Shown here one piece after another: positions 1 to 64,000 of a stretch of DNA of 64,000 nt (its first letter is position 1; each line of letters begins with the position of its first letter). The notes beneath the pieces are model-generated. The model worked only from the letters and a program-made list of their open reading frames with translations. It searched no databases and was not told the DNA's origin. The DNA is taken from assembly GCF_009377195.2 (NCBI RefSeq), contig NZ_VJXX01000004.1, forward strand, positions 1-64,000. Direction: 5' to 3'. This stretch comes from Arthrobacter bussei (GTDB taxonomy: Bacteria > Actinomycetota > Actinomycetes > Actinomycetales > Micrococcaceae). Both the position numbers and the translations under genes were made by a program.

Positions 1-127
1 CAATGGGCGGCTCGAGCACCTGCGTGGATCGGCTCTGGGCTTCAGGAACCTCACCCACTACATCGCCCGAAGCCTGCTCGAATCAGGCGGCTTCAGACCC
101 CACCTACACTCCTAATTACGAAGAGCC
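1..127 (+). mobile_element. 3' end of an ISL3-family insertion sequence (partial)
   Basis: The left edge holds the last codons of a transposase (2-115) followed at once by a terminal inverted repeat. Read outward, 109-127 is the complement of GGCTCTTCGTAATTAGGAG, and GGCTCTT is the usual start of ISL3-family ends (IS31831 type). The element therefore ends at about base 127. The next 8 bases, GCTTTGGC, would be one copy of the 8-bp target duplication expected for this family, but the other end lies outside the window, so this cannot be confirmed. The IS end lies 97 bases before the start of the DUF262 gene and may affect its expression. Family is inferred from the transposase tail and repeat motif. 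Confidence 0.75.
2..115 (+). CDS. ISL3-family transposase, C-terminal fragment
   Basis: This is an open frame entering from the left edge and ending with TAA at 113-115; 37 residues are visible. The segment contains GRLEHLRGSALGFRNL and then YIARSLLESGGFRP, the typical C-terminal tail of ISL3-family DDE transposases from actinobacteria. The catalytic residues are outside the window, so activity cannot be judged. The stop overlaps the terminal inverted repeat, as is normal in these elements. Confidence 0.75.
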   Translation, partial: NGRLEHLRGSALGFRNLTHYIARSLLESGGFRPHLHS

Positions 128-223
128 GCTTTGGCGCCAGCTCCGACTGATGGGCATATCACGTTCAACTGTTTATCCTGGCCTAGCAGAGCTTTCCCAA
201 GATATTGTGTCGGAGGAGATTTG

Positions 224-1330
224 ATGAGTGATGTACTTGAATCTGAAATTGCATCTGCTCGGAGGGAGGTGTCCGCGGACACGATCAGCATGTCGGTGAG
301 TGAGTTGACAAGCCTCTACAAAGAAGGGGTGCTGATAATCAGGCCAGAGTTTCAGCGGCTATTTCGCTGGAGCGCTGAGCAGAAAAGTCGGCTTGTGGAA
401 AGTATGATGTTAGGAATTCCTATTCCATCGATCTTTGTTTCACAAGACGAAGGTGGAAAATGGGAACTTGTAGATGGGCTACAGCGCGTTAGTACCCTGC
501 TCGAAATGCAAGGCCTCTTGGTCGATGCAAGCGGACAGCCGTTACCGGCTCTGACGCTGACTGCCACTCGGTATTTGAAAGGGCTCGAGGGCAAGATCTG
601 GGGCATGGACGGGACCCAGGGTCTGTCTTCAGCACAAATGCTTGACATGAGATTAGCTCGTTTAGACATTCGAGTGATCAAACGAAGTTCGGACCCAAAA
701 GCGAAATTTGACCTATTCCAGCGGCTCAATAGTTACGGTTCGGCACTTACTCCGCAAGAGATAAGAACAGCACTCATCGCGGGCATCAGTGGAGAAACAT
801 TGACTTGGCTCCATGGGCTGACAACGCATCCGGGATTGGTCGAGACGCTGGCGCTGGGTGATCGTCTTATCGATGAGCAATTTGACCTCGAACTGGTTCT
901 CCGATTTCTAATGCTGCATCAGCGGGAGTTGAAAGGAAAAAGAGGCGGCCTCGGGGATTTCCCAAGTAAGCTCAACGACTGGTCGATCGATTTCGCCGAA
1001 AATTTTCCCACAAACTCGAGTGAATACGCTGGCGTTTTTAAGTCAACATTCGACGTGCTTAGTCGCGAAGGTTCCGACCTTCTATTCAGGAAGTGGGATA
1101 CGAATACACGCACCTTCAGAGGAGGATTCTCAAGCACTTCTTTCGAAGCGATCGCAATTGGAATTGGATATCACATAGCGAATGGTTCAGCATACCGTGT
1201 TGATATTCTGGAGTGCGCCAAGGAGTTGTGGTCGACGCTCCCGACGACCCTTGGAACGACGACCGGATTGGCCACCGGAGATCGCTTTGCGAAGACCATA
1301 CCACTTGGACGAGCTCTAATGAGCGCCTGA
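224..1330 (+). CDS. DUF262 (GmrSD N-domain/ParB-like) protein
   Basis: The protein has 368 residues. ATG 224 is chosen because GGAGGAG sits 7 bases upstream; the open frame starts at 131 but that part is not family-like. Seen: FQRLFRW (residues 43-49), VDGLQRVSTL (83-92) and FQRLN followed by QEIR (165-181). These match the DUF262 motifs FQRxxxW, DGQQRxxTL and FxxLN, with DGLQR in place of the usual DGQQR. DUF262 domains occur in GmrSD, BrxU and SspE restriction-type proteins, where they bind nucleotide and sense or gate cleavage. No HNH/DUF1524 nuclease domain follows, so this protein probably senses or regulates rather than cuts. It is followed about 96 bases later by an ATPase-DUF4435 gene on the same strand. 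Its base composition is clearly AT-richer than later genes, suggesting transfer. Role in defence is inference. Confidence 0.85.
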   Translation: MSDVLESEIASARREVSADTISMSVSELTSLYKEGVLIIRPEFQRLFRWSAEQKSRLVESMMLGIPIPSIFVSQDEGGKWELVDGLQRVSTLLEMQGLLVDASGQPLPALTLTATRYLKGLEGKIWGMDGTQGLSSAQMLDMRLARLDIRVIKRSSDPKAKFDLFQRLNSYGSALTPQEIRTALIAGISGETLTWLHGLTTHPGLVETLALGDRLIDEQFDLELVLRFLMLHQRELKGKRGGLGDFPSKLNDWSIDFAENFPTNSSEYAGVFKSTFDVLSREGSDLLFRKWDTNTRTFRGGFSSTSFEAIAIGIGYHIANGSAYRVDILECAKELWSTLPTTLGTTTGLATGDRFAKTIPLGRALMSA

Positions 1331-1426
1331 CTCTTCGCGAGGCGCGGAGACAGAAAGCTCGATCTAGGCATTCCGTCGCCCAGTCAATACTGCCCGATAG
1401 CTCGTTACAATTAGGAATGGTGCCAG

Positions 1427-3019
1427 ATCAAGCTCAAAGAGGTTAGATTCACGAATTTCCGACGGTTCACGAATCTTTCGGTCAAGGACATCCCGCAGTC
1501 CGCACGCTTGATTGTCTTGGCGGGCCCAAACGGAGTCGGTAAGTCATCGTTTTTTGATGGCCTTCAAAGTTGGCATCGACTTAGAGCGTGGAATAGTGCT
1601 TACGCGGACGACGCCTACAGCGCCAAGGTTGGCGCAATAGATGCGTCGAATTGGTACGACCGCGTTGTTGTGGAAGTTTATGGTGACCCAAGGGATCAGG
1701 CTGCGCTTCAAAAAGGAGGTGTCTACTTTCGATCTGCTTATAGGCACGAAGCTAATTTCATGGTTCAGCCAATATCGCAACCGGAGTCACCAACAGGGCA
1801 GACTGCCAGAGAAAAACGCGCGATCGATGCGGATCAACAAGTAGCTCATAATTATCAACGCCTGTTATGGCAAACCTTTTCAGCAGTGTTCGACGAAACA
1901 ACCTCTGACGCGACGACAAAGGGTCAAATTCGGGACCGACTCATAGGGCAGCTGCGGGACGCGCTCCTGCGAATTTTTCCTGAACTGACTCTCACGCGTG
2001 TTGGAGCTGATGCGGGAGCAAACCCCTTCGAGTTCAGTAAGGGCTCCGCCATCGGCTTCCCCTATCTAAATTTATCTGCAGGAGAACGAGCGGTATTTGA
2101 TTTACTGCTGGATGCGGTGGTCAAAGCAGAGTTCTTTTCGGATGCTTTATGGTGCATAGATGAACCTGAAGTGCACATCGGAACTCGAGCGCAAGGCGCG
2201 TTACTTCGCGAACTTTTGTTGCTGGTTCCAAGTGAGTCGCAACTATTCATCGCGTCTCATAGCCTCGGTTTGATGAGCGAAGCCATGAGGATATCGAAGA
2301 CGAGCCAAGGGGAAGTAGTATTTCTTGATTTTGGAGATAGGGATTTCGATGAACCGGTAGTAATGAAGCCCGTGATCCCAAGTCGGGAATTTTGGAAAAA
2401 GGCCTTGTTGGTTGCGCTAGACGATGTTGCAACCCTCGTCGCACCATCTGTCCTAGTGATCTGCGAGGGCGGCGCGGACGGTTTTGATGCGAAGTGCTAC
2501 CGGACTATATTCGCAGGAGAGTTTCCGGATACGGATTTTTTGTCCGTGGGTAATAGTCGTGACGCCCAGGCTGACACGCTGGGTCTCACTTCCGCGATGC
2601 AGGCAGTATCGGAAGGCACACACATGATCCGTCTGCGGGATCGTGATCTAGCAAATGATGAAGAACTGTCGCAGTGGCGCTCGCAAGGAACGAAAGTTCT
2701 TACAAGACGCCATATCGAATGCTACCTCTATGACCCGGAGACTTTGGAAGCGTTCTGTGATGCCGTTGGCTTGCCTGAGGAGAAGTTGGCTGTGCTCGAG
2801 ATCAGACGTGTCGAATTAGAGCACTCTGTGCAGGATCGCGGAAATGATCCTGACGATTTGAAGTCCGCATCCGGAAGCATTTACTCATCTATCAGGAAGC
2901 ACCTGAAGCTGACCGCTAGAGGTTCGTCTGCTCGATCTTTTGCTGAGGTTAGCTTGGCTCCGCTCATTCAACCCGGTACGAAAGTTTATGATGAGCTCAA
3001 GCGGGACATTTTCGGTTAG
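1427..3019 (+). CDS. AAA ATPase fused to DUF4435/TOPRIM-like domain (PARIS AriA-AriB-like)
   Basis: Numbering here is from the first canonical start, TTG 1508 (503 residues). Walker A GPNGVGKSS (6-14), an ABC signature LSAGER (189-194), Walker B CIDEPEVHI (D218, E219) and H-loop ASHS (H251) define an SMC/ABC-type AAA domain. A C-terminal DUF4435-like segment follows: CEGGAD (E320), RLRDRD (D378, D380) and HIECYL (E404), consistent with TOPRIM acidic motifs. Fused ATPase-DUF4435 proteins are known as merged forms of the PARIS anti-phage system; this one is short. The usual N-terminal strand (VRFTNFRRFTNLSV) is encoded at 1442-1483, before any ATG, GTG or TTG in frame. ATC 1427, 9 bases after AGGAA, is the likeliest start; otherwise the start or an upstream base has mutated. 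AT-rich like the DUF262 gene, with which it probably forms an operon. Confidence 0.8.
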   Translation: MKLKEVRFTNFRRFTNLSVKDIPQSARLIVLAGPNGVGKSSFFDGLQSWHRLRAWNSAYADDAYSAKVGAIDASNWYDRVVVEVYGDPRDQAALQKGGVYFRSAYRHEANFMVQPISQPESPTGQTAREKRAIDADQQVAHNYQRLLWQTFSAVFDETTSDATTKGQIRDRLIGQLRDALLRIFPELTLTRVGADAGANPFEFSKGSAIGFPYLNLSAGERAVFDLLLDAVVKAEFFSDALWCIDEPEVHIGTRAQGALLRELLLLVPSESQLFIASHSLGLMSEAMRISKTSQGEVVFLDFGDRDFDEPVVMKPVIPSREFWKKALLVALDDVATLVAPSVLVICEGGADGFDAKCYRTIFAGEFPDTDFLSVGNSRDAQADTLGLTSAMQAVSEGTHMIRLRDRDLANDEELSQWRSQGTKVLTRRHIECYLYDPETLEAFCDAVGLPEEKLAVLEIRRVELEHSVQDRGNDPDDLKSASGSIYSSIRKHLKLTARGSSARSFAEVSLAPLIQPGTKVYDELKRDIFG

Positions 3020-3096
3020 TGTAGCTGCCGTAGGATTATATTCAACGAGTTCGGACTGCAGCAAGACAATTTCTGCCTGCCTTATGATGTCAATCG

Positions 3097-3116
3097 AATG
3101 ACATTATGTCATTTTT
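3097..3116 (+). terminator. AT-rich hairpin plus T-run after the ATPase gene
   Basis: AATGACA-TTA-TGTCATT forms a perfect 7-bp stem with a 3-base loop, followed by TTT. It lies 78 bases after the ATPase-DUF4435 stop. The stem is AT-rich and therefore weak; the same palindrome could be a protein-binding site. A second inverted repeat, TGTCGAG (3141-3147) with CTCGACA (3164-3170), lies just beyond. The rest of 3020-3281 shows no gene. Confidence 0.4.
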
Positions 3117-3281
3117 CCTGTGTGGTTAAAAATGACTGCATGTCGAGAAGTTTGGATAATCCCCTCGACAGCGAGCATCGCGTGAGCCGCCACAGACTAC
3201 TGGAATGGGTTGATCTTAGTTTTAGTCCACGGTGTTGAGTAATTACGCTCCAATTGGTCGCTTAGGGGGATGTGCGCGCCC

Positions 3282-4049
3282 TTAGGATAGAGGCCAAGGC
3301 ACTGCCGACGAGTGGCCTTGAGGGCCCGGCGCCCGCTTGGTTGCGCGTAAGGCCGAGCATCGACCGGTCAGCGCGGAGATCTCCTCGGCGGTGAGCAGAC
3401 CTGCCAGGTCTCGGCCCAGCGTTTCCTTCAGGCCGCTTCGGACGCGGTCGATACCCTCGAGCTCCTCAGCGGTCAGCTGTTCGCCGACCCAGCCCCAGAG
3501 CACCGTCCGCAGCTTGTGCTCGCTGTGGAAAGTCAGGCCGTGGTCCACGCCGTAGCGGTGGCCGTCCTTCATGGCGAGGATGTGGTCGCCCTTGCGGTCC
3601 GCGTTGTTGACGATCACGTCGAACACCGCCATGCGGCGCAGCGCTGCGGTGTCCTCGTGAACCAGCGCGACGGTCCGTCCGGCGTCGTCCTGCCCCTCGA
3701 GCACGTGCTTCCACCCGGTCTCCGGCACCTCGTCCGCCGGCATGAGGTCCACGGCGTCCTGCTCGGGGTCGGGCTCCTGCCAGAGCTGCACCATGCCCTC
3801 GCCCAGCGGGCCGTCGCGCAGCCAGGTCTTGGGCACGATGTTCCAGCCCATCGCCTCGGACACGAGATAGGCCGCCACCTCGCGGTGCGCCAGGCAGCCG
3901 TCGGGGAAGTCCCACAGCGGCTTCTCGCTGCGGATCGGTTTGTACACGACGGTCTGGTCGCCGACGCTGCCGACGAGCGTGGCGTTGGACGCCGTCCTGA
4001 TGCGGCCGGTGAGCGTGAGCTCGTCGGTCATCAGGTCGGTGCCGGCCAT
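3282..4049 (-). CDS. SCO1664 family (PI3/4-kinase-like fold) protein
   Basis: The protein has 255 residues. SCO1664-family proteins are actinobacterial, with a phosphatidylinositol-kinase-like fold; their function is not established. Visible motifs are VVYKPIRSEKPLWDFP with a conserved lysine (around residue 37), the conserved HREVAAYLVSEAMGW, and VFDVIVNNADRKGDHIL, the catalytic-loop-like segment. ATG 4049 overlaps the stop of the upstream DUF3090 frame by one base (TGATG), so the two were translationally coupled; a second ATG at residue 7 is also possible. In other actinobacteria the usual order is histidine phosphatase (MSMEG_4193 type), DUF3090, SCO1664. Here the phosphatase is missing and DUF3090 is broken, so this gene is the intact remainder of the set. 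The C-terminal 25 residues are low-complexity and atypical. Confidence 0.85.
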   Translation of the reverse strand: MAGTDLMTDELTLTGRIRTASNATLVGSVGDQTVVYKPIRSEKPLWDFPDGCLAHREVAAYLVSEAMGWNIVPKTWLRDGPLGEGMVQLWQEPDPEQDAVDLMPADEVPETGWKHVLEGQDDAGRTVALVHEDTAALRRMAVFDVIVNNADRKGDHILAMKDGHRYGVDHGLTFHSEHKLRTVLWGWVGEQLTAEELEGIDRVRSGLKETLGRDLAGLLTAEEISALTGRCSALRATKRAPGPQGHSSAVPWPLS

Positions 4050-4546
4050 CAGGCCTCGGGGAGGGTGCAGGTGTGGCCGTCGGCGTCGATCGGCTGGCCG
4101 CAGATCACGCAGATGGGGCGGCCTGCGCCCACCACCTCGCGGGTCCGCTTCGAGAAAGCGCGGGCGGTGCCCACGGGCATCCGCACCACGAGCATCTCGG
4201 CCGCCTCGGCGTCCTCGTCATCCGCTGAGAGCATCGCGTTGATGTCGTCTGTGTCCACCTCGGTGATGGGGTAGGCCTCTACCACGATCTGCGCCGTTGT
4301 CGGGTCCCAGCCCAGGCTCATCGCACCGGTGCGGAACTGCTCCTCCACCGGGTCCAGCTGGTCGTTGTCGACGAGCTCGATCGGCGTGGTGCTCGGGACG
4401 TGGAAGGGGTTGCCGTCGAGGGCGATGAGCTAGTCGAGGATCTAGTCGACCTTCTCGGTGAGCTGCGGCAACTGCTGCTTCTCGAAGGCGATGCTCACGA
4501 TCTGCTTCTCCGTGCGCATCTGGAGGTAAACGTGCGTGCGGTCGGC
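4049..4546 (-). pseudogene. DUF3090 family gene with in-frame stops
   Basis: Read continuously on the minus strand, the frame gives HVYLQMRTEKQIVSIAFEKQ, then KVD-stop-ILD-stop-LIAL, then NPFHVPSTTPIELVDND and VEEQFRTGAMSLGWDPTTAQ to the normal C-terminus with a CxxC pair (CVICGQ). This is the DUF3090 family along its length. Two TAG codons (4442-4444 and 4430-4432 on the plus strand) stand where the family has GAG (KVDEILDEL), and a TGA lies at 4547-4549 further upstream; the N-terminus is not recognisable. A GTG at 4346-4348 could restart a 99-residue C-terminal fragment (4049-4348), which stays coupled to the SCO1664 gene. The two identical G-to-T changes 12 bases apart are odd; a sequencing error is less likely than decay, given the missing N-terminus. 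Confidence 0.8.
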
Positions 4547-4597
4547 TCAGCCGGCTGGGGGAACAAGCACGCCACTGATGCGTTAGCATCGATGTAT

Positions 4598-4733
4598 CAA
4601 GGGGAGTACTCCCGTCTGTGATCGGCCCGTCAATACGGATGCACTGAAGCATCCCGGGCCCGTCGGTTCCGGTTCGTCCGGGCGGAGGAGACCTTGGCGC
4701 CCATCCGACGCCGACCTCCTTTGGAGTACCTCC
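4598..4733 (+). ncRNA. yybP-ykoY manganese riboswitch upstream of terC
   Basis: The leader has the landmarks of RF00080 as found before actinobacterial TerC genes: GGGGAGTACTCCCG at the 5' side (4601-4614), CCCGTCAATACGG in the middle, and GGCGGAGGAGACCTTGGCG near 4680-4699, carrying the conserved GAGACCTT. The 3' strand CTCCTTTGGAGTACCTCC (about 4716-4733) can pair with the 5' GGGGAGTACTCCC, and it contains the GGAG that would serve as ribosome-binding site. This suggests translational control by Mn2+. A TAGCAT at 4584-4589 could be the -10 element. Confidence 0.8.
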
Positions 4734-5807
4734 GTGGACATCTCTCCCACAATCTGGCTGATCACCATCGCGGTGACCATCGCCTTCTTCGTCTATGAAT
4801 TCTTCGCGCACGTGCGCACGCCCCACGAACCGACCATCGGTGAATCAGCCCGCTGGTCCGCCTTCTACATAGGCCTCGCCCTTCTCTTCGGCGTGGTGAT
4901 CGGCCAAGTGTGGGGCTGGGACTTCGGCGGTGAGTACTACGCCGGGTACCTGACCGAGAAGGCACTCTCGATCGACAACCTCTTCGTGTTCCTGATCGTC
5001 ATGACCGGCTTCGCAGTACCCAAGAAGTACCAGCAGAAGGTGCTGATGATCGGCATCATCATCGCGCTGATCCTCCGCGGAGCGTTCATCGCCATCGGCG
5101 CCGGCCTGATCGAGAACTTCTCCTGGATCTTCTACATCTTCGGCGCGCTGCTCCTCTTCCTCGCCTACAAGCAGGCCTTCGGCAGCCACGACTCCAACCC
5201 GGCCGACGGCAAGTTCATGCAGCTGGTCCGCCGCGTGCTCCCCGTCACGGACGAGTACCACGAGGACAAGCTCACCGTGAAGAAGGACGGCAAGCGCTGG
5301 GTCACCCCGATGCTGCTCACCATCATCGCGATCGGCTTCGTGGACCTGATCTTCGCCGTCGACTCCATCCCCGCGATCTACGGCCTCACCGAGCAGGCGT
5401 ACATCGTGTTCACGGCCAACGCCTTCGCCCTCATGGGCCTCCGCCAGCTGTACTTCCTCATCGGCGGCCTGCTGGAACGCCTCGTCTACCTGGCGCAGGG
5501 CCTCGCCGTGATCCTCGCCTTCATCGGTGTGAAGCTCGTGTTCCACGCCCTGCACGTCAACGAACTGCCCTTCATCAACGGCGGCGAGCCGCTCCTCTGG
5601 GTCCCCGAGATCCCCATCTCCGTGTCGCTTCTCTTCATCCTGGCGACCATCACCGTGGCCACCATCGCGAGCCTCATCAAGACCCGGGGCGACGCGGCGA
5701 AGAAGGACCGCGACGAGGTTGAGGGCGAGCCCGTCGCCACCGCTGAGGGAACGGGCATCGAGTCCGGGCTCGACGATGACAAGAGCAGCGCGACCAGCCG
5801 TAAGTAA
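4734..5807 (+). CDS. TerC family integral membrane protein
   Basis: The protein has 357 residues. TerC/Alx proteins are multi-pass inner-membrane proteins linked to tellurite resistance and Mn2+ export. Several hydrophobic segments are visible, with the family motifs EKALSIDNLFVFLIVM (about residues 75-90), FVDLIFAVDSIPAIYG (about 203-218) and FTANAFALMGLRQLYFL. The acidic residues in the DNLFV and DLIFAVDS motifs are the conserved metal-site candidates. The C-terminus is a charged cytoplasmic tail rich in D, E, K and S. GTG 4734 is the start, with GGAG about 11 bases upstream inside the riboswitch 3' strand. The Mn2+ riboswitch directly upstream supports a Mn2+ export role, perhaps also in folding of exported metalloproteins. 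Monocistronic; a hairpin follows. Confidence 0.92.
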   Translation: MDISPTIWLITIAVTIAFFVYEFFAHVRTPHEPTIGESARWSAFYIGLALLFGVVIGQVWGWDFGGEYYAGYLTEKALSIDNLFVFLIVMTGFAVPKKYQQKVLMIGIIIALILRGAFIAIGAGLIENFSWIFYIFGALLLFLAYKQAFGSHDSNPADGKFMQLVRRVLPVTDEYHEDKLTVKKDGKRWVTPMLLTIIAIGFVDLIFAVDSIPAIYGLTEQAYIVFTANAFALMGLRQLYFLIGGLLERLVYLAQGLAVILAFIGVKLVFHALHVNELPFINGGEPLLWVPEIPISVSLLFILATITVATIASLIKTRGDAAKKDRDEVEGEPVATAEGTGIESGLDDDKSSATSRK

Positions 5808-5827
5808 CCCCGCTCTATGACGAACGT

Positions 5828-5857
5828 CCCGGTCCCTGACGCAGGGGGCCGGGATGT
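5828..5857 (+). terminator. Hairpin after terC
   Basis: CCCGGTCCCTG-ACG-CAGGGGGCCGGG forms a strong GC-rich stem with one G.T pair and one bulged G, followed by ATGTTT. It lies 20 bases after the terC stop and about 100 bases from the stop of the converging protease gene, so it may serve terC mainly. Confidence 0.55.
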
Positions 5858-5955
5858 TTCGCGTAATCACCCCGGGCTGCGGGACTTTGAGAGGTCGAAG
5901 CAGGAGAATCACCGTTGCTTTCCCGGCCGGTGTCGATCAGGGGCGGGAGCGCTCG

Positions 5956-7269
5956 TCAGCAGGCCACAGGGTCCCCGGAGGGGAGAGTCGATCCGCTGAT
6001 CAGCCAGGCCTCTCCGTTCCAGGCGAAGGAGTAGCGGAGCAACCAGTCCGAACACGTCTGGCCCAGCCTGCCGTCGTCGGAATCCTGCTCGGTCAGGAGA
6101 CGGACGTCCGCCGAGAGGGCATCACCTGTTCCCTCGACGCTCGTCACGTCGAGTGCCCGCCAGTAGGAGCTGCCGAGCTGCGCGCTCCATCTCTCCCTGC
6201 TGCCGAAGGACCGTTGGAGTTCCGGCGTGAACTGGTTGTACGCAGCACCGTAGGCGCCGACGTTGATGCCCTGACCGTGAAGAAGCAGGGCCTGGCCGAT
6301 ATTGCGCGCCTGATCATGATCGGAGGCGATGCTCAGGGGGAAAAATCCTTCGTCCGGCGCGGGAGCGTTCCCGCAGTCGACGGGATCAAGGGGCACGGGT
6401 CTTTCCTGCCATTCGATCGCGGCCGCTTCCGCCCGGAAACCCGATACCGCGTAGGCCATCCCCTCGGCGCGTTCGTCCCCGTTCAGTCCAACGGCGCTGA
6501 CGACACCGGCTACCAGGCCGTCCTGCGTCAGCAGGGGCCCGCCACTGTTCCCGGGATTGACGGCCGCATCCGTCTGGATGATGTTCTGCACCGAACCGGC
6601 GCCCAGATTGATCTCCCTGTCCAGCCCGCTCACCGTTCCGCGCGTGAATCCCAACGGTTCTCCCAGCGGGAACCCGAGTGCCGCCACGTCCGTCCCCAAC
6701 GGGGGATCTACCGGTTCGAAGCCGAAAAGGTGCCCGTCGAGCGGCCTGCTCGTCTGCACGAGCGCCAGGTCCGCGAGTTCGTTGATGCCGAGGACCGACG
6801 CCGGGGTGTTGCCCTGTGCGGTGGAGATGCCGATCACCGAGGCGTCGGCGACCACGTGCGCCGCCGTCACCACGAGGTCGGGGGCGATCAGGAAGCCGGA
6901 TCCTGTACTGCTGCTCTCGCAGGTGGTCACGCTGAACTGCACGACGCCCGACTGCACCTCCTCGATGGTCTGCGGCCAGGTTGCTGGTGCCGGCGAGGAA
7001 GGCGCCGTCGTCGGTCCTGCAGCCGGAGCGGGCAGGGTCGTCGGGCCGGAGGGAGCAGGTACCTCGGCGGCCGGTTCGGTCGTGGGAGGCGGTGGCGGAG
7101 GAGGCGGCGAGGTCGACGGGCCGGTCCCGGGATCTCCAGCGACGGGCGACGCGGGAGGAGGATCGTCAGCGGCGGTAGGACCGACCACGATGCACCCGGT
7201 CAGTCCGAGAACTGCCAGAGCCGTGGGGCCGATCAGGAGGAAGGTCCTCGGAGTGGATGTCGCCGTCAT
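5956..7269 (-). CDS. Trypsin-like (S1C/HtrA-type) serine protease lipoprotein
   Basis: The protein has 437 residues. ATG 7269 is preferred over the longer frame because GGAGG lies 6 bases upstream and a lipoprotein signal starts there: a hydrophobic stretch ending in LTGC, cysteine 26. A Pro/Thr-rich linker follows (about 35-100), with a run of eight prolines. The protease domain shows TAAHVV (H138), ELADLALV (D167) and NPGNSGGPLL (S242), the complete catalytic triad. No PDZ domain follows; instead there is a C-terminal region of about 150 residues ending in a cysteine pair region that I do not recognise. It is probably tethered to the outer face of the membrane and cleaves or quality-controls exported proteins. 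It stands alone, between the terC hairpin and the thermonuclease gene on the same strand. Confidence 0.88.
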   Translation of the reverse strand: MTATSTPRTFLLIGPTALAVLGLTGCIVVGPTAADDPPPASPVAGDPGTGPSTSPPPPPPPPTTEPAAEVPAPSGPTTLPAPAAGPTTAPSSPAPATWPQTIEEVQSGVVQFSVTTCESSSTGSGFLIAPDLVVTAAHVVADASVIGISTAQGNTPASVLGINELADLALVQTSRPLDGHLFGFEPVDPPLGTDVAALGFPLGEPLGFTRGTVSGLDREINLGAGSVQNIIQTDAAVNPGNSGGPLLTQDGLVAGVVSAVGLNGDERAEGMAYAVSGFRAEAAAIEWQERPVPLDPVDCGNAPAPDEGFFPLSIASDHDQARNIGQALLLHGQGINVGAYGAAYNQFTPELQRSFGSRERWSAQLGSSYWRALDVTSVEGTGDALSADVRLLTEQDSDDGRLGQTCSDWLLRYSFAWNGEAWLISGSTLPSGDPVAC

Positions 7270-7476
7270 CGTGCGCCTCCTGGAGCTGCGCCCACTGACA
7301 ACCGTCGCGGGCCCGGAAGGCAAAGGTAGGAGTTCGGGACGGCCGAGTCCACGGAATCCGAGGACTCGAGTACTACCTGTCTTCCCGTTCGCGCCGATGG
7401 AGGTGGGAACACCCGTCCGTAGCGAGTACGGGCGGTGGCTGCAGAGGTGCCGTTCCGACGAGCGTCGCCGCCGGGA

Positions 7477-8694
7477 TCAGCAGGGGCGCCAGGTCTTCCC
7501 GCCCGGCGCGTAGCACCGGGGCCCGGTGCAGCCCGGGTAGGGGTTGTCCGCCGCCGGAGGAGCCGGCGGGGCAGGCGCCGGAGGGATGTACGGGGCAGGA
7601 GCGGGCGGGAGGTTGGCGATCCGGTCACGTTCCGCTGCTTCGGCCGCGAGACGGTCCGCTTCCGCGCGGGCAGTCGCCTCGGCGGCAACCCGCTCGGCCT
7701 CCGCGGCAATCCGGTCGGCTTCCGCGCGGGCGGCAGCCTCTGCGGCGACCCGTTCTGCCTCGACCCGGGCGGCTTCCGCGACCCGGGCCGCCTCCGCTTC
7801 GGCGGCGGCCTTCGCCGCGGCTTCCTTCTCCGCCGTCCGCTGGGCGGCAGCGTCGGCCGCGCGGAAGGACTCGGCCTTGCCGGTGGCTGTCGTCAGGGCC
7901 CGCTCGCCCTCGGTGATCCTCCGGTCGAGATCGGCCAGCAGGGACGCCGAGCCCGCGGTGCCCAGCGCAAGCACGCGGACGGTGTCCTTTCCGGCGTTCA
8001 CGCTCTCGCGGACGGCCTTCGCCGCTGCGAGGGCAGCGACGATCCCTGCCGCCGTGGCCGACGCGGAGTCCGCCGAATCGCCCACCGACGCCGCGGTCGC
8101 TGCCGCCAGGGCCTGCAGGGCGTCCTCCGCCTCGGCGGGGAGGGTGCAGGCGGCAGCCGGGTCCATGAGGCCCACCCCCTGCGCCGTCGCCTCGGCGTAC
8201 GCGGCCTGGACGTCGTCGTAGTACTTCCGGTTCGGCTCGATCAGGACCGGCACGCCGAGTCCCACGCGGGCTAGCTCCGCATTGACGAGGGTCGTGTCCT
8301 CGATGAAGACGGCGGCGAGGACGCGGTCGTACCGGTCCGTGCGTTCGACGTCGAAGTCCAGGCCTACTTCCGTACCGGGCGGCGTCAACGATTCCAGCTC
8401 CTCGGTCGCCTCCAGCCCGAGGCATTCGACGGGCTTGTCCGGGTGCTTGGTCTCGGGGGTGTCGACGTTGAGCAGGCGGACGGTCTGGTCGTCGCCGTCG
8501 AAGGCGATGACGAGCGTGTCGCCGTCGATCACGCGGACCACGGTCCCCGGCGTGTAGGCGGTGCCCTCCCCGGCTCCGTCAGCGGTGGTCGCCGCAGCGT
8601 CGGTGGGCGAGGTGCAGCCGGTCAGCGTCGACGACGCGATCGCCGCAGTTAGGAAGGCGGCAGGGAGGAGGGCGCGGAGGCGAGGGGAGGTCAT
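7477..8694 (-). CDS. Thermonuclease (SNase-like) lipoprotein with Ala-rich coiled coil
   Basis: The protein has 405 residues. The N-terminus is a lipoprotein signal ending LTGC (C27). An SNase domain follows (about 48-180): VVRVIDGDTL (D57, D59), RLLNVDTPE (R73, E81) and DRYDRVLA (R124) match the Ca2+-binding and catalytic residues of staphylococcal nuclease. Residues about 285-365 are a long Ala/Glu/Arg coiled coil of near-repeats (AEAERVAAEA, ARAEADRIAAEA). A Pro-rich linker leads to a Cys-containing C-terminus, YPGCTGPRCYAPGGKTWRPC, a cap often seen on secreted actinobacterial nucleases. Likely role: extracellular cleavage of DNA or RNA while held at the cell surface. A possible remnant of a related gene lies just upstream at about 8900-8972. 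Confidence 0.9.
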   Translation of the reverse strand: MTSPRLRALLPAAFLTAAIASSTLTGCTSPTDAAATTADGAGEGTAYTPGTVVRVIDGDTLVIAFDGDDQTVRLLNVDTPETKHPDKPVECLGLEATEELESLTPPGTEVGLDFDVERTDRYDRVLAAVFIEDTTLVNAELARVGLGVPVLIEPNRKYYDDVQAAYAEATAQGVGLMDPAAACTLPAEAEDALQALAAATAASVGDSADSASATAAGIVAALAAAKAVRESVNAGKDTVRVLALGTAGSASLLADLDRRITEGERALTTATGKAESFRAADAAAQRTAEKEAAAKAAAEAEAARVAEAARVEAERVAAEAAARAEADRIAAEAERVAAEATARAEADRLAAEAAERDRIANLPPAPAPYIPPAPAPPAPPAADNPYPGCTGPRCYAPGGKTWRPC

Positions 8695-9138
8695 CGATCA
8701 TTTCTGGCAGTGCGGAGGTTCGCTCGAGCGTATCGCCCGGTAACCGACGAATCGGTCAAGGTATCCGACAGATTCACCAAGGATTGTGGGTCCGCCCTGC
8801 CGGGTCCATCTCCCCGACAACCCTGTATCTTGCGGCCGTCCATGCTTCACGGAATGTGACGACGAATAATCCTGAGACGGTACATTGCCGAGAAGATCGG
8901 ACAACCCGACTCCTCCGCCGTGCGTCATCAGGGCGTTTCGAACGCCTTCGACGTACTTGCGGTTCGGTTGAACGAGGCAGTCGCAGAACCGCTCAGTGGT
9001 TGTGGTGGTCTGAATCTCATCACTTCGAGCAACGGGAGTTGGCCAGCATGCTCGAGCCCCCCACGGATTCTCGGACTGCCCGATATCGCACAAATATGGA
9101 CGTCAATCGTACTCGTCTAGATCTGTCATCATTGGTTC
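8695..9138. other. Intergenic region with possible thermonuclease remnant
   Basis: This stretch of 444 bases is AT-richer than its flanks and carries no convincing intact gene. On the minus strand at about 8900-8972 one frame reads CLVQPNRKYVEGVRNAL then GGGVGL, resembling VLIEPNRKYYDDVQAAY and GVGL in the neighbouring intact nuclease (PNRKY, valine and alanine at the same spacing). The frame before and after is not nuclease-like. I read this as a probable decayed fragment. The plus-strand end should hold the promoter for the gene at 9139; no clear -35 is visible. Confidence 0.4.
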
Positions 9139-10050
9139 ATGACTTCAGAGATCCCTGGGGAGGACTCGCAGCGTTTCCAGCCCCAGCATCAACAACCCTT
9201 TCCTTCTAATTCCGGCCCTGGGGCGCCGACCCAGACCCTGTCTCCTGATCGAGAGAAGCCAAAGAAGCAGTCCAATGTCGTGGGACTAATTGCCCTGATC
9301 GCCGGTGTTCTAGGCTTCATCTTCGCTTGCATTCCCGGCGCTTTGATTGTGGGCTGGATACTTCTGCCAATCGCCTTCATCCTGGGCCTCGTATCGCTGT
9401 TCCTCAAGGACAGGTCGAAGTGGATGGGAATCACCGCGCTGATTCTGTCGGTCGTAGGGACCATCGTTGGCGTGATCGTGTTCCTCACCGTTGTGACGAC
9501 ATCCTTTGAAGAGTCGTTCGGTAGCGGGGATACGACTGTGGTCGCGCCTTCCGACGAGGCTGTTGCTGACGGCTCCGCTCCCAGCGCGGAGGCTGATGAA
9601 GAAGCTCCTGCGAGCGACGAAGGAACGCGAGCGAACCCGTACCCGATTGGGTCGACCATCGAGTCCGACGACTGGCGAATAGTCGTCAATTCGGTAACCC
9701 TGGCCTCCACCGACGCAGTGCTCGGTGAGAGTGAGTTCAATGAGCCGCCCGCGGAGGGCTCCGAGTACATCCTCGTTAACTATTCGACAACCTACTTGGG
9801 AGACGACCCGAACGGTCAGCTGCCAGCCTTTGTCTCCCTGGAGTATGTGACTGCCGACGGCACTACGATCAACAGCTTCGACAACTTCGCCATGATTCCG
9901 GAGCCGATTGATAGCTCGAGCACGCTCTACACGGACGCTACGGCCTCAGGAAATGTGGCGTTTGTTGTTCCTAGCGCATCGGCGGCTCAGGGTGTCCTCG
10001 CCGTGAATCCTGGCATGCTCGCAGACAAGGTCTTCATAGCAGTCCAGTAA
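9139..10050 (+). CDS. Membrane-anchored protein with DUF4352-like outer domain
   Basis: The protein has 303 residues and no certain function. Residues 1-42 are a hydrophilic Pro/Gln/Ser-rich cytoplasmic segment. Two or three transmembrane segments follow (about 46-68, 70-87 and 94-118) with a short KDRSKWMG loop, as in DUF4190-type membrane heads. An acidic Ser/Ala/Glu linker (about 125-160) leads to a beta-rich domain of about 140 residues (NPYPIGSTIES, YILVNYSTTYLGDDP, FVVPS) resembling DUF4352-type extracellular domains. Composition is less GC-rich than neighbours. No ribosome-binding site is obvious before ATG 9139. The gene ends in a strong terminator. Possibly envelope sensing or stress; this is a guess. 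Confidence 0.7.
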   Translation: MTSEIPGEDSQRFQPQHQQPFPSNSGPGAPTQTLSPDREKPKKQSNVVGLIALIAGVLGFIFACIPGALIVGWILLPIAFILGLVSLFLKDRSKWMGITALILSVVGTIVGVIVFLTVVTTSFEESFGSGDTTVVAPSDEAVADGSAPSAEADEEAPASDEGTRANPYPIGSTIESDDWRIVVNSVTLASTDAVLGESEFNEPPAEGSEYILVNYSTTYLGDDPNGQLPAFVSLEYVTADGTTINSFDNFAMIPEPIDSSSTLYTDATASGNVAFVVPSASAAQGVLAVNPGMLADKVFIAVQ

Positions 10051-10065
10051 TGCCTGCCGATTGGA

Positions 10066-10096
10066 AAAGCCCCCGGAATGTCGTCGGGGGCTTTTT
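10066..10096 (+). terminator. Rho-independent terminator after the DUF4352-like gene
   Basis: AAAGCCCCCG-GAATGTCGT-CGGGGGCTTTTT: a perfect GC-rich stem and T-run, 15 bases after the stop codon at 10050. It reads as a terminator in both directions. Confidence 0.9.
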
Positions 10097-10226
10097 CGTC
10101 GGCCGTGCCGACGATGCGTCGACGGTTGAGCTCGCTAGGGCAGCTGGGTAGGCTGCGTCCCGTTGACCTAGCCACGGACCAGAAGCTCTCTGCACCGCAC
10201 TCGTGCACGAATCGACGGAGGAGACT

Positions 10227-10433
10227 ATGCGGAACACGACGAACCGGATGCTGCTCGGCCTGGTGATCTGCCTGTCCATCGCGGGCGCCGCGCTGGTGCT
10301 CTCGCTCCCTGCGGTCTTCGGGCCGCATGAGCCCTACCAGGCCTGGTTGGCCATGATCCTGGGAGGCGTGACCGCGGTCCTCGCGGTCGCCGTGATCCTG
10401 ATGCGTCCACCGAGACGCGGCGTGAACCACTAG
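10227..10433 (+). CDS. Small two-helix membrane protein
   Basis: The protein has 68 residues. ATG 10227 is chosen because GGAGGA lies 4-5 bases upstream; an ATG at 10203 in the same frame has no such site. Two hydrophobic stretches are visible (LLGLVICLSIAGAALVLSL, about 9-27, and WLAMILGGVTAVLAVAVILM, about 40-59), joined by a short loop HEPYQA, with a basic C-terminal tail PPRRGVNH. No known domain is recognised. It is flanked by two strong terminators, so it is transcribed on its own. Confidence 0.65.
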   Translation: MRNTTNRMLLGLVICLSIAGAALVLSLPAVFGPHEPYQAWLAMILGGVTAVLAVAVILMRPPRRGVNH

Positions 10434-10440
10434 ATCGCCG

Positions 10441-10473
10441 AAGGGGCCCTGCGCACTTCCTGCAGGGCCCCTT
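10441..10473. terminator. Bidirectional terminator
   Basis: AAGGGGCCCTGC and GCAGGGCCCCTT form a perfect 12-bp stem with a 9-base loop. It lies between the small membrane protein (stop 10433) and the converging sugar operon (last stop at 10508), and probably serves both. Confidence 0.85.
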
Positions 10474-10507
10474 CCTCACGTCAGGGCCGCCCCCGCTCGC
10501 GCCGAGG

Positions 10508-11482
10508 TCAGGGGGCCGGAGGCCGCGCGACCAGGAGCTCGCCCGTGCCGTCGAGGTCGATCGAACCCTCCCCAGCCGGTACCAGCCACGTGCTGCCGCG
10601 CGAGGCTTCCCGTCCGGACAGGGTCACAGGTCCGTCACTGACCACCAGCACCGCGAAGCCCGGATCGAGCCGCGCCGGGCCGTCCACGGGCCGGCGCTCC
10701 AGCCGGAAGAACGCGTCCGCGCCGGACGGGAAGGCGGAGCCCGACGGCGGTGACGGGCGCACCAGCCCTCCGAGCGCTTCGCGGGGCAGCGCCGTCCGGT
10801 CGACCGCCGTCAGGGCCACGCCGAAGCCGAGCCCCAGATGCCCGTCCGCCAAACCGTCGAGGGCGAAGTCCCGCCATTCCAGCAGGATCGAGAGGTCCTC
10901 CGGCTGCTGCAGTTCGAGCAGCAGCACGCCCTCGCCGATGGCATGCAGCACCCCCGGCGGGACGAACACCACATCGCCGGGGGCCACGTCCACCTGGTGC
11001 AGCAGGCCGAGGAGCGCATCGACGTCCTGCGCCTCCACGACGGCCGCCAGTTCCTCGTCGCCGACGCTCCGCGCCAGTCCGAGGTGCACGGTGCCGCCCG
11101 TGAGGATGTACCAGGCCTCGGCCTTGCCGTGGCGGTGACCGAGGTGCTCCGCCGCGAAGGCATCGTCGGGATGCGCGTGGACCGGGAGCCGCTGACCGGC
11201 GTCGAGCAGTTTGACCAGGAGCCGCACGTCCGCGCCCCAGCGCGCCGCGTGATCCGATCCAAGCCAATATCCGGGATCGGCCGTGACGGCGTCCCGCAGG
11301 AGCCGGCCGTCGGCGAGGCGCGTCAGTCCGAGGCCCTGCTCACCGAAGATCGTGGTGGTGGACCCGATCCAGTCCTCCGGCTCGAATGCTGCGTCCGACG
11401 CCTCGCCGCGGAAGGACGAGATCTGCGCCCCGCCGCGGTAGAAGCGCTCGGGCGGGCGGTTGGACGGAAGGCGTTCGATCAT
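10508..11482 (-). CDS. Class I mannose-6-phosphate isomerase-like protein
   Basis: The protein has 324 residues. Family members are Zn2+ cupins that interconvert aldose and ketose phosphates, classically mannose-6-P and fructose-6-P. Visible are LPVHAHPDDAFAAEHLG (about 98-114), GKAEAWYIL with the conserved glutamate, and PPGVLHAIGEGVLLLELQQ with the second cupin histidine; DAVTADPGYWLG resembles the active-site entrance of ManA-type proteins. It is shorter than E. coli ManA. ATG 11482 overlaps the stop of the upstream kinase by 4 bases (ATGA), so the two are coupled. As last gene of the sugar operon it would supply fructose-6-P or a related ketose phosphate to the kinase and aldolase. The true substrate is unknown. 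Confidence 0.82.
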   Translation of the reverse strand: MIERLPSNRPPERFYRGGAQISSFRGEASDAAFEPEDWIGSTTTIFGEQGLGLTRLADGRLLRDAVTADPGYWLGSDHAARWGADVRLLVKLLDAGQRLPVHAHPDDAFAAEHLGHRHGKAEAWYILTGGTVHLGLARSVGDEELAAVVEAQDVDALLGLLHQVDVAPGDVVFVPPGVLHAIGEGVLLLELQQPEDLSILLEWRDFALDGLADGHLGLGFGVALTAVDRTALPREALGGLVRPSPPSGSAFPSGADAFFRLERRPVDGPARLDPGFAVLVVSDGPVTLSGREASRGSTWLVPAGEGSIDLDGTGELLVARPPAP

Positions 11483-12678
11483 GGTTGCGGTTCCGGCACG
11501 GGCGCGTGGACCACCAGGAAGCCACCCACGAAGCTGTCACCGAGCCCGATGGTGGTGGGTGTCGCGGTGTCGATGCGGAAGGCGGGCACCCCCGCCGCTC
11601 CGGTGATCATCCGCTCCACGCCCTCCACCACGTCCTCGCCGCGCGCGCTGCGGGAGAGGAGCGCCGTCGCCTCGAAGTCGGACGCCGTGAAGCCGTCGCC
11701 CAGACGGAAGCGGGTGGCCGCCATCTGCACGGCGCTGGCCACCGCGTCGCGGTGCCCGGCGGCGGCCGGGCCCACGGCGATGGCCCAGTGCTGCGTGTGC
11801 ACCAGCAGGGCAGGGACCGGGATGAGGCGATGCGCCGCGAGGAGCGCGGCGGCGACATCGGCCGGGTCCAGCAGGTCCACGGGCCGGTCCACGTACTCCT
11901 GCAGTTCGTCCTCGTTCATCCCGTACACGTCGATGCGCCGAAGCAGGTGCGCCCAGATGCGTTCGGCGAACCGCCTCACGTAGAAACCCGCGTCCTCGTA
12001 GTACACGAGGGCGTCGGCCGGCAGGTGCTCCAGGGCGGCGTCGAGGTCGGTGAGCCGGCGTTCGAGCAGGGCCTCGTCCTGCATGGTGTTGAACCCCGAG
12101 ACCAGGAAGGCCCTCGCCTCGGTGAGGGCGTCCCCCAGTTCGGGGGCGATGGCCATGCTGCGGTTCGGCGGATCATTGGCGAAGATCAGGCGGTTCGACG
12201 ACGGCGAGACGATCTCGCCGTCGTCGAACCGGATGACGGTGCCGGGTGGGTACTGCACGATCAGATGCGGATCCAGGGTGTCCCCGGTGGCTGAGCTGAC
12301 CCAGGAGATGGACGCCGGCATGAGCCGGCGCACGTGGTCGTCGATGCTGACGAGGTGCTGGACACTGGGGATGCCGAGCCGGTCCAGGGCGATCCCGGCC
12401 CGGACCCCCGTGCCGCCCAGCGTGATCTCCGTGGTGAAGCGGTCCGCGAACTGCTTGACCACCTCGGAGGACTCCACGAAGCGCTCGCCACCGGCGCCGT
12501 CGAGCACGAAGGCGAGGATGGTGACCACCAGGGAGCGTTCGTCCACGATCGGTGCCATGGTGGTGAGCTCCGCGCGCCGGATGCCGTACTGCACGGCCAG
12601 CGCGCCGATGACCTCCGCGTCCCAGCGCACCTCGTAGTCGACGGTTCCGCCGAGTCCGAGGACGAGCGTGGTTCCCAT
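11479..12678 (-). CDS. ADP-dependent phosphofructokinase/glucokinase family sugar kinase
   Basis: The protein has 399 residues. ATG 12678 is preferred (AGGAAAGGA about 8 bases upstream, protein begins MGTTLVLGLGGTVDYEV); an in-frame GTG at 12720 is less likely. Motifs: LGLGGTVDYEV at the N-terminus, EITLGGTGVRAGIAL (substrate-binding GG), SGFNTMQDE, GMNEDEL, and TPTTIGLGDSFVGGF near the C-terminus. The GLGD segment with catalytic aspartate matches the ADP-dependent phosphofructokinase/glucokinase group, best known from archaea. It sits between a class II aldolase and an isomerase, which fits phosphorylation of a ketose phosphate to the 1,6-bisphosphate. Whether it uses ADP or ATP cannot be read from sequence. 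Overlaps the isomerase gene by 4 bases. Confidence 0.8.
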   Translation of the reverse strand: MGTTLVLGLGGTVDYEVRWDAEVIGALAVQYGIRRAELTTMAPIVDERSLVVTILAFVLDGAGGERFVESSEVVKQFADRFTTEITLGGTGVRAGIALDRLGIPSVQHLVSIDDHVRRLMPASISWVSSATGDTLDPHLIVQYPPGTVIRFDDGEIVSPSSNRLIFANDPPNRSMAIAPELGDALTEARAFLVSGFNTMQDEALLERRLTDLDAALEHLPADALVYYEDAGFYVRRFAERIWAHLLRRIDVYGMNEDELQEYVDRPVDLLDPADVAAALLAAHRLIPVPALLVHTQHWAIAVGPAAAGHRDAVASAVQMAATRFRLGDGFTASDFEATALLSRSARGEDVVEGVERMITGAAGVPAFRIDTATPTTIGLGDSFVGGFLVVHAPVPEPQP

Positions 12679-12720
12679 GGCACCGATCCTTTCCTGCCGA
12701 CCTGCGCCGGCGTCCGTCAC

Positions 12721-12749
12721 CTCTGTCGACCCTCTGTCTGACCTCTGTC
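12721..12749 (-). repeat. Three 11-bp-spaced direct repeats between aldolase and kinase genes
   Basis: CTCTGTC occurs at 12721-12727, 12732-12738 and 12743-12749, exactly 11 bases apart (GACAGAG on the coding strand of the operon). This falls in the 104-base gap between the aldolase stop and the kinase start. One helical turn per repeat suggests a protein-binding site, perhaps for an internal promoter; chance or a small tandem duplication is the alternative. Confidence 0.45.
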
Positions 12750-12782
12750 AGCCCCCTGCCAGCATGGTCCCGCGGGCAGGCC

Positions 12783-13646
12783 TCAGTACAGCTTGGCCTT
12801 GCCGTCCGCGCCGAAGAGGTCGATCTTCTCGGCTGCCGTGACCTTCAGGGCGGCGATGGCCTCGGGCTGGATGGCGTTCGGCTCGCGGAGGCGCTCGTCC
12901 GTGCCCAGGATGCGCCGCATGGCGTTGTGGTAGGAGACCTTGATGTCGCTGGAGATGTTGATCTTGTTGATACCGAGGCTCACCGCACGCGCCAGCTCGC
13001 TGTCCGGGTTCGCCGACCCACCGTGCAGCACGAGGGGGATGCCCACGGCGGCCTTGATCTCCTCGAGGAGGTCGTGCCGCAGCTCCGGGTTCTTCTCCGC
13101 CGGGTACAGGCCGTGGGAGGTGCCGATGGCGATCGCCAGGCTGTCCACACCGGTCTCCCTGACGAAGCGGACGGCGTCGTCGGTGTTCGTGTAGATGATC
13201 TCCGCCGCACCGGACTCGCCGTAGCTGTCATTGGCGCCGATGGTGCCGAGCTCGCCCTCCACCTGGATGCCCACGGCGTGCGCGGCCTCGACGACCTTGC
13301 GGGTCAGGGCCACGTTCTCGTCGAAGGGGAGCAGGGAGGCGTCGATCATCACGGAGGTGAAGCCGGCCTGGATGGCCGTGATCATCTGCTCGTAGGTTCC
13401 ACCGTGGTCCCAGTGGATGGCCACGGGAACGCTGGAGCGGTGGGCGCGGCTGCGCATGGCGGCCACGAGGTCGGTGCGGATGTGGGAGACCTCGTCCGGG
13501 TGGATGGCGATGATGACCGGCGCCTCCTTCTCCTCGCTGATGTCCATGACGCCGTTGAACATGGCCCAGTCGCTGATGTTGAACGCGGGGATGGCGAAGG
13601 TGTGTTCGTTGGCGATGTCGAGGATGGACCTACCGGTGTACAGCAC
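12783..13646 (-). CDS. Class II ketose-bisphosphate aldolase
   Basis: The protein has 287 residues, the normal length for the fructose/tagatose-bisphosphate aldolase family. Visible are FAIPAFNISD (N-terminal strand), PVAIHWDHGGTYEQ (catalytic aspartate and first Zn histidine, about residues 78-82), VEGELGTIG, AIGTSHGLY (Zn histidine), LVLHGGSANPDS (third histidine and phosphate loop) and INKINISSDIK. This is a Zn2+-dependent retro-aldol enzyme that gives dihydroxyacetone phosphate plus an aldehyde or aldehyde phosphate. The HWDHGG form (rather than HLDHG of FbaA) points to the GatY/IolJ-like branch. The gene lies between the permease genes and the sugar kinase, all on the minus strand. Confidence 0.9.
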   Translation of the reverse strand: MLYTGRSILDIANEHTFAIPAFNISDWAMFNGVMDISEEKEAPVIIAIHPDEVSHIRTDLVAAMRSRAHRSSVPVAIHWDHGGTYEQMITAIQAGFTSVMIDASLLPFDENVALTRKVVEAAHAVGIQVEGELGTIGANDSYGESGAAEIIYTNTDDAVRFVRETGVDSLAIAIGTSHGLYPAEKNPELRHDLLEEIKAAVGIPLVLHGGSANPDSELARAVSLGINKINISSDIKVSYHNAMRRILGTDERLREPNAIQPEAIAALKVTAAEKIDLFGADGKAKLY

Positions 13647-13690
13647 TGTGATTCTCCTTGTTTAGATGACGTGCGAGGGGTGGTGTGGGG

Positions 13691-14536
13691 TCAGCTCTTG
13701 ACGGAGCCGGCGGTCAGGCCGCTGATGAAGAAGCGCTGCAGGACCAGGAAGAGGATCAGCACCGGGATGGACCCGAGGATGCTCATCGCCATGATCTGGT
13801 TCCACTCGTACGAGTGCTGGCCCATGAGCAGCTGGATGCCGATCGGGACGGTGCGCATCTCCGTGGTGCGGGTGAGCGTGAGGGCGAAGAGGTACTCGTT
13901 CCAGGCGATCATGAACGTGTAGATGCCGACCGAGACGATCCCGGGGATCGAGATGGGGACCAGCACGCGCCACAGGGCGGTGAGCGACCCGGCGCCGTCC
14001 ACCCGGACGGCCTCGTCCAGCTCGCGGGGCAGCGTGTTCATGTAGCCGGTCATCATGATGATCGCGTAGGGCAGTGTGAACACCATGTAGGTGAAGATCA
14101 GCCCCGGGTAGGTGTTGTAGAGACAGAGGGCCACCACCAGGCCGAAGTACGGGATGAGCAGGGTGATGGGCGGGACGGCCTGCACGCTGATGATCACCAC
14201 GTTCAGCACGCGCTTGCCGCGGAACTCGAAGCGGCTGAACGCGTAGGCGGCGTGGATGGCCACCAGCAGCGTCAGGATGGTGACGGCGCCGGCCACGAGG
14301 TAGCTGTTGAAGAAGAACCGGAGCGTCTCCGAGTTGGTGAGGATCGCGGCGTAGGCGTCGAACGAGAACGTGTCCGTGATGAGCCTGGGTGGCAGCTCGA
14401 AGATCTCGGTGTTGGACTTGAACGAGCTGGACAGCATCCAGAGCACGGGACCCGCGGCGAAGACGGCTCCGAGGACGAGTCCCGCCAGGACCCCGGACTT
14501 CGCCAGGAGGGTGCGGCGTTGCGTGGTGATCGCCAT
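13691..14536 (-). CDS. Carbohydrate ABC transporter permease (MalG type)
   Basis: The protein has 281 residues with six predicted membrane segments. The cytoplasmic EAA loop reads ELDEAVRVDGAGSLTALWRVLVPI (about 187-210), the contact with the ATPase. It is the second permease of the pair, starting one base after the stop of the upstream permease. The C-terminus LQRFFISGLTAGSVKS is typical of MalG-like CUT1 permeases. No ATPase gene is present in the operon, so a shared MsiK-type ATPase encoded elsewhere is expected. Confidence 0.93.
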   Translation of the reverse strand: MAITTQRRTLLAKSGVLAGLVLGAVFAAGPVLWMLSSSFKSNTEIFELPPRLITDTFSFDAYAAILTNSETLRFFFNSYLVAGAVTILTLLVAIHAAYAFSRFEFRGKRVLNVVIISVQAVPPITLLIPYFGLVVALCLYNTYPGLIFTYMVFTLPYAIIMMTGYMNTLPRELDEAVRVDGAGSLTALWRVLVPISIPGIVSVGIYTFMIAWNEYLFALTLTRTTEMRTVPIGIQLLMGQHSYEWNQIMAMSILGSIPVLILFLVLQRFFISGLTAGSVKS

Positions 14537-14537
14537 G

Positions 14538-15464
14538 TCAATCCCTTGCTTTCTGGTGGCGGACGTAGAGGACGGCCAGGACCAGCGACATCAGCAGGAT
14601 CAGCACCGCGGCGGTCGCGGCGAGGGAGAAGTCGTAGTTGGCGAAGGCGAGCTTGTAGGTGTAGGTGCTGAGCATCTCGGTGACGTCGATGGGACCGCCG
14701 CCGGTGGTCAGCCAGATCAGCGCGAACTGCTGGGAGGTCCAGATCAGGTCCAGGAGCAGGAGGCTGATGATGATGGGGCGGAGCTGCGGGATGGTCACGT
14801 TCCAGAAGCGCTGCACCTGGCTGGCGCCGTCGATGCTCGCCGCTTCGTGGAGGTCCTGGGGGATGCCCTGCAGGCCCGCGAGGAGGCTGACCATGAAGAA
14901 CGGGTAGCCGGCCCAGATGTTGATGAAGGTCACCGTGCCGAGGGCGAGTTGCGGATCGGCGAGCCACTCCACGTCCGTGTTCAGCAGGAAGTTCACGATC
15001 CCGTTGGGGGACAGGAGCATGCGCCACAGGACGGCGATGACGGCCGCGGTGAACAGCCAGGGCAGCACGTACAGGGCCCGGAAGATGGCGCGGGAGGTGA
15101 CGCTGATCAGCGGGCTGTTCAGCAGCATCGCGAAGGTGAGGCCGAGCACCAGGTGCACGGCGACGCTGACGGTGGAGAAGAAGACGGTGTTGCCGGTGGC
15201 CTTCCAGAAGGCCGGATCCGTCAGCACCGTGACGTAGTTGTCCGCGCCGGCGAACTCGGAGGACGACTTCAGGATCACGTTGTCCTGGAAGGAGTAGCCG
15301 ATCACCATCACGATCGGGACGATCATGAGGACGAACAACAGGATCAGGGTGGGGGCGAGGAAGCCGTAGGACTCACCGGCGCGGCGCAGCTGGCGGCGCT
15401 TGCGGGGAGGAGCTCCCTGGAGGAGCGTCTGGGGATCGGGTGGGGTGACGGTGCGGAGGCTCAT
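14538..15464 (-). CDS. Carbohydrate ABC transporter permease (MalF type)
   Basis: The protein has 308 residues. The first 30 are basic and cytoplasmic (PPRKRRQLRR), followed by six membrane segments. The EAA loop is DLHEAASIDGASQVQRFWNVTIPQL (about 220-244). ATG 15464 is preceded by weak purines only; the binding-protein gene upstream is separated by a perfect hairpin (15483-15519). Together with the MalG-type partner it forms the membrane channel of a CUT1 sugar importer. Confidence 0.93.
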   Translation of the reverse strand: MSLRTVTPPDPQTLLQGAPPRKRRQLRRAGESYGFLAPTLILLFVLMIVPIVMVIGYSFQDNVILKSSSEFAGADNYVTVLTDPAFWKATGNTVFFSTVSVAVHLVLGLTFAMLLNSPLISVTSRAIFRALYVLPWLFTAAVIAVLWRMLLSPNGIVNFLLNTDVEWLADPQLALGTVTFINIWAGYPFFMVSLLAGLQGIPQDLHEAASIDGASQVQRFWNVTIPQLRPIIISLLLLDLIWTSQQFALIWLTTGGGPIDVTEMLSTYTYKLAFANYDFSLAATAAVLILLMSLVLAVLYVRHQKARD

Positions 15465-15482
15465 GGGAGTGACCTTTGTGGG

Positions 15483-15519
15483 GGATCGGGCACCGCGCGG
15501 GGGCAGCGGTGCCCGATCC
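15483..15519 (-). terminator. Intercistronic hairpin after the binding-protein gene
   Basis: GGATCGGGCACCGC and GCGGTGCCCGATCC pair perfectly over 14 bp with a 9-base loop, in the gap between the binding-protein stop (15535) and the first permease start (15464). No T-run follows on the transcribed side. Such stems usually act as partial terminators or 3'-end stabilisers that keep binding-protein mRNA in excess over permease mRNA. Confidence 0.75.
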
Positions 15520-15534
15520 GGTTCGGGGGAGGAC

Positions 15535-16830
15535 CTAGAACTCGCCTTCCCATTCCGTCTGCGCCTTCTCGAGCGCTTCGGAGAGGGACTGCTGGCCGTC
15601 GAAGGCGGACTGCAGCTGGGCGCCGAGCTGGCGCATCAGCTCCTCTGCCACGGGGAGCCCGACGAACTCGTTGGCGGGGTAGCCCGCCTGGTAGATGTCG
15701 AAGGCGGTCTTGAACAGCTGGTCGTCCTCGACGAACTCGGGGACGGAGCCGGTGTTGCCGGGGAAGGCGTTCGCCATGGTGGAGAGCTCGGAGTTCGTGT
15801 CCTCGCTCATGAGGAAGGAGACCAGCTTGGCGGCGGCGTCCTTGTTCTCGGAATTCTCGGCGACGCCGATGCCCCACGAGGCGTAGGGGATGCCGCGCTC
15901 GCCGGTGTAGTCGTCGGCGGCGGGGACCGCGGAGATGGAGAACTTCAGGTCCGGGTTGGTCTCGCGGATCAGGTTGATGTGGGCGAGGGAGTCGATCATC
16001 ATGCCGACGCGGCCGTTGGTGAACTCCTCCACCTTGTCCTGTTCCTTCATGGTGAAGCTGCCCGGGGCGATCACGCCGTCATCCCACATGCCGCCGATGA
16101 AATCGACCGCGGAGGTGACGTCGTCATTGGTGAGGTCCGGCTGGCCGTCCTTCAGCATGGTGCCGCCCGAGGCCCAGGCCCAGGACATGACGTCGTTCTG
16201 GACGCCGTTGGGTGCCTCCAGGGAGAGGGGGAGGACCCAGCCGGAGGCATCGCCGTCGAGGTCGGAGATGCTCTTGGCGGCATCGGAGAACTCCGTGCGG
16301 GTCTCCGGGGGTGCGCTGACGCCCGCCTGGGACAGGAGGTCGTCATTGGTGAACATCGGGTAGACGAAGTTGACCACCGGGACCATGTAGGTGCTGTCGT
16401 CGACCTTCACCTGGCTCACGAGCTGGCTGTCGTCGAATCCGGCGTCCTCGAGGAGGGGGGTGAGATCGGCGATGACGCCCTGCTCGGCGAAGTCGCTGAC
16501 CCACGCTCCGTCCAGGCCGACGACGTCGGGCATGGTGCCCGAGGCCGCACCGGCGAAGAGCTGCTCCTTCGTGGAGGCGTAGGGGCCGCTGACGAGGTCC
16601 ACGGTGATCCCGGGGTTCTCCTCCTCGAACGTGTCGATCAGGGAGCGGAACTCGCCGTCGGGAAGCTCGGGCTCCCACCACTGGGCGAACTCGATGGTGA
16701 CGTCGCCGCCGGCCTCCTCGGACCCCGATCCGCCCGAACCGCAGGCCGTGAGTGCGATGATCGAGGCGGCGGTGGTGGCAATGCCGGTGAGCAGTGTTGC
16801 GCGGGAACGCGTGCGCCGATGGGTGGACAT
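15535..16830 (-). CDS. Sugar ABC transporter substrate-binding lipoprotein
   Basis: The protein has 431 residues. ATG 16830 is chosen for GAGGAGA about 5 bases upstream and the lipoprotein signal it begins (basic start RRTRSRATLL, hydrophobic core, LTACGSGGSGS with the lipid cysteine about residue 29). The rest is a type I extracellular solute-binding protein of the CUT1 family, with INEFAQWWEPE-like start of the mature domain, GLDGAWVSDFAEQGVI, and AYPASWGIGVAE-type conserved region near residue 345. It captures a sugar or oligosaccharide and delivers it to the two permeases. First gene of the sugar operon; divergent from the DeoR-type regulator. The substrate cannot be read from sequence. 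Confidence 0.92.
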   Translation of the reverse strand: MSTHRRTRSRATLLTGIATTAASIIALTACGSGGSGSEEAGGDVTIEFAQWWEPELPDGEFRSLIDTFEEENPGITVDLVSGPYASTKEQLFAGAASGTMPDVVGLDGAWVSDFAEQGVIADLTPLLEDAGFDDSQLVSQVKVDDSTYMVPVVNFVYPMFTNDDLLSQAGVSAPPETRTEFSDAAKSISDLDGDASGWVLPLSLEAPNGVQNDVMSWAWASGGTMLKDGQPDLTNDDVTSAVDFIGGMWDDGVIAPGSFTMKEQDKVEEFTNGRVGMMIDSLAHINLIRETNPDLKFSISAVPAADDYTGERGIPYASWGIGVAENSENKDAAAKLVSFLMSEDTNSELSTMANAFPGNTGSVPEFVEDDQLFKTAFDIYQAGYPANEFVGLPVAEELMRQLGAQLQSAFDGQQSLSEALEKAQTEWEGEF

Positions 16831-16870
16831 CAGGTCTCCTCGTTGAGATGGTGCGATATTTCGCTTGATT

Positions 16871-17007
16871 CTGCCGTTTCTTGCTGTTTCCTTCTTGAGT
16901 GTGCGCGCTGTCAAACGGCGCCGTCAAGAGTTTCTGGGAGAAAGACGCGTTAGACGGCAGACGGGCGCGCAAGTTTGCCGCAACGATGTGCAGTTATGTG
17001 CTGTTTC
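16871..17007. promoter_or_regulatory. Putative DeoR operator repeats in the divergent promoter region
   Basis: The gap between the binding-protein gene and the regulator gene carries TGCCGTTTC (16872-16880), TGCTGTTTC (16882-16890, ten bases later) and TGCTGTTTC again (16999-17007, followed by TCGTGCCGT). DeoR/GlpR-type repressors usually bind such short T-rich direct repeats in front of the genes they control. Two clusters about 120 bases apart could allow looping between the two divergent promoters. Confidence 0.5.
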
Positions 17008-17045
17008 TCGTGCCGTCAGGGTTCCGATGTGTTACAGATGAAGGC

Positions 17046-17861
17046 ATGACATCGCAAGAACTGCAGCGCGTCCGCCAGCTCCCTGCTGGGCGGAAGGCCG
17101 ATCTTGCGTCCTACGTGGACGAGGTGGGCCGCGTGACCGTCGCCGACCTCGCAGCCCACTTCAACGTCTCCATCGACACCATCCGCCGGGACCTCGACCA
17201 GCTGGACCGCGAGAACATCCTCATCCGGACCCACGGCGGTGCGGTCAGCACATCGGAGCGGGCGGGGCGGGACCGGGAGATCGATGTGCGCCTGAGCATG
17301 CAGGCGGCCGAGAAGGAGGCGATCGCGCAGCTGGCGGTCGACCTGGTGACGGACGGGTCCGTCCTCATGATCAATGCGGGGACCACGAGCCTCGCCGTGG
17401 CCCGGGCGCTCCGGAACCACCGCAACCTGACGATCGCCACCAACAACCTGCGCATCCCCGCGGAGATTTCACCGACGGTGTTCCGTGACCTCTACATGTT
17501 CGGCGGAGCCGTGCGCACGCTCACCCAGGCGACGACCGGGCCGGTCACCCTCGGGATGAGCGGCAGCACGCCCGAGGTGGACATCCGCTGCGACATGGCG
17601 CTGATCGCCGTCGGCGCGGTGGACGGATCGGGCTGCTCGACGTCGAACCTCGGCGACGCCGCCATGATGGCCGAGATGATCAGCCGGGCCGAGCGAACGG
17701 CCATCCTCGCCGACTCCACGAAGCTCGACCGGCGGCTCTTCGCGCAGATCGTCCCGCTCGAGGGGGCCGACTACCTGGTGACCGACCGGGCGCCGTCGTC
17801 CGGACTGGCCGCGGCGCTGGACGCCGCGGGCGTGACGGTCCTGGTGCCCGAGGGGGAGTGA
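17046..17861 (+). CDS. DeoR/GlpR family transcriptional regulator
   Basis: The protein has 271 residues. The N-terminal helix-turn-helix reads VTVADLAAHFNVSIDTIRRDLDQL (about residues 28-51), followed by the family hinge IRTHGGAV. The C-terminal part is a sugar-phosphate isomerase-like sensor domain (DGSVLMINAGTTSLAVARAL, ATNNLRI, FGGAVR, ILADSTKLDRRLF). It probably represses the divergent sugar operon and releases on binding a sugar phosphate made by the operon enzymes. ATG 17046 has AAGG only one base upstream, so the start is not fixed by a ribosome site; the longer frame to 16899 is not family-like. The gene ends 13 bases before the converging esterase stop. Confidence 0.9.
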   Translation: MTSQELQRVRQLPAGRKADLASYVDEVGRVTVADLAAHFNVSIDTIRRDLDQLDRENILIRTHGGAVSTSERAGRDREIDVRLSMQAAEKEAIAQLAVDLVTDGSVLMINAGTTSLAVARALRNHRNLTIATNNLRIPAEISPTVFRDLYMFGGAVRTLTQATTGPVTLGMSGSTPEVDIRCDMALIAVGAVDGSGCSTSNLGDAAMMAEMISRAERTAILADSTKLDRRLFAQIVPLEGADYLVTDRAPSSGLAAALDAAGVTVLVPEGE

Positions 17862-17874
17862 ACCGCCGGGCGGA

Positions 17875-18798
17875 TCAGGCCTTCCCTGCCGAGAAGGCCG
17901 CGCGCAGTTGCGCCCCGATGAAGCGCCGGGCGGCGTGCGCGTCCTCGATGATCCCGCCCATGAACACGAAGGGGTGCACCTGGCCCACGAAGCGGACCGT
18001 CGTCACGCTGGTGCCGGCCGCCGCCATGGCCCGTGCGTACTCCTCGCCCTGATCGCGCAGCGGGTCGCACTCGGCGGTGACCACGGTGGCGGACGGCAGG
18101 CCGGCCAGGTCCGTGGCGTGTGCCGGTGAGAGCCGCGGATCGGTGCGGTCGGCGGTACCGGCGTACTGGCTGTAGAAGTACCCGAGATCGCGCGTGGTGA
18201 GGAAGTGGCCGTCGGCGAACTCCCGGTAGCTGCCCGAATCTCCGGCGAGGAGGTCGGTCACGGGGTAGATGAGCACCTGGTGCACCAGGCGCGGTGTGTG
18301 GTCGCGGAGCTGCTGGGCGGTCACCGCGGCGAGGTTGCCGCCTGCGCTGTCGCCCGCGACGGCCACCCGCCGCGGGTCGATGGCCCAGGGCGATTCCCCG
18401 GTGAGCAGGGCCCGGGTCACGGCCAGCGTGTCCTCGAGGGCGCCGGGGAAGGGGACCTCCGGGGCCCGGCGGTAGTCGACGCTGACGACCACCGCCTGGG
18501 CGTGGACGGCAAGGGCCCGGCACGTGCTGTCCGCGATCTCGACGTCGCCGAGGACCCACCCGCCGCCGTGGAGGTACACGACCGCCGGCTGTCCGCCCTC
18601 ACCGTCGGACGGCGTGTAGACACGCACCGGTACGCCCGCGAGCGTCGCATCGACGACGGAGGCCAGTTCCGCCTTCTCCCCGGTCAGGGGGAGGGCGATG
18701 ACGAGATCGGCCCGATTCTGCTCGGCGGTCTGCGTGTCGAGGGGAGGGGCGTCGACGAGCAGATCGAGGAATCGCTGCGCATCGGGGTGGACCGGCAT
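17875..18798 (-). CDS. Alpha/beta hydrolase (hormone-sensitive lipase family esterase)
   Basis: The protein has 307 residues. ATG 18798 follows AAGGAG by about 6 bases. Features of the HSL family: oxyanion-hole motif YLHGGGWVLG (about 81-90), nucleophile elbow VAGDSAGGNLA (serine about 155), acid in TAECDPLRDQGEEY (about 251) and histidine in GQVHPFVFMGG (about 281). Length and layout fit acetyl-hydrolases and carboxylesterases acting on short acyl esters. No signal peptide, so cytoplasmic. It does not appear to share a transcript with the MFS gene upstream, since a strong terminator separates them. Confidence 0.9.
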   Translation of the reverse strand: MPVHPDAQRFLDLLVDAPPLDTQTAEQNRADLVIALPLTGEKAELASVVDATLAGVPVRVYTPSDGEGGQPAVVYLHGGGWVLGDVEIADSTCRALAVHAQAVVVSVDYRRAPEVPFPGALEDTLAVTRALLTGESPWAIDPRRVAVAGDSAGGNLAAVTAQQLRDHTPRLVHQVLIYPVTDLLAGDSGSYREFADGHFLTTRDLGYFYSQYAGTADRTDPRLSPAHATDLAGLPSATVVTAECDPLRDQGEEYARAMAAAGTSVTTVRFVGQVHPFVFMGGIIEDAHAARRFIGAQLRAAFSAGKA

Positions 18799-18916
18799 GG
18801 TGGCTCCTTGGGAGGGTCGGCTGCGGAGGGTGGGCGCCCGACGGCGAAGCCGGCCCCCGCGCTCCCCGAGCCTAGCCCGGCCGGCGTCGTCGTGCCCGTC
18901 CTCGGGCCGACACGCG

Positions 18917-18957
18917 AAAGCCCCGACCCGCCGGTGACGACCGGCGGATCGGGGCCT
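18917..18957 (-). terminator. Strong terminator after the MFS transporter gene
   Basis: On the minus strand GGCCCCGATCCGCCGG and CCGGCGGGTCGGGGCTTT pair over about 15 bp around a short GTCGTCA loop, with one mismatch, and end in TTT. It starts 12 bases past the MFS stop. Confidence 0.8.
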
Positions 18958-18968
18958 CCGTGCGAGGG

Positions 18969-20369
18969 TCAGACCCGTTCGGCGAGCTTCCGCTCGCGCA
19001 TGGCCTTCTCGTCGCGCCCCACCGAGTACATGAAGGCGATGGCGAGCAGGACGCACGCGAGGATGAGGACGAACGTGGTGTCCCACCCGAAGTTGTGCAC
19101 CGACAGGCCGATGCCCGTGGAGGCCAGCGTGGCCCCGAGGACGTAGCCGAAGAGACCCGTGAAGCCTGCGGCCGTTCCGGCCACCTTGCGCGGGCTGAGG
19201 TCGAGGGCCTGCAGGCCGATGAGCATCACCGGTCCGTAGATGAGCCCACCGATGACCACCAGTGCGGCGTAGGAGACCCCGATGGGCCACTCGACCGGTG
19301 ACAGCCAGTACACCAGGACGGCCAGGAAGACGCCGATCAGGAAGGTGATGCCCGCGGGGGAGCGGCGGCCGCGGAACACCCGGTCACTGATGTAGCCGCA
19401 CAGGAGGGTACCCGGGATGCCCGCGAGTTCGAAGAGGGAGAAACCGGCGATCCCCTCGCCGAGGCTCGCGCCGCGCTCGTCCGCGAGATACACCGGGGCC
19501 CACACGAGTACGCCGTACCGCAGCGTGTAGACGAAGACGTTGGCCAGCGCGAGCTTCACCATGGTGGCGTTCCGGATGACGTAGCGGTTGACGGTCTCCC
19601 AGGTCGAGGCACTCTCGTCGGCGGCGTCTGACTCCACCGGCGCGGGATCGTTCCTGAACTCCTCGATGGGCGGCAGGCCCTCGGACTCCGGGGTGTCGCG
19701 CAGGAGGACGAAGGCGACGGCCGCGATCACGAGGCAGACGATGCCGGGGAACCAGAAGGCGGCCTGCCAGTTGCCGAAGGTGGCCAGCGCCAGGCCTGCG
19801 AGGGCGCCGGAGCCGGCACCGCCGATGTTGTGGGCGACGTTCCAGAGCGCCGTCTTGGAACCGCGCTCAGACGTCGAGAACCAGTGGACGAGGGTGCGCC
19901 CGGAGGGAGGCCACCCCATCCCCTGCACGAAGCCGTTGAAGATCATGACGACGGCGAAGAACGCGACGCTCGCGCCGATCCCCGGCATGAACCCGATGAA
20001 GAGGTTGGCGACCGCGGAGAGGGCCAGACCGATGGGCAGGAAGAGCCGCGCGCTGCTGCGGTCGCTGACGATCGCGCTCAGGAACTTGCTCAGGCCGTAG
20101 GCCACGAGGACCGCGTTGGTGATGATGCCGAGGCCCAGGGTGGTGAAGCCCTCCTCGTCGCGCAGGATCGTCGCGACGAGCGGGACGTTGTTGCGGACGA
20201 GGTAGTAGCCGGCGTACCCGATGAAGATGCCCAGGAACACCTGGAGGCGGAGCTTCGGGTAGCGCTTCGCGACGGTGGTGTCGTCGAGGCGTTCGGCGAG
20301 TGGGGGCGCGGCGAGGAACCTCATGAGTCCCTTGTCGGCCCAGGTGCCACTGGTCGTGGATCGCGTCAT
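18969..20369 (-). CDS. MFS organophosphate:phosphate antiporter (UhpC/GlpT/PgtP-like)
   Basis: The protein has 466 residues and about 12 membrane segments. The family signature GMGWPPSGRTLVHWFS (about 146-161) followed by ERGSKTALWNVAHNIGGA marks the organophosphate:Pi antiporter family (GlpT, UhpT, UhpC, PgtP). KYPKLRLQVFLGIFIGYAGYYLVRNN at the N-terminus is also typical. A central loop (about 230-260) is acidic. These carriers exchange phosphate for sugar phosphates, glycerol-3-P or phosphoglycerate; UhpC instead is a sensor. It sits 60 bases downstream of the AfuC-like ATPase gene, on the same strand. Together with the two-component system this resembles S. aureus HptARS-UhpT. Substrate is inference. 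Confidence 0.88.
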   Translation of the reverse strand: MTRSTTSGTWADKGLMRFLAAPPLAERLDDTTVAKRYPKLRLQVFLGIFIGYAGYYLVRNNVPLVATILRDEEGFTTLGLGIITNAVLVAYGLSKFLSAIVSDRSSARLFLPIGLALSAVANLFIGFMPGIGASVAFFAVVMIFNGFVQGMGWPPSGRTLVHWFSTSERGSKTALWNVAHNIGGAGSGALAGLALATFGNWQAAFWFPGIVCLVIAAVAFVLLRDTPESEGLPPIEEFRNDPAPVESDAADESASTWETVNRYVIRNATMVKLALANVFVYTLRYGVLVWAPVYLADERGASLGEGIAGFSLFELAGIPGTLLCGYISDRVFRGRRSPAGITFLIGVFLAVLVYWLSPVEWPIGVSYAALVVIGGLIYGPVMLIGLQALDLSPRKVAGTAAGFTGLFGYVLGATLASTGIGLSVHNFGWDTTFVLILACVLLAIAFMYSVGRDEKAMRERKLAERV

Positions 20370-20429
20370 GGTTCCTGTCTTTCGGTGATGCTGCGCGAGT
20401 GGTGCAGGCGTGGGGCGGTGCGGGGGTGG

Positions 20430-21587
20430 TCAGTCCTCGGCCGGGAGCAGCCAGGCCCGGTCCTGTTCGAAGGACACGCGGACGAAGGTGCCGGGGTCCA
20501 AAATGTCCCCCGGTGCGGGGTCGTAGATCACGGCCGTGACATTGCCGCCGACGGTCTCGATCTCGTACTCGACCCAGGCCCCGTAGAAGACGGACTTGAG
20601 GACGCGTCCGTCGTTGCCGGACACCTCGCGGGCGTCCGGTGCCGGGGCCAGGACGACGGACTCGGGCCGGACCATCAGGCAGACGGGGCTGCCGGGTCCG
20701 ATCCCGTCATGGGCGGGGACCGTGTACGTGGCACCGAGGGCCCGGACCGTGGCGCGGGCGCCGTCGGCCTCCCTGGTCAGCTGCTCGATCGACGTGTCGA
20801 GGAAGTTCGCGCGGCCGATGAAGTCGGCGACGAACACCGACGCCGGCTTCCGGTACACGGTCTCCGGCGTGGCCACCTGCTCGATCCGGCCCTGGCGCAT
20901 CACGACGATCCGGTCCGAGAGGCTCATCGCCTCGTCCTGGTCGTGCGTGACGTAGACGCTGGTGATCCCGAGCTTGTGCTGGAGCGCCCGGATCTCGGTG
21001 CGCATCTGGACGCGGAGCTTGGCGTCGAGGTTGGACAGCGGTTCGTCGAACAGCAGGACCTTGGGCTTCATCACCATGGCGCGGGCGAGGGCCACCCGCT
21101 GCTGCTGGCCGCCGGAGAGCTGGTTGGGAGCCCGGTCCGCGAGTTTGGTCAGGCTCATGGAAGCCAGCGCGAACTCCACCTCCTCCTGGACCCGCTTCCT
21201 CGGCAGCTTCTGCAGGCGCAGGCCGTAGGCCACGTTGTCGAAGACGCTCATGTGCGGGAACAGGGCGTAGGACTGGAACACCATCGCCATGGGCCGCTTG
21301 TCCGGGGTGAGCGACACCATGTCCTCGCCGTCGAGGGTCAGCGATCCGTGGGAGGGCGTCTCGAAGCCCGCGATCATGCGCAGGGTGGTGGTCTTGCCGC
21401 ACCCGGACGGGCCGAGCAGGGTGAGGAACTCGCCCGGCCGGATGTCGAGGTCGATGCCGGCGACCGCCGGCTCGGCGCTGACGCCGCCGGGGTACTGCTT
21501 CACGAGGTTGTCGAGGTGCAGGCTGCCCGAGGGACGCGTCTGCACGGGGGTACTGGTGCTGGTACTGGTGCTGGTGGTGGTTGCCAT
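20430..21587 (-). CDS. ABC transporter ATP-binding protein (AfuC/PotA-like)
   Basis: The protein has 385 residues. Walker A GPSGCGKTTT (about 59-68), Q-loop VFQSYALFPHM, signature LSGGQQQRVALARAM (about 157-171), Walker B VLLFDEPLSNLD and H-loop VTHDQDEA are all intact. A C-terminal TOBE-like domain follows (about 270-385). This is the iron/spermidine/phosphate-ester importer type. The N-terminus has an unusual Thr/Ser run (TTTSTSTSTSTS) encoded by a 12-bp tandem repeat. It lies 35 bases after the permease gene and energises import of the ligand of the binding protein at 23413. Confidence 0.93.
   Translation of the reverse strand: MATTTSTSTSTSTPVQTRPSGSLHLDNLVKQYPGGVSAEPAVAGIDLDIRPGEFLTLLGPSGCGKTTTLRMIAGFETPSHGSLTLDGEDMVSLTPDKRPMAMVFQSYALFPHMSVFDNVAYGLRLQKLPRKRVQEEVEFALASMSLTKLADRAPNQLSGGQQQRVALARAMVMKPKVLLFDEPLSNLDAKLRVQMRTEIRALQHKLGITSVYVTHDQDEAMSLSDRIVVMRQGRIEQVATPETVYRKPASVFVADFIGRANFLDTSIEQLTREADGARATVRALGATYTVPAHDGIGPGSPVCLMVRPESVVLAPAPDAREVSGNDGRVLKSVFYGAWVEYEIETVGGNVTAVIYDPAPGDILDPGTFVRVSFEQDRAWLLPAED
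21551..21574 (-). repeat. 12-bp tandem repeat in the ATPase N-terminal codons
   Basis: TACTGGTGCTGG occurs twice in a row (21551-21562, 21563-21574), followed by related GGT-rich sequence. It encodes the Thr-Ser run at residues 5-12. Each unit is a multiple of three, so gain or loss would change length without shifting the frame. Confidence 0.8.
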
Positions 21588-21622
21588 GGGGGTTCTCCGT
21601 GTTCTACGGCAGGTGGGAGGAG

Positions 21623-23362
21623 TCAGTTGACGCGCGCTGGAGAGCGGCGGTCCCGGATCAGGAGGTTCATCAGCCCGATCACCCCGAGCACGATCGCGAT
21701 GAGGATGGTGCAGTAGGCGAAGGCGTTGCCGAACCGGCCGGAATCCACCTCGGACAGGATCTGCGAGGTCATGATCTTCGTCTGCGGCGTGGTGATGAAG
21801 ATGATCGGGGAGAGGGTGGTCATGGCCCGGGCGAAGGCGTAGGTCAGCCCGGAGAGCAGCGCGGGGCGGATCAGCGGCAAGGTGATGCTGCGGAAGGTCC
21901 GCAGCCCGGAGGCCCCCAGGGAGGTGGACGCCTCGTCGATCGCGGGATCGATCTGCTGCAGCGCGGCGATCCCCGAGCGCTGCCCGGACGGCATGGAGCG
22001 GATGACGTAGACCATCACGATGGCCAGGGCGCCGCCGAAGATGGCGCCGCCCCCGGCCAGTGCCGGCAGCAGCTGGATGTTGCCGATGATGAAGGGCTTG
22101 TTGAAGGCCAGCGCGTACCCGATGCCGAGCACGGTGCCGGGCACGGCCAGGCCCAGCATGCCCAGGAAGTCCAGGGCGCCGCGGCCCCGCCGGACCTTCC
22201 GGACCACGAGCCAGGCCAGGATCATCCCGAGGACACCGGCCACCGGGGTGGCGATCAGCGCGAGGATGGTGGTGGTGAACATGGCGTCCGACCCGATGCC
22301 CGAGAGCACGTACCGGTAGTTCGCGAGCGTGAACGTGTTGTTGACCCCGAGGATCGCGGTGAAGGCCCCCACGAAGACGGTGACGTAGATGGCCACGATC
22401 AGGGCCGCGATCGCGAGGACCACCGTGAGCAGCGGGATCCGGGCCAGGGGCGAGCGCAGGAGGGTGATGTTGCCGGACGGCTTGCCGGTCACTGACACCA
22501 CGCTGCGCCGCTCGGCCCAGTAGCGCTGCACGAGGAAGACGAGGAGCCCCGGCAGCAGGAGGACCAGGGAGTACGCCGCGCCGCTCGCGACGTCGTACTC
22601 GCCCGTGATGGCGATGTAGGCGCGGGAGGACAGGACCGTGAAGTCGCCGCCGATCACGAGGGGGTTCGCCAGGTCGGCGATCGCCTCGACGAAGAGCAGC
22701 AGGAAGCAGCTCGCGAATCCCGGGATGAGCATGGGGATGGTGACACTGCGGAAGATCTTCCAGCGGTTGGCGCCGAGGCTGGACGCGGCCTCGTCCGTGG
22801 CGGGGTCCAGGCTGCGCAGCATGCCGAGGAGGTTCATGTATGCCACGGGGAAGAAGGACAGGGACAGCACCAGGGTCAGACCGGTGAGCCCGTAGATGTT
22901 GTAGTCCAGGCCCAGCATCTTTTTGGTGACGAGCCCGCTCCGCCCGAAGAGGGTGATGACGGCGGTGGCGACCGCGAAGGGCGGCGAGACGATGGGCAGG
23001 AGCGCGATCAGATGGAGCAGCTTCTTTCCCCGGAAGTCGAGCCTGGCCTGCGCGTAGGCGAAGGCGAAGCCGATCGCCGTGCCGACCGCGCCCACGAGCA
23101 CGCCCAGCACCACGGTGTTCAGCAGCACCGCCCGGTTGGCCGATGAGGTGGCGATGTTCCGCAGCGTCTCGAGGCCCTCCGCGCCGAACGCCTGGGTCAG
23201 GATCCGCACCAGCGGATAGCCGATGAGGATCGCGAGGATGAGGACGACGACGGTGATCACCAGCTTGGTGACGGTGTCCATCCTCGCCCCGCCCTGGCGG
23301 GACCCTCTGCGGGGTGGCGGGGCGGCCGGCAGGGCGGCGGCGGGGAGCGTGTCGAGGCTCAC
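21623..23362 (-). CDS. Fused iron/phosphate-ester ABC permease (AfuB-like)
   Basis: The protein has 579 residues: two homologous permease halves in one chain, with about 12 membrane segments. EAA loops are seen twice, DPATDEAASSLGANRWKIFRSVTIPM (about 181-206) and DPAIDEASTSLGASGLRTFRSITLPL (about 466-491). This duplicated layout is typical of FbpB/AfuB/PhnV-type importers for ferric iron, hexose phosphates or phosphonates. GTG 23362 has AAGGAG about 7 bases upstream. It lies between the binding-protein gene and the ATPase gene in one operon. Confidence 0.92.
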   Translation of the reverse strand: MSLDTLPAAALPAAPPPRRGSRQGGARMDTVTKLVITVVVLILAILIGYPLVRILTQAFGAEGLETLRNIATSSANRAVLLNTVVLGVLVGAVGTAIGFAFAYAQARLDFRGKKLLHLIALLPIVSPPFAVATAVITLFGRSGLVTKKMLGLDYNIYGLTGLTLVLSLSFFPVAYMNLLGMLRSLDPATDEAASSLGANRWKIFRSVTIPMLIPGFASCFLLLFVEAIADLANPLVIGGDFTVLSSRAYIAITGEYDVASGAAYSLVLLLPGLLVFLVQRYWAERRSVVSVTGKPSGNITLLRSPLARIPLLTVVLAIAALIVAIYVTVFVGAFTAILGVNNTFTLANYRYVLSGIGSDAMFTTTILALIATPVAGVLGMILAWLVVRKVRRGRGALDFLGMLGLAVPGTVLGIGYALAFNKPFIIGNIQLLPALAGGGAIFGGALAIVMVYVIRSMPSGQRSGIAALQQIDPAIDEASTSLGASGLRTFRSITLPLIRPALLSGLTYAFARAMTTLSPIIFITTPQTKIMTSQILSEVDSGRFGNAFAYCTILIAIVLGVIGLMNLLIRDRRSPARVN

Positions 23363-23412
23363 GGGGAACTCCTTCGGGCGGGGGAGGGCTGCGGTCGGCG
23401 GGAGGGTGCCGG

Positions 23413-24471
23413 CTACTCGCGCGGCTGGGCCGCGATCTCCTCGTCGAAGCGCGTGGTGAGTTCCTTCTTGGCGGCGGCAGCGGCCTCGAAGTCGTAGTCC
23501 ACGAGGTTGGTGGTCTCGAGATCGATCATGCGGTCGTCCTGCACCGACCCGGGATTGGTGAGCACCTGGTAGGAGCCCACCGTGGGGCCGATGTCCTGGG
23601 CCTCGGGGGTGAGCGACCAGTCGATGTAGGCCTTCGCCGCCGCGAGGTTGTCGGTGCCCTTCACGATCCCCACGCCGCCCACCTCGTAGCCGGTGCCCTC
23701 CTCGGGCAGGGAGACCTCGAGGTCGTTCATGCCCGCTTCCTTGTACTTGACGCAGTCGTGCGTGAACACCAGGCCCACCGCCACCTCACCGCGTCCCGCC
23801 GCCTGGCCGGGCGCGGTGCCGCTCTTGGAGTACTGCAGGACGTTGTTGTGGAGTCCGCGCATGTAGTCGAACGCGGCGTCCTCGTCGCCTCCGGCCAGGG
23901 TGACCTGCGTCCACAGGGTGGTGAACGCGGTGCCCGAGGTCGAGGGGTGTGCCGTCGACACCTGGCCCTTGAGCTCGGGGACCAGCAGGTCCGACCACGC
24001 CGTCGGCACGTCGACGCCGAGGGCGTCGAGCTTCGCCTGGTTGGAGCAGAAGCCGAGGGCTCCGACATAGACGCCTGTCCAGTAGGCGTCCTCGTCCCGG
24101 TACTTCTCGGGGATCTGGGCCGCGTTCGGGGACTCGTACTGCTCCAGCAGCCCGGCGGCGGCAGCCGTGCCGTAGCCGTCGGCGGGACCGCCGTGCCACA
24201 CGTCGAACTCGGGTGAGTCCTTGGCCGCCTCGAGGCGGGCCACCGTCTCGCCGGAGGAGAGCCGGACGAAGTCCGTCTGGACGCCCGTCTTCTCGGTGAA
24301 GGCGGTGGTCATGGCCTGGCACCAGTCCTCCATGGCCCCACAGGCCACGGTGAGCGTGCCGCCGAGTTCGCCGTCCGACGATGCCTGCTGGGTGTCGTCG
24401 ACCACGCAGCCGGAGAGTCCGAGGGTGGCGGAACCGAGGAGGGCCGCGGTGAGCGCTGCGGTGCGCTTCAT
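23413..24471 (-). CDS. AfuA-like ABC substrate-binding lipoprotein
   Basis: The protein has 352 residues. ATG 24471 has GAAAGG about 8 bases upstream and opens a lipoprotein signal ending LSGCVVDD (cysteine about 22). The mature part fits the type II binding proteins for Fe3+, phosphonates or hexose phosphates: LTVACGAMEDWCQAM, FVRLSSGETVARLEA, DVWHGGPADGYG, HPSTSGTAFTTLW. The HPSTSGT loop with small hydroxyl residues is the usual anion (phosphate) site in the AfuA group. The context (OPA antiporter and two-component system) favours a phosphorylated sugar or similar ester. First gene of the transporter operon; a cluster of GTGAC sites lies upstream at 24575-24611. Confidence 0.88.
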   Translation of the reverse strand: MKRTAALTAALLGSATLGLSGCVVDDTQQASSDGELGGTLTVACGAMEDWCQAMTTAFTEKTGVQTDFVRLSSGETVARLEAAKDSPEFDVWHGGPADGYGTAAAAGLLEQYESPNAAQIPEKYRDEDAYWTGVYVGALGFCSNQAKLDALGVDVPTAWSDLLVPELKGQVSTAHPSTSGTAFTTLWTQVTLAGGDEDAAFDYMRGLHNNVLQYSKSGTAPGQAAGRGEVAVGLVFTHDCVKYKEAGMNDLEVSLPEEGTGYEVGGVGIVKGTDNLAAAKAYIDWSLTPEAQDIGPTVGSYQVLTNPGSVQDDRMIDLETTNLVDYDFEAAAAAKKELTTRFDEEIAAQPRE

Positions 24472-24574
24472 GGGCTTGCCTTTCGTGGGGGGAAGCGTCG
24501 TCGCTGCCCGTCGGCCACCCGGAAGCCGGGTGGAGGATGCACGTTCACCGTATCGACCGGCCAGGGGCCGCAAC

Positions 24575-24611
24575 GGTGACGACGGTCACGCTCGGTCACA
24601 GCCCTGTGACC
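24575..24611. promoter_or_regulatory. Cluster of GGTCAC half-sites upstream of the AfuA-like gene
   Basis: GGTGAC (24575), GGTCAC (24584), GGTCAC (24594) and GTGACC (24606-24611) lie in 37 bases. The two direct GGTCAC copies are 10 bases apart, the spacing usual for OmpR-type response regulators, and GGTCACAGCCCTGTGACC is a perfect inverted repeat. It lies between the response-regulator stop (24631) and the transporter operon, so it could be the regulator's target. The inverted repeat could instead act as terminator for the regulator gene. Confidence 0.45.
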
Positions 24612-24630
24612 TTCACTCCCCGGCTACGCC

Positions 24631-25320
24631 TCAGTCGCGCCCGGGGCGGGGAAGCTCGTAACCGACACCCCGGACGGCCCGGATGGCCCGCGGCATCCCC
24701 TCGCCGTGCAGCGCCTTGCGCACGCGGTACAGCGCCGTCTTCAGCATCTCGCGGCCTCCCGGGCCCTCGTCGATCTGCCACCCGGACAGGAGGAGGTCGC
24801 GGAAGGAGACGGGTTGGCCCTGGGCGCTCGCGAGCCGCCGCAGGAGCCTGAGCTCCAGGGCGGAGAGGTGCAGGTAGCGTCCGTGGACGGTCGCGGCGTC
24901 CTGCCCCACGCGCAGCGGCCCGTGCACCAGTTCCACCGGCGCGGGCGCGACGGCGGTGCGGCGGACGATCGCCTCGGCGCGCAGGGCGAGCTCGCGCGGG
25001 TGGAAGGGCTTGGTCACGTAGTCGTCCGCCCCGGCCTCGAGCCCGGCGATCCGGTCCTGCACACCGCTCTTCGCCGTGAGCAGGAGGACGGGCACCGCGC
25101 TCACCTCCCGGATGCGGCGGCACAGCGAGAGGCCGGAGGACTGCGGGAGCATGACGTCCAGCACCACGAGATCGAACTGGCGGTTCCGGAAGAGGCTCCA
25201 CGCGGACTCGGCGTCCTTCGCGGAGACGCTCGCGAAGCCCTGGGTCTCGAGGGCGAAGGTGACGATGTCCAGCATCTGCGGTTCGTCGTCGACCACCAGG
25301 GCGAGGTGTGGGTGCTCCAT
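24631..25320 (-). CDS. OmpR/PhoB-family response regulator
   Basis: The protein has 229 residues. Receiver domain (about 5-117): acidic pocket VVDDEP, phosphoacceptor LVVLDVMLP (aspartate about 52), LLTAKS and TKPF (lysine about 103). The C-terminal winged helix (about 135-225) has LSALELRLLRRLASAQGQPVS and VRGVGYEL. ATG 25320 overlaps the kinase stop by one base (TGATG); an in-frame GTG at 25323 would overlap by four. Partner of the kinase encoded just upstream. Probably activates the transporter operon that follows on the same strand. Confidence 0.92.
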   Translation of the reverse strand: MEHPHLALVVDDEPQMLDIVTFALETQGFASVSAKDAESAWSLFRNRQFDLVVLDVMLPQSSGLSLCRRIREVSAVPVLLLTAKSGVQDRIAGLEAGADDYVTKPFHPRELALRAEAIVRRTAVAPAPVELVHGPLRVGQDAATVHGRYLHLSALELRLLRRLASAQGQPVSFRDLLLSGWQIDEGPGGREMLKTALYRVRKALHGEGMPRAIRAVRGVGYELPRPGRD

Positions 25321-26300
25321 CACCGGGCGGCCGCCACCGGCCGGGGGAGTGCCGTGCCCGGCGTCCGCTCCGGCAGACTGAACAGCATGGTGGTCCCGCG
25401 CCCCGGCGTGCTGTCGACGAAGACGTCGCCCCCGTGCATCTGGACGATCTGCCGCGTGATCACCAGCCCGAGTCCCGTGCCGTCCTGGAGGGGGCGGCCG
25501 CTGGCGAAGCGGGTGAACAGCTCCCGTCGCTGGGCCTCCGCCATGCCTTCGCCGTCGTCACTGACGGAGATGAGCACCTGGTCGTCGGCCCGGACGATCC
25601 GCACGGTGATCAGGCTGGCGTTGGCGGCGTGGGCCACCGCGTTGTTGATCAGATTGGTCATGGCCTGCCGGATCAGGGCGTCGTCGGCCCATGCCCTCGG
25701 TGGGGCGCCCGGGCAGTCCAGTGCGAACTGGATCGGATGGAGCTGGCGCAGCTCGGCGATCACGGTGGAGGCCAGCGTGCGCAGGTTGACCCGGTGGAGG
25801 TGGAGTTCGAACATCCCGGCGTCGATGCGCGCCTGGGTCAGCAGGTCCTCGGCGAGGGCGATCACCGCGTGGCAGTTGCCGCTGATGGTCGTGACGAAGC
25901 GGGCCTGGCTGTCGGTCAGCGGACCCGGCGAGCGCTCGCCGAGGAGGTCCGCCGCGCCGCGGATCAGCGCGAGGGGGGTGCGGATCTCGTGGCTCACCAC
26001 GGAGATCTGGTCCGCGTTGCGCTGCGCGATGCTGCGCAGGCGGCTGATCTCGGCGCGGTCCGAGAGCCAGGAGCGCACGATCAGGAACAGCGCGATCATG
26101 GACCCGATGGCCAGGGTGTCGAAGGTGAGGGCGGCGAGGGTGTCACCGGACGGCAGGACGGCGCTCGCGAGGAAGAGGCCTGCGAGGAGGACGAAGAACG
26201 CCGCGGCCGCACTCCGGACCACCACGGGCAGCGGCATCCGCCACACCAGGAGGAGGCCGAGTGCGGCCCCTGCGGCGGAGCAGTAGTAGAGCCAGGTCAC
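25320..26300 (-). CDS. Sensor histidine kinase
   Basis: The protein has 326 residues. The N-terminal 85 residues are mostly membrane (three or so hydrophobic segments) with almost no periplasmic loop, so the signal is probably sensed in the membrane or through a partner such as the binding protein or UhpC-like carrier. H-box VVSHEIRTPLALIRGA (histidine about 104), N-box LINNAVAHA, G1 SDDGEGM, G2 GTGLGLVI are complete. GTG 26300 has no ribosome site, but TACACT lies 6 bases before it, fitting a leaderless transcript. Overlaps the response-regulator gene. Confidence 0.9.
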   Translation of the reverse strand: MTWLYYCSAAGAALGLLLVWRMPLPVVVRSAAAAFFVLLAGLFLASAVLPSGDTLAALTFDTLAIGSMIALFLIVRSWLSDRAEISRLRSIAQRNADQISVVSHEIRTPLALIRGAADLLGERSPGPLTDSQARFVTTISGNCHAVIALAEDLLTQARIDAGMFELHLHRVNLRTLASTVIAELRQLHPIQFALDCPGAPPRAWADDALIRQAMTNLINNAVAHAANASLITVRIVRADDQVLISVSDDGEGMAEAQRRELFTRFASGRPLQDGTGLGLVITRQIVQMHGGDVFVDSTPGRGTTMLFSLPERTPGTALPRPVAAAR

Positions 26301-26343
26301 GTTAGCAGTGTAGGGGGGACGTGCGTCGGGCCGGTCCGCTCCC

Positions 26344-27807
26344 TCAGGTCCCGCAGTAGGTGGTGTACTTCCCGAAGTCCTCCGGCGGTCCGGCAGCGTA
26401 GCGCTCCAGCCCGGGGCGCTCCTCGAACGGACGGCGGACGACGTCGACGAGCCGGTCCAGCGGTCCGGGGTCGCCGGCGGTCGCGGCCTCCAGCGCCTCC
26501 TCGACGAGGTGGTTCCGCGGGATGTACACGGGATTCACGGCATCCATGGCGTCGGCGTCGGGCCCGAGCGCCAGCCACCGCTCCGCCCAGGCGTCGAAGG
26601 CGGCGACGTCGAGCACCCTGTCCCGGGCGGGCCGCGGGTCCCCGCGCACCACCGAGGAGAGCCCCCGGAAGAACGACGTGTAGTCCACGTGGTTCTCCTG
26701 CAGGAGGCTGAGGGCATCGTTGGCGAGCGGTGAGGCGACGTCGTCGGGGACGCCGTCGGGCAGTCCGAGCTTCGCCCGCATCCCGGCGAGCCACGCCGCG
26801 CTGTACTGGGCACGGAACGCCTCGAGCGCTGCGACGGCCGTCGTGACGGCCTCCTCCTGGTCCTCCCCGATGAGCGGCAGCAGGGCCTCGGCGAGCCGGG
26901 CGAGGTTCCACTCGGCGATCAGCGGCTGGTTGGCGTAGGCGTACCGGCCCGCGTGGTCGATGGAACTGTAGACCGTGGCGTAGTCGAAGACGTCCATGAA
27001 GGCACAGGGCCCGTAGTCGATGGTCTCCCCGGAGATGGTCATGTTGTCGGTGTTCATGACCCCGTGGATGAAGCCCGCGAGCATCCACTGCGCCACGAGC
27101 CGTGCCTGGGCGCTGACCACGTGCTCGAACAGGGCGAGGTAGGGGTTCGCGGCATCCGCCGCCGACGGGTGGTGCCGCCCGATCGCGTGGTCGGCGAGGC
27201 GACGCAGCAGGTCCTGGTTCCCACTGGCTGCGGCGTACTGGAAGCTGCCGACGCGCAGGTGGCTGCTCGCCACGCGGGTGAGCAGGGCCCCCGGCAGCAT
27301 CGTCTCCCGCCGGACGTCACGGCCTGTCGCGACGACGGCGAGGGACCGGGTGGTCGGCACCCCGAGGGCGTGCATGGCTTCGCTGACGATGTACTCGCGC
27401 AGCATGGGCCCGACGGCGGCGAGCCCGTCGCCGCCGCGCGCGAAGGGCGTGCGGCCGGAGCCCTTGAGGTGCATGTCCCGCAGGGCGCCGGTGCGGTCGG
27501 TGAGCTCTCCGAGGAGCAGTGCGCGGCCGTCACCGAGGCGGGGGTTGAAGCTCCCGAACTGGTGACCGGAGTAGGCCTGCGCTACGGGCGTCGCACCCTC
27601 GGGGACGGCGGTCCCCGTCAGGAGGGCCAGCCCCTCGGGGGAGCGGAGGAAGGCGGCGTCGAGACCCAGTTCCCCGGCGAGGCCCTCGTTGAGGGCGAGG
27701 AGGCGGGGATCGGGTGTGGGATCCGCCTGCCAGGCGGCCGCCATCTCGGGGAGCTCCCGCGCGAAGCGACCGTCGAGGGTGACTCTGGACCGGAGAGGTA
27801 CGCTCAT
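26344..27807 (-). CDS. selO: SelO (YdiU) protein AMPylase
   Basis: The protein has 487 residues, the usual length. SelO is a pseudokinase that transfers AMP from ATP to Ser, Thr or Tyr of target proteins, mainly redox-related. Family segments are visible throughout: [22 protein letters not shown] (about 78-99), [44 protein letters not shown] (catalytic region with N and D metal ligands, about 247-272) and a C-terminal YCGT. The penultimate-region cysteine takes the place of selenocysteine of the animal protein. ATG 27807 starts [19 protein letters not shown], the normal family start; the longer frame is not family-like. Confidence 0.95.
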
Positions 27808-27884
27808 CCGTCCACGGTACGCCGCGCCTTCCGTCGTTGCGGCGCGCAGGTCCGGGTTGCACTGACAGTGAACGCGCCGTCCGT

Positions 27885-28799
27885 CTACACGAGGCTTGTC
27901 AGGCCCTCCTGCGCGGCGACCGCCTGTTGCGCCAGGGCGGAGAAGCGCCGCGTGGCGGGGGAGAGGTAGCCGTGCTTGCGCTGAACGAGCGCGATGGTGT
28001 CGTACAGCGGTTCGGCGAAGGGGAAGCTCCTGACGCGGTCCTCGGTGCGCAGGGAAGCGAGGATCCCCTTGGCCATGAATGACTCCCCAGCACCTGCAGC
28101 CACGAGGTCGTAGGCCGTCTCGGCGTGCTCCACTTCCATCTGGCCCTCGATCGACAGGCCGGCGAGATTCGCCCGGTCCTGCAGTTGGCGCCGGGTGGGG
28201 TCCATCCACCCGGCGTGCGCGTCATAGAGGACGAGCTTCGCTTCTGCCAGCTCTTCGATGGTGACGGGACCGGCATCCGGGTCGCGTGTGGAGGAGATGA
28301 AGCGCACCTCGTCCCTGGCCAGCTTCCGCACGTCGAGTTCCTCGCTGTCGACGGGCAGGACGACGAGTCCGCACTCGATCTCCCCAGTGGCCACGGAAGC
28401 GGCGACCACATGGGAATTGAGGCCGATCATGCGGACCCGGACGTCCGGGTACTTCCGGTGGAATTGCACCACGAGGTCCGCAAGGTCGTAATTGGCCGCG
28501 TAGCGCAGTACTCCGAAGGTCGACACGCCACCTGTCACCCGATGAAGTGCCTGCACGGCTTCCACGCCCCTTCGGGCCGAATTGACGCAGTCGAGCGCAT
28601 GCGTATGCAGCTCCTCTGCTGCGGGTGACGGGGAGAGCCCCCTGGACGTCCGCGTGAACAGGGAGCATCCGAGTTCGTCCTCCAACCGGGAGATCAGTTG
28701 CGACGCCGACGCCTGGCTGATACCGAGCTCCTTTGCAGCCGCGCTCGACGACCCACAGGAGTAGGCGGCGAGAAAGGCGCGGAGCTGGTTGAGGGTCAT
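27885..28799 (-). CDS. LysR-type transcriptional regulator
   Basis: The protein has 304 residues. The N-terminal helix-turn-helix reads [31 protein letters not shown] (about 20-50), followed by a LysR-type effector domain. Divergent from the HisD-family dehydrogenase gene, 72 bases apart, so it probably controls that operon and itself, with the imported alcohol or its oxidation product as inducer. The start ATG 28799 is preceded by TAGCAT six bases upstream, fitting a leaderless transcript. Confidence 0.92.
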
Positions 28800-28822
28800 A
28801 GGACAATGCTATAGCTCGTACT

Positions 28823-28847
28823 GGGAAGAGGTAGGTTCCCCTATGAT
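28823..28847 (+). promoter_or_regulatory. Putative LysR-controlled promoter of the hisD-like operon
   Basis: GGGAA (28823-28827) and TTCCC (28836-28840) form an inverted repeat with an 8-base spacer, directly before TATGAT (28842-28847), a good -10 element. The repeat would sit over the -35/spacer region, the normal place for a LysR activation site. The start codon follows 24 bases after the -10. Confidence 0.5.
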
Positions 28848-28871
28848 CGACCGGAGACCTACGCTTCCGGC

Positions 28872-30215
28872 ATGGAACTGAACGACCACTACGCTTCCTT
28901 CATCAGCGGTTCATACGAATGCGTGAAGGACGCCGCGATCGGTGGAGTACCGGCGCAACGTCTCCCGAAAGTCGTTGAAACCGTCTCCGAGATGCTGTCC
29001 GTCATTCAGAAGGGCGGCAGGGACGCCGTCGCCGAGTACTCCAGGGTCCTCGACGGCTGGGGCGGAGGAGACGTCGAAATGAGCGCCGAGGACCTTCGCC
29101 GCACGGGTGACGTGCTTGAACCGGCGCTGCGGGCGGCCCTCGAGGCAGGTGCGGAGCGAACCAAGGCGTTCGCCGGTCTCCAGTTGCAGCACCTCCAGGA
29201 TTTCGAGACCGAGTTGATGCCCGGTGTGGTCGTCGGACAGCGATACATCCCGGTCCAGCGTGTGGGGGCGTACCTCCCCGCCGGGCGCTTCCCGATCCTC
29301 GCGAGCGCCTTCATGACGGTGGGCGTGGCCAAGACGGCAGGTGTACCGACCGTCGTCGCCTGCTCCCCTCCCACGACGCCGACAGCGGGCAACCCGGCCG
29401 TCTTCTACTCCGCGTACCTCTCGGGCGTCGACCGCGCGTTCGTCGTCGGCGGAGTGCAGGCGCTCGCTGCCATGGCTTTCGGGCACCTCGGTGAGCAGCC
29501 GATGGACATGCTGGTCGGCGCGGGCAACGCTTACGTCACCGAGGCCAAACGCCAGCTCTTCGGCACGGTGGGCATGGATCTCCTCGCCGGCCCATCGGAA
29601 GTGGCAGTCATCGCCGACGACACCGCGGACCCCGTGATCGTTGCTGCGGATCTCCTCGGGCAGGCCGAGCACGGCCCGCAATCTCCTGCTGCTCTCGTCA
29701 CCACGTCGCGCGACCTCGCGGTCGCCGTCATCGCGGAAGTGGACCGCCAGCTCGAAGACCTTCCCACCAGGGACATCGCCGGACCTGCCTGGCGGGATTA
29801 CGGGACGGTGTATGTGGCGGAGGACCGCGCCACTGCCGTCGAACTCATGGACGTGCTCGCGCCCGAGCATCTGGAGGTCATCACGGCCGACGATGCCTAC
29901 TACCAGAAGAATCTGACGAACTACGGGTCCCTCTTCCTCGGTCCCTGGTCCACGGTCGCCTATTCGGACAAGGGCATCACCGGCACCAATCACGTCCTGC
30001 CGACCGGAGGGGGAGCGCGATCTTCCGCGGGCCTCTCGGTCTCGCGGTTCCTCAAGCCGCTGACCTTCCAGCGCATCGACCGCTCGGCAACCATGAACCT
30101 GGCTCCGCTCGTCTCCGAGATCTCCGCGTACGAGGGCATGGAAGCCCACCAGCGCACCGCCGACTACCGCATCGCCCGCTTCGGGCACCGAGCACCTACC
30201 GAGGAGCAACCATGA
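28872..30215 (+). CDS. HisD-family dehydrogenase (catabolic histidinol- or sulfopropanediol-type)
   Basis: The protein has 447 residues. HisD-family enzymes are Zn2+- and NAD+-dependent and oxidise a primary alcohol in two steps to the acid. Visible: VQRVGAYLPAGRFP, VGAGNAYVTEAKRQLFG, LAGPSEVAVIAD, GQAEHGPQSPA (Zn ligands Q and H), LAPEHLEV (catalytic Glu-His), GTNHVLPTGGGAR, and a C-terminal GMEAHQ (Zn histidine). AEHGPxS in place of AEHDP and the lack of other his genes point to a catabolic paralogue such as the histidinol dehydrogenases of Arthrobacter or HpsN (sulfopropanediol). The stop overlaps the start of the binding-protein gene by 4 bases (ATGA). The substrate is not decided by sequence. 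Confidence 0.88.
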   Translation: MELNDHYASFISGSYECVKDAAIGGVPAQRLPKVVETVSEMLSVIQKGGRDAVAEYSRVLDGWGGGDVEMSAEDLRRTGDVLEPALRAALEAGAERTKAFAGLQLQHLQDFETELMPGVVVGQRYIPVQRVGAYLPAGRFPILASAFMTVGVAKTAGVPTVVACSPPTTPTAGNPAVFYSAYLSGVDRAFVVGGVQALAAMAFGHLGEQPMDMLVGAGNAYVTEAKRQLFGTVGMDLLAGPSEVAVIADDTADPVIVAADLLGQAEHGPQSPAALVTTSRDLAVAVIAEVDRQLEDLPTRDIAGPAWRDYGTVYVAEDRATAVELMDVLAPEHLEVITADDAYYQKNLTNYGSLFLGPWSTVAYSDKGITGTNHVLPTGGGARSSAGLSVSRFLKPLTFQRIDRSATMNLAPLVSEISAYEGMEAHQRTADYRIARFGHRAPTEEQP

Positions 30216-31021
30216 ACAGCAGGCGAGCAGCACTCTCAATGGCAGCCGGGGCTATGGGTATCGCCCTGGCGCTCACGGCATGCGGCGGCGGCGACGCCGG
30301 TGCAGAGGCCGGTGGTGGCGGAGGAGACGGTGAGATCACGACCCTCACGATCGCCACCTCGAACGATGCCCCGTTCTCCTTCACCGACGACGCCGGCGCC
30401 CTGCAGGGTATCGACGGGGAGATGATCAACTGGATCGCCGACAAGAAGGGCTGGGAGGTGGAGGTCTTCGTCTCCGAGTTCGCCACCCTGATCCCGGCCA
30501 TCAAGGCCGGCAAGGCGGACGCCGTCGTGGATGCCATGTACATCACCGACGTCCGTAAGGAAGAAGTGAACTTCACGGACACCTGGTATCAGCAGGGCGA
30601 GGGCATGGTGGTTCCGGGTGACTCGGACATGACCGATCGCGACGACGCCAAGGGCACGGTGATCGGCGTCCAGACCGGCACCACCTTCATCGAACTCGCC
30701 GAATCCCTCGAGCCGAAGGAGATCAAGTACTTCGACTCGCAGGCGGCGTTGCTCACGGCGGTCGAGAACAAGCAGGTGGACGTCGTCTTCACCGACGCCG
30801 CCGTCGTCGCCTACAGCCTGGTGCAGAACCCGAACGACAAGATCAAGATCGTGGACCCGTACGAACCCTTCTTCCCGGGCCTCATCGGCGCAGCCGTCCC
30901 GAAGGAGAACACGCAACTGCTCGAGGAACTCAATTCCGGGCTCGCCGAGCTCAAGGCTTCACCCGACTACATGGAGATCCTCGCCAAGTACGGACTGACC
31001 GAGAGCAACGCCGTCGACTGA
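30212..31021 (+). CDS. Polar amino acid-type ABC substrate-binding lipoprotein
   Basis: The protein has 269 residues. Lipoprotein signal ending LTACGGGDAG (cysteine about 21), then an Ala/Gly-rich linker. The mature domain is a family 3 binding protein: LTIATSNDAPFSF, GIDGEMINWIADKKGW, VGVQTGTTF-like IGVQTGTTFIELA, YFDSQAALLTAVENKQVDVVF. These bind amino acids or small polar amines and alcohols. Its start overlaps the dehydrogenase stop by 4 bases, so the imported compound is very likely the dehydrogenase substrate. Confidence 0.92.
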   Translation: MNSRRAALSMAAGAMGIALALTACGGGDAGAEAGGGGGDGEITTLTIATSNDAPFSFTDDAGALQGIDGEMINWIADKKGWEVEVFVSEFATLIPAIKAGKADAVVDAMYITDVRKEEVNFTDTWYQQGEGMVVPGDSDMTDRDDAKGTVIGVQTGTTFIELAESLEPKEIKYFDSQAALLTAVENKQVDVVFTDAAVVAYSLVQNPNDKIKIVDPYEPFFPGLIGAAVPKENTQLLEELNSGLAELKASPDYMEILAKYGLTESNAVD

Positions 31022-31064
31022 CCGCCCTTTCACCGAACCACCGAGGTCGAGAGGACGTCCGGTC

Positions 31065-31718
31065 ATCGAATTCATCGAGAGCACGCTCAGCTACTTCCCC
31101 CGATTGCTCGCTGCCGCGCCGATCGTCATCCAGCTCGCGCTGGGGGCGATGGCTCTGGCCCTCGTCCTCGGTCTGCTGGTGGCCCTCGCCCGGATCTCGA
31201 AGTCGAGGATCCTTCGGGGCATCGCCCTGGTGTACGTGGAGGTCATGCGCGGCACGCCCCTCCTCGTGCAGCTCGTCTACATCTTCTTCGTGCTTCCCGC
31301 TATCGGGGTCAACATCGATCCTGTGCCCGCCGGCATCCTCGGACTGGGCCTGAACTACGCGGCCTACCTGTCCGAGGTGTTCCGCTCGGCCATCCTGTCC
31401 GTCGAAGCGGGTCAGACCGAGGCCGCCCTGTCCCTCGGCTACACCCCCGGTAAGGCGCTGTGGAAGGTCGTCCTCCCGCAGTCCTTCATCGTCTCGCTGG
31501 GACCGATCGGGAACTACTTCATCGCCATGGTCAAGGACACGGCCCTGACCTCGGTCATCGCGGTGACCGAGATACTGAAGACTGCGAACATCATCAATGC
31601 CCAGACCTTCGAGACCACGCAGGTCTACACGGCCGCGGCCCTGCTGTACCTGCTGATCAGCCTCCCGCTGTCACGTATCGTCAGCGCACTGGAGAAGAGG
31701 GCGAGGATCCATGTCTGA
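31065..31718 (+). CDS. Polar amino acid-type ABC permease
   Basis: The protein has about 217 residues in the family-like form. The expected N-terminus ([27 protein letters not shown]) is encoded from 31065, but the codons there are GTC ATC, not ATG, GTG or TTG. The first usual start codon in frame is TTG 31104, which would remove 13 conserved residues. GAGAGGA lies 9 bases before ATC 31065 and 6 before GTC 31062. So either a rare start is used or GTG mutated to GTC. The rest is normal: four or five membrane segments, GTPLLVQL, and the EAA loop [28 protein letters not shown]. The stop overlaps the ATPase start by 8 bases. Confidence 0.88.
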
Positions 31719-32559
31719 CGAAGTGATCGTGAGTGTCCGGGACGTCCACAAGACGTTCACCGTGACCAAGACCCCGGGGATGGTGGGACGGCTCCGGGGT
31801 ACGCGGAAGGAGGTCAACCGGATCGAGGTCCTCAAAGGCGTGGACCTGGACGTCCACAAAGGGCAGACGGTCGTGATCCTCGGCTCCAGCGGATCCGGTA
31901 AAAGTACACTGCTGCGCTGCATGAACAAGCTCGAGACCATCGACAGCGGGCGCATCCTCGTGAACGGCCACATGGTGGGGTACGAGGAGCGCGGCGGGAA
32001 GCTGGTCGATGAGAAGGCGTCCGTCACAGCGCAGAAGCGCACCGACCTCGGCATGGTGTTCCAGCAGTTCAACCTGTTCCTGAACAAGACGGCACTGGGC
32101 AATGTGATGGCACCGCTGCAGGACGTGAAGAAGATGTCCCGTCCGGATGCCGAGCAGCACGCGCTCGAGAACCTCCGGAGGGTCGGGCTGCTGGACCGGA
32201 AGGACAACTACCCGTCCAAGCTCTCCGGCGGCCAGAAGCAGCGCGTCGCGATCGCCAGGGCGCTGGCCATGGATCCCAGTGTGATGCTCTTCGACGAGCC
32301 CACCTCGGCCCTGGACCCGGAACTCGTCGAGGAAGTGCTCGCAGTCATCAAGGCGATTGCCGCGCAGGGCACCACCATGGTGATCGTCACCCACGAGATG
32401 CAGTTCGCGAGGGACATCGCCGACATCATCGTGGTGATGGACCAGGGCGTCATCGTGGAGAAGGGGACGCCGAACGAGGTGTTCTTCAAGCCGAAGCATG
32501 CCAAGACCTACGCACTCCTCAAGCGGTCCGGTCTGGCAGTCGAACCGCCCGCTGCGTGA
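31711..32559 (+). CDS. Polar amino acid-type ABC ATPase
   Basis: The protein has 282 residues. Walker [12 protein letters not shown] (about 58-68), Q-loop VFQQFNLF, signature [15 protein letters not shown] (about 172-186), Walker [15 protein letters not shown] and H-loop VTHEMQFA are intact. A charged insertion before Walker A ([15 protein letters not shown]) is somewhat longer than usual. Overlaps the permease gene by 8 bases and completes the dehydrogenase-transporter operon. Its TGA stop lies inside the first copy of a 15-bp tandem repeat. Confidence 0.95.
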
Positions 32560-32585
32560 CCCCCGGATGAGTGACCCCCGGATGA
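32556..32585 (+). repeat. 15-bp tandem duplication over the ATPase stop codon
   Basis: GTGACCCCCGGATGA occurs twice in a row (32556-32570, 32571-32585). The ATPase stop TGA (32557-32559) is inside the first copy. The unit is recent-looking (no mismatch). Confidence 0.85.
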
Positions 32586-32723
32586 AACGGGTGCGGCGGG
32601 CGATGTCGGTACCAGCATGGTATGAGTGTCGAGGTCGATGACCTGACGGCCGAGGGCGTCGTAGGCTCGCATCATGTGCCGTGATCGCTTCTGTCCTGTC
32701 CCACATCCGTCGGACGGTGCCCC

Positions 32724-34319
32724 ATGACGGGGACCGACCCGCAGGCGGAGTGGTGGCGGGACGCCGTCGTCTACCAGGTCTATCCTCGCTCCTTCGCGGA
32801 CCACGACGGCGACGGCGTCGGCGATCTCCCCGGCCTCACCGCGCGCCTGCCGTACATCGCGGACCTCGGCGTCGACGGCCTCTGGATCACCCCCTTCCAG
32901 CCGTCGCCGCACGTCGACCAGGGGTACGACGTGAGCGACTACTGCGGCGTGGACCCCCTGTTCGGGACCCTGGCGGACTTCGACGACGTGCTCGACGCCG
33001 CCCACGGCCTGGGCCTGCGCGTCCTCATGGACATCGCCCCGAACCACTGCTCGTCGGAGCACCCGCTGTTCCAGGCCGCCCTCGCCGCCGGACCCGGCTC
33101 ACCCGAACGGGATCTCTTCCACTTCGCGGACGGGCCCGACGGCGACACCCCGCCGAACAACTGGATCTCCTCCTTCGGCGACCGGTCCTGGACGCGTGCG
33201 CACCCCGGCTCGGACACCGACCAGCAGTGGTACCTGCACATCTTCTCCTCCGCCCAGCCGGACTGGAACTGGCGGAACCCGGCCGTCGGCGACTTCTTCG
33301 AGGACGTCATCCGCTTCTGGTTCGACCGCGGGGTGGACGGCTTGCGGGTGGACGTCGCGCACGGGCTCTTCAAGAGCGAGGGCCTGCCGCACGCCGAGGA
33401 CCCGGCCGCCGTCGCGCGGGGCCTGCGCTTCAATCCGCACCTCACGGACCAGGAGGAGCTGCACGGGGTCTACCGGCGGTGGCGTGTGATCGCGGACGGA
33501 TACTCGCCCGCGCGCGTCCTGGTGGGCGAGGTGAACCTCGACGCCGACCGGGCGGCCCGGCTCGTCCGGCCGGACGAGATGCACCAGGCGTTCGCCTACC
33601 CCTTCGTCAAGGTGCCCTGGGATGCCGCCACCTGGGGCTCGGCCGCCGGCGCGCTCACCGCGGCACACGCCGCCCACGGCGCGGCTCCGGCGTGGTCCGT
33701 GGAGAACCACGACGTGGTCCGGGCCGTGACCCGCTACGGCGGCGGGGCGAGGGGGCAGGCCCGGGCGCGGGCGGCCCTGCTCACCGTGCTCGCCCTGCCC
33801 GGTGGAGCGTACCTCTACCAGGGACAGGAACTGGGCCTGCCGGAGGTCGACGTGCCCGTCGGGGACCGCGTCGACCCGATGTGGCTGCGCGGCGGCATCT
33901 CCCGCGACGGCGCCCGCATCCCGCTGCCCTGGACGACGGCGGAGGAGGGGTCCTTCGGCTTCTCGCCGGCGGGGACGGACGCACCCTGGCTGCCCACGCC
34001 GTCGTTCTGGGGGAGGTACTCGATCGAGGACCAACGGAAGGACCGGGACTCGATGCTGACCTTCGTGACGACGGCGCTCGCACTGCGGACCTCCCTGGTC
34101 GCCGACGGGACGCTGGTCCCCGCGGGGGAGGCCGGCTTCCGGGTGGAGGACGGCGGCCTGCTGGTGTGCGCGCGAGGGGGCCGGTTCCTCGCGGTCATGG
34201 CGATGGGGGACCAGCCCGCCCGGCTGCCCGCCGGTGACCTCCTCCTCGCCACGGCGCCCCTGACCGGCGATGGGCTGCTCCCTCCTGACGCCGGCGCCTG
34301 GCTGGTGCGCGCGCCCTGA
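32724..34319 (+). CDS. GH13 family alpha-glucosidase
   Basis: The protein has 531 residues. GH13 regions: VVYQVYPRSFADHDGDGVGDL (N-terminus with the GDGxGDL loop), region I DIAPNH, region II GLRVDVAHG (nucleophile aspartate), region III VLVGEVN (acid-base glutamate), region IV VENHDVVR (transition-state aspartate). The C-terminus has GQELGLPEVDVP and a beta-sandwich tail. It has no signal peptide, so it hydrolyses imported alpha-glucosides in the cytoplasm; the subfamily fits oligo-1,6-glucosidase, maltase or trehalose-type enzymes. The sugar ABC operon that follows on the same strand may import its substrate. No clear ribosome site before ATG 32724. Confidence 0.93.
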   Translation: MTGTDPQAEWWRDAVVYQVYPRSFADHDGDGVGDLPGLTARLPYIADLGVDGLWITPFQPSPHVDQGYDVSDYCGVDPLFGTLADFDDVLDAAHGLGLRVLMDIAPNHCSSEHPLFQAALAAGPGSPERDLFHFADGPDGDTPPNNWISSFGDRSWTRAHPGSDTDQQWYLHIFSSAQPDWNWRNPAVGDFFEDVIRFWFDRGVDGLRVDVAHGLFKSEGLPHAEDPAAVARGLRFNPHLTDQEELHGVYRRWRVIADGYSPARVLVGEVNLDADRAARLVRPDEMHQAFAYPFVKVPWDAATWGSAAGALTAAHAAHGAAPAWSVENHDVVRAVTRYGGGARGQARARAALLTVLALPGGAYLYQGQELGLPEVDVPVGDRVDPMWLRGGISRDGARIPLPWTTAEEGSFGFSPAGTDAPWLPTPSFWGRYSIEDQRKDRDSMLTFVTTALALRTSLVADGTLVPAGEAGFRVEDGGLLVCARGGRFLAVMAMGDQPARLPAGDLLLATAPLTGDGLLPPDAGAWLVRAP

Positions 34320-34693
34320 CACGCCGGCGTCATCCACCGACGTGTCCGGGACCGGAGTCCTCGGGTCCCCCCTACAGCAGGAGTGAGGGTGGGGCAAACG
34401 CTGTTCGGGCGTCGGTGCTGCCGCCTACACTCTGAATCAGGTGGAGATCCGTTCGGAACCGCAGGTGTCGCAACCGTTGGGGAGCGACTGATGTTAGGGA
34501 CGGGACCGGGGATCCACCGCGCCAGGCCATGGCTCCATGGCCACTTCGGGTTCACCTGGTGACCCGCCCACGGCGAGTGTACGCAGCGCGGACAGATCAC
34601 GTCCTGGCACAACGGCCTGCCGTTGCCCGGGCCACTTCCGCGACCCCACGGGATGCACGATGCGCTTCCCCTCCCGACACCAGAAGAGGACCC
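34320..34693. other. Intergenic region before the second sugar ABC operon
   Basis: No gene is supported in these 374 bases. Just after the GH13 stop there are two weak inverted repeats (GACACG with CGTGTC, about 34317-34346, and GGGACC with GGTCCC, about 34348-34369) that could end transcription. TACACT at 34426-34431 could be a -10 element for the ABC operon, which would leave a leader of about 255 bases; a closer promoter is also possible. No clear LacI-type palindrome was found. Confidence 0.4.
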
Positions 34694-36010
34694 ATGATGC
34701 GAAACCGCACACAGATCCGTACCGGCATCACCGCGATGGTCATCGCCGCCAGCCTCACGTCCCTCACCGCCTGTGGTGCCGGTTCGCGGACCGGGGCCGA
34801 GGACGCGACCGCCGTCGAGTGCGACTACACGATGCCCGAGGGCGAGACCACCGTGAACGTGCTCGCCTACAACTCGTCGGCGATCGATCCGTTCACGAAC
34901 ACCATGGTCAAGAGCTGCACCCGCGAGAACGTGACGCTCAAGCACGACCCGATCGACTTCAGCGGACAGGTCACCAAGACCACGGCGACGCTCTCCGGCG
35001 ATACCGGCAGCTACGACATCCTCGAGACATACGGCTTCGCCGTCCCCGAGATCGCCTCCGCCGGCAGCATCGTCCCGCTGGACGACTTCGTGGCCGAGTA
35101 CGGGGAGAAGTACGAACTGGACGCCCTGAACGAGGGCATGCGCTCCGCGCTGTCCTACGACGGCAAGCTGTACGCACTGCCGATGCAGGCGCAGATGTAC
35201 GTCATGGCCTACCGCCAGGACATCTTCGACGAGCTGGACCTCACCGCCCCCGAGAGCTTCGAGGACATGATCGCGGCGGCCGAGGCCATCCGCGAGCAGG
35301 GCGACATCGAGTACCCGATCGCCCTCCCCATGAGCGCCACCGCGGACGTCTCCACGATCTACCAGGCCGCCATGAACTCGACGGGCACGGACTTCCTCGA
35401 CGCGGGGGAGCCGCAGTTCACCTCGGACGGCTCGCGCGAGGCGCTCGAAGGCCTGAAGTCGCTCCTGCCGTACATGGACCCGGAGGTCACCACCTTCGAC
35501 CAGCCGTCGGTCCAGCAGCAGATGTTCAACGGGAATGCGGCCATGGCCATCATGTTCTCGGGGCGCATGAACGACCTCACACTGGAATCGAACTCGCCCA
35601 ACTTCGACAAGTTCGGATTCGCCGCTCCGCCGTCACTCGCCGCCGATGCCCCGTACCTGTTCAGCCGCCTGTCGGTGGACGGGTGGGCGATCCCCGAGAA
35701 CACGCAGCTCGACAAGGACATGCTCTTCCAGATGATCGCCTCCTCCGTGGGGGAGGACGCCTCGAACGCGTCCGTGCCCGCCGCCTACCCGGCGCGTGAG
35801 GGGATCGTCACCGACGAGAGCTCCGCGTACGCGGTCGCCGCCAACGAGACGATCGCGGCCACGATGCCCGCCCCGAACGACCCGTTCAGCGCGCCCGTGA
35901 CCAACGCGATCCGCCCGGTCCTCGTCGAGGTGCTCCTCGGCCAGACCGAGGTCGAGGACGGCATGCAGGAGATGCAGCGCCTCGCCGAGGAGACCGTCTC
36001 GGGAAGCTGA
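34694..36010 (+). CDS. Sugar ABC transporter substrate-binding lipoprotein
   Basis: The protein has 438 residues. Two ATG codons in tandem (34694, 34697) follow GAGGA; the second has the better spacing. The lipoprotein signal ends LTACGAGSRTG (cysteine about 25). The mature domain is a CUT1 sugar-binding protein: VNVLAYNSSAIDPF, ILETYGFAVPEIASAG, YALPMQAQMYVMAYRQDIFDEL, FNGNAAMAIMFSGRMNDL. It likely binds an alpha-glucoside or related sugar, given the GH13 gene upstream. A perfect hairpin follows its stop. No ATPase gene in the operon. Confidence 0.92.
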   Translation: MMRNRTQIRTGITAMVIAASLTSLTACGAGSRTGAEDATAVECDYTMPEGETTVNVLAYNSSAIDPFTNTMVKSCTRENVTLKHDPIDFSGQVTKTTATLSGDTGSYDILETYGFAVPEIASAGSIVPLDDFVAEYGEKYELDALNEGMRSALSYDGKLYALPMQAQMYVMAYRQDIFDELDLTAPESFEDMIAAAEAIREQGDIEYPIALPMSATADVSTIYQAAMNSTGTDFLDAGEPQFTSDGSREALEGLKSLLPYMDPEVTTFDQPSVQQQMFNGNAAMAIMFSGRMNDLTLESNSPNFDKFGFAAPPSLAADAPYLFSRLSVDGWAIPENTQLDKDMLFQMIASSVGEDASNASVPAAYPAREGIVTDESSAYAVAANETIAATMPAPNDPFSAPVTNAIRPVLVEVLLGQTEVEDGMQEMQRLAEETVSGS

Positions 36011-36017
36011 CGCCTCC

Positions 36018-36048
36018 GGGAGTGAGCGCCCCACCGGCGCTCACTCCC
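36018..36048 (+). terminator. Intercistronic hairpin after the second binding-protein gene
   Basis: GGGAGTGAGCGCC-CCACC-GGCGCTCACTCCC forms a perfect 13-bp stem, 8 bases after the binding-protein stop and 36 before the permease start. The same layout occurs at 15483-15519 in the other sugar operon. Likely role: partial termination or mRNA 3'-end protection that keeps binding protein in excess. Confidence 0.8.
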
Positions 36049-36083
36049 TCGTTCCTTGTCTCTTCCGAAGCCAGGAGTACCTT

Positions 36084-36956
36084 GTGCGTCGTCGTGAATT
36101 CGCCAGCTTCATCGGCCCCAGCCTGCTCGTCATGGTGGGCCTGCTCGTCCTCCCCCTGATCCGCACCGTCCAGTGGAGCTTCCAGGAGGTCAACTACGGA
36201 CAGGCGGGCACCTTCATCGGCCTGTCCAACTACACGCAGGCCCTCGGCGACCCCCGGTTCGGCCGCGCCGTCTTCTTCACCCTCCTGCTCACCGCCATCG
36301 TCACGGCGCTCATCCTGGTCGTCGGCTACCTCGTGGCCATCGGCGTCAACGGTCTGGGGAAGCTCCGCCCCTACATCCTCGGTTCCATGCTCGTGGCCTA
36401 TGTGCTTCCCGGCGTCGTCGGGGCGGTGAGCTTCTCGTGGCTCTTCAACTCGAACTTCGGCGGGGTGCTGAACCTCGTGATCGAGCGGCTGACCGGGCAG
36501 GAACTCCTGTGGTTCACCGACACCTGGCCCAACCGCGTCATGATCATCGCGCACACCGTCTGGCACCTGCTGCCGTTCTCGGTGCTCATGATCCTCGCCG
36601 GCCTCCAGGGCGTGCCGAAGGAACTGCGGGAGGCAGCCAGGATCGACGGCGCCAACGCGCTGAAGATGCACCTCTGGGTGATCATCCCGACCATGCGCGG
36701 CATCATCGGCTTCGTCTGCCTGATCACCATCATGGACGTGCTCCGCACCTTCGACAGCCTGATCCCGCTCTCGCCCCAGGCGGATGCGATCGGCAACGAG
36801 TCCATCATGTTCTACGTCTTCGACAATGCGTTCCGGGACGGCTCGCAGCAGCTGGGACTCGGCAGCGCAGTTAACGTGCTCTCGATCCTCCTCATCCTGA
36901 TCTGCCTCTTCCCCTTCATCCGGGACCTCCTCAAGGAAGCGAAGGCCAAAGCATGA
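36084..36956 (+). CDS. Carbohydrate ABC transporter permease (MalF type)
   Basis: The protein has 290 residues. GTG 36084 lies 7 bases after CAGGAG. Six membrane segments; EAA loop ELREAARIDGANALKMHLWVIIPTM (about 179-203). The short basic start RRREFASFIGPSLL is typical of CUT1 permeases. Overlaps the MalG-type gene by 4 bases (ATGA). Confidence 0.93.
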   Translation: MRRREFASFIGPSLLVMVGLLVLPLIRTVQWSFQEVNYGQAGTFIGLSNYTQALGDPRFGRAVFFTLLLTAIVTALILVVGYLVAIGVNGLGKLRPYILGSMLVAYVLPGVVGAVSFSWLFNSNFGGVLNLVIERLTGQELLWFTDTWPNRVMIIAHTVWHLLPFSVLMILAGLQGVPKELREAARIDGANALKMHLWVIIPTMRGIIGFVCLITIMDVLRTFDSLIPLSPQADAIGNESIMFYVFDNAFRDGSQQLGLGSAVNVLSILLILICLFPFIRDLLKEAKAKA

Positions 36957-37834
36957 TGCCCAGTACCGCCACTGCACCGGCCACGAGGGTCGTGGTGCCG
37001 GCCCCGAAGCGCCGCCGCCGACGGGCGAACCCGACCGCCGCCATCCTGCTGATCCTGCTGGCCGTCCTCATGCTGGCGCCCTTCATCTGGACGGCGCTGT
37101 CGGTCACCAAGCCCACCGACGTCGCCTTCGCGAACCCGCCGGTACTCAGCGGCTACACGCCCACCCTCGAGGCGTTCAAGAACCTGTGGGAGACCACGTA
37201 CTTCGCGGAATACCTGGTCAACACCGCCGTGGTGGCGGTCATCTCCACGGTCGTCGCCCTGGTGCTGGGCATCCCCGCCGCCTACGCGCTCTCCCGCTTC
37301 CCCGGGTACGTCTCGGCGATCCTGCTGCTCCTCGCCCTGGTCTTCAGGTCCCTGCCCCGCTTCGCAGTGGTGCTGCCCATGTACGACATCAGCCGGGCGC
37401 TCGGCATCTACGACACCAATTTCGCGCTGGCCGCAGCGCTCGTGGCCATCAACCAGCCCTTCAGCATCTGGCTGCTCCGCAACTTCTTCGCCGAGATCCC
37501 CAAGGAACTGGACGAGGCGGCGATGATCGACGGCTGCACCCGGTGGGGCACGCTGCGCCGCATCATGATTCCGCTGATGCGGCCCGGCATCCTCACCGCC
37601 GGTGTCTTCGTCTTCCTCTTCGCCTTCCAGGAGTACCTCACCGCGCTGGTGCTCACCGACACGGCCTCCAAGACGGTGCCGGTCTTCATCACCACCCAGC
37701 TGGGCCAGACCCTTCCCATGCTCCAGCAGGCAGGTGCGGCGGCCATGCTGCTGACCCTTCCGGTGATCGCCATCTCCTTCATCGCCCAGAAGTACCTCGT
37801 CGCGGGGCTGAGTGACGGCTCCGTGAAGGGCTAG
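36953..37834 (+). CDS. Carbohydrate ABC transporter permease (MalG type)
   Basis: The protein has 293 residues. Basic N-terminal segment (PKRRRRRANP), then six membrane segments. EAA loop ELDEAAMIDGCTRWGTLRRIMIPLM (about 185-209) and C-terminus KYLVAGLSDGSVKG are typical. Last gene of the operon; its start overlaps the MalF-type stop by 4 bases. Energised presumably by a shared MsiK-type ATPase elsewhere. Confidence 0.93.
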   Translation: MMPSTATAPATRVVVPAPKRRRRRANPTAAILLILLAVLMLAPFIWTALSVTKPTDVAFANPPVLSGYTPTLEAFKNLWETTYFAEYLVNTAVVAVISTVVALVLGIPAAYALSRFPGYVSAILLLLALVFRSLPRFAVVLPMYDISRALGIYDTNFALAAALVAINQPFSIWLLRNFFAEIPKELDEAAMIDGCTRWGTLRRIMIPLMRPGILTAGVFVFLFAFQEYLTALVLTDTASKTVPVFITTQLGQTLPMLQQAGAAAMLLTLPVIAISFIAQKYLVAGLSDGSVKG

Positions 37835-37994
37835 GCGGACCGGCCCCGGACGTGGTGCAGGCGGCGGCCGGTTCTGCCCCATCACTTCGGCGATCCGCGC
37901 TCTTGGCCGTTGCTGGCCGCTGCGGTGCCGGACGGGTAAACTGCTAAGCCACCTGAGTATTTCGGGTGTGAGGCGCACGACCGAAGGAGATCCC

Positions 37995-38165
37995 ATGGGT
38001 ATCAGCAATATGGTCAAGAATGCAGCGAGCCGCTACCTCGGCAGGTCCGGCACCGGCACGACGTCGGGCCGCTCCGCCGGCGGCGTGTCCGGCGGACGGC
38101 GCGGAACACCGGTGCCGTCCGGCAAGGCCGGCGGAATCCTCCGCAACCTCCTCAACCGGAGGTAG
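37995..38165 (+). CDS. Small basic Gly/Ser/Arg-rich protein
   Basis: The protein has 56 residues: MGISNMVKNAASRYL, a flexible Gly/Ser/Thr/Arg middle and the tail GILRNLLNRR. ATG 37995 has GAAGGAGA about 5 bases upstream, a strong ribosome site, which supports a real gene. No domain is recognised. The amphipathic ends with a basic linker suggest a membrane- or nucleic-acid-associated peptide; function unknown. Confidence 0.65.
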   Translation: MGISNMVKNAASRYLGRSGTGTTSGRSAGGVSGGRRGTPVPSGKAGGILRNLLNRR

Positions 38166-38228
38166 CACCGGCGCTCGGGCCCCGACCCCCGGGGAATAGG
38201 GCCCGAGCCCATCGCGGTTGTCCCCGAT

Positions 38229-38924
38229 ATGAAGATCGAGATCTGGTCCGACGTCAAGTGTCCGTGGTGCTTCGTGGGCAAGCGCCGTTTCGAGAAGGCC
38301 CTCGCCGACTTCCCGCACCGGGACGGCGTGGAGGTCACCTGGAAGAGCTACCAGCTGGATCCGGACCTCCCCGATCACTACGAGGGCACGGAGCAGCAGT
38401 ACCTCGCGGAGCGCAAGGGGATCGCTCCGGACCAGGTCCGGCAGATGTGGCAGCACCTCGCCCAGCAGGCGGAGGGCGAGGGTCTCGCCTTCGACGTCGA
38501 CCGGATCGTGGTGGGGAACAGCTTCACCGCCCACCGCTTCCTGCATCTCGCCAAAGCCCACGGCCGGGGCGATGCCGCCAAGGAAGCCGTCATGTCCGCG
38601 CACTTCGAACAGGGTCTCGACACGTCCGACGTCGATGTCCTGGTCCGGCTCGGCGTGGGGATCGGGCTTGCGGAGGACGAGGTCCGGTCCACCGTCGCCG
38701 GGGACCGATTCGCCGACGACGTCCGCCGCGACATCGAGGAAGCGCGCACCATCGGCGTCCAGGGCGTCCCGTTCTTCGTCATCGACCGGAAGTACGGTAT
38801 CTCCGGAGCCCAGCCCACCGGGCTGTTCCGGCAGGCCCTGGATCAGGCCTGGCAGGAGGCGCATCCGCTGGTGTCCCTGACGCCGTCGGGCGACGGCCCG
38901 GCCTGCGGCCCCGACGGGTGCTGA
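38229..38924 (+). CDS. DsbA family (FrnE-like) oxidoreductase
   Basis: The protein has 231 residues. Thioredoxin-fold start MKIEIWSDVKCPWCFVG with the CPWC active site at residues 11-14, a helical insertion, and the cis-proline segment GVQGVPFFVIDRKYGISGAQP (about 176-196). The tail ends ACGPDGC, a cysteine pair common in actinobacterial FrnE-type proteins. No signal peptide, so cytoplasmic; a thiol-disulphide isomerase or glutathione-S-transferase-kappa-like role is likely. No ribosome site precedes ATG 38229. Confidence 0.92.
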   Translation: MKIEIWSDVKCPWCFVGKRRFEKALADFPHRDGVEVTWKSYQLDPDLPDHYEGTEQQYLAERKGIAPDQVRQMWQHLAQQAEGEGLAFDVDRIVVGNSFTAHRFLHLAKAHGRGDAAKEAVMSAHFEQGLDTSDVDVLVRLGVGIGLAEDEVRSTVAGDRFADDVRRDIEEARTIGVQGVPFFVIDRKYGISGAQPTGLFRQALDQAWQEAHPLVSLTPSGDGPACGPDGC

Positions 38925-38946
38925 GCAGCCGGCGCGACCGGCCACA

Positions 38947-39231
38947 TCACATCGATCGGCCCTCGTCGGACGCCTGACCGAATCGGCCCCCGGCGCGATC
39001 ACGCCGGGACGGCGAGATGACGACGGGTAGCCCACTCGCCATCTTCCTCAGCTCCTCCTGCACGCGGTCCATCTCGCGCCGCCGCTGGACCTGCACCTCT
39101 TCCGGGTCCAGCCGGCGGCGTCGCGGAGCGGCGGGTGACTCCTGTCCGTCGTCGTCCTGCTCCAGCAGGTTCTCCTCCGGCCGTCGGCCCTCGCCCTGCA
39201 GGGGATCGAAGAACAATCTGTTGCGCTCCAT
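38947..39231 (-). CDS. Small charged protein of unknown function
   Basis: The protein has 94 residues, highly charged: NRLFFDPLQGEGRRPEENLL, then an Arg/Glu-rich helical stretch (RRRRLDPEEVQVQRRREMD, RVQEELRKMASGLPVVI). ATG 39231 follows AAGGAGG by 4-5 bases, an almost perfect ribosome site, which supports expression. No membrane segment, no known domain. It may form a helical hairpin or bind nucleic acid. The stop lies 23 bases beyond the DsbA-like gene, with which it converges. Confidence 0.6.
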   Translation of the reverse strand: MERNRLFFDPLQGEGRRPEENLLEQDDDGQESPAAPRRRRLDPEEVQVQRRREMDRVQEELRKMASGLPVVISPSRRDRAGGRFGQASDEGRSM

Positions 39232-39309
39232 GGTCCTCCTTGCGCTCTCTGCTCGGACCCGACGGTATCCCGGTCGTGTTTCCAGCTGTTTTCGTACGCC
39301 CGGCAGCTG

Positions 39310-40152
39310 TCAGCCGAGGCCCGACGCGCGGGTGATCACGCCGCCGTCGCCGATCCGCGTCACGGCCCACCCGATGCCGCCGACGGCGTAGAGCGAGACC
39401 GGAACCAGCAGGCACCACTCGCGGATCGAACCCGCGTTGCCGAGCAGGGGCACGGCGATGTTGCCGTTCGGCCGCCACACCTGCGCGATCACCGGAACGC
39501 CGGTGAGGCGTCGCGGTCTCCGCAGCCGCAGGGGGTAGACCGGATTGCAGCCGCCGGTCGTCAGCATGTCACCGAGGATGTGCACCACGACCCCGATGCC
39601 CACGGCCAGCGGGAACCAGAACTGCTCCTCCGGGGCGAAGGCCGTGACGAAGGCCCCGGCCGTCAGCCCGACGGCCCAGGGCGATCTCCGCATGCCGTCC
39701 GGGATGATCTTCAGTGCCTTCGCCGCGAAGGAGACGAGCAGCACGGTGAGCAGCCCCGCGCCCGGGTAGACGGTACCGAACCGGGCGGTCTCCACCGTCC
39801 AGAGGCCGGCGAGGAAGGCGACGGCGACGAAGGCGGCCACACCGAGCAGCGAGTGGGTGCCGCGGCGGTGGCCGCCCGAGATCATGCCGACGCCGGCGCA
39901 GAAGAGATTGGACAGCGGAGGGAGTGAGTGGGCGATCGTGGCGCTGTGGTGGTCGGCGTCCGGCAGGAGGGCCGCGCCCGCCGTGACGAGCGCTCCGGTG
40001 ACCACGCCGACCGCGCTGACGTCCAGCAGCCCGAGGCCGAGGGTCATCGATTCGGGGAGGACCGGGACGATCAGGGCCGGGTGGACCTCGATCCGGGTAG
40101 TGGCAGCGACCCATGCGGCAGCGCCGCAGGCAGCATGGTGGGCGCCCATCAT
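39310..40152 (-). CDS. YdjM-type membrane-bound metal-dependent hydrolase
   Basis: The protein has 280 residues. Features of the LexA-regulated YdjM family: a start with MGAHHAACGAAAW, the metal-ligand segment LLPDADHHSATIAHSLPPLSN (about 63-83), GGHRRGTHSLLG (about 92-103) and GDMLTTGGCNPVYPL (about 212-226), between several membrane segments. The His/Asp ligands are all present. Two ATG codons in tandem (40152, 40149) follow AGGA. Biochemical role of the family is not established; phospholipase- or nuclease-like activity has been proposed from the HD-like residues. Confidence 0.85.
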   Translation of the reverse strand: MMGAHHAACGAAAWVAATTRIEVHPALIVPVLPESMTLGLGLLDVSAVGVVTGALVTAGAALLPDADHHSATIAHSLPPLSNLFCAGVGMISGGHRRGTHSLLGVAAFVAVAFLAGLWTVETARFGTVYPGAGLLTVLLVSFAAKALKIIPDGMRRSPWAVGLTAGAFVTAFAPEEQFWFPLAVGIGVVVHILGDMLTTGGCNPVYPLRLRRPRRLTGVPVIAQVWRPNGNIAVPLLGNAGSIREWCLLVPVSLYAVGGIGWAVTRIGDGGVITRASGLG

Positions 40153-40353
40153 GGCGGGAGTCCTTTCGGGATAGACCACGCCGGCGCGGGATGACGGCCG
40201 GCGGCGATCTCCCATCCTGCCCGGTGGCACGGTCATTATCCGCAGCGGTTGCCAGGGAGCACTTCCCGGACATACCACCCTCCTGCCGTCAGGAGACGTC
40301 ACGCGGCGCTTCACGCGCGGAATGGGGCCGGGACGCCCGTGGTTCCCACCGGT

Positions 40354-41328
40354 ATGCCCCTCCCCTTCGCTGCCGTGTCCATCCTCGACCGAGCGCAGTC
40401 ACGCCAGGGCTCGCCCGAGGCGGAGACCCTGCACCAGGTGATCGCGCGTGCGCAACGCGCGGAGGAACTGGGATACCGGCGGTTCTGGGTGGCGGAGCAC
40501 CACGGCGTGCCGGGGATCGCCGGATCGGCGCCCGCCGTGCTCGCGGCAGCAGTCGCATCGAGGACCTCGACGATCCGCGTGGGGAGCGGCGGCATCATGC
40601 TGCCCAATCACCAGCCGCTGGTCGTCGCCGAGCAGGCCGCCACGCTGGGCGCGCTCTTCGAGGGCCGCTTCGACCTGGGGATCGGGCGATCGCTCGGATT
40701 CACGCAGGCCGTGCGATCGGCGCTGCGGACGGGCAAGGACGAGGCCGCCCGGTTCGGCGAGGACGTCGACGATCTGCTCGCCTTCCTCGACGGTTCGGCA
40801 CCGGTCACGGCCAGGCCCGTGGACGGTGCGCGGACACCGGTGTTCGTTCTCGCGACCGGGCACGGCGTGGAGGTCGCCGCGCGGGCCGGTCTGGCCGTCG
40901 TCGTCGGTGGCCCCGCGCTCGCCCACGAGGGCGGTGGCGCCCTGGAGCTGTACCGCGAGTCCTTCCGGCCTTCCCGCTGGTGGGACCGGCCGTACGTCCT
41001 CGCGTCCCTGAACGTCGCCGTCGCGGAGACGACGGCGGCGGCACGGCGGCTCCTGCTGCCGGAGGCGCGGGCCCTGGCCTCCTCGCGGACGAGGGGCTCG
41101 TTCCCGCCGCTTCGGGCCGAGACGGGGGAGGGCCTGACGGAACGTGAATCCGGGTACGTCGAGGAGTCGCTCCGCTCGGCCGTCCACGGGACGCCACCCG
41201 AGGTGGACCGTGCCCTCGTCGATCTGCAGGCGCGTACCGGGGCGGACGAGCTGCTGGTCAGTGGCGGCGCCTACGACCTCGAGGGCCGGGCGCGCTCGGA
41301 CGAACTCCTGGCGGACCTGTTCCGCTGA
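40354..41328 (+). CDS. LLM-class flavin-dependent oxidoreductase
   Basis: The protein has 324 residues. Luciferase-like monooxygenase fold: FAAVSILDRAQSRQG, RAEELGYRRFWVAEHHG (about 35-51), VGSGGIMLPNHQPLVVAEQAATL (about 76-98), GRFDLGIGRSLG and GTPPEVDRAL near the C-terminus. These proteins use reduced FMN or F420 to oxidise varied substrates; which cofactor applies is not clear. ATG 40354 is chosen by family alignment; it lacks a clear ribosome site. Stands alone between the YdjM-type gene (divergent) and a small converging gene. Confidence 0.88.
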   Translation: MPLPFAAVSILDRAQSRQGSPEAETLHQVIARAQRAEELGYRRFWVAEHHGVPGIAGSAPAVLAAAVASRTSTIRVGSGGIMLPNHQPLVVAEQAATLGALFEGRFDLGIGRSLGFTQAVRSALRTGKDEAARFGEDVDDLLAFLDGSAPVTARPVDGARTPVFVLATGHGVEVAARAGLAVVVGGPALAHEGGGALELYRESFRPSRWWDRPYVLASLNVAVAETTAAARRLLLPEARALASSRTRGSFPPLRAETGEGLTERESGYVEESLRSAVHGTPPEVDRALVDLQARTGADELLVSGGAYDLEGRARSDELLADLFR

Positions 41329-41342
41329 AGTGCCGGGCCGGT

Positions 41343-41594
41343 TCAGCCCGCGTAGGTGTAGGTGCCCCCGCGCTGTACCGACGGGAGGGCGGAGGACACG
41401 TAGGTACCCCGCTGCAGGGGACGGGCCTGGCCGCTGGCTCGTGCTGCGGTGGAGACGTAGGTGCCCTCCGTGCCGGGCCGCGGCATCGAGCCGGTGACGT
41501 AGGAACCACCCGGCAGGTCCGAGGCACCTGCTGCCGGCTGGTGGATGGTTGCGGCGGAGTGGCGGGCGTAGCGGGGGCGGTCGATGATCGTCAT
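41343..41594 (-). CDS. Small repeat protein with four G-[ST]-Y-V motifs
   Basis: The protein has 83 residues. ATG 41594 has GAGGA 8 bases upstream. After MTIIDRPRYARHSA the sequence carries four spaced copies of a short motif: GGSYVTGS, EGTYVSTA, RGTYVSSA and GGTYTYAG. No membrane segment or signal. I do not recognise a named domain; similar short GxYV-repeat proteins seem common in Arthrobacter-like genomes. It is divergent from the DUF2382 gene across a region with two AT-rich palindromes. Confidence 0.65.
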   Translation of the reverse strand: MTIIDRPRYARHSAATIHQPAAGASDLPGGSYVTGSMPRPGTEGTYVSTAARASGQARPLQRGTYVSSALPSVQRGGTYTYAG

Positions 41595-41919
41595 GGGTGC
41601 ATCCTCACGTCGGTGGGGGCCGCCCGGGGGTGTCGGGCAGGATGATTCAGGGCACGGCACAGCACGGGGAGTGCATCGGGGAGGACCCGCGCCGTCCTGG
41701 CTGCGGCCGTTCTCTCAGGCTAGTTCTTATTATGAGTTGCTCAAAATAAACCGGGCGTACGATGCATCACACGTGGCAGGCAGTGCCGCCCGGCGGTGCC
41801 GCTCAGGGTGCGCTGACTGCCCGGGTGATTAGTAAGCATGCTTGCTATATCCTGCCGGACGGCCCTACCCTGAGGTTCAGCCGCCCCTTCGGTGGCCGCT
41901 CCCGACGACAGGACTCCGC
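41595..41919. other. Divergent regulatory region with two palindromes
   Basis: No gene is supported in these 325 bases. Two islands of AT-rich sequence stand out against the GC background. At 41727-41749, TTATTATGAG-TTG-CTCAAAATAA is a near-perfect 23-bp palindrome, about 130 bases upstream of the small repeat-protein gene. At 41831-41846, AGTAAGCATGCTTGCT is a 16-bp palindrome with one mismatch, followed by TATAT, about 75 bases before the DUF2382 start. Both look like transcription-factor operators or core promoter elements. Confidence 0.6.
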
Positions 41920-43161
41920 ATGCTCTCGATGACCGACCTCGATCCGTTGATCCGACGCCGCAGCGCAGTGCAGTCGGGTGACGGCGACAGGGTGGGCTCG
42001 ATCGGTGTCGTCTACCTCGACGACGCCGACGAACGGCCCACCTGGGTGACCGTGCACACGGGTCTCTTCGGCACGCGGGAGTCCTTCGTGCCGCTGGAGG
42101 GGGCGTCGGTGCAGGGCCAGAAGCTCGTGGTCGCCTACCCGCGCGATCTCATCAAGCATGCTCCGTCGATCGATCGGGACGGCCACCTCGGTCCCGAGGA
42201 GGAGGCCGAGCTGTATCGGCACTACGGTCTGGATCGGGTCGCGCCCCCCGCGACGTCGTCGGCCCCGGCCACCCCGGCGGTGATGCTGCAGCCGGAGGGC
42301 CCGGCTGTTCCCGGCGACGGCGGAATGCGCATGCCCGACGACGGCGATACGCGACCGCTCGACGACGGCCGCACGCACGCGCTCGGCGCTGCAGGAACAG
42401 GCTCAGAGGACGCGGTCGGCACACGCACCCCCGACGAGGGCGCACCGCAGACCCACGACGACGGCCGCACGCGCACGCTCGGCGCTGCAGGAACAGGCTC
42501 AGAGGACGCGGTCGGCACACGCACCCCCGACGGGGGCGCCCCGCAGACCCACGACGAGGGCGGCACCCCGTGGGTCGTCCGGTCCGAGGAGCGGCTCCGC
42601 GTGGGCACCGAGCGGGTCGAAGCTGCCCGCGTGCGCCTGCGGAAGTACGTCGTCACCGAAGAGGCCACGCTGGCCGTTCCCCTGAAGCGCGAGAAGTTGC
42701 GGATCGACGTGGAACCCGTCACGTCGGCATCGAACCTCGACGATGACGGCGCGCCGTTCCAGGAGCAGTCCGTGGAACTCGTGGCGCGGGAGGAAGTCGC
42801 CGTCGTGGGCCAGGAGACGGTGGCCCTCGAACGCGTGCGGTTGAGAAAGGTCGAGGTGGACGGCCGGGCGACGGTCCGTGAGGAGGTCCGCAAGGAGCGG
42901 ATCACCAGCTCTGTCTCAGGCACTGTCTCAGGCACTGGCTCGGGCACTGTTCCAGGCAGCGTCGAGGGCCGCGCCGAGGGCAGCGCCGGTGTCGTCGATG
43001 CCGCCGACGTCGACGACGCGCCGACCAGCCGAGGGCGCACCTCCTCGACCCGCGGCCGCACGTCCTCCGCCCGCGACCGCACCCGGACGGGTTCAGGGAG
43101 ACCTTCGACCACCGGATCGAGGGCGAACCCGCTCATGAAGGGCGGGAAGAGGCGGCGCTGA
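41920..43161 (+). CDS. PRC-barrel/DUF2382 (YsnF-type) stress protein
   Basis: The protein has 413 residues. Residues about 5-85 form a PRC-barrel-like domain (VQSGDGDRVGSIGVVYLDD, WVTVHTGLFGTRESFVPL, VVAYPRDLIKHAP). A low-complexity middle holds two copies of a 32-residue repeat (about 148-211). Residues about 222-330 are the DUF2382 domain (EERLRVGTERVEAARVRLRKYV, VPLKREKLRIDVEPV, RVRLRKVEVDGRATV, then REEVRKERI). The Ser/Thr/Arg-rich tail is disordered. DUF2382/YsnF proteins are linked to general and desiccation or salt stress. ATG 41920 has AGGA 7 bases upstream; ATG 41929 is an alternative. Confidence 0.88.
   Translation: MLSMTDLDPLIRRRSAVQSGDGDRVGSIGVVYLDDADERPTWVTVHTGLFGTRESFVPLEGASVQGQKLVVAYPRDLIKHAPSIDRDGHLGPEEEAELYRHYGLDRVAPPATSSAPATPAVMLQPEGPAVPGDGGMRMPDDGDTRPLDDGRTHALGAAGTGSEDAVGTRTPDEGAPQTHDDGRTRTLGAAGTGSEDAVGTRTPDGGAPQTHDEGGTPWVVRSEERLRVGTERVEAARVRLRKYVVTEEATLAVPLKREKLRIDVEPVTSASNLDDDGAPFQEQSVELVAREEVAVVGQETVALERVRLRKVEVDGRATVREEVRKERITSSVSGTVSGTGSGTVPGSVEGRAEGSAGVVDAADVDDAPTSRGRTSSTRGRTSSARDRTRTGSGRPSTTGSRANPLMKGGKRRR
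42361..42552 (+). repeat. Two tandem 96-bp units inside the DUF2382 gene
   Basis: The 96-base unit starting GACGACGGCCGCACGC occurs at 42361-42456 and 42457-42552 with only a few differences, encoding DDGRT..LGAAGTGSEDAV then GTRTPD.GAPQTH twice. A shorter, degenerate start of a third unit follows (DEGG). Unit length is a multiple of three, so copy number can vary without frameshift. Confidence 0.9.
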
Positions 43162-43200
43162 CAGGAGCGCGGACACCTCGGCGACCGTAGGGTTGGCAGC

Positions 43201-44334
43201 ATGGGAGCCACCGGGAACGACGCCGCAGTCTTCGCCGACTATCAGGCCGCCTTCTCCGAGGCGCCCGGTTACCTGAACTTCGCCAGCTACGGTCCGACGT
43301 CGGCCCGGGTCACGGACCGGGTGTCTCACCTGCTGCAGACCGCCGGTGACGGCGACGCGGCCGCATCGGACCAGCTGCACGGCGAGGACCTGCGGGCCCG
43401 GTCCGCGTTCGCGAGGCTCGCCGGTTTCCCCTTCGAGCAGGTGGGGCTGACGGGGAGCACGTCGCTCGGGCTGTTCCAGGTGGCTTTCGGCCTGACCGGC
43501 GGCACGGTGCTGGTCGGCGCCGGCGAGTTCCCGTCCAACATGTACCCCTGGCTGCGCACCAGCGATGCCGGGCGGGCCCGCGTCGAGCTCATCGGCGAAC
43601 CCGGGACGCACATGACACCGGACGTCGTCGCGCGCGGACTGACCGACGACACCGTGGCGGTGAGCGTCAGCGCCGTCGACTTCCGGACCGGCTACCGCGC
43701 TGATCTTCCCGGCATCCGGGACGTGATCGGCCCTGAGCGGCTCCTCGTCGTCGACGGAATCCAGGGATTCGGCGTCGTGGACAACGACTGGACGCTCGCC
43801 GACGTCCTGATCACCGGCGCCCAGAAGTGGGTCCGCGGCGCCTGGGGCGTGGCCGGGATCGCCGTGTCGCAGCGGGGCGTGGAGCGGATCGAACCGCTGC
43901 TCACCGGCTGGACGGGCGTCACCGAGTCCCGACGGTACGACGGTGAGGAGCACCCGCCGCTGCCGGGTGCCGGGCGGTTCTCGATCTCGAACCTCTCGCC
44001 CTACGCGAGCGGCGCCTTCGCGGAAGCCCTCGAGCTGATCGAGTCGGTGGGGGTTCCCGCGATCGAGGGCATCGTGTCGACGCACGCGCAGGCGCTCATC
44101 GCGCAGCTCGACGACGCCGGTGTTCCGGTCCTCTCCCCGCGCGACCGTGCGGAGCGGGCGGGGATCGTGGTGGCGCAGGTCATCGGCCGCGCTGCCGAGG
44201 CGCAGGCCGCCCTCAGGGCCGCGGGCATCTCGACGACGGTCCACGGCGCGGACCGGATCCGCCTCTCCGTGCACGCGACCACCCGTTCCGAGGTGTTCGG
44301 CGAGGCGGCCGGAGTGCTCGCGTCCTTCAGGTAG
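43201..44334 (+). CDS. Class V aminotransferase-fold PLP enzyme
   Basis: The protein has 377 residues. Fold type I PLP enzyme of the aminotransferase class V/cysteine desulphurase group: YLNFASYGPTS (N-terminal loop), GSTSLGLFQVAFGL, VDGIQGFGVVD (PLP-binding aspartate), and ITGAQKWVRGAWG with the Schiff-base lysine (about residue 209). RIRLSVH near the C-terminus carries the carboxylate arginine. Isomerase, lyase or transaminase activity cannot be told apart. ATG 43201 has no ribosome site, but TAGGGT lies 7 bases before it, fitting a leaderless transcript. Confidence 0.88.
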   Translation: MGATGNDAAVFADYQAAFSEAPGYLNFASYGPTSARVTDRVSHLLQTAGDGDAAASDQLHGEDLRARSAFARLAGFPFEQVGLTGSTSLGLFQVAFGLTGGTVLVGAGEFPSNMYPWLRTSDAGRARVELIGEPGTHMTPDVVARGLTDDTVAVSVSAVDFRTGYRADLPGIRDVIGPERLLVVDGIQGFGVVDNDWTLADVLITGAQKWVRGAWGVAGIAVSQRGVERIEPLLTGWTGVTESRRYDGEEHPPLPGAGRFSISNLSPYASGAFAEALELIESVGVPAIEGIVSTHAQALIAQLDDAGVPVLSPRDRAERAGIVVAQVIGRAAEAQAALRAAGISTTVHGADRIRLSVHATTRSEVFGEAAGVLASFR

Positions 44335-44468
44335 GCGGACGCCGTCCGGCACCCTGTCGGCGTGGCACTATACGTCGCTCCGCCCTCCTCCACCAGAGGC
44401 GGACACGCCGATGGTTCACAAAGGGCAACGATCTTCCGAAGTGTCCTGGCGCGGTGCTAGCGTGCCCA

Positions 44469-44500
44469 GCAGAACGTGTGACCTAGGCAACATGTTCTGC
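44469..44500 (+). promoter_or_regulatory. Inverted repeat upstream of the M6 metalloprotease gene
   Basis: GCAGAAC (44469-44475) and GTTCTGC (44494-44500) are perfect inverted copies 18 bases apart, just after a possible -10 TAGCGT (44458-44463). It lies 64 bases before the protease start. It could be an operator or a structure in the leader; no regulator is implied. Confidence 0.4.
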
Positions 44501-44563
44501 CACGCCAGGTACTCAGCCTGCAGATGCAACACACCAGCTGGGACATTTCATGAAGGAGAACCC

Positions 44564-46396
44564 TTGAATTCCATTCCTCGTACCCGGAGGCTGCGGTGCG
44601 CGATGGCGCTCGCCGTGACCAGCGCCGTCGTCCTCGCTCCGGTGAGCGCGCAGGCCACCGCCGGTGCCACGGCGGACGCACCGACCGTGACGTCGTCGTC
44701 CTTCACCTCCTCGCCCACCGCCGACGGCGCTGCCGAAAAGCTCCATGATCGTTCCGACCCCGCGGCCGAGGAGCGCAGCGACCGCAACCAGCAGGGCGTG
44801 GCGAAGGTCATCTCCGGTGCAGCGAAGATCGAGGACCGAGGAGGGTCCAGGGCGGTCAAGGTGGCCCCCGGCCAGTGGGCGCAGTACGGACTGCAGGACA
44901 GCGACCAGATCCTCTCCTTCCTCGTCCAGTTCGGCGACACGGTGGACCCCCGCTTCCCCGCCTCGACCGCCGGCCCCGTCAGCGGCGCCATCAAGGAGCC
45001 CGACCGCGCGGTGGACAACTCCACCTACTGGTCCGACACCTTCGACCGCGAGCACTACCTCGACATGTTCTTCAGCGAGGAGGGCGAATCGCTCAAGGGC
45101 GTCTACGAGGAGATGTCGAGCGGCCGCTACACCGTCGACGGCGACGTCAGCGACTGGGTGACCGTCCCCTACACCTCGGCCAGCTACGGCGAGACCGAGA
45201 GCCAGGCCGACATGACGCGCTTCGTGCAGGACACCGCGGACGCCTGGTACGACTCACAGGTCGCGGGAGGCAAGACAGCAGCCGAGATCGACGCCTACCT
45301 CGCGACCTTCGACCAGTGGGACCGCTACGACTTCGACAAGGACGGCGACTTCGACGAGGCCGACGGCTACATCGACCACTTCCAGGCCATCCACGCCGGA
45401 GAGGGCGAGGAGGCCGGCGCGGCGTCGTCGGCCATCTGGTCGCACCGCTGGTCCGTGGGCCAGGCGGGACGCGGCACGGCCGGCCCGGCAGCCAACCCCT
45501 TCGGCGGCATCAAGATCGGTGATTCGGACGTCTGGATCCGTGACTACACCACCGAGCCCGAGAACGGCGGCCTCGGCGTCTTCGCGCACGAGTACGGACA
45601 CGACCTCGGCCTGCCCGATCTGTACGACACGAGTGGCGGCGAGAACGGCACGGGCTTCTGGACCCTCATGAGCTCCGGCTCCTGGCTCGGCCACGGTGAC
45701 GGCTCCATCGGCACCACCCCGAACCACATGGGCGCCTGGGAGAAGCTGCAGCTCGGCTGGCTGGACTACGACGTGGCCACGGCCGGTGTGAAGTCGACCC
45801 ACAAGATCGGGCCGTCCTTCCACGCCACGAAGGCCCCGCAGGCCGTCGTCGTGAACCTGCCGAAGGACGCGGCCGGCAAGGACCGCTTCTACATCGCCGA
45901 GAACCGGGTCTACGCCGGCTACGACGCGACGCTCGCCACCGGTCCGTACAACTTCGGCTGGGGCGTCACCGCGCCGGACACCGTGGAGCACTACGCGTAC
46001 CAGGACGGCCTGAGCATCACCTACTGGAACACCGCGCAGAGCAACAACAACACGCGCCAGCACCCCGGGGCCGGCCTGGCACTCCCGGTCGATGCGCATC
46101 CCAGGGCGCTCACCTGGTCGGACGGCACCGTGGTCCGCAACCGCATCCAGAGCTTCGACGCCACCTTCGGCAAGCAGGCCACGGACGCGCTGAGCCTGCA
46201 CCGCGAGACCGCAGCGGGCTCGAGCACGGTCACGGCTCCGTCGCAGCCCGGTGTCGCCGTCTTCGACGACACCGACCCGAACGCCTACTACGACGTCACG
46301 AACCCGCAGGGGTCCGTCGTCGTCGCCGGGACGGGGACGACGATCGAGGTCGTGCAGTCCAACCCGACAGGCATGCTGACCCTGCAGGTCCGCTAG
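44564..46396 (+). CDS. Secreted M6 (immune inhibitor A-like) metalloprotease
   Basis: The protein has 610 residues. TTG 44564 is chosen because AAGGAGAA lies 4-5 bases upstream and a signal peptide starts there (RRLRCAMALAVTSAVVLAPVSAQA, cleavage near residue 32). A propeptide-like region (about 35-110) precedes the catalytic part: GDVSDWVTVPYTSASYG, DFDKDGDFDEADGYIDHF (Ca2+-loop-like), VFAHEYGHDLGLPDLYD with the zinc HExxH motif (about 344-348), and NHMGAWEKLQLGW. This is the InhA/M6 layout. Probably a secreted protease acting on environmental protein. It converges with the GH3 gene over a shared hairpin. Confidence 0.92.
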   Translation: MNSIPRTRRLRCAMALAVTSAVVLAPVSAQATAGATADAPTVTSSSFTSSPTADGAAEKLHDRSDPAAEERSDRNQQGVAKVISGAAKIEDRGGSRAVKVAPGQWAQYGLQDSDQILSFLVQFGDTVDPRFPASTAGPVSGAIKEPDRAVDNSTYWSDTFDREHYLDMFFSEEGESLKGVYEEMSSGRYTVDGDVSDWVTVPYTSASYGETESQADMTRFVQDTADAWYDSQVAGGKTAAEIDAYLATFDQWDRYDFDKDGDFDEADGYIDHFQAIHAGEGEEAGAASSAIWSHRWSVGQAGRGTAGPAANPFGGIKIGDSDVWIRDYTTEPENGGLGVFAHEYGHDLGLPDLYDTSGGENGTGFWTLMSSGSWLGHGDGSIGTTPNHMGAWEKLQLGWLDYDVATAGVKSTHKIGPSFHATKAPQAVVVNLPKDAAGKDRFYIAENRVYAGYDATLATGPYNFGWGVTAPDTVEHYAYQDGLSITYWNTAQSNNNTRQHPGAGLALPVDAHPRALTWSDGTVVRNRIQSFDATFGKQATDALSLHRETAAGSSTVTAPSQPGVAVFDDTDPNAYYDVTNPQGSVVVAGTGTTIEVVQSNPTGMLTLQVR

Positions 46397-46420
46397 TCCG
46401 CCGCGGGCACTCGCCCGCAG

Positions 46421-46462
46421 GCACAGAAGGAGCCGGGACACGCGTCCCGGCTCCTTCTGTGC
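46421..46462. terminator. Bidirectional 18-bp hairpin between the M6 protease and GH3 genes
   Basis: GCACAGAAGGAGCCGGGA and TCCCGGCTCCTTCTGTGC pair perfectly over 18 bp with a 6-base loop. Located 24 bases after the protease stop and 18 before the GH3 stop, it ends both converging transcripts. A nearly identical hairpin recurs at 49604-49641. Confidence 0.9.
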
Positions 46463-46480
46463 GGACGTGGTGCCGCGTCG

Positions 46481-49279
46481 TCAGCGGATGCTGACGGTGC
46501 CCTGCAGGGTGGCGTCCGCGGAGGACGTGCCGACGTAGACCGGGACGTTGCCGGTCGGCGTCACCCAGGCGTCGGTCGCCGAATCCCAGTAGGAGAACGC
46601 GCGCGGGTCGAGATCGATCGTGACCTTGGACGTCCGCCCGGCCGGAATGTCCACCTTCGCGAAGCCGGCGAGCTGACGTGCCGGCGTGGCGACCGCCGTC
46701 GTCGGGAGCGAGCCGACGTAGACCTGCACGGTCTCCCTGCCGGCGCGGGCGCCGGTGTTGGCGACGTCGACGGTCACCTTGACGTTCGCCGTGCCGCCGT
46801 TCTTCACGGGTTTGCCCGAGGAGTTCAGCTTGAGCTTCGAGTACCCGAAGTCGGTGTAGCTCAGGCCGTGACCGAAGGAGAACTGCGGGGCGATGCCTGC
46901 GGCGAGATAGCCGCGGTAGCCGATGTTCACGTCGTCGGCGAAGGAGGCCGTCCTGCCGATGCCCGGGAAGAGGGCCGGCGCGGCCGTCGGTGTCGCGGCA
47001 TCTCCGGTGGCGAAGGTGACCGGCAGCTTGCCGGACGGGTTGACGTCGCCGAAGAGGACGCGCGCGATCGCCGCGCCCTGCTCCTGGCCGCCGTACCAGG
47101 CCTCGAGCACGGACGGCACGCGGTCGAGCCACGGCATGGTGACCGAACCTGCGGTCGTCAGGACGACGACGGTGCGCGGATTCGCGGCGGAGACGGCTTC
47201 GATCAGGGAATCCTGCTCGTTGGCCAGCGTCAGCGTGTTCTTGTCGCGACCCTCGCCCACGTAGTCCCGGGCGAAGACGACGGCGACGTCCGATGCCTTG
47301 GCGGCGGCGACGGCCTCCGCGACCGCCGGGGTCACCACGTCCTCCGGGTGCTCCCAGGTCATGACGAGGTCGGCGGCGGATTCCTGGTCGGGATCACTCG
47401 CGTTGTTGGAGTACTCGACGCGCAGGTCGCGGGTTTCGCCCGCCTCGAGCTGCAGCGCGAGGCTGGAGTCAGTGCGGACGGCGTGGGGATCGGAGGCATC
47501 GATGACCTCTTCGCCGTCCAGGAACAGCCGCGCGCTGCCGAAGCCGGTCAGCGAGAGGGTGTACTCGCCGGTGGCGGGAGCCGTGATGGTGCCGGACCAG
47601 CGTGCGGTCAGCGGACCGCCGAACGGGTAGCCCGGGATCTTCGGGACCGACGAGCCGTACAGTCCGTCGAGGGCGAGGAAACCGGCGCTCATGGCGACCT
47701 GGTCCTCGACGCGTGTCACCGTCGGAGTGCCCGCCGTGTCGGCGCCGTTGAACCAGTACTCCGCGGTGATGCCGGTCGCCGTCGGCTGACCTGCAGGGGC
47801 GAGGACGGAGGACGGGACCGCCGCACCGCTGAGCGAGTGCGCCGGTCCGACCGGGTCGGTGCCCTCGGCGTAGGTGACCTCGACGCCGGCACCGGCACGG
47901 GCCGTGAGCGCATCGAGGGGGGTGGAGGTGCTGGTCGGCTTCACCACGGAGCTGCCGCCCCCGGTGGCGAGGGCGTCCGCGTCCGCGCCGATGACTGCCA
48001 GGGAGGAGATCGAGGCGGCGTCGATCGGGAGGGCGGCCGACGGCGAACCGGCCGGGGCGTCGTTCTTCAGCAGGACGGCGGAGCTCTCGGCCACCTCGCG
48101 TGCCACGGCATTGCCGGCCGCGACGTCGATCGGCGTGACCGCGACCGGGGTGTCGAAGCTGCCGAACTCGAACATGGTGCGGAGGATGCGGTGCACCTTG
48201 TCGTCGATCGTGGCGGTGCTCACCTCACCCCGGTTCACGGCGTCGATCAGCGGTTGCCCGAAGTACACGGCGGCCGGGAATTCGACGTCGAGCCCGGTGT
48301 TGGCGGCGTCGACCGTGCTGTGGGTTGCTCCGTAGTCCGTCTGGATGAAGCCCGCGAAGCCGTAGTCCTCCTTGAGGATGTCGAAGACCTCGGAGCTTTC
48401 GCAGGCGTAGACGTCGTTGACCTTGTTGAAGGAGCACATGGCGGAGCCGACGCCGGCCTTGATGGCTGCCTCGATGGGCGCCAGGTACACCTCGCGGAGG
48501 GCCCGCTCACTGATGGCGACGTTGCCACCGGCCAGACGTGACTCCTCCTGCGAGTAGGCGGCAGGGTGCTTGACGGTTGCGACGACGTCGTGTTTCTGTA
48601 CGGCCTGGACCTGGGCCTCGAGGAGACGCGAGGTCAGGCGGGGATCCTCGCCCAGGCTCTCGAAGGCGCGCCCCCAGCGGGCATCGCGCACGAGGTCTCC
48701 GGTAGGACCGAGCAGTCCGTTCTGGCCGGATGCACGCGTCTCCGCGCCGAGGATGTCCCCGTACTTGGCAGCCAGTGAGGTGTCCCAGGTCGCACCGAGG
48801 GCGAGCGGTGCAGGGAGGGCCGTGGCCCTGCCGTCATTGGTGTCCTGGTTCGTGACGCGGACACCCGCTCCGGCGTCGGTCAGGAGCAGGGCGGGGATGC
48901 CGAGCCGCTCGAGCGGCGCGATGTAGAACGCGGTCTCGCCACTGAACTCGCCGTGCAGGCGCGACACCTTCTCCTCGAGGGTCATCTGGGCGAGGAGGAG
49001 GTCTGCGCGCCTGTCCGAGGAGAGCCGGGTGTTCATCCAGGCCCCGTTGACCGGTGCGACGGTGGTCTTGCGGCCCGACCCGTTGCCCAGGGCCTTCTCG
49101 CGGGCGTCCTGCTGGGCGCCGCGGCCGGCGCCGTTGTTGTTCTCGGACCGCGAGGGGGAGTCTGCGGGTGGTGCGGCTACGGCGGGGAGCCCGACGCCTG
49201 CGGTGACGGCGAGGGCCAGGGCGCCGGACGTGACGGCGAGGGCCGTCCGGTTGCGGCGCGTGAGTGTCTTCGTGATCAA
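46481..49279 (-). CDS. Secreted GH3 beta-glucosidase with inserted PA14 domain
   Basis: The protein has 932 residues. TTG 49279 is chosen for GAGGA about 6 bases upstream and because the signal peptide starts there (TKTLTRRNRTALAVTSGALALAVTAG, cleavage near AVAA). Longer frames are not family-like. GH3 N-domain: LLLTDAGAGVR, GPTGDLVRDARWGRAFES, VKHPAAYSQEESR, and FAGFIQTDYGATHS with the nucleophile aspartate. The C-domain has VAVVFARDYVGEG and VLEAWYGGQEQGAAIARVLFGDVNPSGKLPVTF. A PA14 domain is inserted (about 535-660: GITAEYWFNG, WSGTITAPATGEYTLSL, ARLFLDGEEVID). A C-terminal fibronectin-like domain ends the chain. Degrades beta-glucosides outside the cell. Confidence 0.93.
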   Translation of the reverse strand: MITKTLTRRNRTALAVTSGALALAVTAGVGLPAVAAPPADSPSRSENNNGAGRGAQQDAREKALGNGSGRKTTVAPVNGAWMNTRLSSDRRADLLLAQMTLEEKVSRLHGEFSGETAFYIAPLERLGIPALLLTDAGAGVRVTNQDTNDGRATALPAPLALGATWDTSLAAKYGDILGAETRASGQNGLLGPTGDLVRDARWGRAFESLGEDPRLTSRLLEAQVQAVQKHDVVATVKHPAAYSQEESRLAGGNVAISERALREVYLAPIEAAIKAGVGSAMCSFNKVNDVYACESSEVFDILKEDYGFAGFIQTDYGATHSTVDAANTGLDVEFPAAVYFGQPLIDAVNRGEVSTATIDDKVHRILRTMFEFGSFDTPVAVTPIDVAAGNAVAREVAESSAVLLKNDAPAGSPSAALPIDAASISSLAVIGADADALATGGGSSVVKPTSTSTPLDALTARAGAGVEVTYAEGTDPVGPAHSLSGAAVPSSVLAPAGQPTATGITAEYWFNGADTAGTPTVTRVEDQVAMSAGFLALDGLYGSSVPKIPGYPFGGPLTARWSGTITAPATGEYTLSLTGFGSARLFLDGEEVIDASDPHAVRTDSSLALQLEAGETRDLRVEYSNNASDPDQESAADLVMTWEHPEDVVTPAVAEAVAAAKASDVAVVFARDYVGEGRDKNTLTLANEQDSLIEAVSAANPRTVVVLTTAGSVTMPWLDRVPSVLEAWYGGQEQGAAIARVLFGDVNPSGKLPVTFATGDAATPTAAPALFPGIGRTASFADDVNIGYRGYLAAGIAPQFSFGHGLSYTDFGYSKLKLNSSGKPVKNGGTANVKVTVDVANTGARAGRETVQVYVGSLPTTAVATPARQLAGFAKVDIPAGRTSKVTIDLDPRAFSYWDSATDAWVTPTGNVPVYVGTSSADATLQGTVSIR

Positions 49280-49650
49280 GGTGTTCCTCTTGCATGGTGC
49301 GGATGGGAGGACCTGGCGGAGAAACGCACCACGGGCGGAGGCTCCTGAGCCGCCATGCACCACGGGTGTCCCTGCACCACGGCGGGCAGAAAGAAGACCA
49401 AGTCTCCTTCGAGTCTGGTTCACAGGGACTTCTCGGAAATGACGCTCATCTACCTGAAATGTGCCGCCGGCACTCTAGTCCGCGAGCAGCGCTACGCGGT
49501 GAACCGGTTCAGAGTGCAGCGCTCCGTCGAGGTCACCTCGTGCGGCGCTCTTCCGGTGTGTGCGCGCCGGGTCCGCCGGCCCGCCGCGGTCCGTCGCCCG
49601 AACGCAGAAGGAGCCGGGACGCGTGTCCCGGCTCCTTCCGTGTGCGTGGT
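49280..49650. other. Leader of the GH3 gene and shared hairpin region
   Basis: No gene is supported in these 371 bases. The GH3 leader (minus strand) carries three direct copies of GCACCACGG (49326-49334, 49357-49365, 49374-49382; CCGTGGTGC on the coding strand), which could be an operator. Further upstream, about 49478-49484, ACTAGAGT could be a -10 element (TAGAGT on the coding strand). The distal end holds the hairpin at 49604-49641, which terminates the surface-protein gene only if read through from the right, and otherwise belongs to the repeat pair with 46421-46462. Confidence 0.45.
49604..49641 (-). terminator. Hairpin after the Pro/Ala-rich surface protein gene
   Basis: GCAGAAGGAGCCGGGAC-GCGT-GTCCCGGCTCCTTCCGTGTGC forms a 14-15-bp stem, starting 10 bases past the stop of the gene at 49651. 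Its core (AGAAGGAGCCGGGA with its complement) is the same as in the hairpin at 46421-46462, 3.2 kb away, so the two are copies of one element. Confidence 0.85.
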
Positions 49651-50463
49651 CTAGTGCGTGCGGCGCGGGCGGCGAGGCTGGGAGACGACGGCGATCGCCA
49701 GGGCCAGGGCGACGGCGACGATGCTGAGGACGCCCGCAGCGATGTACCGGACGGGGTCCGCGCCGAGCGGGGTGGCGGCCTCGGCGACGACATCATCGGC
49801 CGGCTGCTCCTCGGCCGCCGTCTCTGCCGATGCAGCCGATGCAGCCGATGCGGACGAGGTGGCCGGGGCGGCCGCCGTGGTGCGTGCGGTTCGAGCTCCG
49901 GGAGCAGGAGCGCCCAAGCCTCGGGTGTCATTGCCGACGTTCCTCGCAGGCGCCCCGGCCCCGGCGGCTGCCTCGGCGGAATCCGTCGCGGGCGCCGTCG
50001 CCGCATCCTCCGAGGCAGTGGCGGACGGACTCGCGCTCTCATCGGGCGTGGTCCCGGCCGGTGTGCTCGGACTGCTCGAAGGATCGACGGTCGGAGCGGG
50101 ATCCGCGGTCGGCATCGAGGGGACTGGAGTCGGGACCACCGACGGATCGGTGGTCGGGGGAGCGGGCGCTGCCGGGTCGGTGGGGCCGGTTCCCGGCGGC
50201 GGCGGCTGGACAGGGCCCGGAGTCTCGATCGGCGCTCCGCCAGGGCCCGTCGGAGGCCCGGGTTCGAGGGCCGGCAACGGAATCGGCGGCAGCGTCGCGT
50301 TGGCGTGAGGTGGCAGCACCGGTCCCTGCTGCCGCGTCGACGGGTCGGTCTGGTTGGGGGAGTCAGGGGTGGTCGATACGGTCTGTGCGACGGCAACGCC
50401 CGGGAGGGCGATCAGGAGGCCACAACTGAGGGTCAGGGAGGTGATGGCGTGACGGACGCGCAT
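49651..50463 (-). CDS. Secreted Pro/Ala/Thr-rich surface protein with C-terminal anchor
   Basis: The protein has 270 residues. Signal peptide RHAITSLTLSCGLLIALPGVAVA (cleavage near residue 26), then about 200 residues of low complexity: first rich in Pro/Thr/Ser, then Ala/Ser/Glu. One transmembrane helix near the end (YIAAGVLSIVAVALALAIAVV, about 239-259) is followed by the basic tail SQPRRPRRTH. This resembles a sortase-anchored stalk, but no LPXTG or similar sorting motif is visible before the helix, so it is more likely held by the helix itself. Function unknown; possibly a cell-wall-spanning spacer. Confidence 0.7.
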   Translation of the reverse strand: MRVRHAITSLTLSCGLLIALPGVAVAQTVSTTPDSPNQTDPSTRQQGPVLPPHANATLPPIPLPALEPGPPTGPGGAPIETPGPVQPPPPGTGPTDPAAPAPPTTDPSVVPTPVPSMPTADPAPTVDPSSSPSTPAGTTPDESASPSATASEDAATAPATDSAEAAAGAGAPARNVGNDTRGLGAPAPGARTARTTAAAPATSSASAASAASAETAAEEQPADDVVAEAATPLGADPVRYIAAGVLSIVAVALALAIAVVSQPRRPRRTH

Positions 50464-50599
50464 GGGAACTCTTCGGGACGCGGGCGGACAGCAGCTTCAG
50501 AAGCATGCTGATGATCTGGGTCAATCGTACGCGGGACGGCCGGAGCTTCCCAGGGGAGTGTGCCGCTCATCGCCGATGGTGATTCGGCGCCGGACCTGC

Positions 50600-51043
50600 C
50601 TACGGATCGGTCACGCAGGGTTGCGGCGAGGCCGGGACGGACGCCGGGCGGAAGACGAAGAAACGGTAGGCCCCGTAGCGGAACACGTTGCCGAGCAGGA
50701 CCCCGATCACGTTCGCGGAGATGTTGTCGGCGAGCGGACTCGTGAGACCCAGGACGTAGTGGGACACGACGAGGCAGGCGGCTGCGATGCCGAGCCCGAT
50801 GAGGTTGGTGAGTCCGAACAGCAGCGCTTCCTCGCGCTTCGGCCGACCGGCGAACATCCGGAAGGTCAGGTAGTGGCTGCCGACCCAGGAGACGCCGGTG
50901 GCCAGGACCACGGAGACGATCTTCGACGAGATGGGCCCGATGCCGAGCCCGGACGCGAGGATGTTGAACACCGAGATGTCGACGACGAAGGCCACCGTGC
51001 CCACGAGGGTGAAGGAGCCGAGCCGACGCAGTGCTGCGCGCAC
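50600..51043 (-). CDS. GtrA family membrane protein
   Basis: The protein has 147 residues with four membrane segments, the whole GtrA domain: FTLVGTVAFVVDISVFNIL (about 11-29), KIVSVVLATGVSWVGSHYLTFR (about 41-62), LLFGLTNLIGLGIAAACLVV and NVIGVLLGNVFRYGAYRFFVF. GtrA proteins are thought to flip or support polyprenyl-linked sugars for cell-wall or glycolipid modification. No glycosyltransferase gene is adjacent here. ATG or GTG start at 51043 with a purine-rich stretch GGAGGGA a few bases upstream. Confidence 0.9.
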   Translation of the reverse strand: MRAALRRLGSFTLVGTVAFVVDISVFNILASGLGIGPISSKIVSVVLATGVSWVGSHYLTFRMFAGRPKREEALLFGLTNLIGLGIAAACLVVSHYVLGLTSPLADNISANVIGVLLGNVFRYGAYRFFVFRPASVPASPQPCVTDP

Positions 51044-51134
51044 ATGTCCTCCCTCCGGTGCCGACGCTCTATCCTACACTTAGGATGCCTAAGCAACTAA
51101 AGGGGGCTGATGCCGGCCGAGTCCTCGACGCGAC

Positions 51135-51165
51135 GGAAGGGCCACCCCTGAGGGGTGGCCCTTCC
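51135..51165. terminator. Perfect 14-bp hairpin between sodA and gtrA-like genes
   Basis: GGAAGGGCCACCCC-TGA-GGGGTGGCCCTTCC pairs perfectly with a 3-base loop. It lies 39 bases after the stop of the superoxide dismutase gene (minus strand) and is probably its terminator. Confidence 0.88.
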
Positions 51166-51203
51166 GGTGGCCGGAGCGCGCAGTGCGGTGCGCTGTCGGG
51201 TGG

Positions 51204-51833
51204 CTAGTGGCCGGGGGTGATCAGGGTCGAGGCCCCGGTCCTCGCGGCCTGGAAACGGGTCTGGACATCGGCCCAGTTCACCAGGTTCCACCACGCCTTC
51301 ACGTACTCGGGCTTCACGTTCACGTAGTCCAGGTAGAACGCGTGCTCCCACATGTCCAGCATCAGCAGCGGAACCGTGCCCACCGGCACGTTGCCCTGCT
51401 GGTCGTAGAGCTGCTCGATCACGATGTTCTTCCCCAGCGGCTCGTACGCCAGGACCGCCCACCCCGACCCCTGCAGCGACGTCGCCGCCGCCGTGAAGTG
51501 CGCCCGGAACGCGCCGAAGGACCCGAACGCGTCATCCAGCGCCGCAGCCAGCTCACCCTCGGGCTTGTCCCCGCCCTCGGGCGACATGTTCTTCCAGAAG
51601 ATGCTGTGGTTGATCACACCACCCACATGGAACGCCAGATCCTTGGAGAGCTTCGGGATGGTCCCGAACTCGCCCTTCTCACGCGCCTCGGCCAGCTGCG
51701 CCAGGGCATCATTGGCGCCCTTGACATAGGTGGCCTGGTGCTTGGAATGATGCAGCTCCATGATCCGGCCCGAGATGTGCGGCTCCAGGGCCGCGTAGTC
51801 GTAGTCAAGATCCGGCAGTACGTAAACGCTCAC
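51204..51833 (-). CDS. sodA: Superoxide dismutase, Fe/Mn family
   Basis: The protein has 209 residues, the normal length. Metal ligands: [12 protein letters not shown] (first His, about residue 28), [14 protein letters not shown] (second His, about 76), [12 protein letters not shown] (Asp about 161 and His about 165). [13 protein letters not shown] and the tail [16 protein letters not shown] are family-typical. Whether Mn or Fe is used is not settled by sequence; Mn is usual in this group. GTG 51833 follows GAGGAGG by 5 bases. It detoxifies superoxide in the cytoplasm; the SoxR-controlled gene next door fits an oxidative-stress neighbourhood. Confidence 0.96.
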
Positions 51834-51873
51834 GTAGTCCTCCTCGGTGATGGGGTGGTCGTCCTTCGGTCGT

Positions 51874-52398
51874 TCAGTCCAGCAGCGACTGGTCGCCCAG
51901 CCGGTGGTAGGAACGGTTGTGGTAGACGAGCGGTGCGCTCCCGCCGTCGTCCGCTGCCTGTTCGATCCCCAGCACGTCCGCGGCGAGGATCATCGAACCG
52001 CCCACGGGCAGGCGGTGCAGGATCCTGCAGCGCAGCGCCCAGGGCGCGTCGGCCAGGAGCGGTTCTCCCGTCGGCAGGGTGCGCCAGTCCGTGGCCGGGC
52101 CGAAGCGGTCCGCGCCACGCGTGGAGAAGAGCTGGGCGAGACCGAGCTGATCGGCTCCGAGCAGGTGCACCACCAGCGTCCCGGCCTGCACCAGGACGGC
52201 GGCGGACTGCGACGCCGTCGAGACGGAGAACGCGAGGACCGGCGGCTCGGCCGAGACGGACGAGACGGACGACGCCGTCAGTCCCACCGGCCCCTCCGGG
52301 CCCTGCGCCGTGATGACCGCGATACCCGCCGGGTGGGCGCGGAACGCATCCTTGAAGAGATCGGCGGTGGGGACCGCGTGGTCCGTCGAGGCTGTCAT
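51874..52398 (-). CDS. Flavin reductase-like domain protein (SoxR target)
   Basis: The protein has 174 residues. Flavin-reductase fold: [35 protein letters not shown] (about 20-53), [15 protein letters not shown] and [10 protein letters not shown]-like [18 protein letters not shown]. These bind FMN and reduce free flavin with NAD(P)H or serve as partners of monooxygenases. The ATG at 52398 is directly at the end of a SoxR-type promoter (52406-52436), with the -10 element only 7 bases upstream, so the message is probably leaderless. The gene follows soxR on the same strand. Likely induced by redox-cycling compounds such as phenazines. Confidence 0.88.
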
Positions 52399-52405
52399 AT
52401 CCTCC

Positions 52406-52436
52406 ACGCTAGAACCTCGACAAAGGTTGAGGTCAA
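52406..52436 (-). promoter_or_regulatory. SoxR-box promoter of the flavin reductase gene
   Basis: On the minus strand: -35 TTGACC (52436-52431), a 19-base spacer, -10 TAGCGT (52411-52406), then 7 bases to the ATG. The spacer holds CCTCAACCTTTGTCGAGG (52432-52415), close to the SoxR box CCTCAAGTTAACTTGAGG. A 19-bp spacer is the hallmark of promoters twisted open by MerR-family activators. It directly follows the soxR stop. Confidence 0.88.
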
Positions 52437-52445
52437 ATCGGGGGA

Positions 52446-52886
52446 TCACGGATCGAGGAGGGTCGACGGCACACCGCGGCGCCCGGCGTCGTCGTCCGGG
52501 TTGACGAAACCGCACGTCGCGAGCGAGAGGCAACCGCAGCCGATGCATCCACCCAGACGGTCACGCAGGTGCTCCAGCTGGGCGATGCGCTGCTCGATCT
52601 CCTGCCGCCAGGCCGCCGACAACCGCTGCCAGTCCTCCTGGTCCGGGACGCCGTCCGTCGGCAGTTCGCCGAAGGCCGTGGCGACGGTTGCGAGGGGGAT
52701 GCCCGCGCGCTGCGCCGCCCGGATGACGGCGACGCGGCGCAGGACGGACCGGTCGTAACGACGCTGGTTGCCCGACGTGCGGCGGCTCCGGATCAGGCCC
52801 TGGCGTTCGTAGAAGTGCAGGGCGGAGACCGTCATGCCGCTGCGGGACGCGAGCTGCCCCACCGAGAGGTCCTGATCGTTCGGCAT
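52446..52886 (-). CDS. soxR: Redox-sensitive transcriptional activator SoxR
   Basis: The protein has 146 residues. MerR-type DNA-binding head: VGQLASRSGMTVSALHFYERQGLI (about 9-32) and NQRRYDRSVLRRVAVI. The dimerisation helix follows (about 85-115), then the [2Fe-2S] motif CIGCGCLSLATC (about 114-125), with the Cys-x2-Cys-x-Cys-x5-Cys spacing of SoxR. Oxidation or nitrosylation of the cluster activates transcription. ATG 52886 follows GGAG by 4-5 bases. Its box lies in front of the downstream flavin reductase gene, which is its evident direct target. In actinobacteria SoxR controls such oxidoreductase genes without SoxS. Confidence 0.95.
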   Translation of the reverse strand: MPNDQDLSVGQLASRSGMTVSALHFYERQGLIRSRRTSGNQRRYDRSVLRRVAVIRAAQRAGIPLATVATAFGELPTDGVPDQEDWQRLSAAWRQEIEQRIAQLEHLRDRLGGCIGCGCLSLATCGFVNPDDDAGRRGVPSTLLDP

Positions 52887-52965
52887 GGGTCTCCCGTCCG
52901 GTCGCCGTCGTGCGTGGATGCGTCGTGCCAGCGTAGCGGCGGCCGGCCCCGCGTCGGCCTGCCGG

Positions 52966-53820
52966 CTACCCGAGCAACTCCGCGACGTACTGCCTGAGGG
53001 GCGTGGTGGGGCGGCCGATGATGCGGGACAGCGTCCCGTCGCTCTCGGCCAGGAGGCCGTCGGCGATGTTCGCGTCGATCGCGGCCACGAAGCCAGCCGT
53101 CCCCTCGTCCAGCCCGAAGCCCTGGAGCGCGGCGACGTGCTGGTCGGTGGAGACCTGCTCCACCGTGACGTCGTTCCCCTGCACGTCGGCGACCACCGAT
53201 GCGAGCTCGTCGACGGACCACGGCTCGTCGCCGCCGAGCTCGAGGATCTCGCCCGCGTAGTCGTCGGACAGCAGGACGACGGCGGCGGCCTCCGCGTAGT
53301 CGCGGCGCGTCGCGCTGGCCACCCTGCCGCGCCCCGCGCTCGTCAGGATGCTGCCGGTGGAAGCGGCCTGGCGGATCGTGTCGTCGTAGTTCTCCGTGTA
53401 CCAGTTGTTGCGCAGCACGGTGTAGGTGAGGCCGGATCCCTCGAGCAGACCCTCGGTGGCCTTGTGCTCGGGTGCGAGGACGAGGGCCGACGTCGAGGCC
53501 TTCGGCGCGCTCGTGTAGACGAGGGATGCGTCCACCCTGCGGGCGGCGTCGATCACGGCCTTGTGCTGCACCGACCGCTTGCCCACCTCGCTGCCGGAGA
53601 TCAGCAGCACCTTCTCGGCGCCGGCGAAGGCGTCGTCCAGGGTGGAGGGGTCCGAGTAGTCGATGCGCGCGGTGCGGACGCCGTGCGAGGCCAGTGCGGC
53701 GAGGGCTTCCTCGTTGCGGCCCCCGGCGACGACGGTGGACGGGTCCACCCCGCGGGCCAGCAGCTGCTCGACGACCTGGCGGCCCAGGTGCCCCGTGGCT
53801 CCGGTGATGACGATGGTCAT
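52966..53820 (-). CDS. NAD(P)-binding NmrA/QorB-like protein
   Basis: The protein has 284 residues. Rossmann start ITGATGHLGRQVVEQLL with the GxxGxxG dinucleotide motif (about 6-12), then VVAGGRNEEAL, VYTSAPKAS and TVLRNNWYTENYDDTIR, all typical of the NmrA-like/QorB atypical SDR group. These sense NAD(P)H/NAD(P)+ or reduce quinones. GGAGG lies about 8 bases before ATG 53820. It lies upstream of soxR on the same strand with an 79-base gap, so co-transcription is possible and would fit a redox role. Confidence 0.9.
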   Translation of the reverse strand: MTIVITGATGHLGRQVVEQLLARGVDPSTVVAGGRNEEALAALASHGVRTARIDYSDPSTLDDAFAGAEKVLLISGSEVGKRSVQHKAVIDAARRVDASLVYTSAPKASTSALVLAPEHKATEGLLEGSGLTYTVLRNNWYTENYDDTIRQAASTGSILTSAGRGRVASATRRDYAEAAAVVLLSDDYAGEILELGGDEPWSVDELASVVADVQGNDVTVEQVSTDQHVAALQGFGLDEGTAGFVAAIDANIADGLLAESDGTLSRIIGRPTTPLRQYVAELLG

Positions 53821-53990
53821 GGCAAGTCCTCCCGATCGGGCGCCCGGCTGGCGCGTCTACTGGCGGTAACCGGGATCAGGCCGAAAGGCTTCCCGGGCGG
53901 CTCGGATGGACACCGGCACGGCGAGCCGGTAGGACTGCTGGAGGGGTGCGCGCCGGAGCCGCCCGGGCCGACGAGCGAAGGGCAGCATCA

Positions 53991-55097
53991 GTGACCGACC
54001 CGCAGCACGAGCACGGAACGACCCACGGGCGCCGCCTGCGGGTGGCGGTGGTGGGGATCGGCTGGGCCGGCCGCCAGCACCTCGAGGCGTACGCGAACAG
54101 CGAGGACGTCGAGATCCTCGGCCTGGCCGGAATGGAACCGGCGCTCCTCGCGGAGCTGCAGGCCGAGTACGGCATCCCGCACGCCGTCGCCCGCTGGGAG
54201 GACCTGCTGGCGCTGGACGGGCTCGACGCCGTCAGCGTCGCCGTTCCCACGTTCCTCCACGCGCCCATCGCCGTCGCCGCCCTGGAGCAGGGTCTCCACG
54301 TGCTGAGCGAGAAGCCGATCGCCCGGAACGGTGACGAGGGACAGGCGATGGTCGACGCCGCACGCCGCACGGCGCGCGGGGCGCGTGCTCGACGTCGCGT
54401 TCAACCACCGGCGCCGCGGGGACGTCGCGGCCCTCGAGCGCGTCATCGGCGACGGCCGACTCGGGCGCCCCTACTACGTGAAGGCTGCCTGGCTGAGGCG
54501 ATCCGGCATCCCGTCCCTCGGCAGCTGGTTCACCAGCCGTGACCTGGCAGGTGGTGGACCCCTCGTGGACATCGGCGTCCACGTCCTGGACCTGGCACTC
54601 CATCTGCTGGGGGAGCCGCGGGTCCTCTCGGTCTCGGCGTCCACCTACGCGGAGCTCGGGCCCCGGGGCCGCGGTGGCGGTGACTACGGGAAGCAGGCAG
54701 CGGATTCCGCCTTCGAGGTGGAGGACTTCGCCTCCGCGTTCCTCCGGCTCGAGGGTGGCGTGACCCTGCTCCTCGAAGCCGGCTGGGCCGCCTACCGCGA
54801 GCCGAGGACCTCATCGAGCTCCGGATGTACGGGACCGACGGCGGTGCGGAGCTGAGGCGGGTCGGCGTACCGAGCGAGGCGGCACCGGACCTCCGCGTGT
54901 TCACCGAGGACGGGGAGTACGCACCCGGGATCGGACCATCGGCGGGTCACCAGGGCGTGATCGACGATTTCCTGGCCGCGGTCCGTGCCGGGGAGGCCGA
55001 ATGGCACCGGCACGACGGCTCGGTGGCACTCACCCGCGCCCGCGTCATCGACGCCTGCTACCTGTCCGCGACCGAGCACCGGGAGGTCCTGCTCTGA
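53991..55097 (+). pseudogene. Gfo/Idh/MocA oxidoreductase gene with two frameshifts
   Basis: The product is split over three frames: 53991-about 54378 (RLRVAVVGIGWAGRQHLEAY, the Rossmann head, and EKPIARNGDEG, the conserved EKP motif), about 54382-54790 (VLDVAFNHRRRGDVAALERVI, GGPLVDIGVHVLDLALHLLG), and about 54795-55097 ([19 protein letters not shown] to the C-terminus). Removing one G from GGGG at 54378-54381 gives TARGRVLDVAFNH; adding one G near 54794 gives [13 protein letters not shown]. The two shifts compensate, and the rest is clean, so either two homopolymer sequencing errors or a very recent pseudogene. Intact, it would be a sugar or inositol dehydrogenase of about 368 residues. It overlaps thuA by one base (TGATG). 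Confidence 0.85.
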
Positions 55098-55846
55098 TGG
55101 AATTCACGAGCGCACCGAGCATCGTCGTCTGGAACGAGGGCGTCCACGAGGCCCGCAACGAGCCCGCCACCATCGGGGAGATGTATCCGCAGGGCATCCA
55201 CGGCGCCATCGCGGCGTCCCTCGCCGGCTACTTCCCCGGCTCGGAGGTCTCGACGGCGACCCTCGCGGATCCCGGGCACGGGCTCACCGAGGAGCGGCTC
55301 GCCCGCACCGACGTGCTGCTGTGGTGGGGGCACATCGCCCACGCCGAGGTGGCGGACGAGGTGGTGGACCGCGTCCACCACCATGTCCTCGGCGGCATGG
55401 GGCTCGTGGTGCTGCACTCGGGTCATTTCTCGAAGATCCTCACGCGGCTGCTCGGCACCACGTGCTCCCTGAAGTGGCGGAACGACGGCGAACGCGAGCT
55501 CGTCTGGACCGTCAAGCCGTCCCATCCGATCGCCGCGGGCGTCGAGAGCCCCATCATCATCCCGGAGCAGGAGATGTACGGGGAGCTGTTTGACATCCCG
55601 GAGCCCGACGACCTGATCTTCATCAGCTCGTTCGAGGGCGGTGAGGTCTTCCGCTCGGGCGTGACGTTCTCCCGGGGGAGGGGCCGCATCTTCTACTTCA
55701 GCCCCGGGGACCAGGAGTACCCCGTCTATCACCACCCGCAGATCCAGCGCGTCCTCGCCAACGGCGTGGACTGGGTGGCGCAGCCCGCCCGCGACCGCTC
55801 GATGCCCCGGGTGGAGAATCCGGCGCGGGACTGGTTCTCCGGCTAG
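55097..55846 (+). CDS. ThuA domain protein (trehalose utilisation type)
   Basis: The protein has 249 residues. ThuA fold, glutamine-amidotransferase-like: [10 protein letters not shown] (N-terminus), [14 protein letters not shown] (about 75-88), [15 protein letters not shown] (about 101-115), [20 protein letters not shown] and [22 protein letters not shown]. In rhizobia thuA and thuB (a Gfo/Idh/MocA protein) convert trehalose or related disaccharides to keto forms. Here the coupled upstream gene is also Gfo/Idh/MocA, but frameshifted, so the pair may be inactive. ATG 55097 overlaps its stop by one base. Confidence 0.92.
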
Positions 55847-55894
55847 CCGGAGACGTCGGAGGCCCCCGGGCCGGGGACCGCTGACCCCTCCAGC

Positions 55895-55929
55895 AGCCCC
55901 GTGGTGGAAATTTCTCACCACGGGGCTTC
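55895..55929 (+). terminator. Terminator after thuA
   Basis: GCCCCGTGGTG-GAAATTTCT-CACCACGGGGC forms a perfect 11-bp stem (12 with the flanking A-T pair), followed by TTCG. It lies 49 bases after the thuA stop. Confidence 0.8.
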
Positions 55930-56119
55930 GATTGCCATTAACGTTCCGCAGTGGGGACGGAAGTCCGGCGGGGACGGAACATGGGGCGGGGATCGCGCAG
56001 GCGGCAGGCGGGGCGGACGGCAGGGAGCCGGACGGGCCGCTGCTGACGGGCGAGGGCGTCGTGGGACCATCCGCCAGGGTGCGGCCCCGTTCCGTTCCCT
56101 GAGTCCCCGGAGTCGCAGC

Positions 56120-58588
56120 ATGGTCAGTATCGGTCTGGACGCACCCGACGGCGAGCCGTCGGGCATCGCCCGCGGGCAGGGCGTTCCCGACGCCGCAGCG
56201 CTGTTCGAGTCGGTCGTCGTGCACGCCAACGACGTCGTGCTGGTGACCGAGGCCGAGCCGATCGACGCGGGCTCGGGCGGCCCCCGCGTCATCTACGCCA
56301 ACCCCGCCTTCACGCGCATGACCGGGTACGAGGCGCACGAGATCGTGGGCCGGACACCGAGGATCCTGCAGTCACCCGACACGGACCGCAGGGAGCTGGA
56401 CCGCCTGCGCACAGCGCTCGCCGCCTGGCAGCCGATCGAGGTGGAACTGCTGAACCGCCGCAAGGACGGCAGCGAGTTCTGGGTGCAGCTCAACATCACG
56501 CCGGTCGCCGACCCGACCGGCTGCTTCACCCACTGGATCGCGATCCAGCGCGAGATCACGGGACGCAAGCGGCGCGAGCTGGCGCTGCAGTCCATCCTCG
56601 ACAGCACCACGGACCTGCTCCTCGTCCTCGAGGACTGGCGGGTGACCGCGGTCAGTGCCGCGTCCCTGCGGATCCTCGGCCACCCGCCCGAGACCCTGCA
56701 GGGGACGGCGTCGGAGGAGCTGATCCACCCGGCGGACCGGCGCGCGGTCCGCGAGCTGGTGGCCAGGGCCCGGGGCGCGCGTCCCACCGCTCGGGTGACG
56801 GTGACCGTGCGGGTCCGCCACGTCACGGGCGACTGGCGCTGGCTCGACCTGACCGTCAGCGAGGTGGCCGGTGACGCACGGCGACTGGTCCTCGCCTGTG
56901 CGGACGTCACCGAGCAGCGGCGGACCCAGGCGGCGCTCGACGAGGTCAACGGGAGATTCCGCAGCGCGTTCGACGACGCCCCGATCGGCATGGCCATCAC
57001 CGCACTCTCCGGTCGCTTCCTCCAGGTGAACACCGCCCTCACCGAGCTGCTCGGGTTGTCCGCGGACGCGCTGCTCGCCTCGACCGTCAGGGACATCACG
57101 CACCACGAGGACGTCCAGCACACCGAACGCCAGCGGCTCGCGCTGACCAGGGGCTCCCTCGACCGGCATCGCCACGAGACACGCTTCCTCCACCGTGACG
57201 GGTCCGTGGTCGGCATCCTGCACTCCTCGTCGGTGGTGCGGGACCAGGAGGGCAGGCCCACCCTCCTGATCGACCACATCGAGAACATCACCGACCGGAA
57301 GGCCTTCGAGGAACGGCTCCGGCACCAGGCGCTGCACGATCCCCTGACCGGGCTGCCGAACCGTGCCCTGTTCACCGACCGCCTCGAGCGCGCGCTGCAG
57401 CCCGACAGCGGGGCCGGCCGGGTGGCCGTCCTCTTCTGCGACGTCGACCGGTTCAAGACCGTCAATGACACGTACGGCCACCACATCGGTGACCTCGTCC
57501 TGTCCACGATCGCGCAACGCCTGCTCTCGGTCGTGCGCCCGGTGGACACCGTGGGACGCCTCGGCGGGGACGAGCTCGTCATCCTCTGCACCGATTCCGG
57601 TCCCGCCGAGGCCACGGCGATGGCGGACGTGCTCAGGGACGTCCTGGCGCAGCCGATCGTGGTCAACGGGGCGGCGATCGCGGTGACGACCTCCATCGGG
57701 ATCGCCCTGTCGGTGGCTGGCATCAGCACGGCCGAGCAACTCCTCCGGGACAGCGACGACGCCATGTACGCCGCGAAGGGTTCGGGCCGGGACCAGTACC
57801 GGGTGCACGACGAAGCCGACGGCGCCGTCAACCGCCATCGGCTCCGGCTCCTGGCCGACCTGCCCGGCGCGCTGGCGGACGGGCAGCTGCGCGTCCACTT
57901 CCAGCCGCAGGTGGATCTCACCACCGAGGAGCAGGTGGCGCGCGAGGCACTGGTCAGGTGGGAGCACCCCGAGCTCGGGCTGCTCCTGCCGAACGAGTTC
58001 GTCGGACTGGCGGAGGAGGCGGGCCTCATGCGTGACCTCGGCCGCAGGGTGCTCGGTGCCGTCCTGGCGGAGGCTGCGCAGCGGGGTGACGGGACGGCGG
58101 AGCCGATGGTCACCTGGGTCAACGCCTCGGCCAGCGAACTCGACGATCCCGACTTCGCGGCAGGTGTCGAGAAGGCCCTGGCAGACCACGGGATGCCCGG
58201 CCAGGTGCTCGGCATCGAGATCACCGAGAGTGTCCTGATGACCAACCTCTCGCAGGCCCACCAGAACCTCATGCGCCTGCGTGCACTCGGCGTGCAGCTC
58301 GCCATCGACGACTTCGGGACGGGGTACTCCTCGCTCTCCTACATCGGGCAGTTCCCCGTGGACACGATCAAGATCGACAGTTCCTTCGTGGCCGGCCTCG
58401 ACAGTCCGATGCGCCGGCGGGAGTCCTTCGCCGTCGTGACGGCCGTCATCAGCCTCGCGCACTTGCTCGGCCTGCGGGTCATCGCCGAGGGCATCGAGAC
58501 CCGGACCCAGGCGCTGATCCTGCACGGCCTGGGCTGCGACCAGGGCCAGGGCTACCTGTACGGGAAGCCGCAGGCGACCGCCGGGTAG
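56120..58588 (+). CDS. PAS-PAS-PAS-GGDEF-EAL cyclic-di-GMP protein
   Basis: The protein has 822 residues. ATG 56120 has GGAG 7 bases upstream; the longer frame back to 55901 is not domain-like. The first PAS (about 25-160) has a LOV-like layout (IYANPAFTRMTGYEAHEIVGRTPRILQ) but RTPR replaces RNCR, so the flavin-adduct cysteine is absent. Two more PAS domains follow (about 160-275 and 275-400). GGDEF (about 405-570): DPLTGLPNRALF, FCDVDRFKTVND and GGDEL instead of GGDEF. EAL (about 580-815): EALVRWEHPELG, EITESVLM, DDFGTGYSSL, KIDSSFV and EGIET, all present, so phosphodiesterase activity is likely intact. No membrane segment. Cytoplasmic signalling protein acting on c-di-GMP. Confidence 0.92.
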   Translation: MVSIGLDAPDGEPSGIARGQGVPDAAALFESVVVHANDVVLVTEAEPIDAGSGGPRVIYANPAFTRMTGYEAHEIVGRTPRILQSPDTDRRELDRLRTALAAWQPIEVELLNRRKDGSEFWVQLNITPVADPTGCFTHWIAIQREITGRKRRELALQSILDSTTDLLLVLEDWRVTAVSAASLRILGHPPETLQGTASEELIHPADRRAVRELVARARGARPTARVTVTVRVRHVTGDWRWLDLTVSEVAGDARRLVLACADVTEQRRTQAALDEVNGRFRSAFDDAPIGMAITALSGRFLQVNTALTELLGLSADALLASTVRDITHHEDVQHTERQRLALTRGSLDRHRHETRFLHRDGSVVGILHSSSVVRDQEGRPTLLIDHIENITDRKAFEERLRHQALHDPLTGLPNRALFTDRLERALQPDSGAGRVAVLFCDVDRFKTVNDTYGHHIGDLVLSTIAQRLLSVVRPVDTVGRLGGDELVILCTDSGPAEATAMADVLRDVLAQPIVVNGAAIAVTTSIGIALSVAGISTAEQLLRDSDDAMYAAKGSGRDQYRVHDEADGAVNRHRLRLLADLPGALADGQLRVHFQPQVDLTTEEQVAREALVRWEHPELGLLLPNEFVGLAEEAGLMRDLGRRVLGAVLAEAAQRGDGTAEPMVTWVNASASELDDPDFAAGVEKALADHGMPGQVLGIEITESVLMTNLSQAHQNLMRLRALGVQLAIDDFGTGYSSLSYIGQFPVDTIKIDSSFVAGLDSPMRRRESFAVVTAVISLAHLLGLRVIAEGIETRTQALILHGLGCDQGQGYLYGKPQATAG

Positions 58589-58684
58589 CCGCCTGCGCGG
58601 CCCGTGCCGCACCGGCGGAGCAGGAGGCGCCGGCCCCGCGTCGGAGAAGGGCTCACCGTCGGGGGAACGACCGGTCGACCGGGC

Positions 58685-59521
58685 TCAGGAGATCGGCTGG
58701 CGGGCGGCGAGGATGCTGAGGAGCTGCAGCTTCTCGAAGCCCTCCGAGCCCGGCGGCGCGGTGAGGACCAGGAGCGACTGCGCCTGGTTCTCCGTGAAGA
58801 GCACCTGGCAGTCCACCTCGATCTCGCCGAGCTCGGGGTGCACGAGGGTCTTGTGGTCGTCGAACCGGCTGCGGACCTCGTATCCGCTCCACACCTGGGC
58901 AAACTCCTCGCTCTCCGCCAGGAGGGCGTCGACGATCCGCCTGCCACGGGTGGAGGTACCCGTTCCCAGGGCTGCCCGCAGGGCCGCGGCCCGCACGCGT
59001 GACTGGTGCGCGTGGTCCCGCTCGGGGTAGTACCGGCGTTCGGCGGGATCGGTGAACCAACGGTAGTAGGAGCTGCGGGCGAGCCCCCGGTGGCGGAGGT
59101 CGTCCCCGAGCAGTGCCACCGCGAGCCTGTTCTGCACGAGGGTCTCCGCGAGATCCGAGAGCACCAGGGCAGGAGTGTCCTCGAGGCGGTCGAACACGCG
59201 CATGAGGGCCGGGCCCACATGCTCGGAGGGCTGCGATCGCGCGGGCGGACGCTGACCGGCGAGGAGGAAGAGGTGGTCGCGTTCGTCGAGGCTCAGCCGG
59301 AGCCCGCGGGTGATCGCCAGGAGCATCTGGTCCGAGGGCTGCGGGCCGCGGCGCTGCTCCAGGCGCGTGTAGTAGTCGGTGGACATGCCGCACAGCACCG
59401 CCACCTCCTCGCGGCGCAGGCCGGCCGTCCGGCGTCGCACTCCCGGCGCCAGCCCGACGTCGCCGGGCCGGAGGGACTCACGGCGCTTGCGGAGGAACTC
59501 GGCCAGGTCATCGCGCTTCAT
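58685..59521 (-). CDS. XRE-type regulator with MmyB-like ligand domain
   Basis: The protein has 278 residues. An N-terminal helix-turn-helix (about 8-75) includes LRREEVAVLCGMSTDYYTRLEQRRGPQPSDQML, the standard start of this actinobacterial family. The remaining part (about 95-270) is an MmyB-like ligand-binding PAS-type domain with LVLSDLAETLVQNRLAVALLGD and WFTDPAERRYYP. Divergent from the SDR gene at 59653 (131 bases apart), which it may control together with the ligand handled by that enzyme. Common arrangement in Streptomyces and Arthrobacter. Confidence 0.92.
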   Translation of the reverse strand: MKRDDLAEFLRKRRESLRPGDVGLAPGVRRRTAGLRREEVAVLCGMSTDYYTRLEQRRGPQPSDQMLLAITRGLRLSLDERDHLFLLAGQRPPARSQPSEHVGPALMRVFDRLEDTPALVLSDLAETLVQNRLAVALLGDDLRHRGLARSSYYRWFTDPAERRYYPERDHAHQSRVRAAALRAALGTGTSTRGRRIVDALLAESEEFAQVWSGYEVRSRFDDHKTLVHPELGEIEVDCQVLFTENQAQSLLVLTAPPGSEGFEKLQLLSILAARQPIS

Positions 59522-59652
59522 GGCTCCATCATGGCCCCCTGCCGGGAGTGGAGACAGGGACCACCGATCCGTGGATGAGCCCTCCTCTCCCGCCCGCCGG
59601 CGGGCCGGGGCACTGTTGAGGCATCAGCACAGAGCCCCTCGGAAGGACCATC

Positions 59653-60402
59653 ATGCAGCTCACCGGAAAGACCATCCTCATGGCCGGCGGAACCTCGGGC
59701 ATCGGACTGGGGCTCGCCCTCCGCTTCCATGCCGCAGGCAACCGCGTGATCGTGGCCGGCCGCCGGGAGGAGATCCTGCAGCGGATCGCCGCGGATCATC
59801 CCGGGATCGACACCGCCGTCCTGGACATCGCGGATCCGGACTCGATCTCCTCGTTGCGGGATGCCCTGCTCGTCTCCCACCCGGACCTGGACGTCGTCGT
59901 CGCGATGGCCGGGATCATGGAGCCCGAGGACCTCCGGGACCCGTCGTCGCTCGCCACGGCCGAACGCACCGTGACCACGAACCTGCTCGGCCCCCTCCGC
60001 CTGGTGAGCGCCTTCGTGCAGCACCTCGAGAGCCGGGAGGATGCGGCGATCATCACGGTCACCTCGGGCCTCGCCTACGTGCCCCTGCCGGTCGCACCGA
60101 CCTACAGCGCCACGAAGGCGGCGCTGCACTCCTGGACCGACAGCCTGCGCGTGCACCTCGGGGACACCTCCGTCCAGGTCATCGAGCTGGCCCCGCCGCT
60201 CGTGCGCACCACGCTCATGGGCAACCAGGACAATGAGCACGGCATGCCGCTGGAGGAGTTCCTCGACGAGACCATGGCGCTGCTGGCAGCCGGACCGGAG
60301 GCCCGGCAGATCCTCGTCGAGCGCGTGAAGCACCTGCGGTTCGCGGAGGCCACGGGGCAGTACGACGCCGTGCTCGACCGCCAGAGCATGCTGCCCGGGT
60401 AG
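59653..60402 (+). CDS. Short-chain dehydrogenase/reductase (DltE-like)
   Basis: The protein has 249 residues. Cofactor motif GGTSGIGLG (about 12-20; TGxxxGIG type), NAG-equivalent VAMAGIM, catalytic serine in VTSGLAYVP (about 137) and YSATKAAL (Tyr 150, Lys 154). The tail beyond about 190 (APPLVRTTLMG) follows the DltE-like SDR group. ATG 59653 has GGAAGGA about 7 bases upstream. The divergent XRE/MmyB-type gene is the likely regulator. Substrate not known. Confidence 0.93.
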   Translation: MQLTGKTILMAGGTSGIGLGLALRFHAAGNRVIVAGRREEILQRIAADHPGIDTAVLDIADPDSISSLRDALLVSHPDLDVVVAMAGIMEPEDLRDPSSLATAERTVTTNLLGPLRLVSAFVQHLESREDAAIITVTSGLAYVPLPVAPTYSATKAALHSWTDSLRVHLGDTSVQVIELAPPLVRTTLMGNQDNEHGMPLEEFLDETMALLAAGPEARQILVERVKHLRFAEATGQYDAVLDRQSMLPG

Positions 60403-60435
60403 CCCGGGCCGCGCCGCAGTGCATAGGGTCGGAGG

Positions 60436-61689
60436 ATGCAGCCCGATGCGATCATCGCCCTCCGCCGCCAGTTCCACGCCCACGCCGAGCCGGGCTTCCT
60501 CGAGTACCGGACGGCGTCCGTCATCCTCGGTGAGCTCCGCGCGATGGGTGTCCGCACCACGACGGGCACGGACGCCATCGCCCTGGGGAGCATCGCGCTG
60601 CCGCCCACCGAGGCGGAGCAGGAGGAGTGGGCGCGACGCGCCGTGGAAGCCGGGGCGCCGGCCGACGACGTCGCCTGGCTCCGGCAGCACGGCACCGCGG
60701 TCATCGCCGAGCTCGAGGGCAACCGCCCCGGTCCCACCTGGGGCCTCCGGGTGGACATCGACGCCCTGCCCGTGGACGAGGAGACGGCGGCGGACCATGC
60801 GCCGGTGGCGGGCGGGTTCCGGTCCACGACACCGTACATGCACGCCTGCGGGCACGACGGGCACGCCGCGATCGGCCTCGCCCTCGCCGACCGCCTGCGC
60901 GACGGCGATTTCCCCGGCCGAGTACGCATCATGTTCCAGCCCGCCGAGGAGGGCGTGCGCGGGGCGCAGCCCATGATCGACGCCGGCGTCACCCGCGGGG
61001 TGGACCGGATGCTCGCCGTGCACCTCGGCGGTGACCTGCCCACCGGCACCGTGCTGGGCGGGGTCACCGACGCGATGGCCACCACCAAGTGGACCGCCCG
61101 CTTTGAGGGCGAGGCCGCCCACGCCGCGGCCGCCCCCGAGAAGGGCAGGCACGCACTCGCCGCGGCCGCGCAGGCCACCCTCGCGATCCTCGGGCTCACC
61201 CGGTTCGCCGAGGCGGACACACGCGTCAATGTCGGGACCTTCCACGCCGCCGGGAGCGCGAACATCATCCCTGCCCTCGCCACCATCACCTACGAGACAC
61301 GCTCCACGTCGAACGCCGTCCTGGAGGAGCTGAACCGCCGCGCCGAAGCCGCCGTGCAGGGCGCAGCGCTGATGTACGGGGTCGAGGCGGGCACGAAGGC
61401 CTACGGTCGCGCCGCGGTGTCCCAGCCCGACACTGTGCTGGTGGAGGACGTGGGCCGCGCTGCGGACGGGGTCCCCGCGATCACCACCTTCACGCCGGCC
61501 GGCGCCTCCGGAGGAGGGAGCGACGACGCCCACCTGCTCATCGACGACGTCCAGCGCTCGGGCGGACTGGGCACGTACGTCTTCGTCGGGGCCGCCAACC
61601 CCGCGCCCCACCACCATCGGCGGTTCGACCTCGACGAGGACGCCCTGGTGATCGCCGTGGACCTCCTGGAGCGTCTCTTCCGCGCCTGA
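60436..61689 (+). CDS. M20 family amidohydrolase (aminoacylase/AbgB-like)
   Basis: The protein has 417 residues. Metal-binding motif YMHACGHDGHAA (about 134-145), a glutamate pair in FQPAEEGVRGA (about 172-182), and EGEAAHAAAAPEKGRHAL in the dimerisation domain (about 227-244), with the C-terminal histidine in NPAPHHHRRFD. These hydrolyse N-acyl amino acids, p-aminobenzoyl-glutamate or indole-acetyl conjugates. An insertion of about 30 residues after residue 40 (IALPPTEAEQEEWARRAV) is longer than in typical members. ATG 60436 is preceded by TAGGGT six bases upstream with GGAGG in between, so it may be leaderless. Confidence 0.92.
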   Translation: MQPDAIIALRRQFHAHAEPGFLEYRTASVILGELRAMGVRTTTGTDAIALGSIALPPTEAEQEEWARRAVEAGAPADDVAWLRQHGTAVIAELEGNRPGPTWGLRVDIDALPVDEETAADHAPVAGGFRSTTPYMHACGHDGHAAIGLALADRLRDGDFPGRVRIMFQPAEEGVRGAQPMIDAGVTRGVDRMLAVHLGGDLPTGTVLGGVTDAMATTKWTARFEGEAAHAAAAPEKGRHALAAAAQATLAILGLTRFAEADTRVNVGTFHAAGSANIIPALATITYETRSTSNAVLEELNRRAEAAVQGAALMYGVEAGTKAYGRAAVSQPDTVLVEDVGRAADGVPAITTFTPAGASGGGSDDAHLLIDDVQRSGGLGTYVFVGAANPAPHHHRRFDLDEDALVIAVDLLERLFRA

Positions 61690-61736
61690 CGCGACATTCC
61701 CTGGACCGGTGGCACGTGCGGTGCGATGGTGGGTCC

Positions 61737-62045
61737 ATGGTCAGCGAACACGACGTCCGGTCCACGTGCCTCGCACTGCCGGGCACCACCGAGCGGCTGA
61801 GCTGGAGCAGGCCCGCCTGGTTCGCGAGCACGCTGTTCGCCCGCATGTGGGACGACACCGTCCTGACCGTGAAGACCGGCGAGCGGGACGCGCTGCTCGC
61901 CGGGCAGCCCGGCGCATTCTTCGTCCACCCGCACCACGCGCGGTATCCCTCGCTCGTCCTGGTGCGCCTCGGCCGCATCGGCGGCGACGAGCTGACCGAA
62001 CTGATCGAGGAGTCCTACCGGATCGCCGGGACCAGGACGCCCTGA
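61737..62045 (+). CDS. MmcQ/YjbR family protein
   Basis: The protein has 102 residues. The compact CyaY-like fold shows CLALPGTTERLSWSRPAWF (about 11-29), LLAGQPGAFFVHPHHARYPSLVLVRL and LIEESYRIAG at the C-terminus. DNA-binding has been proposed for the family but its role is not established. ATG 61737 has GGTGG about 5 bases upstream. 47 bases after the M20 gene on the same strand, so co-transcription is possible. Confidence 0.88.
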   Translation: MVSEHDVRSTCLALPGTTERLSWSRPAWFASTLFARMWDDTVLTVKTGERDALLAGQPGAFFVHPHHARYPSLVLVRLGRIGGDELTELIEESYRIAGTRTP

Positions 62046-62058
62046 CGCGTGGATCCCG

Positions 62059-62256
62059 CTACGGGAGCGACGTCGCGAGCTGCGCTGCGGGGGACACGCC
62101 GGCCGGTTCCGCGGCGGACGCCGTATCCACCACGACGAACGTGATCAGGACGGCGCCCGCGAGGGCTGCGAGCGCGACGACGAGCCGTCCGGGCGGGCTG
62201 TGCCGGGTGGCGCGGCGGTGGCGGGGGCCCTTGGTCCTGGCGGGATCGGCCGTCAT
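62059..62256 (-). CDS. Small secreted or membrane-anchored peptide
   Basis: The protein has 65 residues. ATG 62256 has AGGAG 8 bases upstream. A basic N-terminal segment (RTKGPRHRRATRHSPPGR) is followed by one hydrophobic stretch LVVALAALAGAVLITFVVV (about 30-48) and TASAAEPAGVS, which could be a signal-peptidase site. No domain is recognised. Probably a membrane-anchored or exported peptide; function unknown. Confidence 0.55.
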   Translation of the reverse strand: MTADPARTKGPRHRRATRHSPPGRLVVALAALAGAVLITFVVVDTASAAEPAGVSPAAQLATSLP

Positions 62257-62404
62257 GGCATGGCTCCTGACACTGTGGAGGGAGAGTGGTCTCCTTCGAT
62301 TCTGGCGGCGGGTCGACACGTCGGTCGACCACATCGGTACCCGTTCGTCCCCCTGCACTACCCGACGTGCCGGCCCGTCCTACTCGGCCGCCCCAGCCGG
62401 CGCC

Positions 62405-63403
62405 CTAGTCGGAGCCCTCCTCGACGCCGGCCGGACGCGCGCGCAGGTGGGTGGGCAGCACGCTGCCCGGCGCACGGCTGCGGATGTGGAGGAGATCCAG
62501 GGCGTGCTGGTGCAGCCGGCGGTCCTCCTCGGAGCGCGGCACCCAGGGCGGCACCGGCACGGCGGAGCCCTCGGCGTCTCGCGCCACCATGACGGTGAGG
62601 CACGTGGTGGTCAGGTCCATCTCGCGGGAGCGCGGGCTGCCCGAGCGCACGTGCACGGCGACGTGCATGCCCTTGTTCCCCGTGTAGACGAGGCGCGCCT
62701 CCACCTCGACGACGTCGCCGATGCGCAGTGGCTTCAGGAACCGGACGCCGCCGGAGAACACGGCGACCGTGTCCAGCCCGCAGTGCCGGGCGGAGCACAC
62801 GTAGGCCGCCTCGTCGATCCAGTCCATCACCGTGCCGCCGTGCACCTTCCCGCCCCAGTTGACGTCGGTGGGCGCGGCGAGGAACCGCAGGACCGTCCGC
62901 TCGGCGGTGCCCGCCGCCGTGTACTCCTGCCGCCGCATCTCCTCGACGATCTCCCTGCGGACGCCGATCCGCGCCACCGCGTGCTCGCTCTCCCGCCGCT
63001 CCGCCGCTGTGCGGGGCCCGAAGGCCGGCACGGGGACGGGCGTGCCGTCCGGACCGACCGCCACGAAGACGACGAGGCACTCGCTGCGCCTGCCGCCGCC
63101 GTCCCCGGAGACCGGGCCGGAGGACACGACCGTGCGGATGTGCATGGAGGATGTGCCGGTGTGCACGATCGTCGCCTCGACCTCCACGAGGTCGCCGACC
63201 ACCACGGGATCGGCGAAGTGGATGTTGCCCACGTACGCCGTGACGCAGTAGGTCTTGGCCCATCCGACGGCCGCCGCGTACGCCGCCTTGTCCACCCACT
63301 CGAGGACGGTTCCGGCGTCCACGGACCCGCTGTGCCCGAGGTCCGTGGGGGAGGCGAGGAAGCGGAGGGTGACGGCGTTCGGCGGGGTGCTCATGGTGTC
63401 CAT
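62405..63403 (-). CDS. Double-hotdog acyl-CoA thioesterase
   Basis: The protein has 332 residues with two hotdog domains in tandem. Each begins with a similar motif: VTLRFLASPTDLGHSGSVDAGTVLEWVDKAAY (about 11-42) and TVLRFLAAPTDVNWGGKVHGGTVMDWIDEAAY (about 170-201). The aspartate of the second helix (WVDKA, WIDEA) is the usual catalytic residue of the Acot7-type group. Each is followed by VEVEATIVHTGTSSMHI and VEVEARLVYTGNKGMHV. ATG 63403 or 63394 is the start. Hydrolyses acyl-CoA to free acid and CoA. It lies 10 bases after the DUF1801 gene and is probably co-transcribed. Confidence 0.92.
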   Translation of the reverse strand: MDTMSTPPNAVTLRFLASPTDLGHSGSVDAGTVLEWVDKAAYAAAVGWAKTYCVTAYVGNIHFADPVVVGDLVEVEATIVHTGTSSMHIRTVVSSGPVSGDGGGRRSECLVVFVAVGPDGTPVPVPAFGPRTAAERRESEHAVARIGVRREIVEEMRRQEYTAAGTAERTVLRFLAAPTDVNWGGKVHGGTVMDWIDEAAYVCSARHCGLDTVAVFSGGVRFLKPLRIGDVVEVEARLVYTGNKGMHVAVHVRSGSPRSREMDLTTTCLTVMVARDAEGSAVPVPPWVPRSEEDRRLHQHALDLLHIRSRAPGSVLPTHLRARPAGVEEGSD

Positions 63404-63413
63404 GATCCAGCCC

Positions 63414-63797
63414 TCACGCCTGCAGCCAGGCGAGCAGCAGGGCATCGAAGCGCTCCTGCTGGGCGCGGGCGTCCTCGAGGTCGGTGAAAGCCACGGTCCC
63501 GCGGTCGGCGGTGATCGGGGCGAACAGTCCCGACGGGTCGGCGAAGACGAACGTGTCGACGTCGTCGCGCACCGCCGCACCCCGATGCAGGACGAGCTGC
63601 ACCCGGTCCACCCGACGGAGGTTGAACGTGACGCGGTCCTCGCCCTCGTGGGTGTAGCTGGGGGCGTTCCACTTCACGTGCTCGCCGAGCGGCAGGGGCA
63701 GGGCGAGGATCGAGGTCCGCAGGAACATGATCGTGGTCCGGAGCGGGTAATCCGACCGTTCGAGGAGCGTGTCGACGGCGGGCGAGGGTTCGTTCAT
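63414..63797 (-). CDS. DUF1801 family protein
   Basis: The protein has 127 residues. DUF1801 (YdhG-like) features: TTIMFLRTSILALPLPLGEHVKWNAPSYTHEG (about 21-52) and RVDRVQLVLHRGAAVRDD. Function of the family is not established. ATG 63797 has GGGGA directly upstream and GATACT five bases before that, so a leaderless or very short leader is likely. Precedes the thioesterase gene by 10 bases on the same strand. Confidence 0.85.
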   Translation of the reverse strand: MNEPSPAVDTLLERSDYPLRTTIMFLRTSILALPLPLGEHVKWNAPSYTHEGEDRVTFNLRRVDRVQLVLHRGAAVRDDVDTFVFADPSGLFAPITADRGTVAFTDLEDARAQQERFDALLLAWLQA

Positions 63798-63843
63798 TCC
63801 CCAGTATCCCCACGGGACGTGGTCGAGCGGTAGGCCGTCGTCG

Positions 63844-64000
63844 TCAGCCGCGGACGTCGATGACGGTCACGCCGCCCGCCGAGCGATCGCCCGCCATGGC
63901 GACGAGGGCGTCCGGAACGTTCGCGAGGGTGATGCGGCGTTCGATGAGATCCTGTGGTCGCAGCCGCCCCTCCGCGACCAGCGCCATGAGCCCGGGGTAG
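63844..64000 (-). CDS. Zinc-dependent alcohol dehydrogenase, C-terminal part (partial)
   Basis: The frame enters from the right edge and ends with TGA at 63844-63846. The 51 visible residues, YPGLMALVAEGRLRPQDLIERRITLANVPDALVAMAG followed by GGVTVIDV, match the C-terminus of medium-chain zinc alcohol dehydrogenases (LxxxGRLxPxxLIxRRIxLxDxxxAL). The catalytic zinc site and cofactor domain lie outside the window. It points away from the DUF1801 gene start, on the same strand. Confidence 0.85.
   Translation of the reverse strand, partial: YPGLMALVAEGRLRPQDLIERRITLANVPDALVAMAGDRSAGGVTVIDVRG

Follow-up and report, generated by a model that had tools for sequence, protein, structure and literature searches.

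Two adjacent defense-type genes at the left end of the Arthrobacter bussei DNA analyzed here, a DUF262 gene and a gene for a fused ATPase-TOPRIM protein, are best read as an orphan DUF262 gene, its HEPN partner missing, beside a self-contained fused AriAB-type gene on a small piece of mobile defense DNA at about 128 to 3275, a reading to which we give a probability of roughly 0.6. Comparison with relatives suggests that each gene belongs to a known family of its own and that the two are neighbors here by chance, rather than forming a new two-gene system. The window, that is the whole stretch of 64,000 nucleotides, comprises bases 1 to 64000 of contig C34 in a genome of 3.63 Mb.

Locus setting and borders

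Since the window starts at base 1 of contig C34, its first base is a contig edge. The contig starts within an ISL3-family insertion sequence, of which the right end is present (end of the transposase frame plus terminal sequence, bases 1 to 127, forward strand). Among the best 12 of 61 matches, these bases were 78 to 85% identical to plasmid records, several of them labeled ISL3 transposase; their Pfam match to ISL3 had a value of 0.081, which misses the cut-off. Identical copies were found in the same genome at C18:549493-549619 and C29:1-125. The C29 copy is located at a contig edge and the C18 copy 475 bases from a contig end, and such identical ISL3-type ends may be the cause of the assembly breaks.

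On the right side, DNA shared within the genus resumes, with 79 to 82% identity to 7 of 7 genus relatives fetched from about 3275-3292 onward. The border region (3275 to 4348, reverse strand) carries a gene with a PI3/PI4-kinase Pfam match, which we take to be SCO1664-like, and a truncated DUF3090 gene without the first ~80 positions of the Pfam model. A second copy of this SCO1664-DUF3090 region (window 3282-4348), ~81% identical, lies at C18:149664-150813 of the same genome, and ~0.9 kb found between DUF3090 and TerC in several genus relatives are absent from the window.

The GC content of the first 3 kb is 51 to 52%, with 51% for both genes, compared to 69.6% for bases 10001 to 64000, which bears out the GC-poor block with two same-strand frames described in the sequence-only reading that preceded this analysis. 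The DUF262 and AriAB-type frames, both open throughout, share a strand and are separated by 96 bases in which no terminator-like site was seen. The genes are also alike in GC content and codon use. Equal GC was considered as evidence of linkage and dropped, because the relatives of both families are GC-poor too. The two genes probably lie in a short foreign stretch beside an insertion sequence, a place where unrelated defense genes can easily end up adjacent.

The DUF262 gene and its HEPN-paired relatives

The first gene (224 to 1330, forward strand) encodes a DUF262 protein of 368 amino acids, as had been read from its motifs; FQR, DGLQR, and FQRLN are present in its translation. The GmrSD_N domain (Pfam, 4e-23) spans residues 26 to 185 and is the sole Pfam match above the cut-off. 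DUF262 is common to GmrSD, BrxU, SspE, Menshen, Dazbog, and PD-T4-2 (PMC10952713). The DUF1524 (HNH) nuclease domain that occurs with DUF262 in GmrSD, BrxU, and SspE was not found in gene 1 by Pfam. Among PADLOC models, NsnA scored best (7.5e-44) and PD-T4-2_A matched as well (1.4e-24). A whole-genome search with the DUF262 family gave two matches, both fragments of gene 1 itself, and gene 1 as query found no sequence match in the PDB and none in viral contigs.

The plasmid search with gene 1 gave 715 matching records, the best 40 of which were listed and 8 fetched (46 to 27% identity). A HEPN gene stood directly behind DUF262 in seven of these eight, L014 being the sole plasmid relative without a HEPN match. 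Six of the plasmid loci served to build the HEPN profile, and a locus was labeled "other" when the next gene matched neither the HEPN nor the AAA profile; L013 initially received this label since its HEPN gene spans the record origin. Genome relatives at E ≤ 1e-35 were found in the class (G534, G639, G697, and G856, among 394 genomes) and the order (G089, G907, and G063, among 218 genomes), with none in 396 genomes of the phylum, and each of the seven had a HEPN match downstream. At a looser cut-off, a DUF262 match was present in 47 of the 394 class genomes, the window's own counted, and many of the more distant genes were followed by an AAA gene in a Menshen-like manner.

The phylogenetic tree of DUF262 was calculated from 45 rows, after removal of 9 rows under 270 amino acids from 54; L010 (split frame) and the duplicates L126 and L132 had been excluded earlier. 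The window gene grouped with two HEPN-paired Corynebacterium plasmid genes (100/100) within a nine-row clade (99/97), the other eight members of which are all HEPN-paired, seven by label and L013 by its origin-spanning HEPN gene. The 13 AAA-paired rows of Menshen type formed a separate group (99/99). The window DUF262 belongs to the HEPN-paired, PD-T4-2-like group and is of the same length as its members. MAE_28990 HEPN genes have been described in an operon with genes for ParB-type (ParB-fold) nucleases, DUF262 being named there as ParB (Anantharaman et al. 2013, PMC3710099).

In comparison to the DUF262-HEPN loci, no HEPN gene lies behind gene 1 in the window, and the gene directly after it is of the AriAB type. 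No match to the HEPN profile at E ≤ 10 and no tblastn match under E 0.16 was obtained in bases 1 to 5000, and with the Corynebacterium HEPN protein alone as query no relative of it was found in the genome (best E 0.17), so that a HEPN gene of another family may be present. With the contig edge at base 1, an upstream partner could lie beyond the visible sequence. The window DUF262 is probably a gene that lost its HEPN effector.

Several other arrangements were observed around DUF262 genes. In six loci (L090, L091, L093, L096, L099, and L102), DUF262 is followed within ~20 bases by proteins of 155 to 211 amino acids without a match to the HEPN profile, which may be other small DUF262-paired effectors. 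The Psychrobacter plasmid locus L009 (1-561 and 5001-9199) carries a DUF262-HEPN pair and a restriction system of the BsuBI/PstI type, with a DUF4435 gene at a distance of ~4 kb. In L095 (~6687-7834), a very long low-complexity tract follows a short DUF262 match near the contig end; several of its frames consist of Cys-Val and Ala-Arg runs, and the DNA may be foreign or misassembled.

The second gene and the fused AriAB form of PARIS

The second gene occupies an open frame at 1415 to 3019 of the forward strand. Its ATPase half (1427 to 2356) carries the Walker A motif GPNGVGK (~1523-1543), the signature LSAGE, the Walker B motif CIDEPE (acids at ~2159-2164), and an H-loop histidine. The AriB/DUF4435-type TOPRIM half including the stop codon (2357 to 3019) has a Glu codon at 2465, Asp codons at 2639 and 2645, and a further Glu codon at 2717. 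All motifs and the three TOPRIM acids named in the sequence-only reading were recovered, the acids being E350, D408, and D410 if numbered from base 1418 and E320, D378, and D380 in the earlier numbering. The Walker A Lys, signature Ser, Walker B Asp-Glu, H-loop His, and the three acids were invariant in 33 of 33 aligned sequences, i.e., the window and 32 of 39 strong loci, with partial or broken loci excluded (L024, L037, L042, L044, L046, L048, and L050).

Pfam assigned AAA_21 (3.1e-12) and AAA_15 (4.6e-8) to gene 2. The best PADLOC model was AriAB (6.8e-22, 75.9 bits; the fusion profiles of Rousset et al. are separate ones, with score thresholds of 80 and 20), and NsnB also matched (2.6e-11). 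The AriAB model matched all 33 family members, and the models for AriA, PtuA, mad3, and NsnB likewise did, so that the label AriAB denotes the best rank and is not exclusive. With the C-terminal half, AriAB was the sole PADLOC match at E ≤ 10, and AriB was the best structural match of its predicted structure. The Foldseek search with this half returned nothing at E ≤ 0.001, with GajA at rank 3 (E 0.14), and the window gene fell short of the Pfam DUF4435 model. Since neither AriB nor any other TOPRIM protein was among the 10 matches of the PDB sequence search with the C-terminal profile, the link to AriB is based on the structure prediction, on the AriAB model of PADLOC, and on the DUF4435 matches in relatives. 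These results support what had been proposed for gene 2: a compact ATPase fused to a TOPRIM protein of the AriB type, similar to PARIS in its fused AriAB form.

PARIS, which consists of two genes or of a single-gene fusion, is triggered by Ocr, an anti-restriction protein (Rousset et al. 2022, PMC9122126). AriA has been assigned to the OLD-type ABC ATPases (PMC12839542), and AriB is a tRNA-cutting TOPRIM nuclease for which two metal ions were proposed (PMC12409363). As in fused AriAB, the predicted protein of gene 2 joins an AriA-type ABC ATPase to an AriB/DUF4435-type TOPRIM half with conserved Glu and DxD acids, and it is encoded by a solo gene. Both halves that define membership, the ATPase and the TOPRIM with its acids, were found. 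In contrast to the known fusion, gene 2 is compact, with ~530 amino acids versus the 694 positions of the PADLOC AriAB model; the window copy stays below Pfam DUF4435 and is without a standard start codon. The fused form itself has already been described for PARIS (Rousset et al. 2022). The ATPases of Retron and Septu PtuA systems differ from the window in that no PtuB-type gene lies in the two-gene block and the C-terminal half is an AriB-type TOPRIM.

Menshen, with the gene names NsnA-NsnB-NsnC as used in PADLOC, resembles the window in that an ATPase gene comes after the gene for a DUF262 protein. Its DUF262 is of another group, whereas in the window the ATPase is AriAB-like and TOPRIM-fused and there is no third gene. 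Membership in Menshen was rejected because gene 1 is placed outside the 13-row AAA-paired group, and the top rank of NsnA therefore does not make gene 1 a Menshen gene. A condensed Menshen composed of NsnA and a fused NsnB-NsnC, to which the NsnA rank of gene 1 and the NsnB match of gene 2 would point, is very improbable given this position in the tree, the better score of gene 2 with AriAB, and a C-terminal half that matches AriAB alone in PADLOC.

The start of the AriAB-type gene

Gene 2 is homologous to its relatives from 1427 onward, whereas the numbering in the sequence-only reading implies a start 27 codons later, at the TTG of position 1508. That start is corrected here, as initiation at 1508 would remove the first strands of the ATPase. 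At the conserved start position, all 35 relatives inspected have ATG (23), GTG (7), or TTG (5), and the window has ATC (1427-1429, forward strand); the relatives comprise 33 of the 39 genome loci together with L004 and L005, L004 being the same place as L018. As an in-frame TAG precedes it at 1412-1414, gene 2 is without an ordinary start codon at this position. The ATC could be a non-canonical codon with weak initiation, the remnant of a start that was lost, or an assembly error at this base, and the window copy may be weakly made or decaying.

Alternatively, the two-gene block would be dead or dying mobile DNA, with an AriAB-type gene that lost its start and a DUF262 gene that lost HEPN, neither working now. 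The ATC at a position occupied by a start codon in all 35 relatives inspected is compatible with this, as are the HEPN gene that was not found, the insertion sequence at the edge, and the frames broken in 3 of 39 relatives (L024, L044, and L048). We regard it as unlikely, because the two frames are open over the rest of their length, the catalytic residues of gene 2 have been kept, and initiation at ATC may be weak, not necessarily absent.

Recurrence of the pair

The genome contig scan for the gene 2 family returned 41 matches, 39 strong and 2 weak. Eight further relatives were found in viral contigs and one on a plasmid, giving 48 loci together with the 39 genome loci. With gene 2 alone as query, no relative was obtained in viral contigs and no match in phage records. 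A relative is carried by 2 of 149 order genomes, the window's own and one that is the same place as L018, and by at least 1 of 394 class genomes (the window's own), 3 of 15 to 43 first-look candidates having been scored per listed genome. According to record titles, the compact fused AriAB family is present in several phyla.

The sequence-only reading had joined DUF262 and the AriAB-like protein into one cassette. This proposal failed the check for recurrent adjacency: by DUF262 profile, none of the 44 loci with more than 1.2 kb upstream, of 48, had DUF262 as a neighbor of the gene 2 relative, and gene 1 groups with HEPN-partnered genes. The sole DUF262 frame near any relative was ~6.9 kb off, in L043. 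Conversely, an AriAB-type partner was found in 0 of 15 close DUF262 relatives fetched. From the 44 loci it follows that the AriAB-type family usually stands without DUF262. A limited literature search found no description of a pair of DUF262 and fused AriAB.

Close to the earlier proposal is a partner swap, by which a DUF262 sensor traded its HEPN effector for the fused AriAB and a real hybrid operon arose. The common strand, the 96-base gap without a terminator-like site, and the similar composition would suit such an operon, and DUF262 genes of the broad group do precede different partners, HEPN or AAA. We nevertheless consider it quite improbable, as the arrangement was seen a single time and in none of the 44 informative AriAB loci or the 15 close relatives of the DUF262 gene that were fetched, and gene 2 lacks a standard start codon. 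Slightly less probable still is a recent effector swap, in which DUF262 as a ParB-fold NTPase sensor would now drive the fused AriAB TOPRIM and the weak ATC start would keep the effector low. The orphan DUF262 gene beside a self-contained AriAB-type gene is preferred over both.

Restriction genes beside the AriAB-type family

By raw count, 11 of the 39 genome loci had a restriction-type gene directly adjoining the AriAB-type gene, of which 9 were assigned by Pfam and 2 by similarity. The direct neighbors were hsdS (L021, L025, L040, and L045), hsdR (L025 and L038), Res-type genes (L022 and L053), a LlaJI-type nuclease gene (L028), a gene for an SNF2/PLD restriction-type protein (L029), and those assigned by similarity (L052 and L048). 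In L025, hsdS and hsdR flank the AriAB-type gene on its two sides, the gaps being 6 and 5 bases. The remaining 28 loci had no direct restriction-type neighbor among the frames examined. The neighbor scan covered 116 of 142 picked frames, with genes taken as the longest non-overlapping frames, and the figure of 11 loci was obtained from 10 chosen frames scanned singly and from similarity.

Elsewhere in the genome of the window, a type I-like restriction locus is located at C39:219765-223295 (PF02384 and ResIII matches). Its N6-methylase domain (PF02384, C39:219765-220759) is split over two open frames of 387 and 236 amino acids near the ResIII frame, possibly an interrupted hsdM.

Implications for the AriAB-type family

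The AriAB-type protein most likely acts alone, without DUF262. Its AriB-type TOPRIM nuclease at the C-terminus would be held inactive by an ABC ATPase of the OLD/PtuA/AriA type and freed by a phage product, which is probably a restriction inhibitor. The freed nuclease would then cleave host RNA, comparable to the tRNA cleavage by AriB, and growth would stop. Whether now or in the past, the window copy may have functioned in this way.

The locus illustrates that reading a single locus can turn two known kinds of defense genes into an apparent new system, and that the PADLOC model NsnA can rank top for a DUF262 protein whose close relatives pair with HEPN and not with Menshen genes. The position of the AriAB family beside or inside restriction operons in part of its loci fits the idea of PARIS-like genes guarding restriction systems and makes it testable. 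The AriAB-type family may accordingly be a self-contained guard that would release an RNA-cutting TOPRIM nuclease upon attack on restriction.
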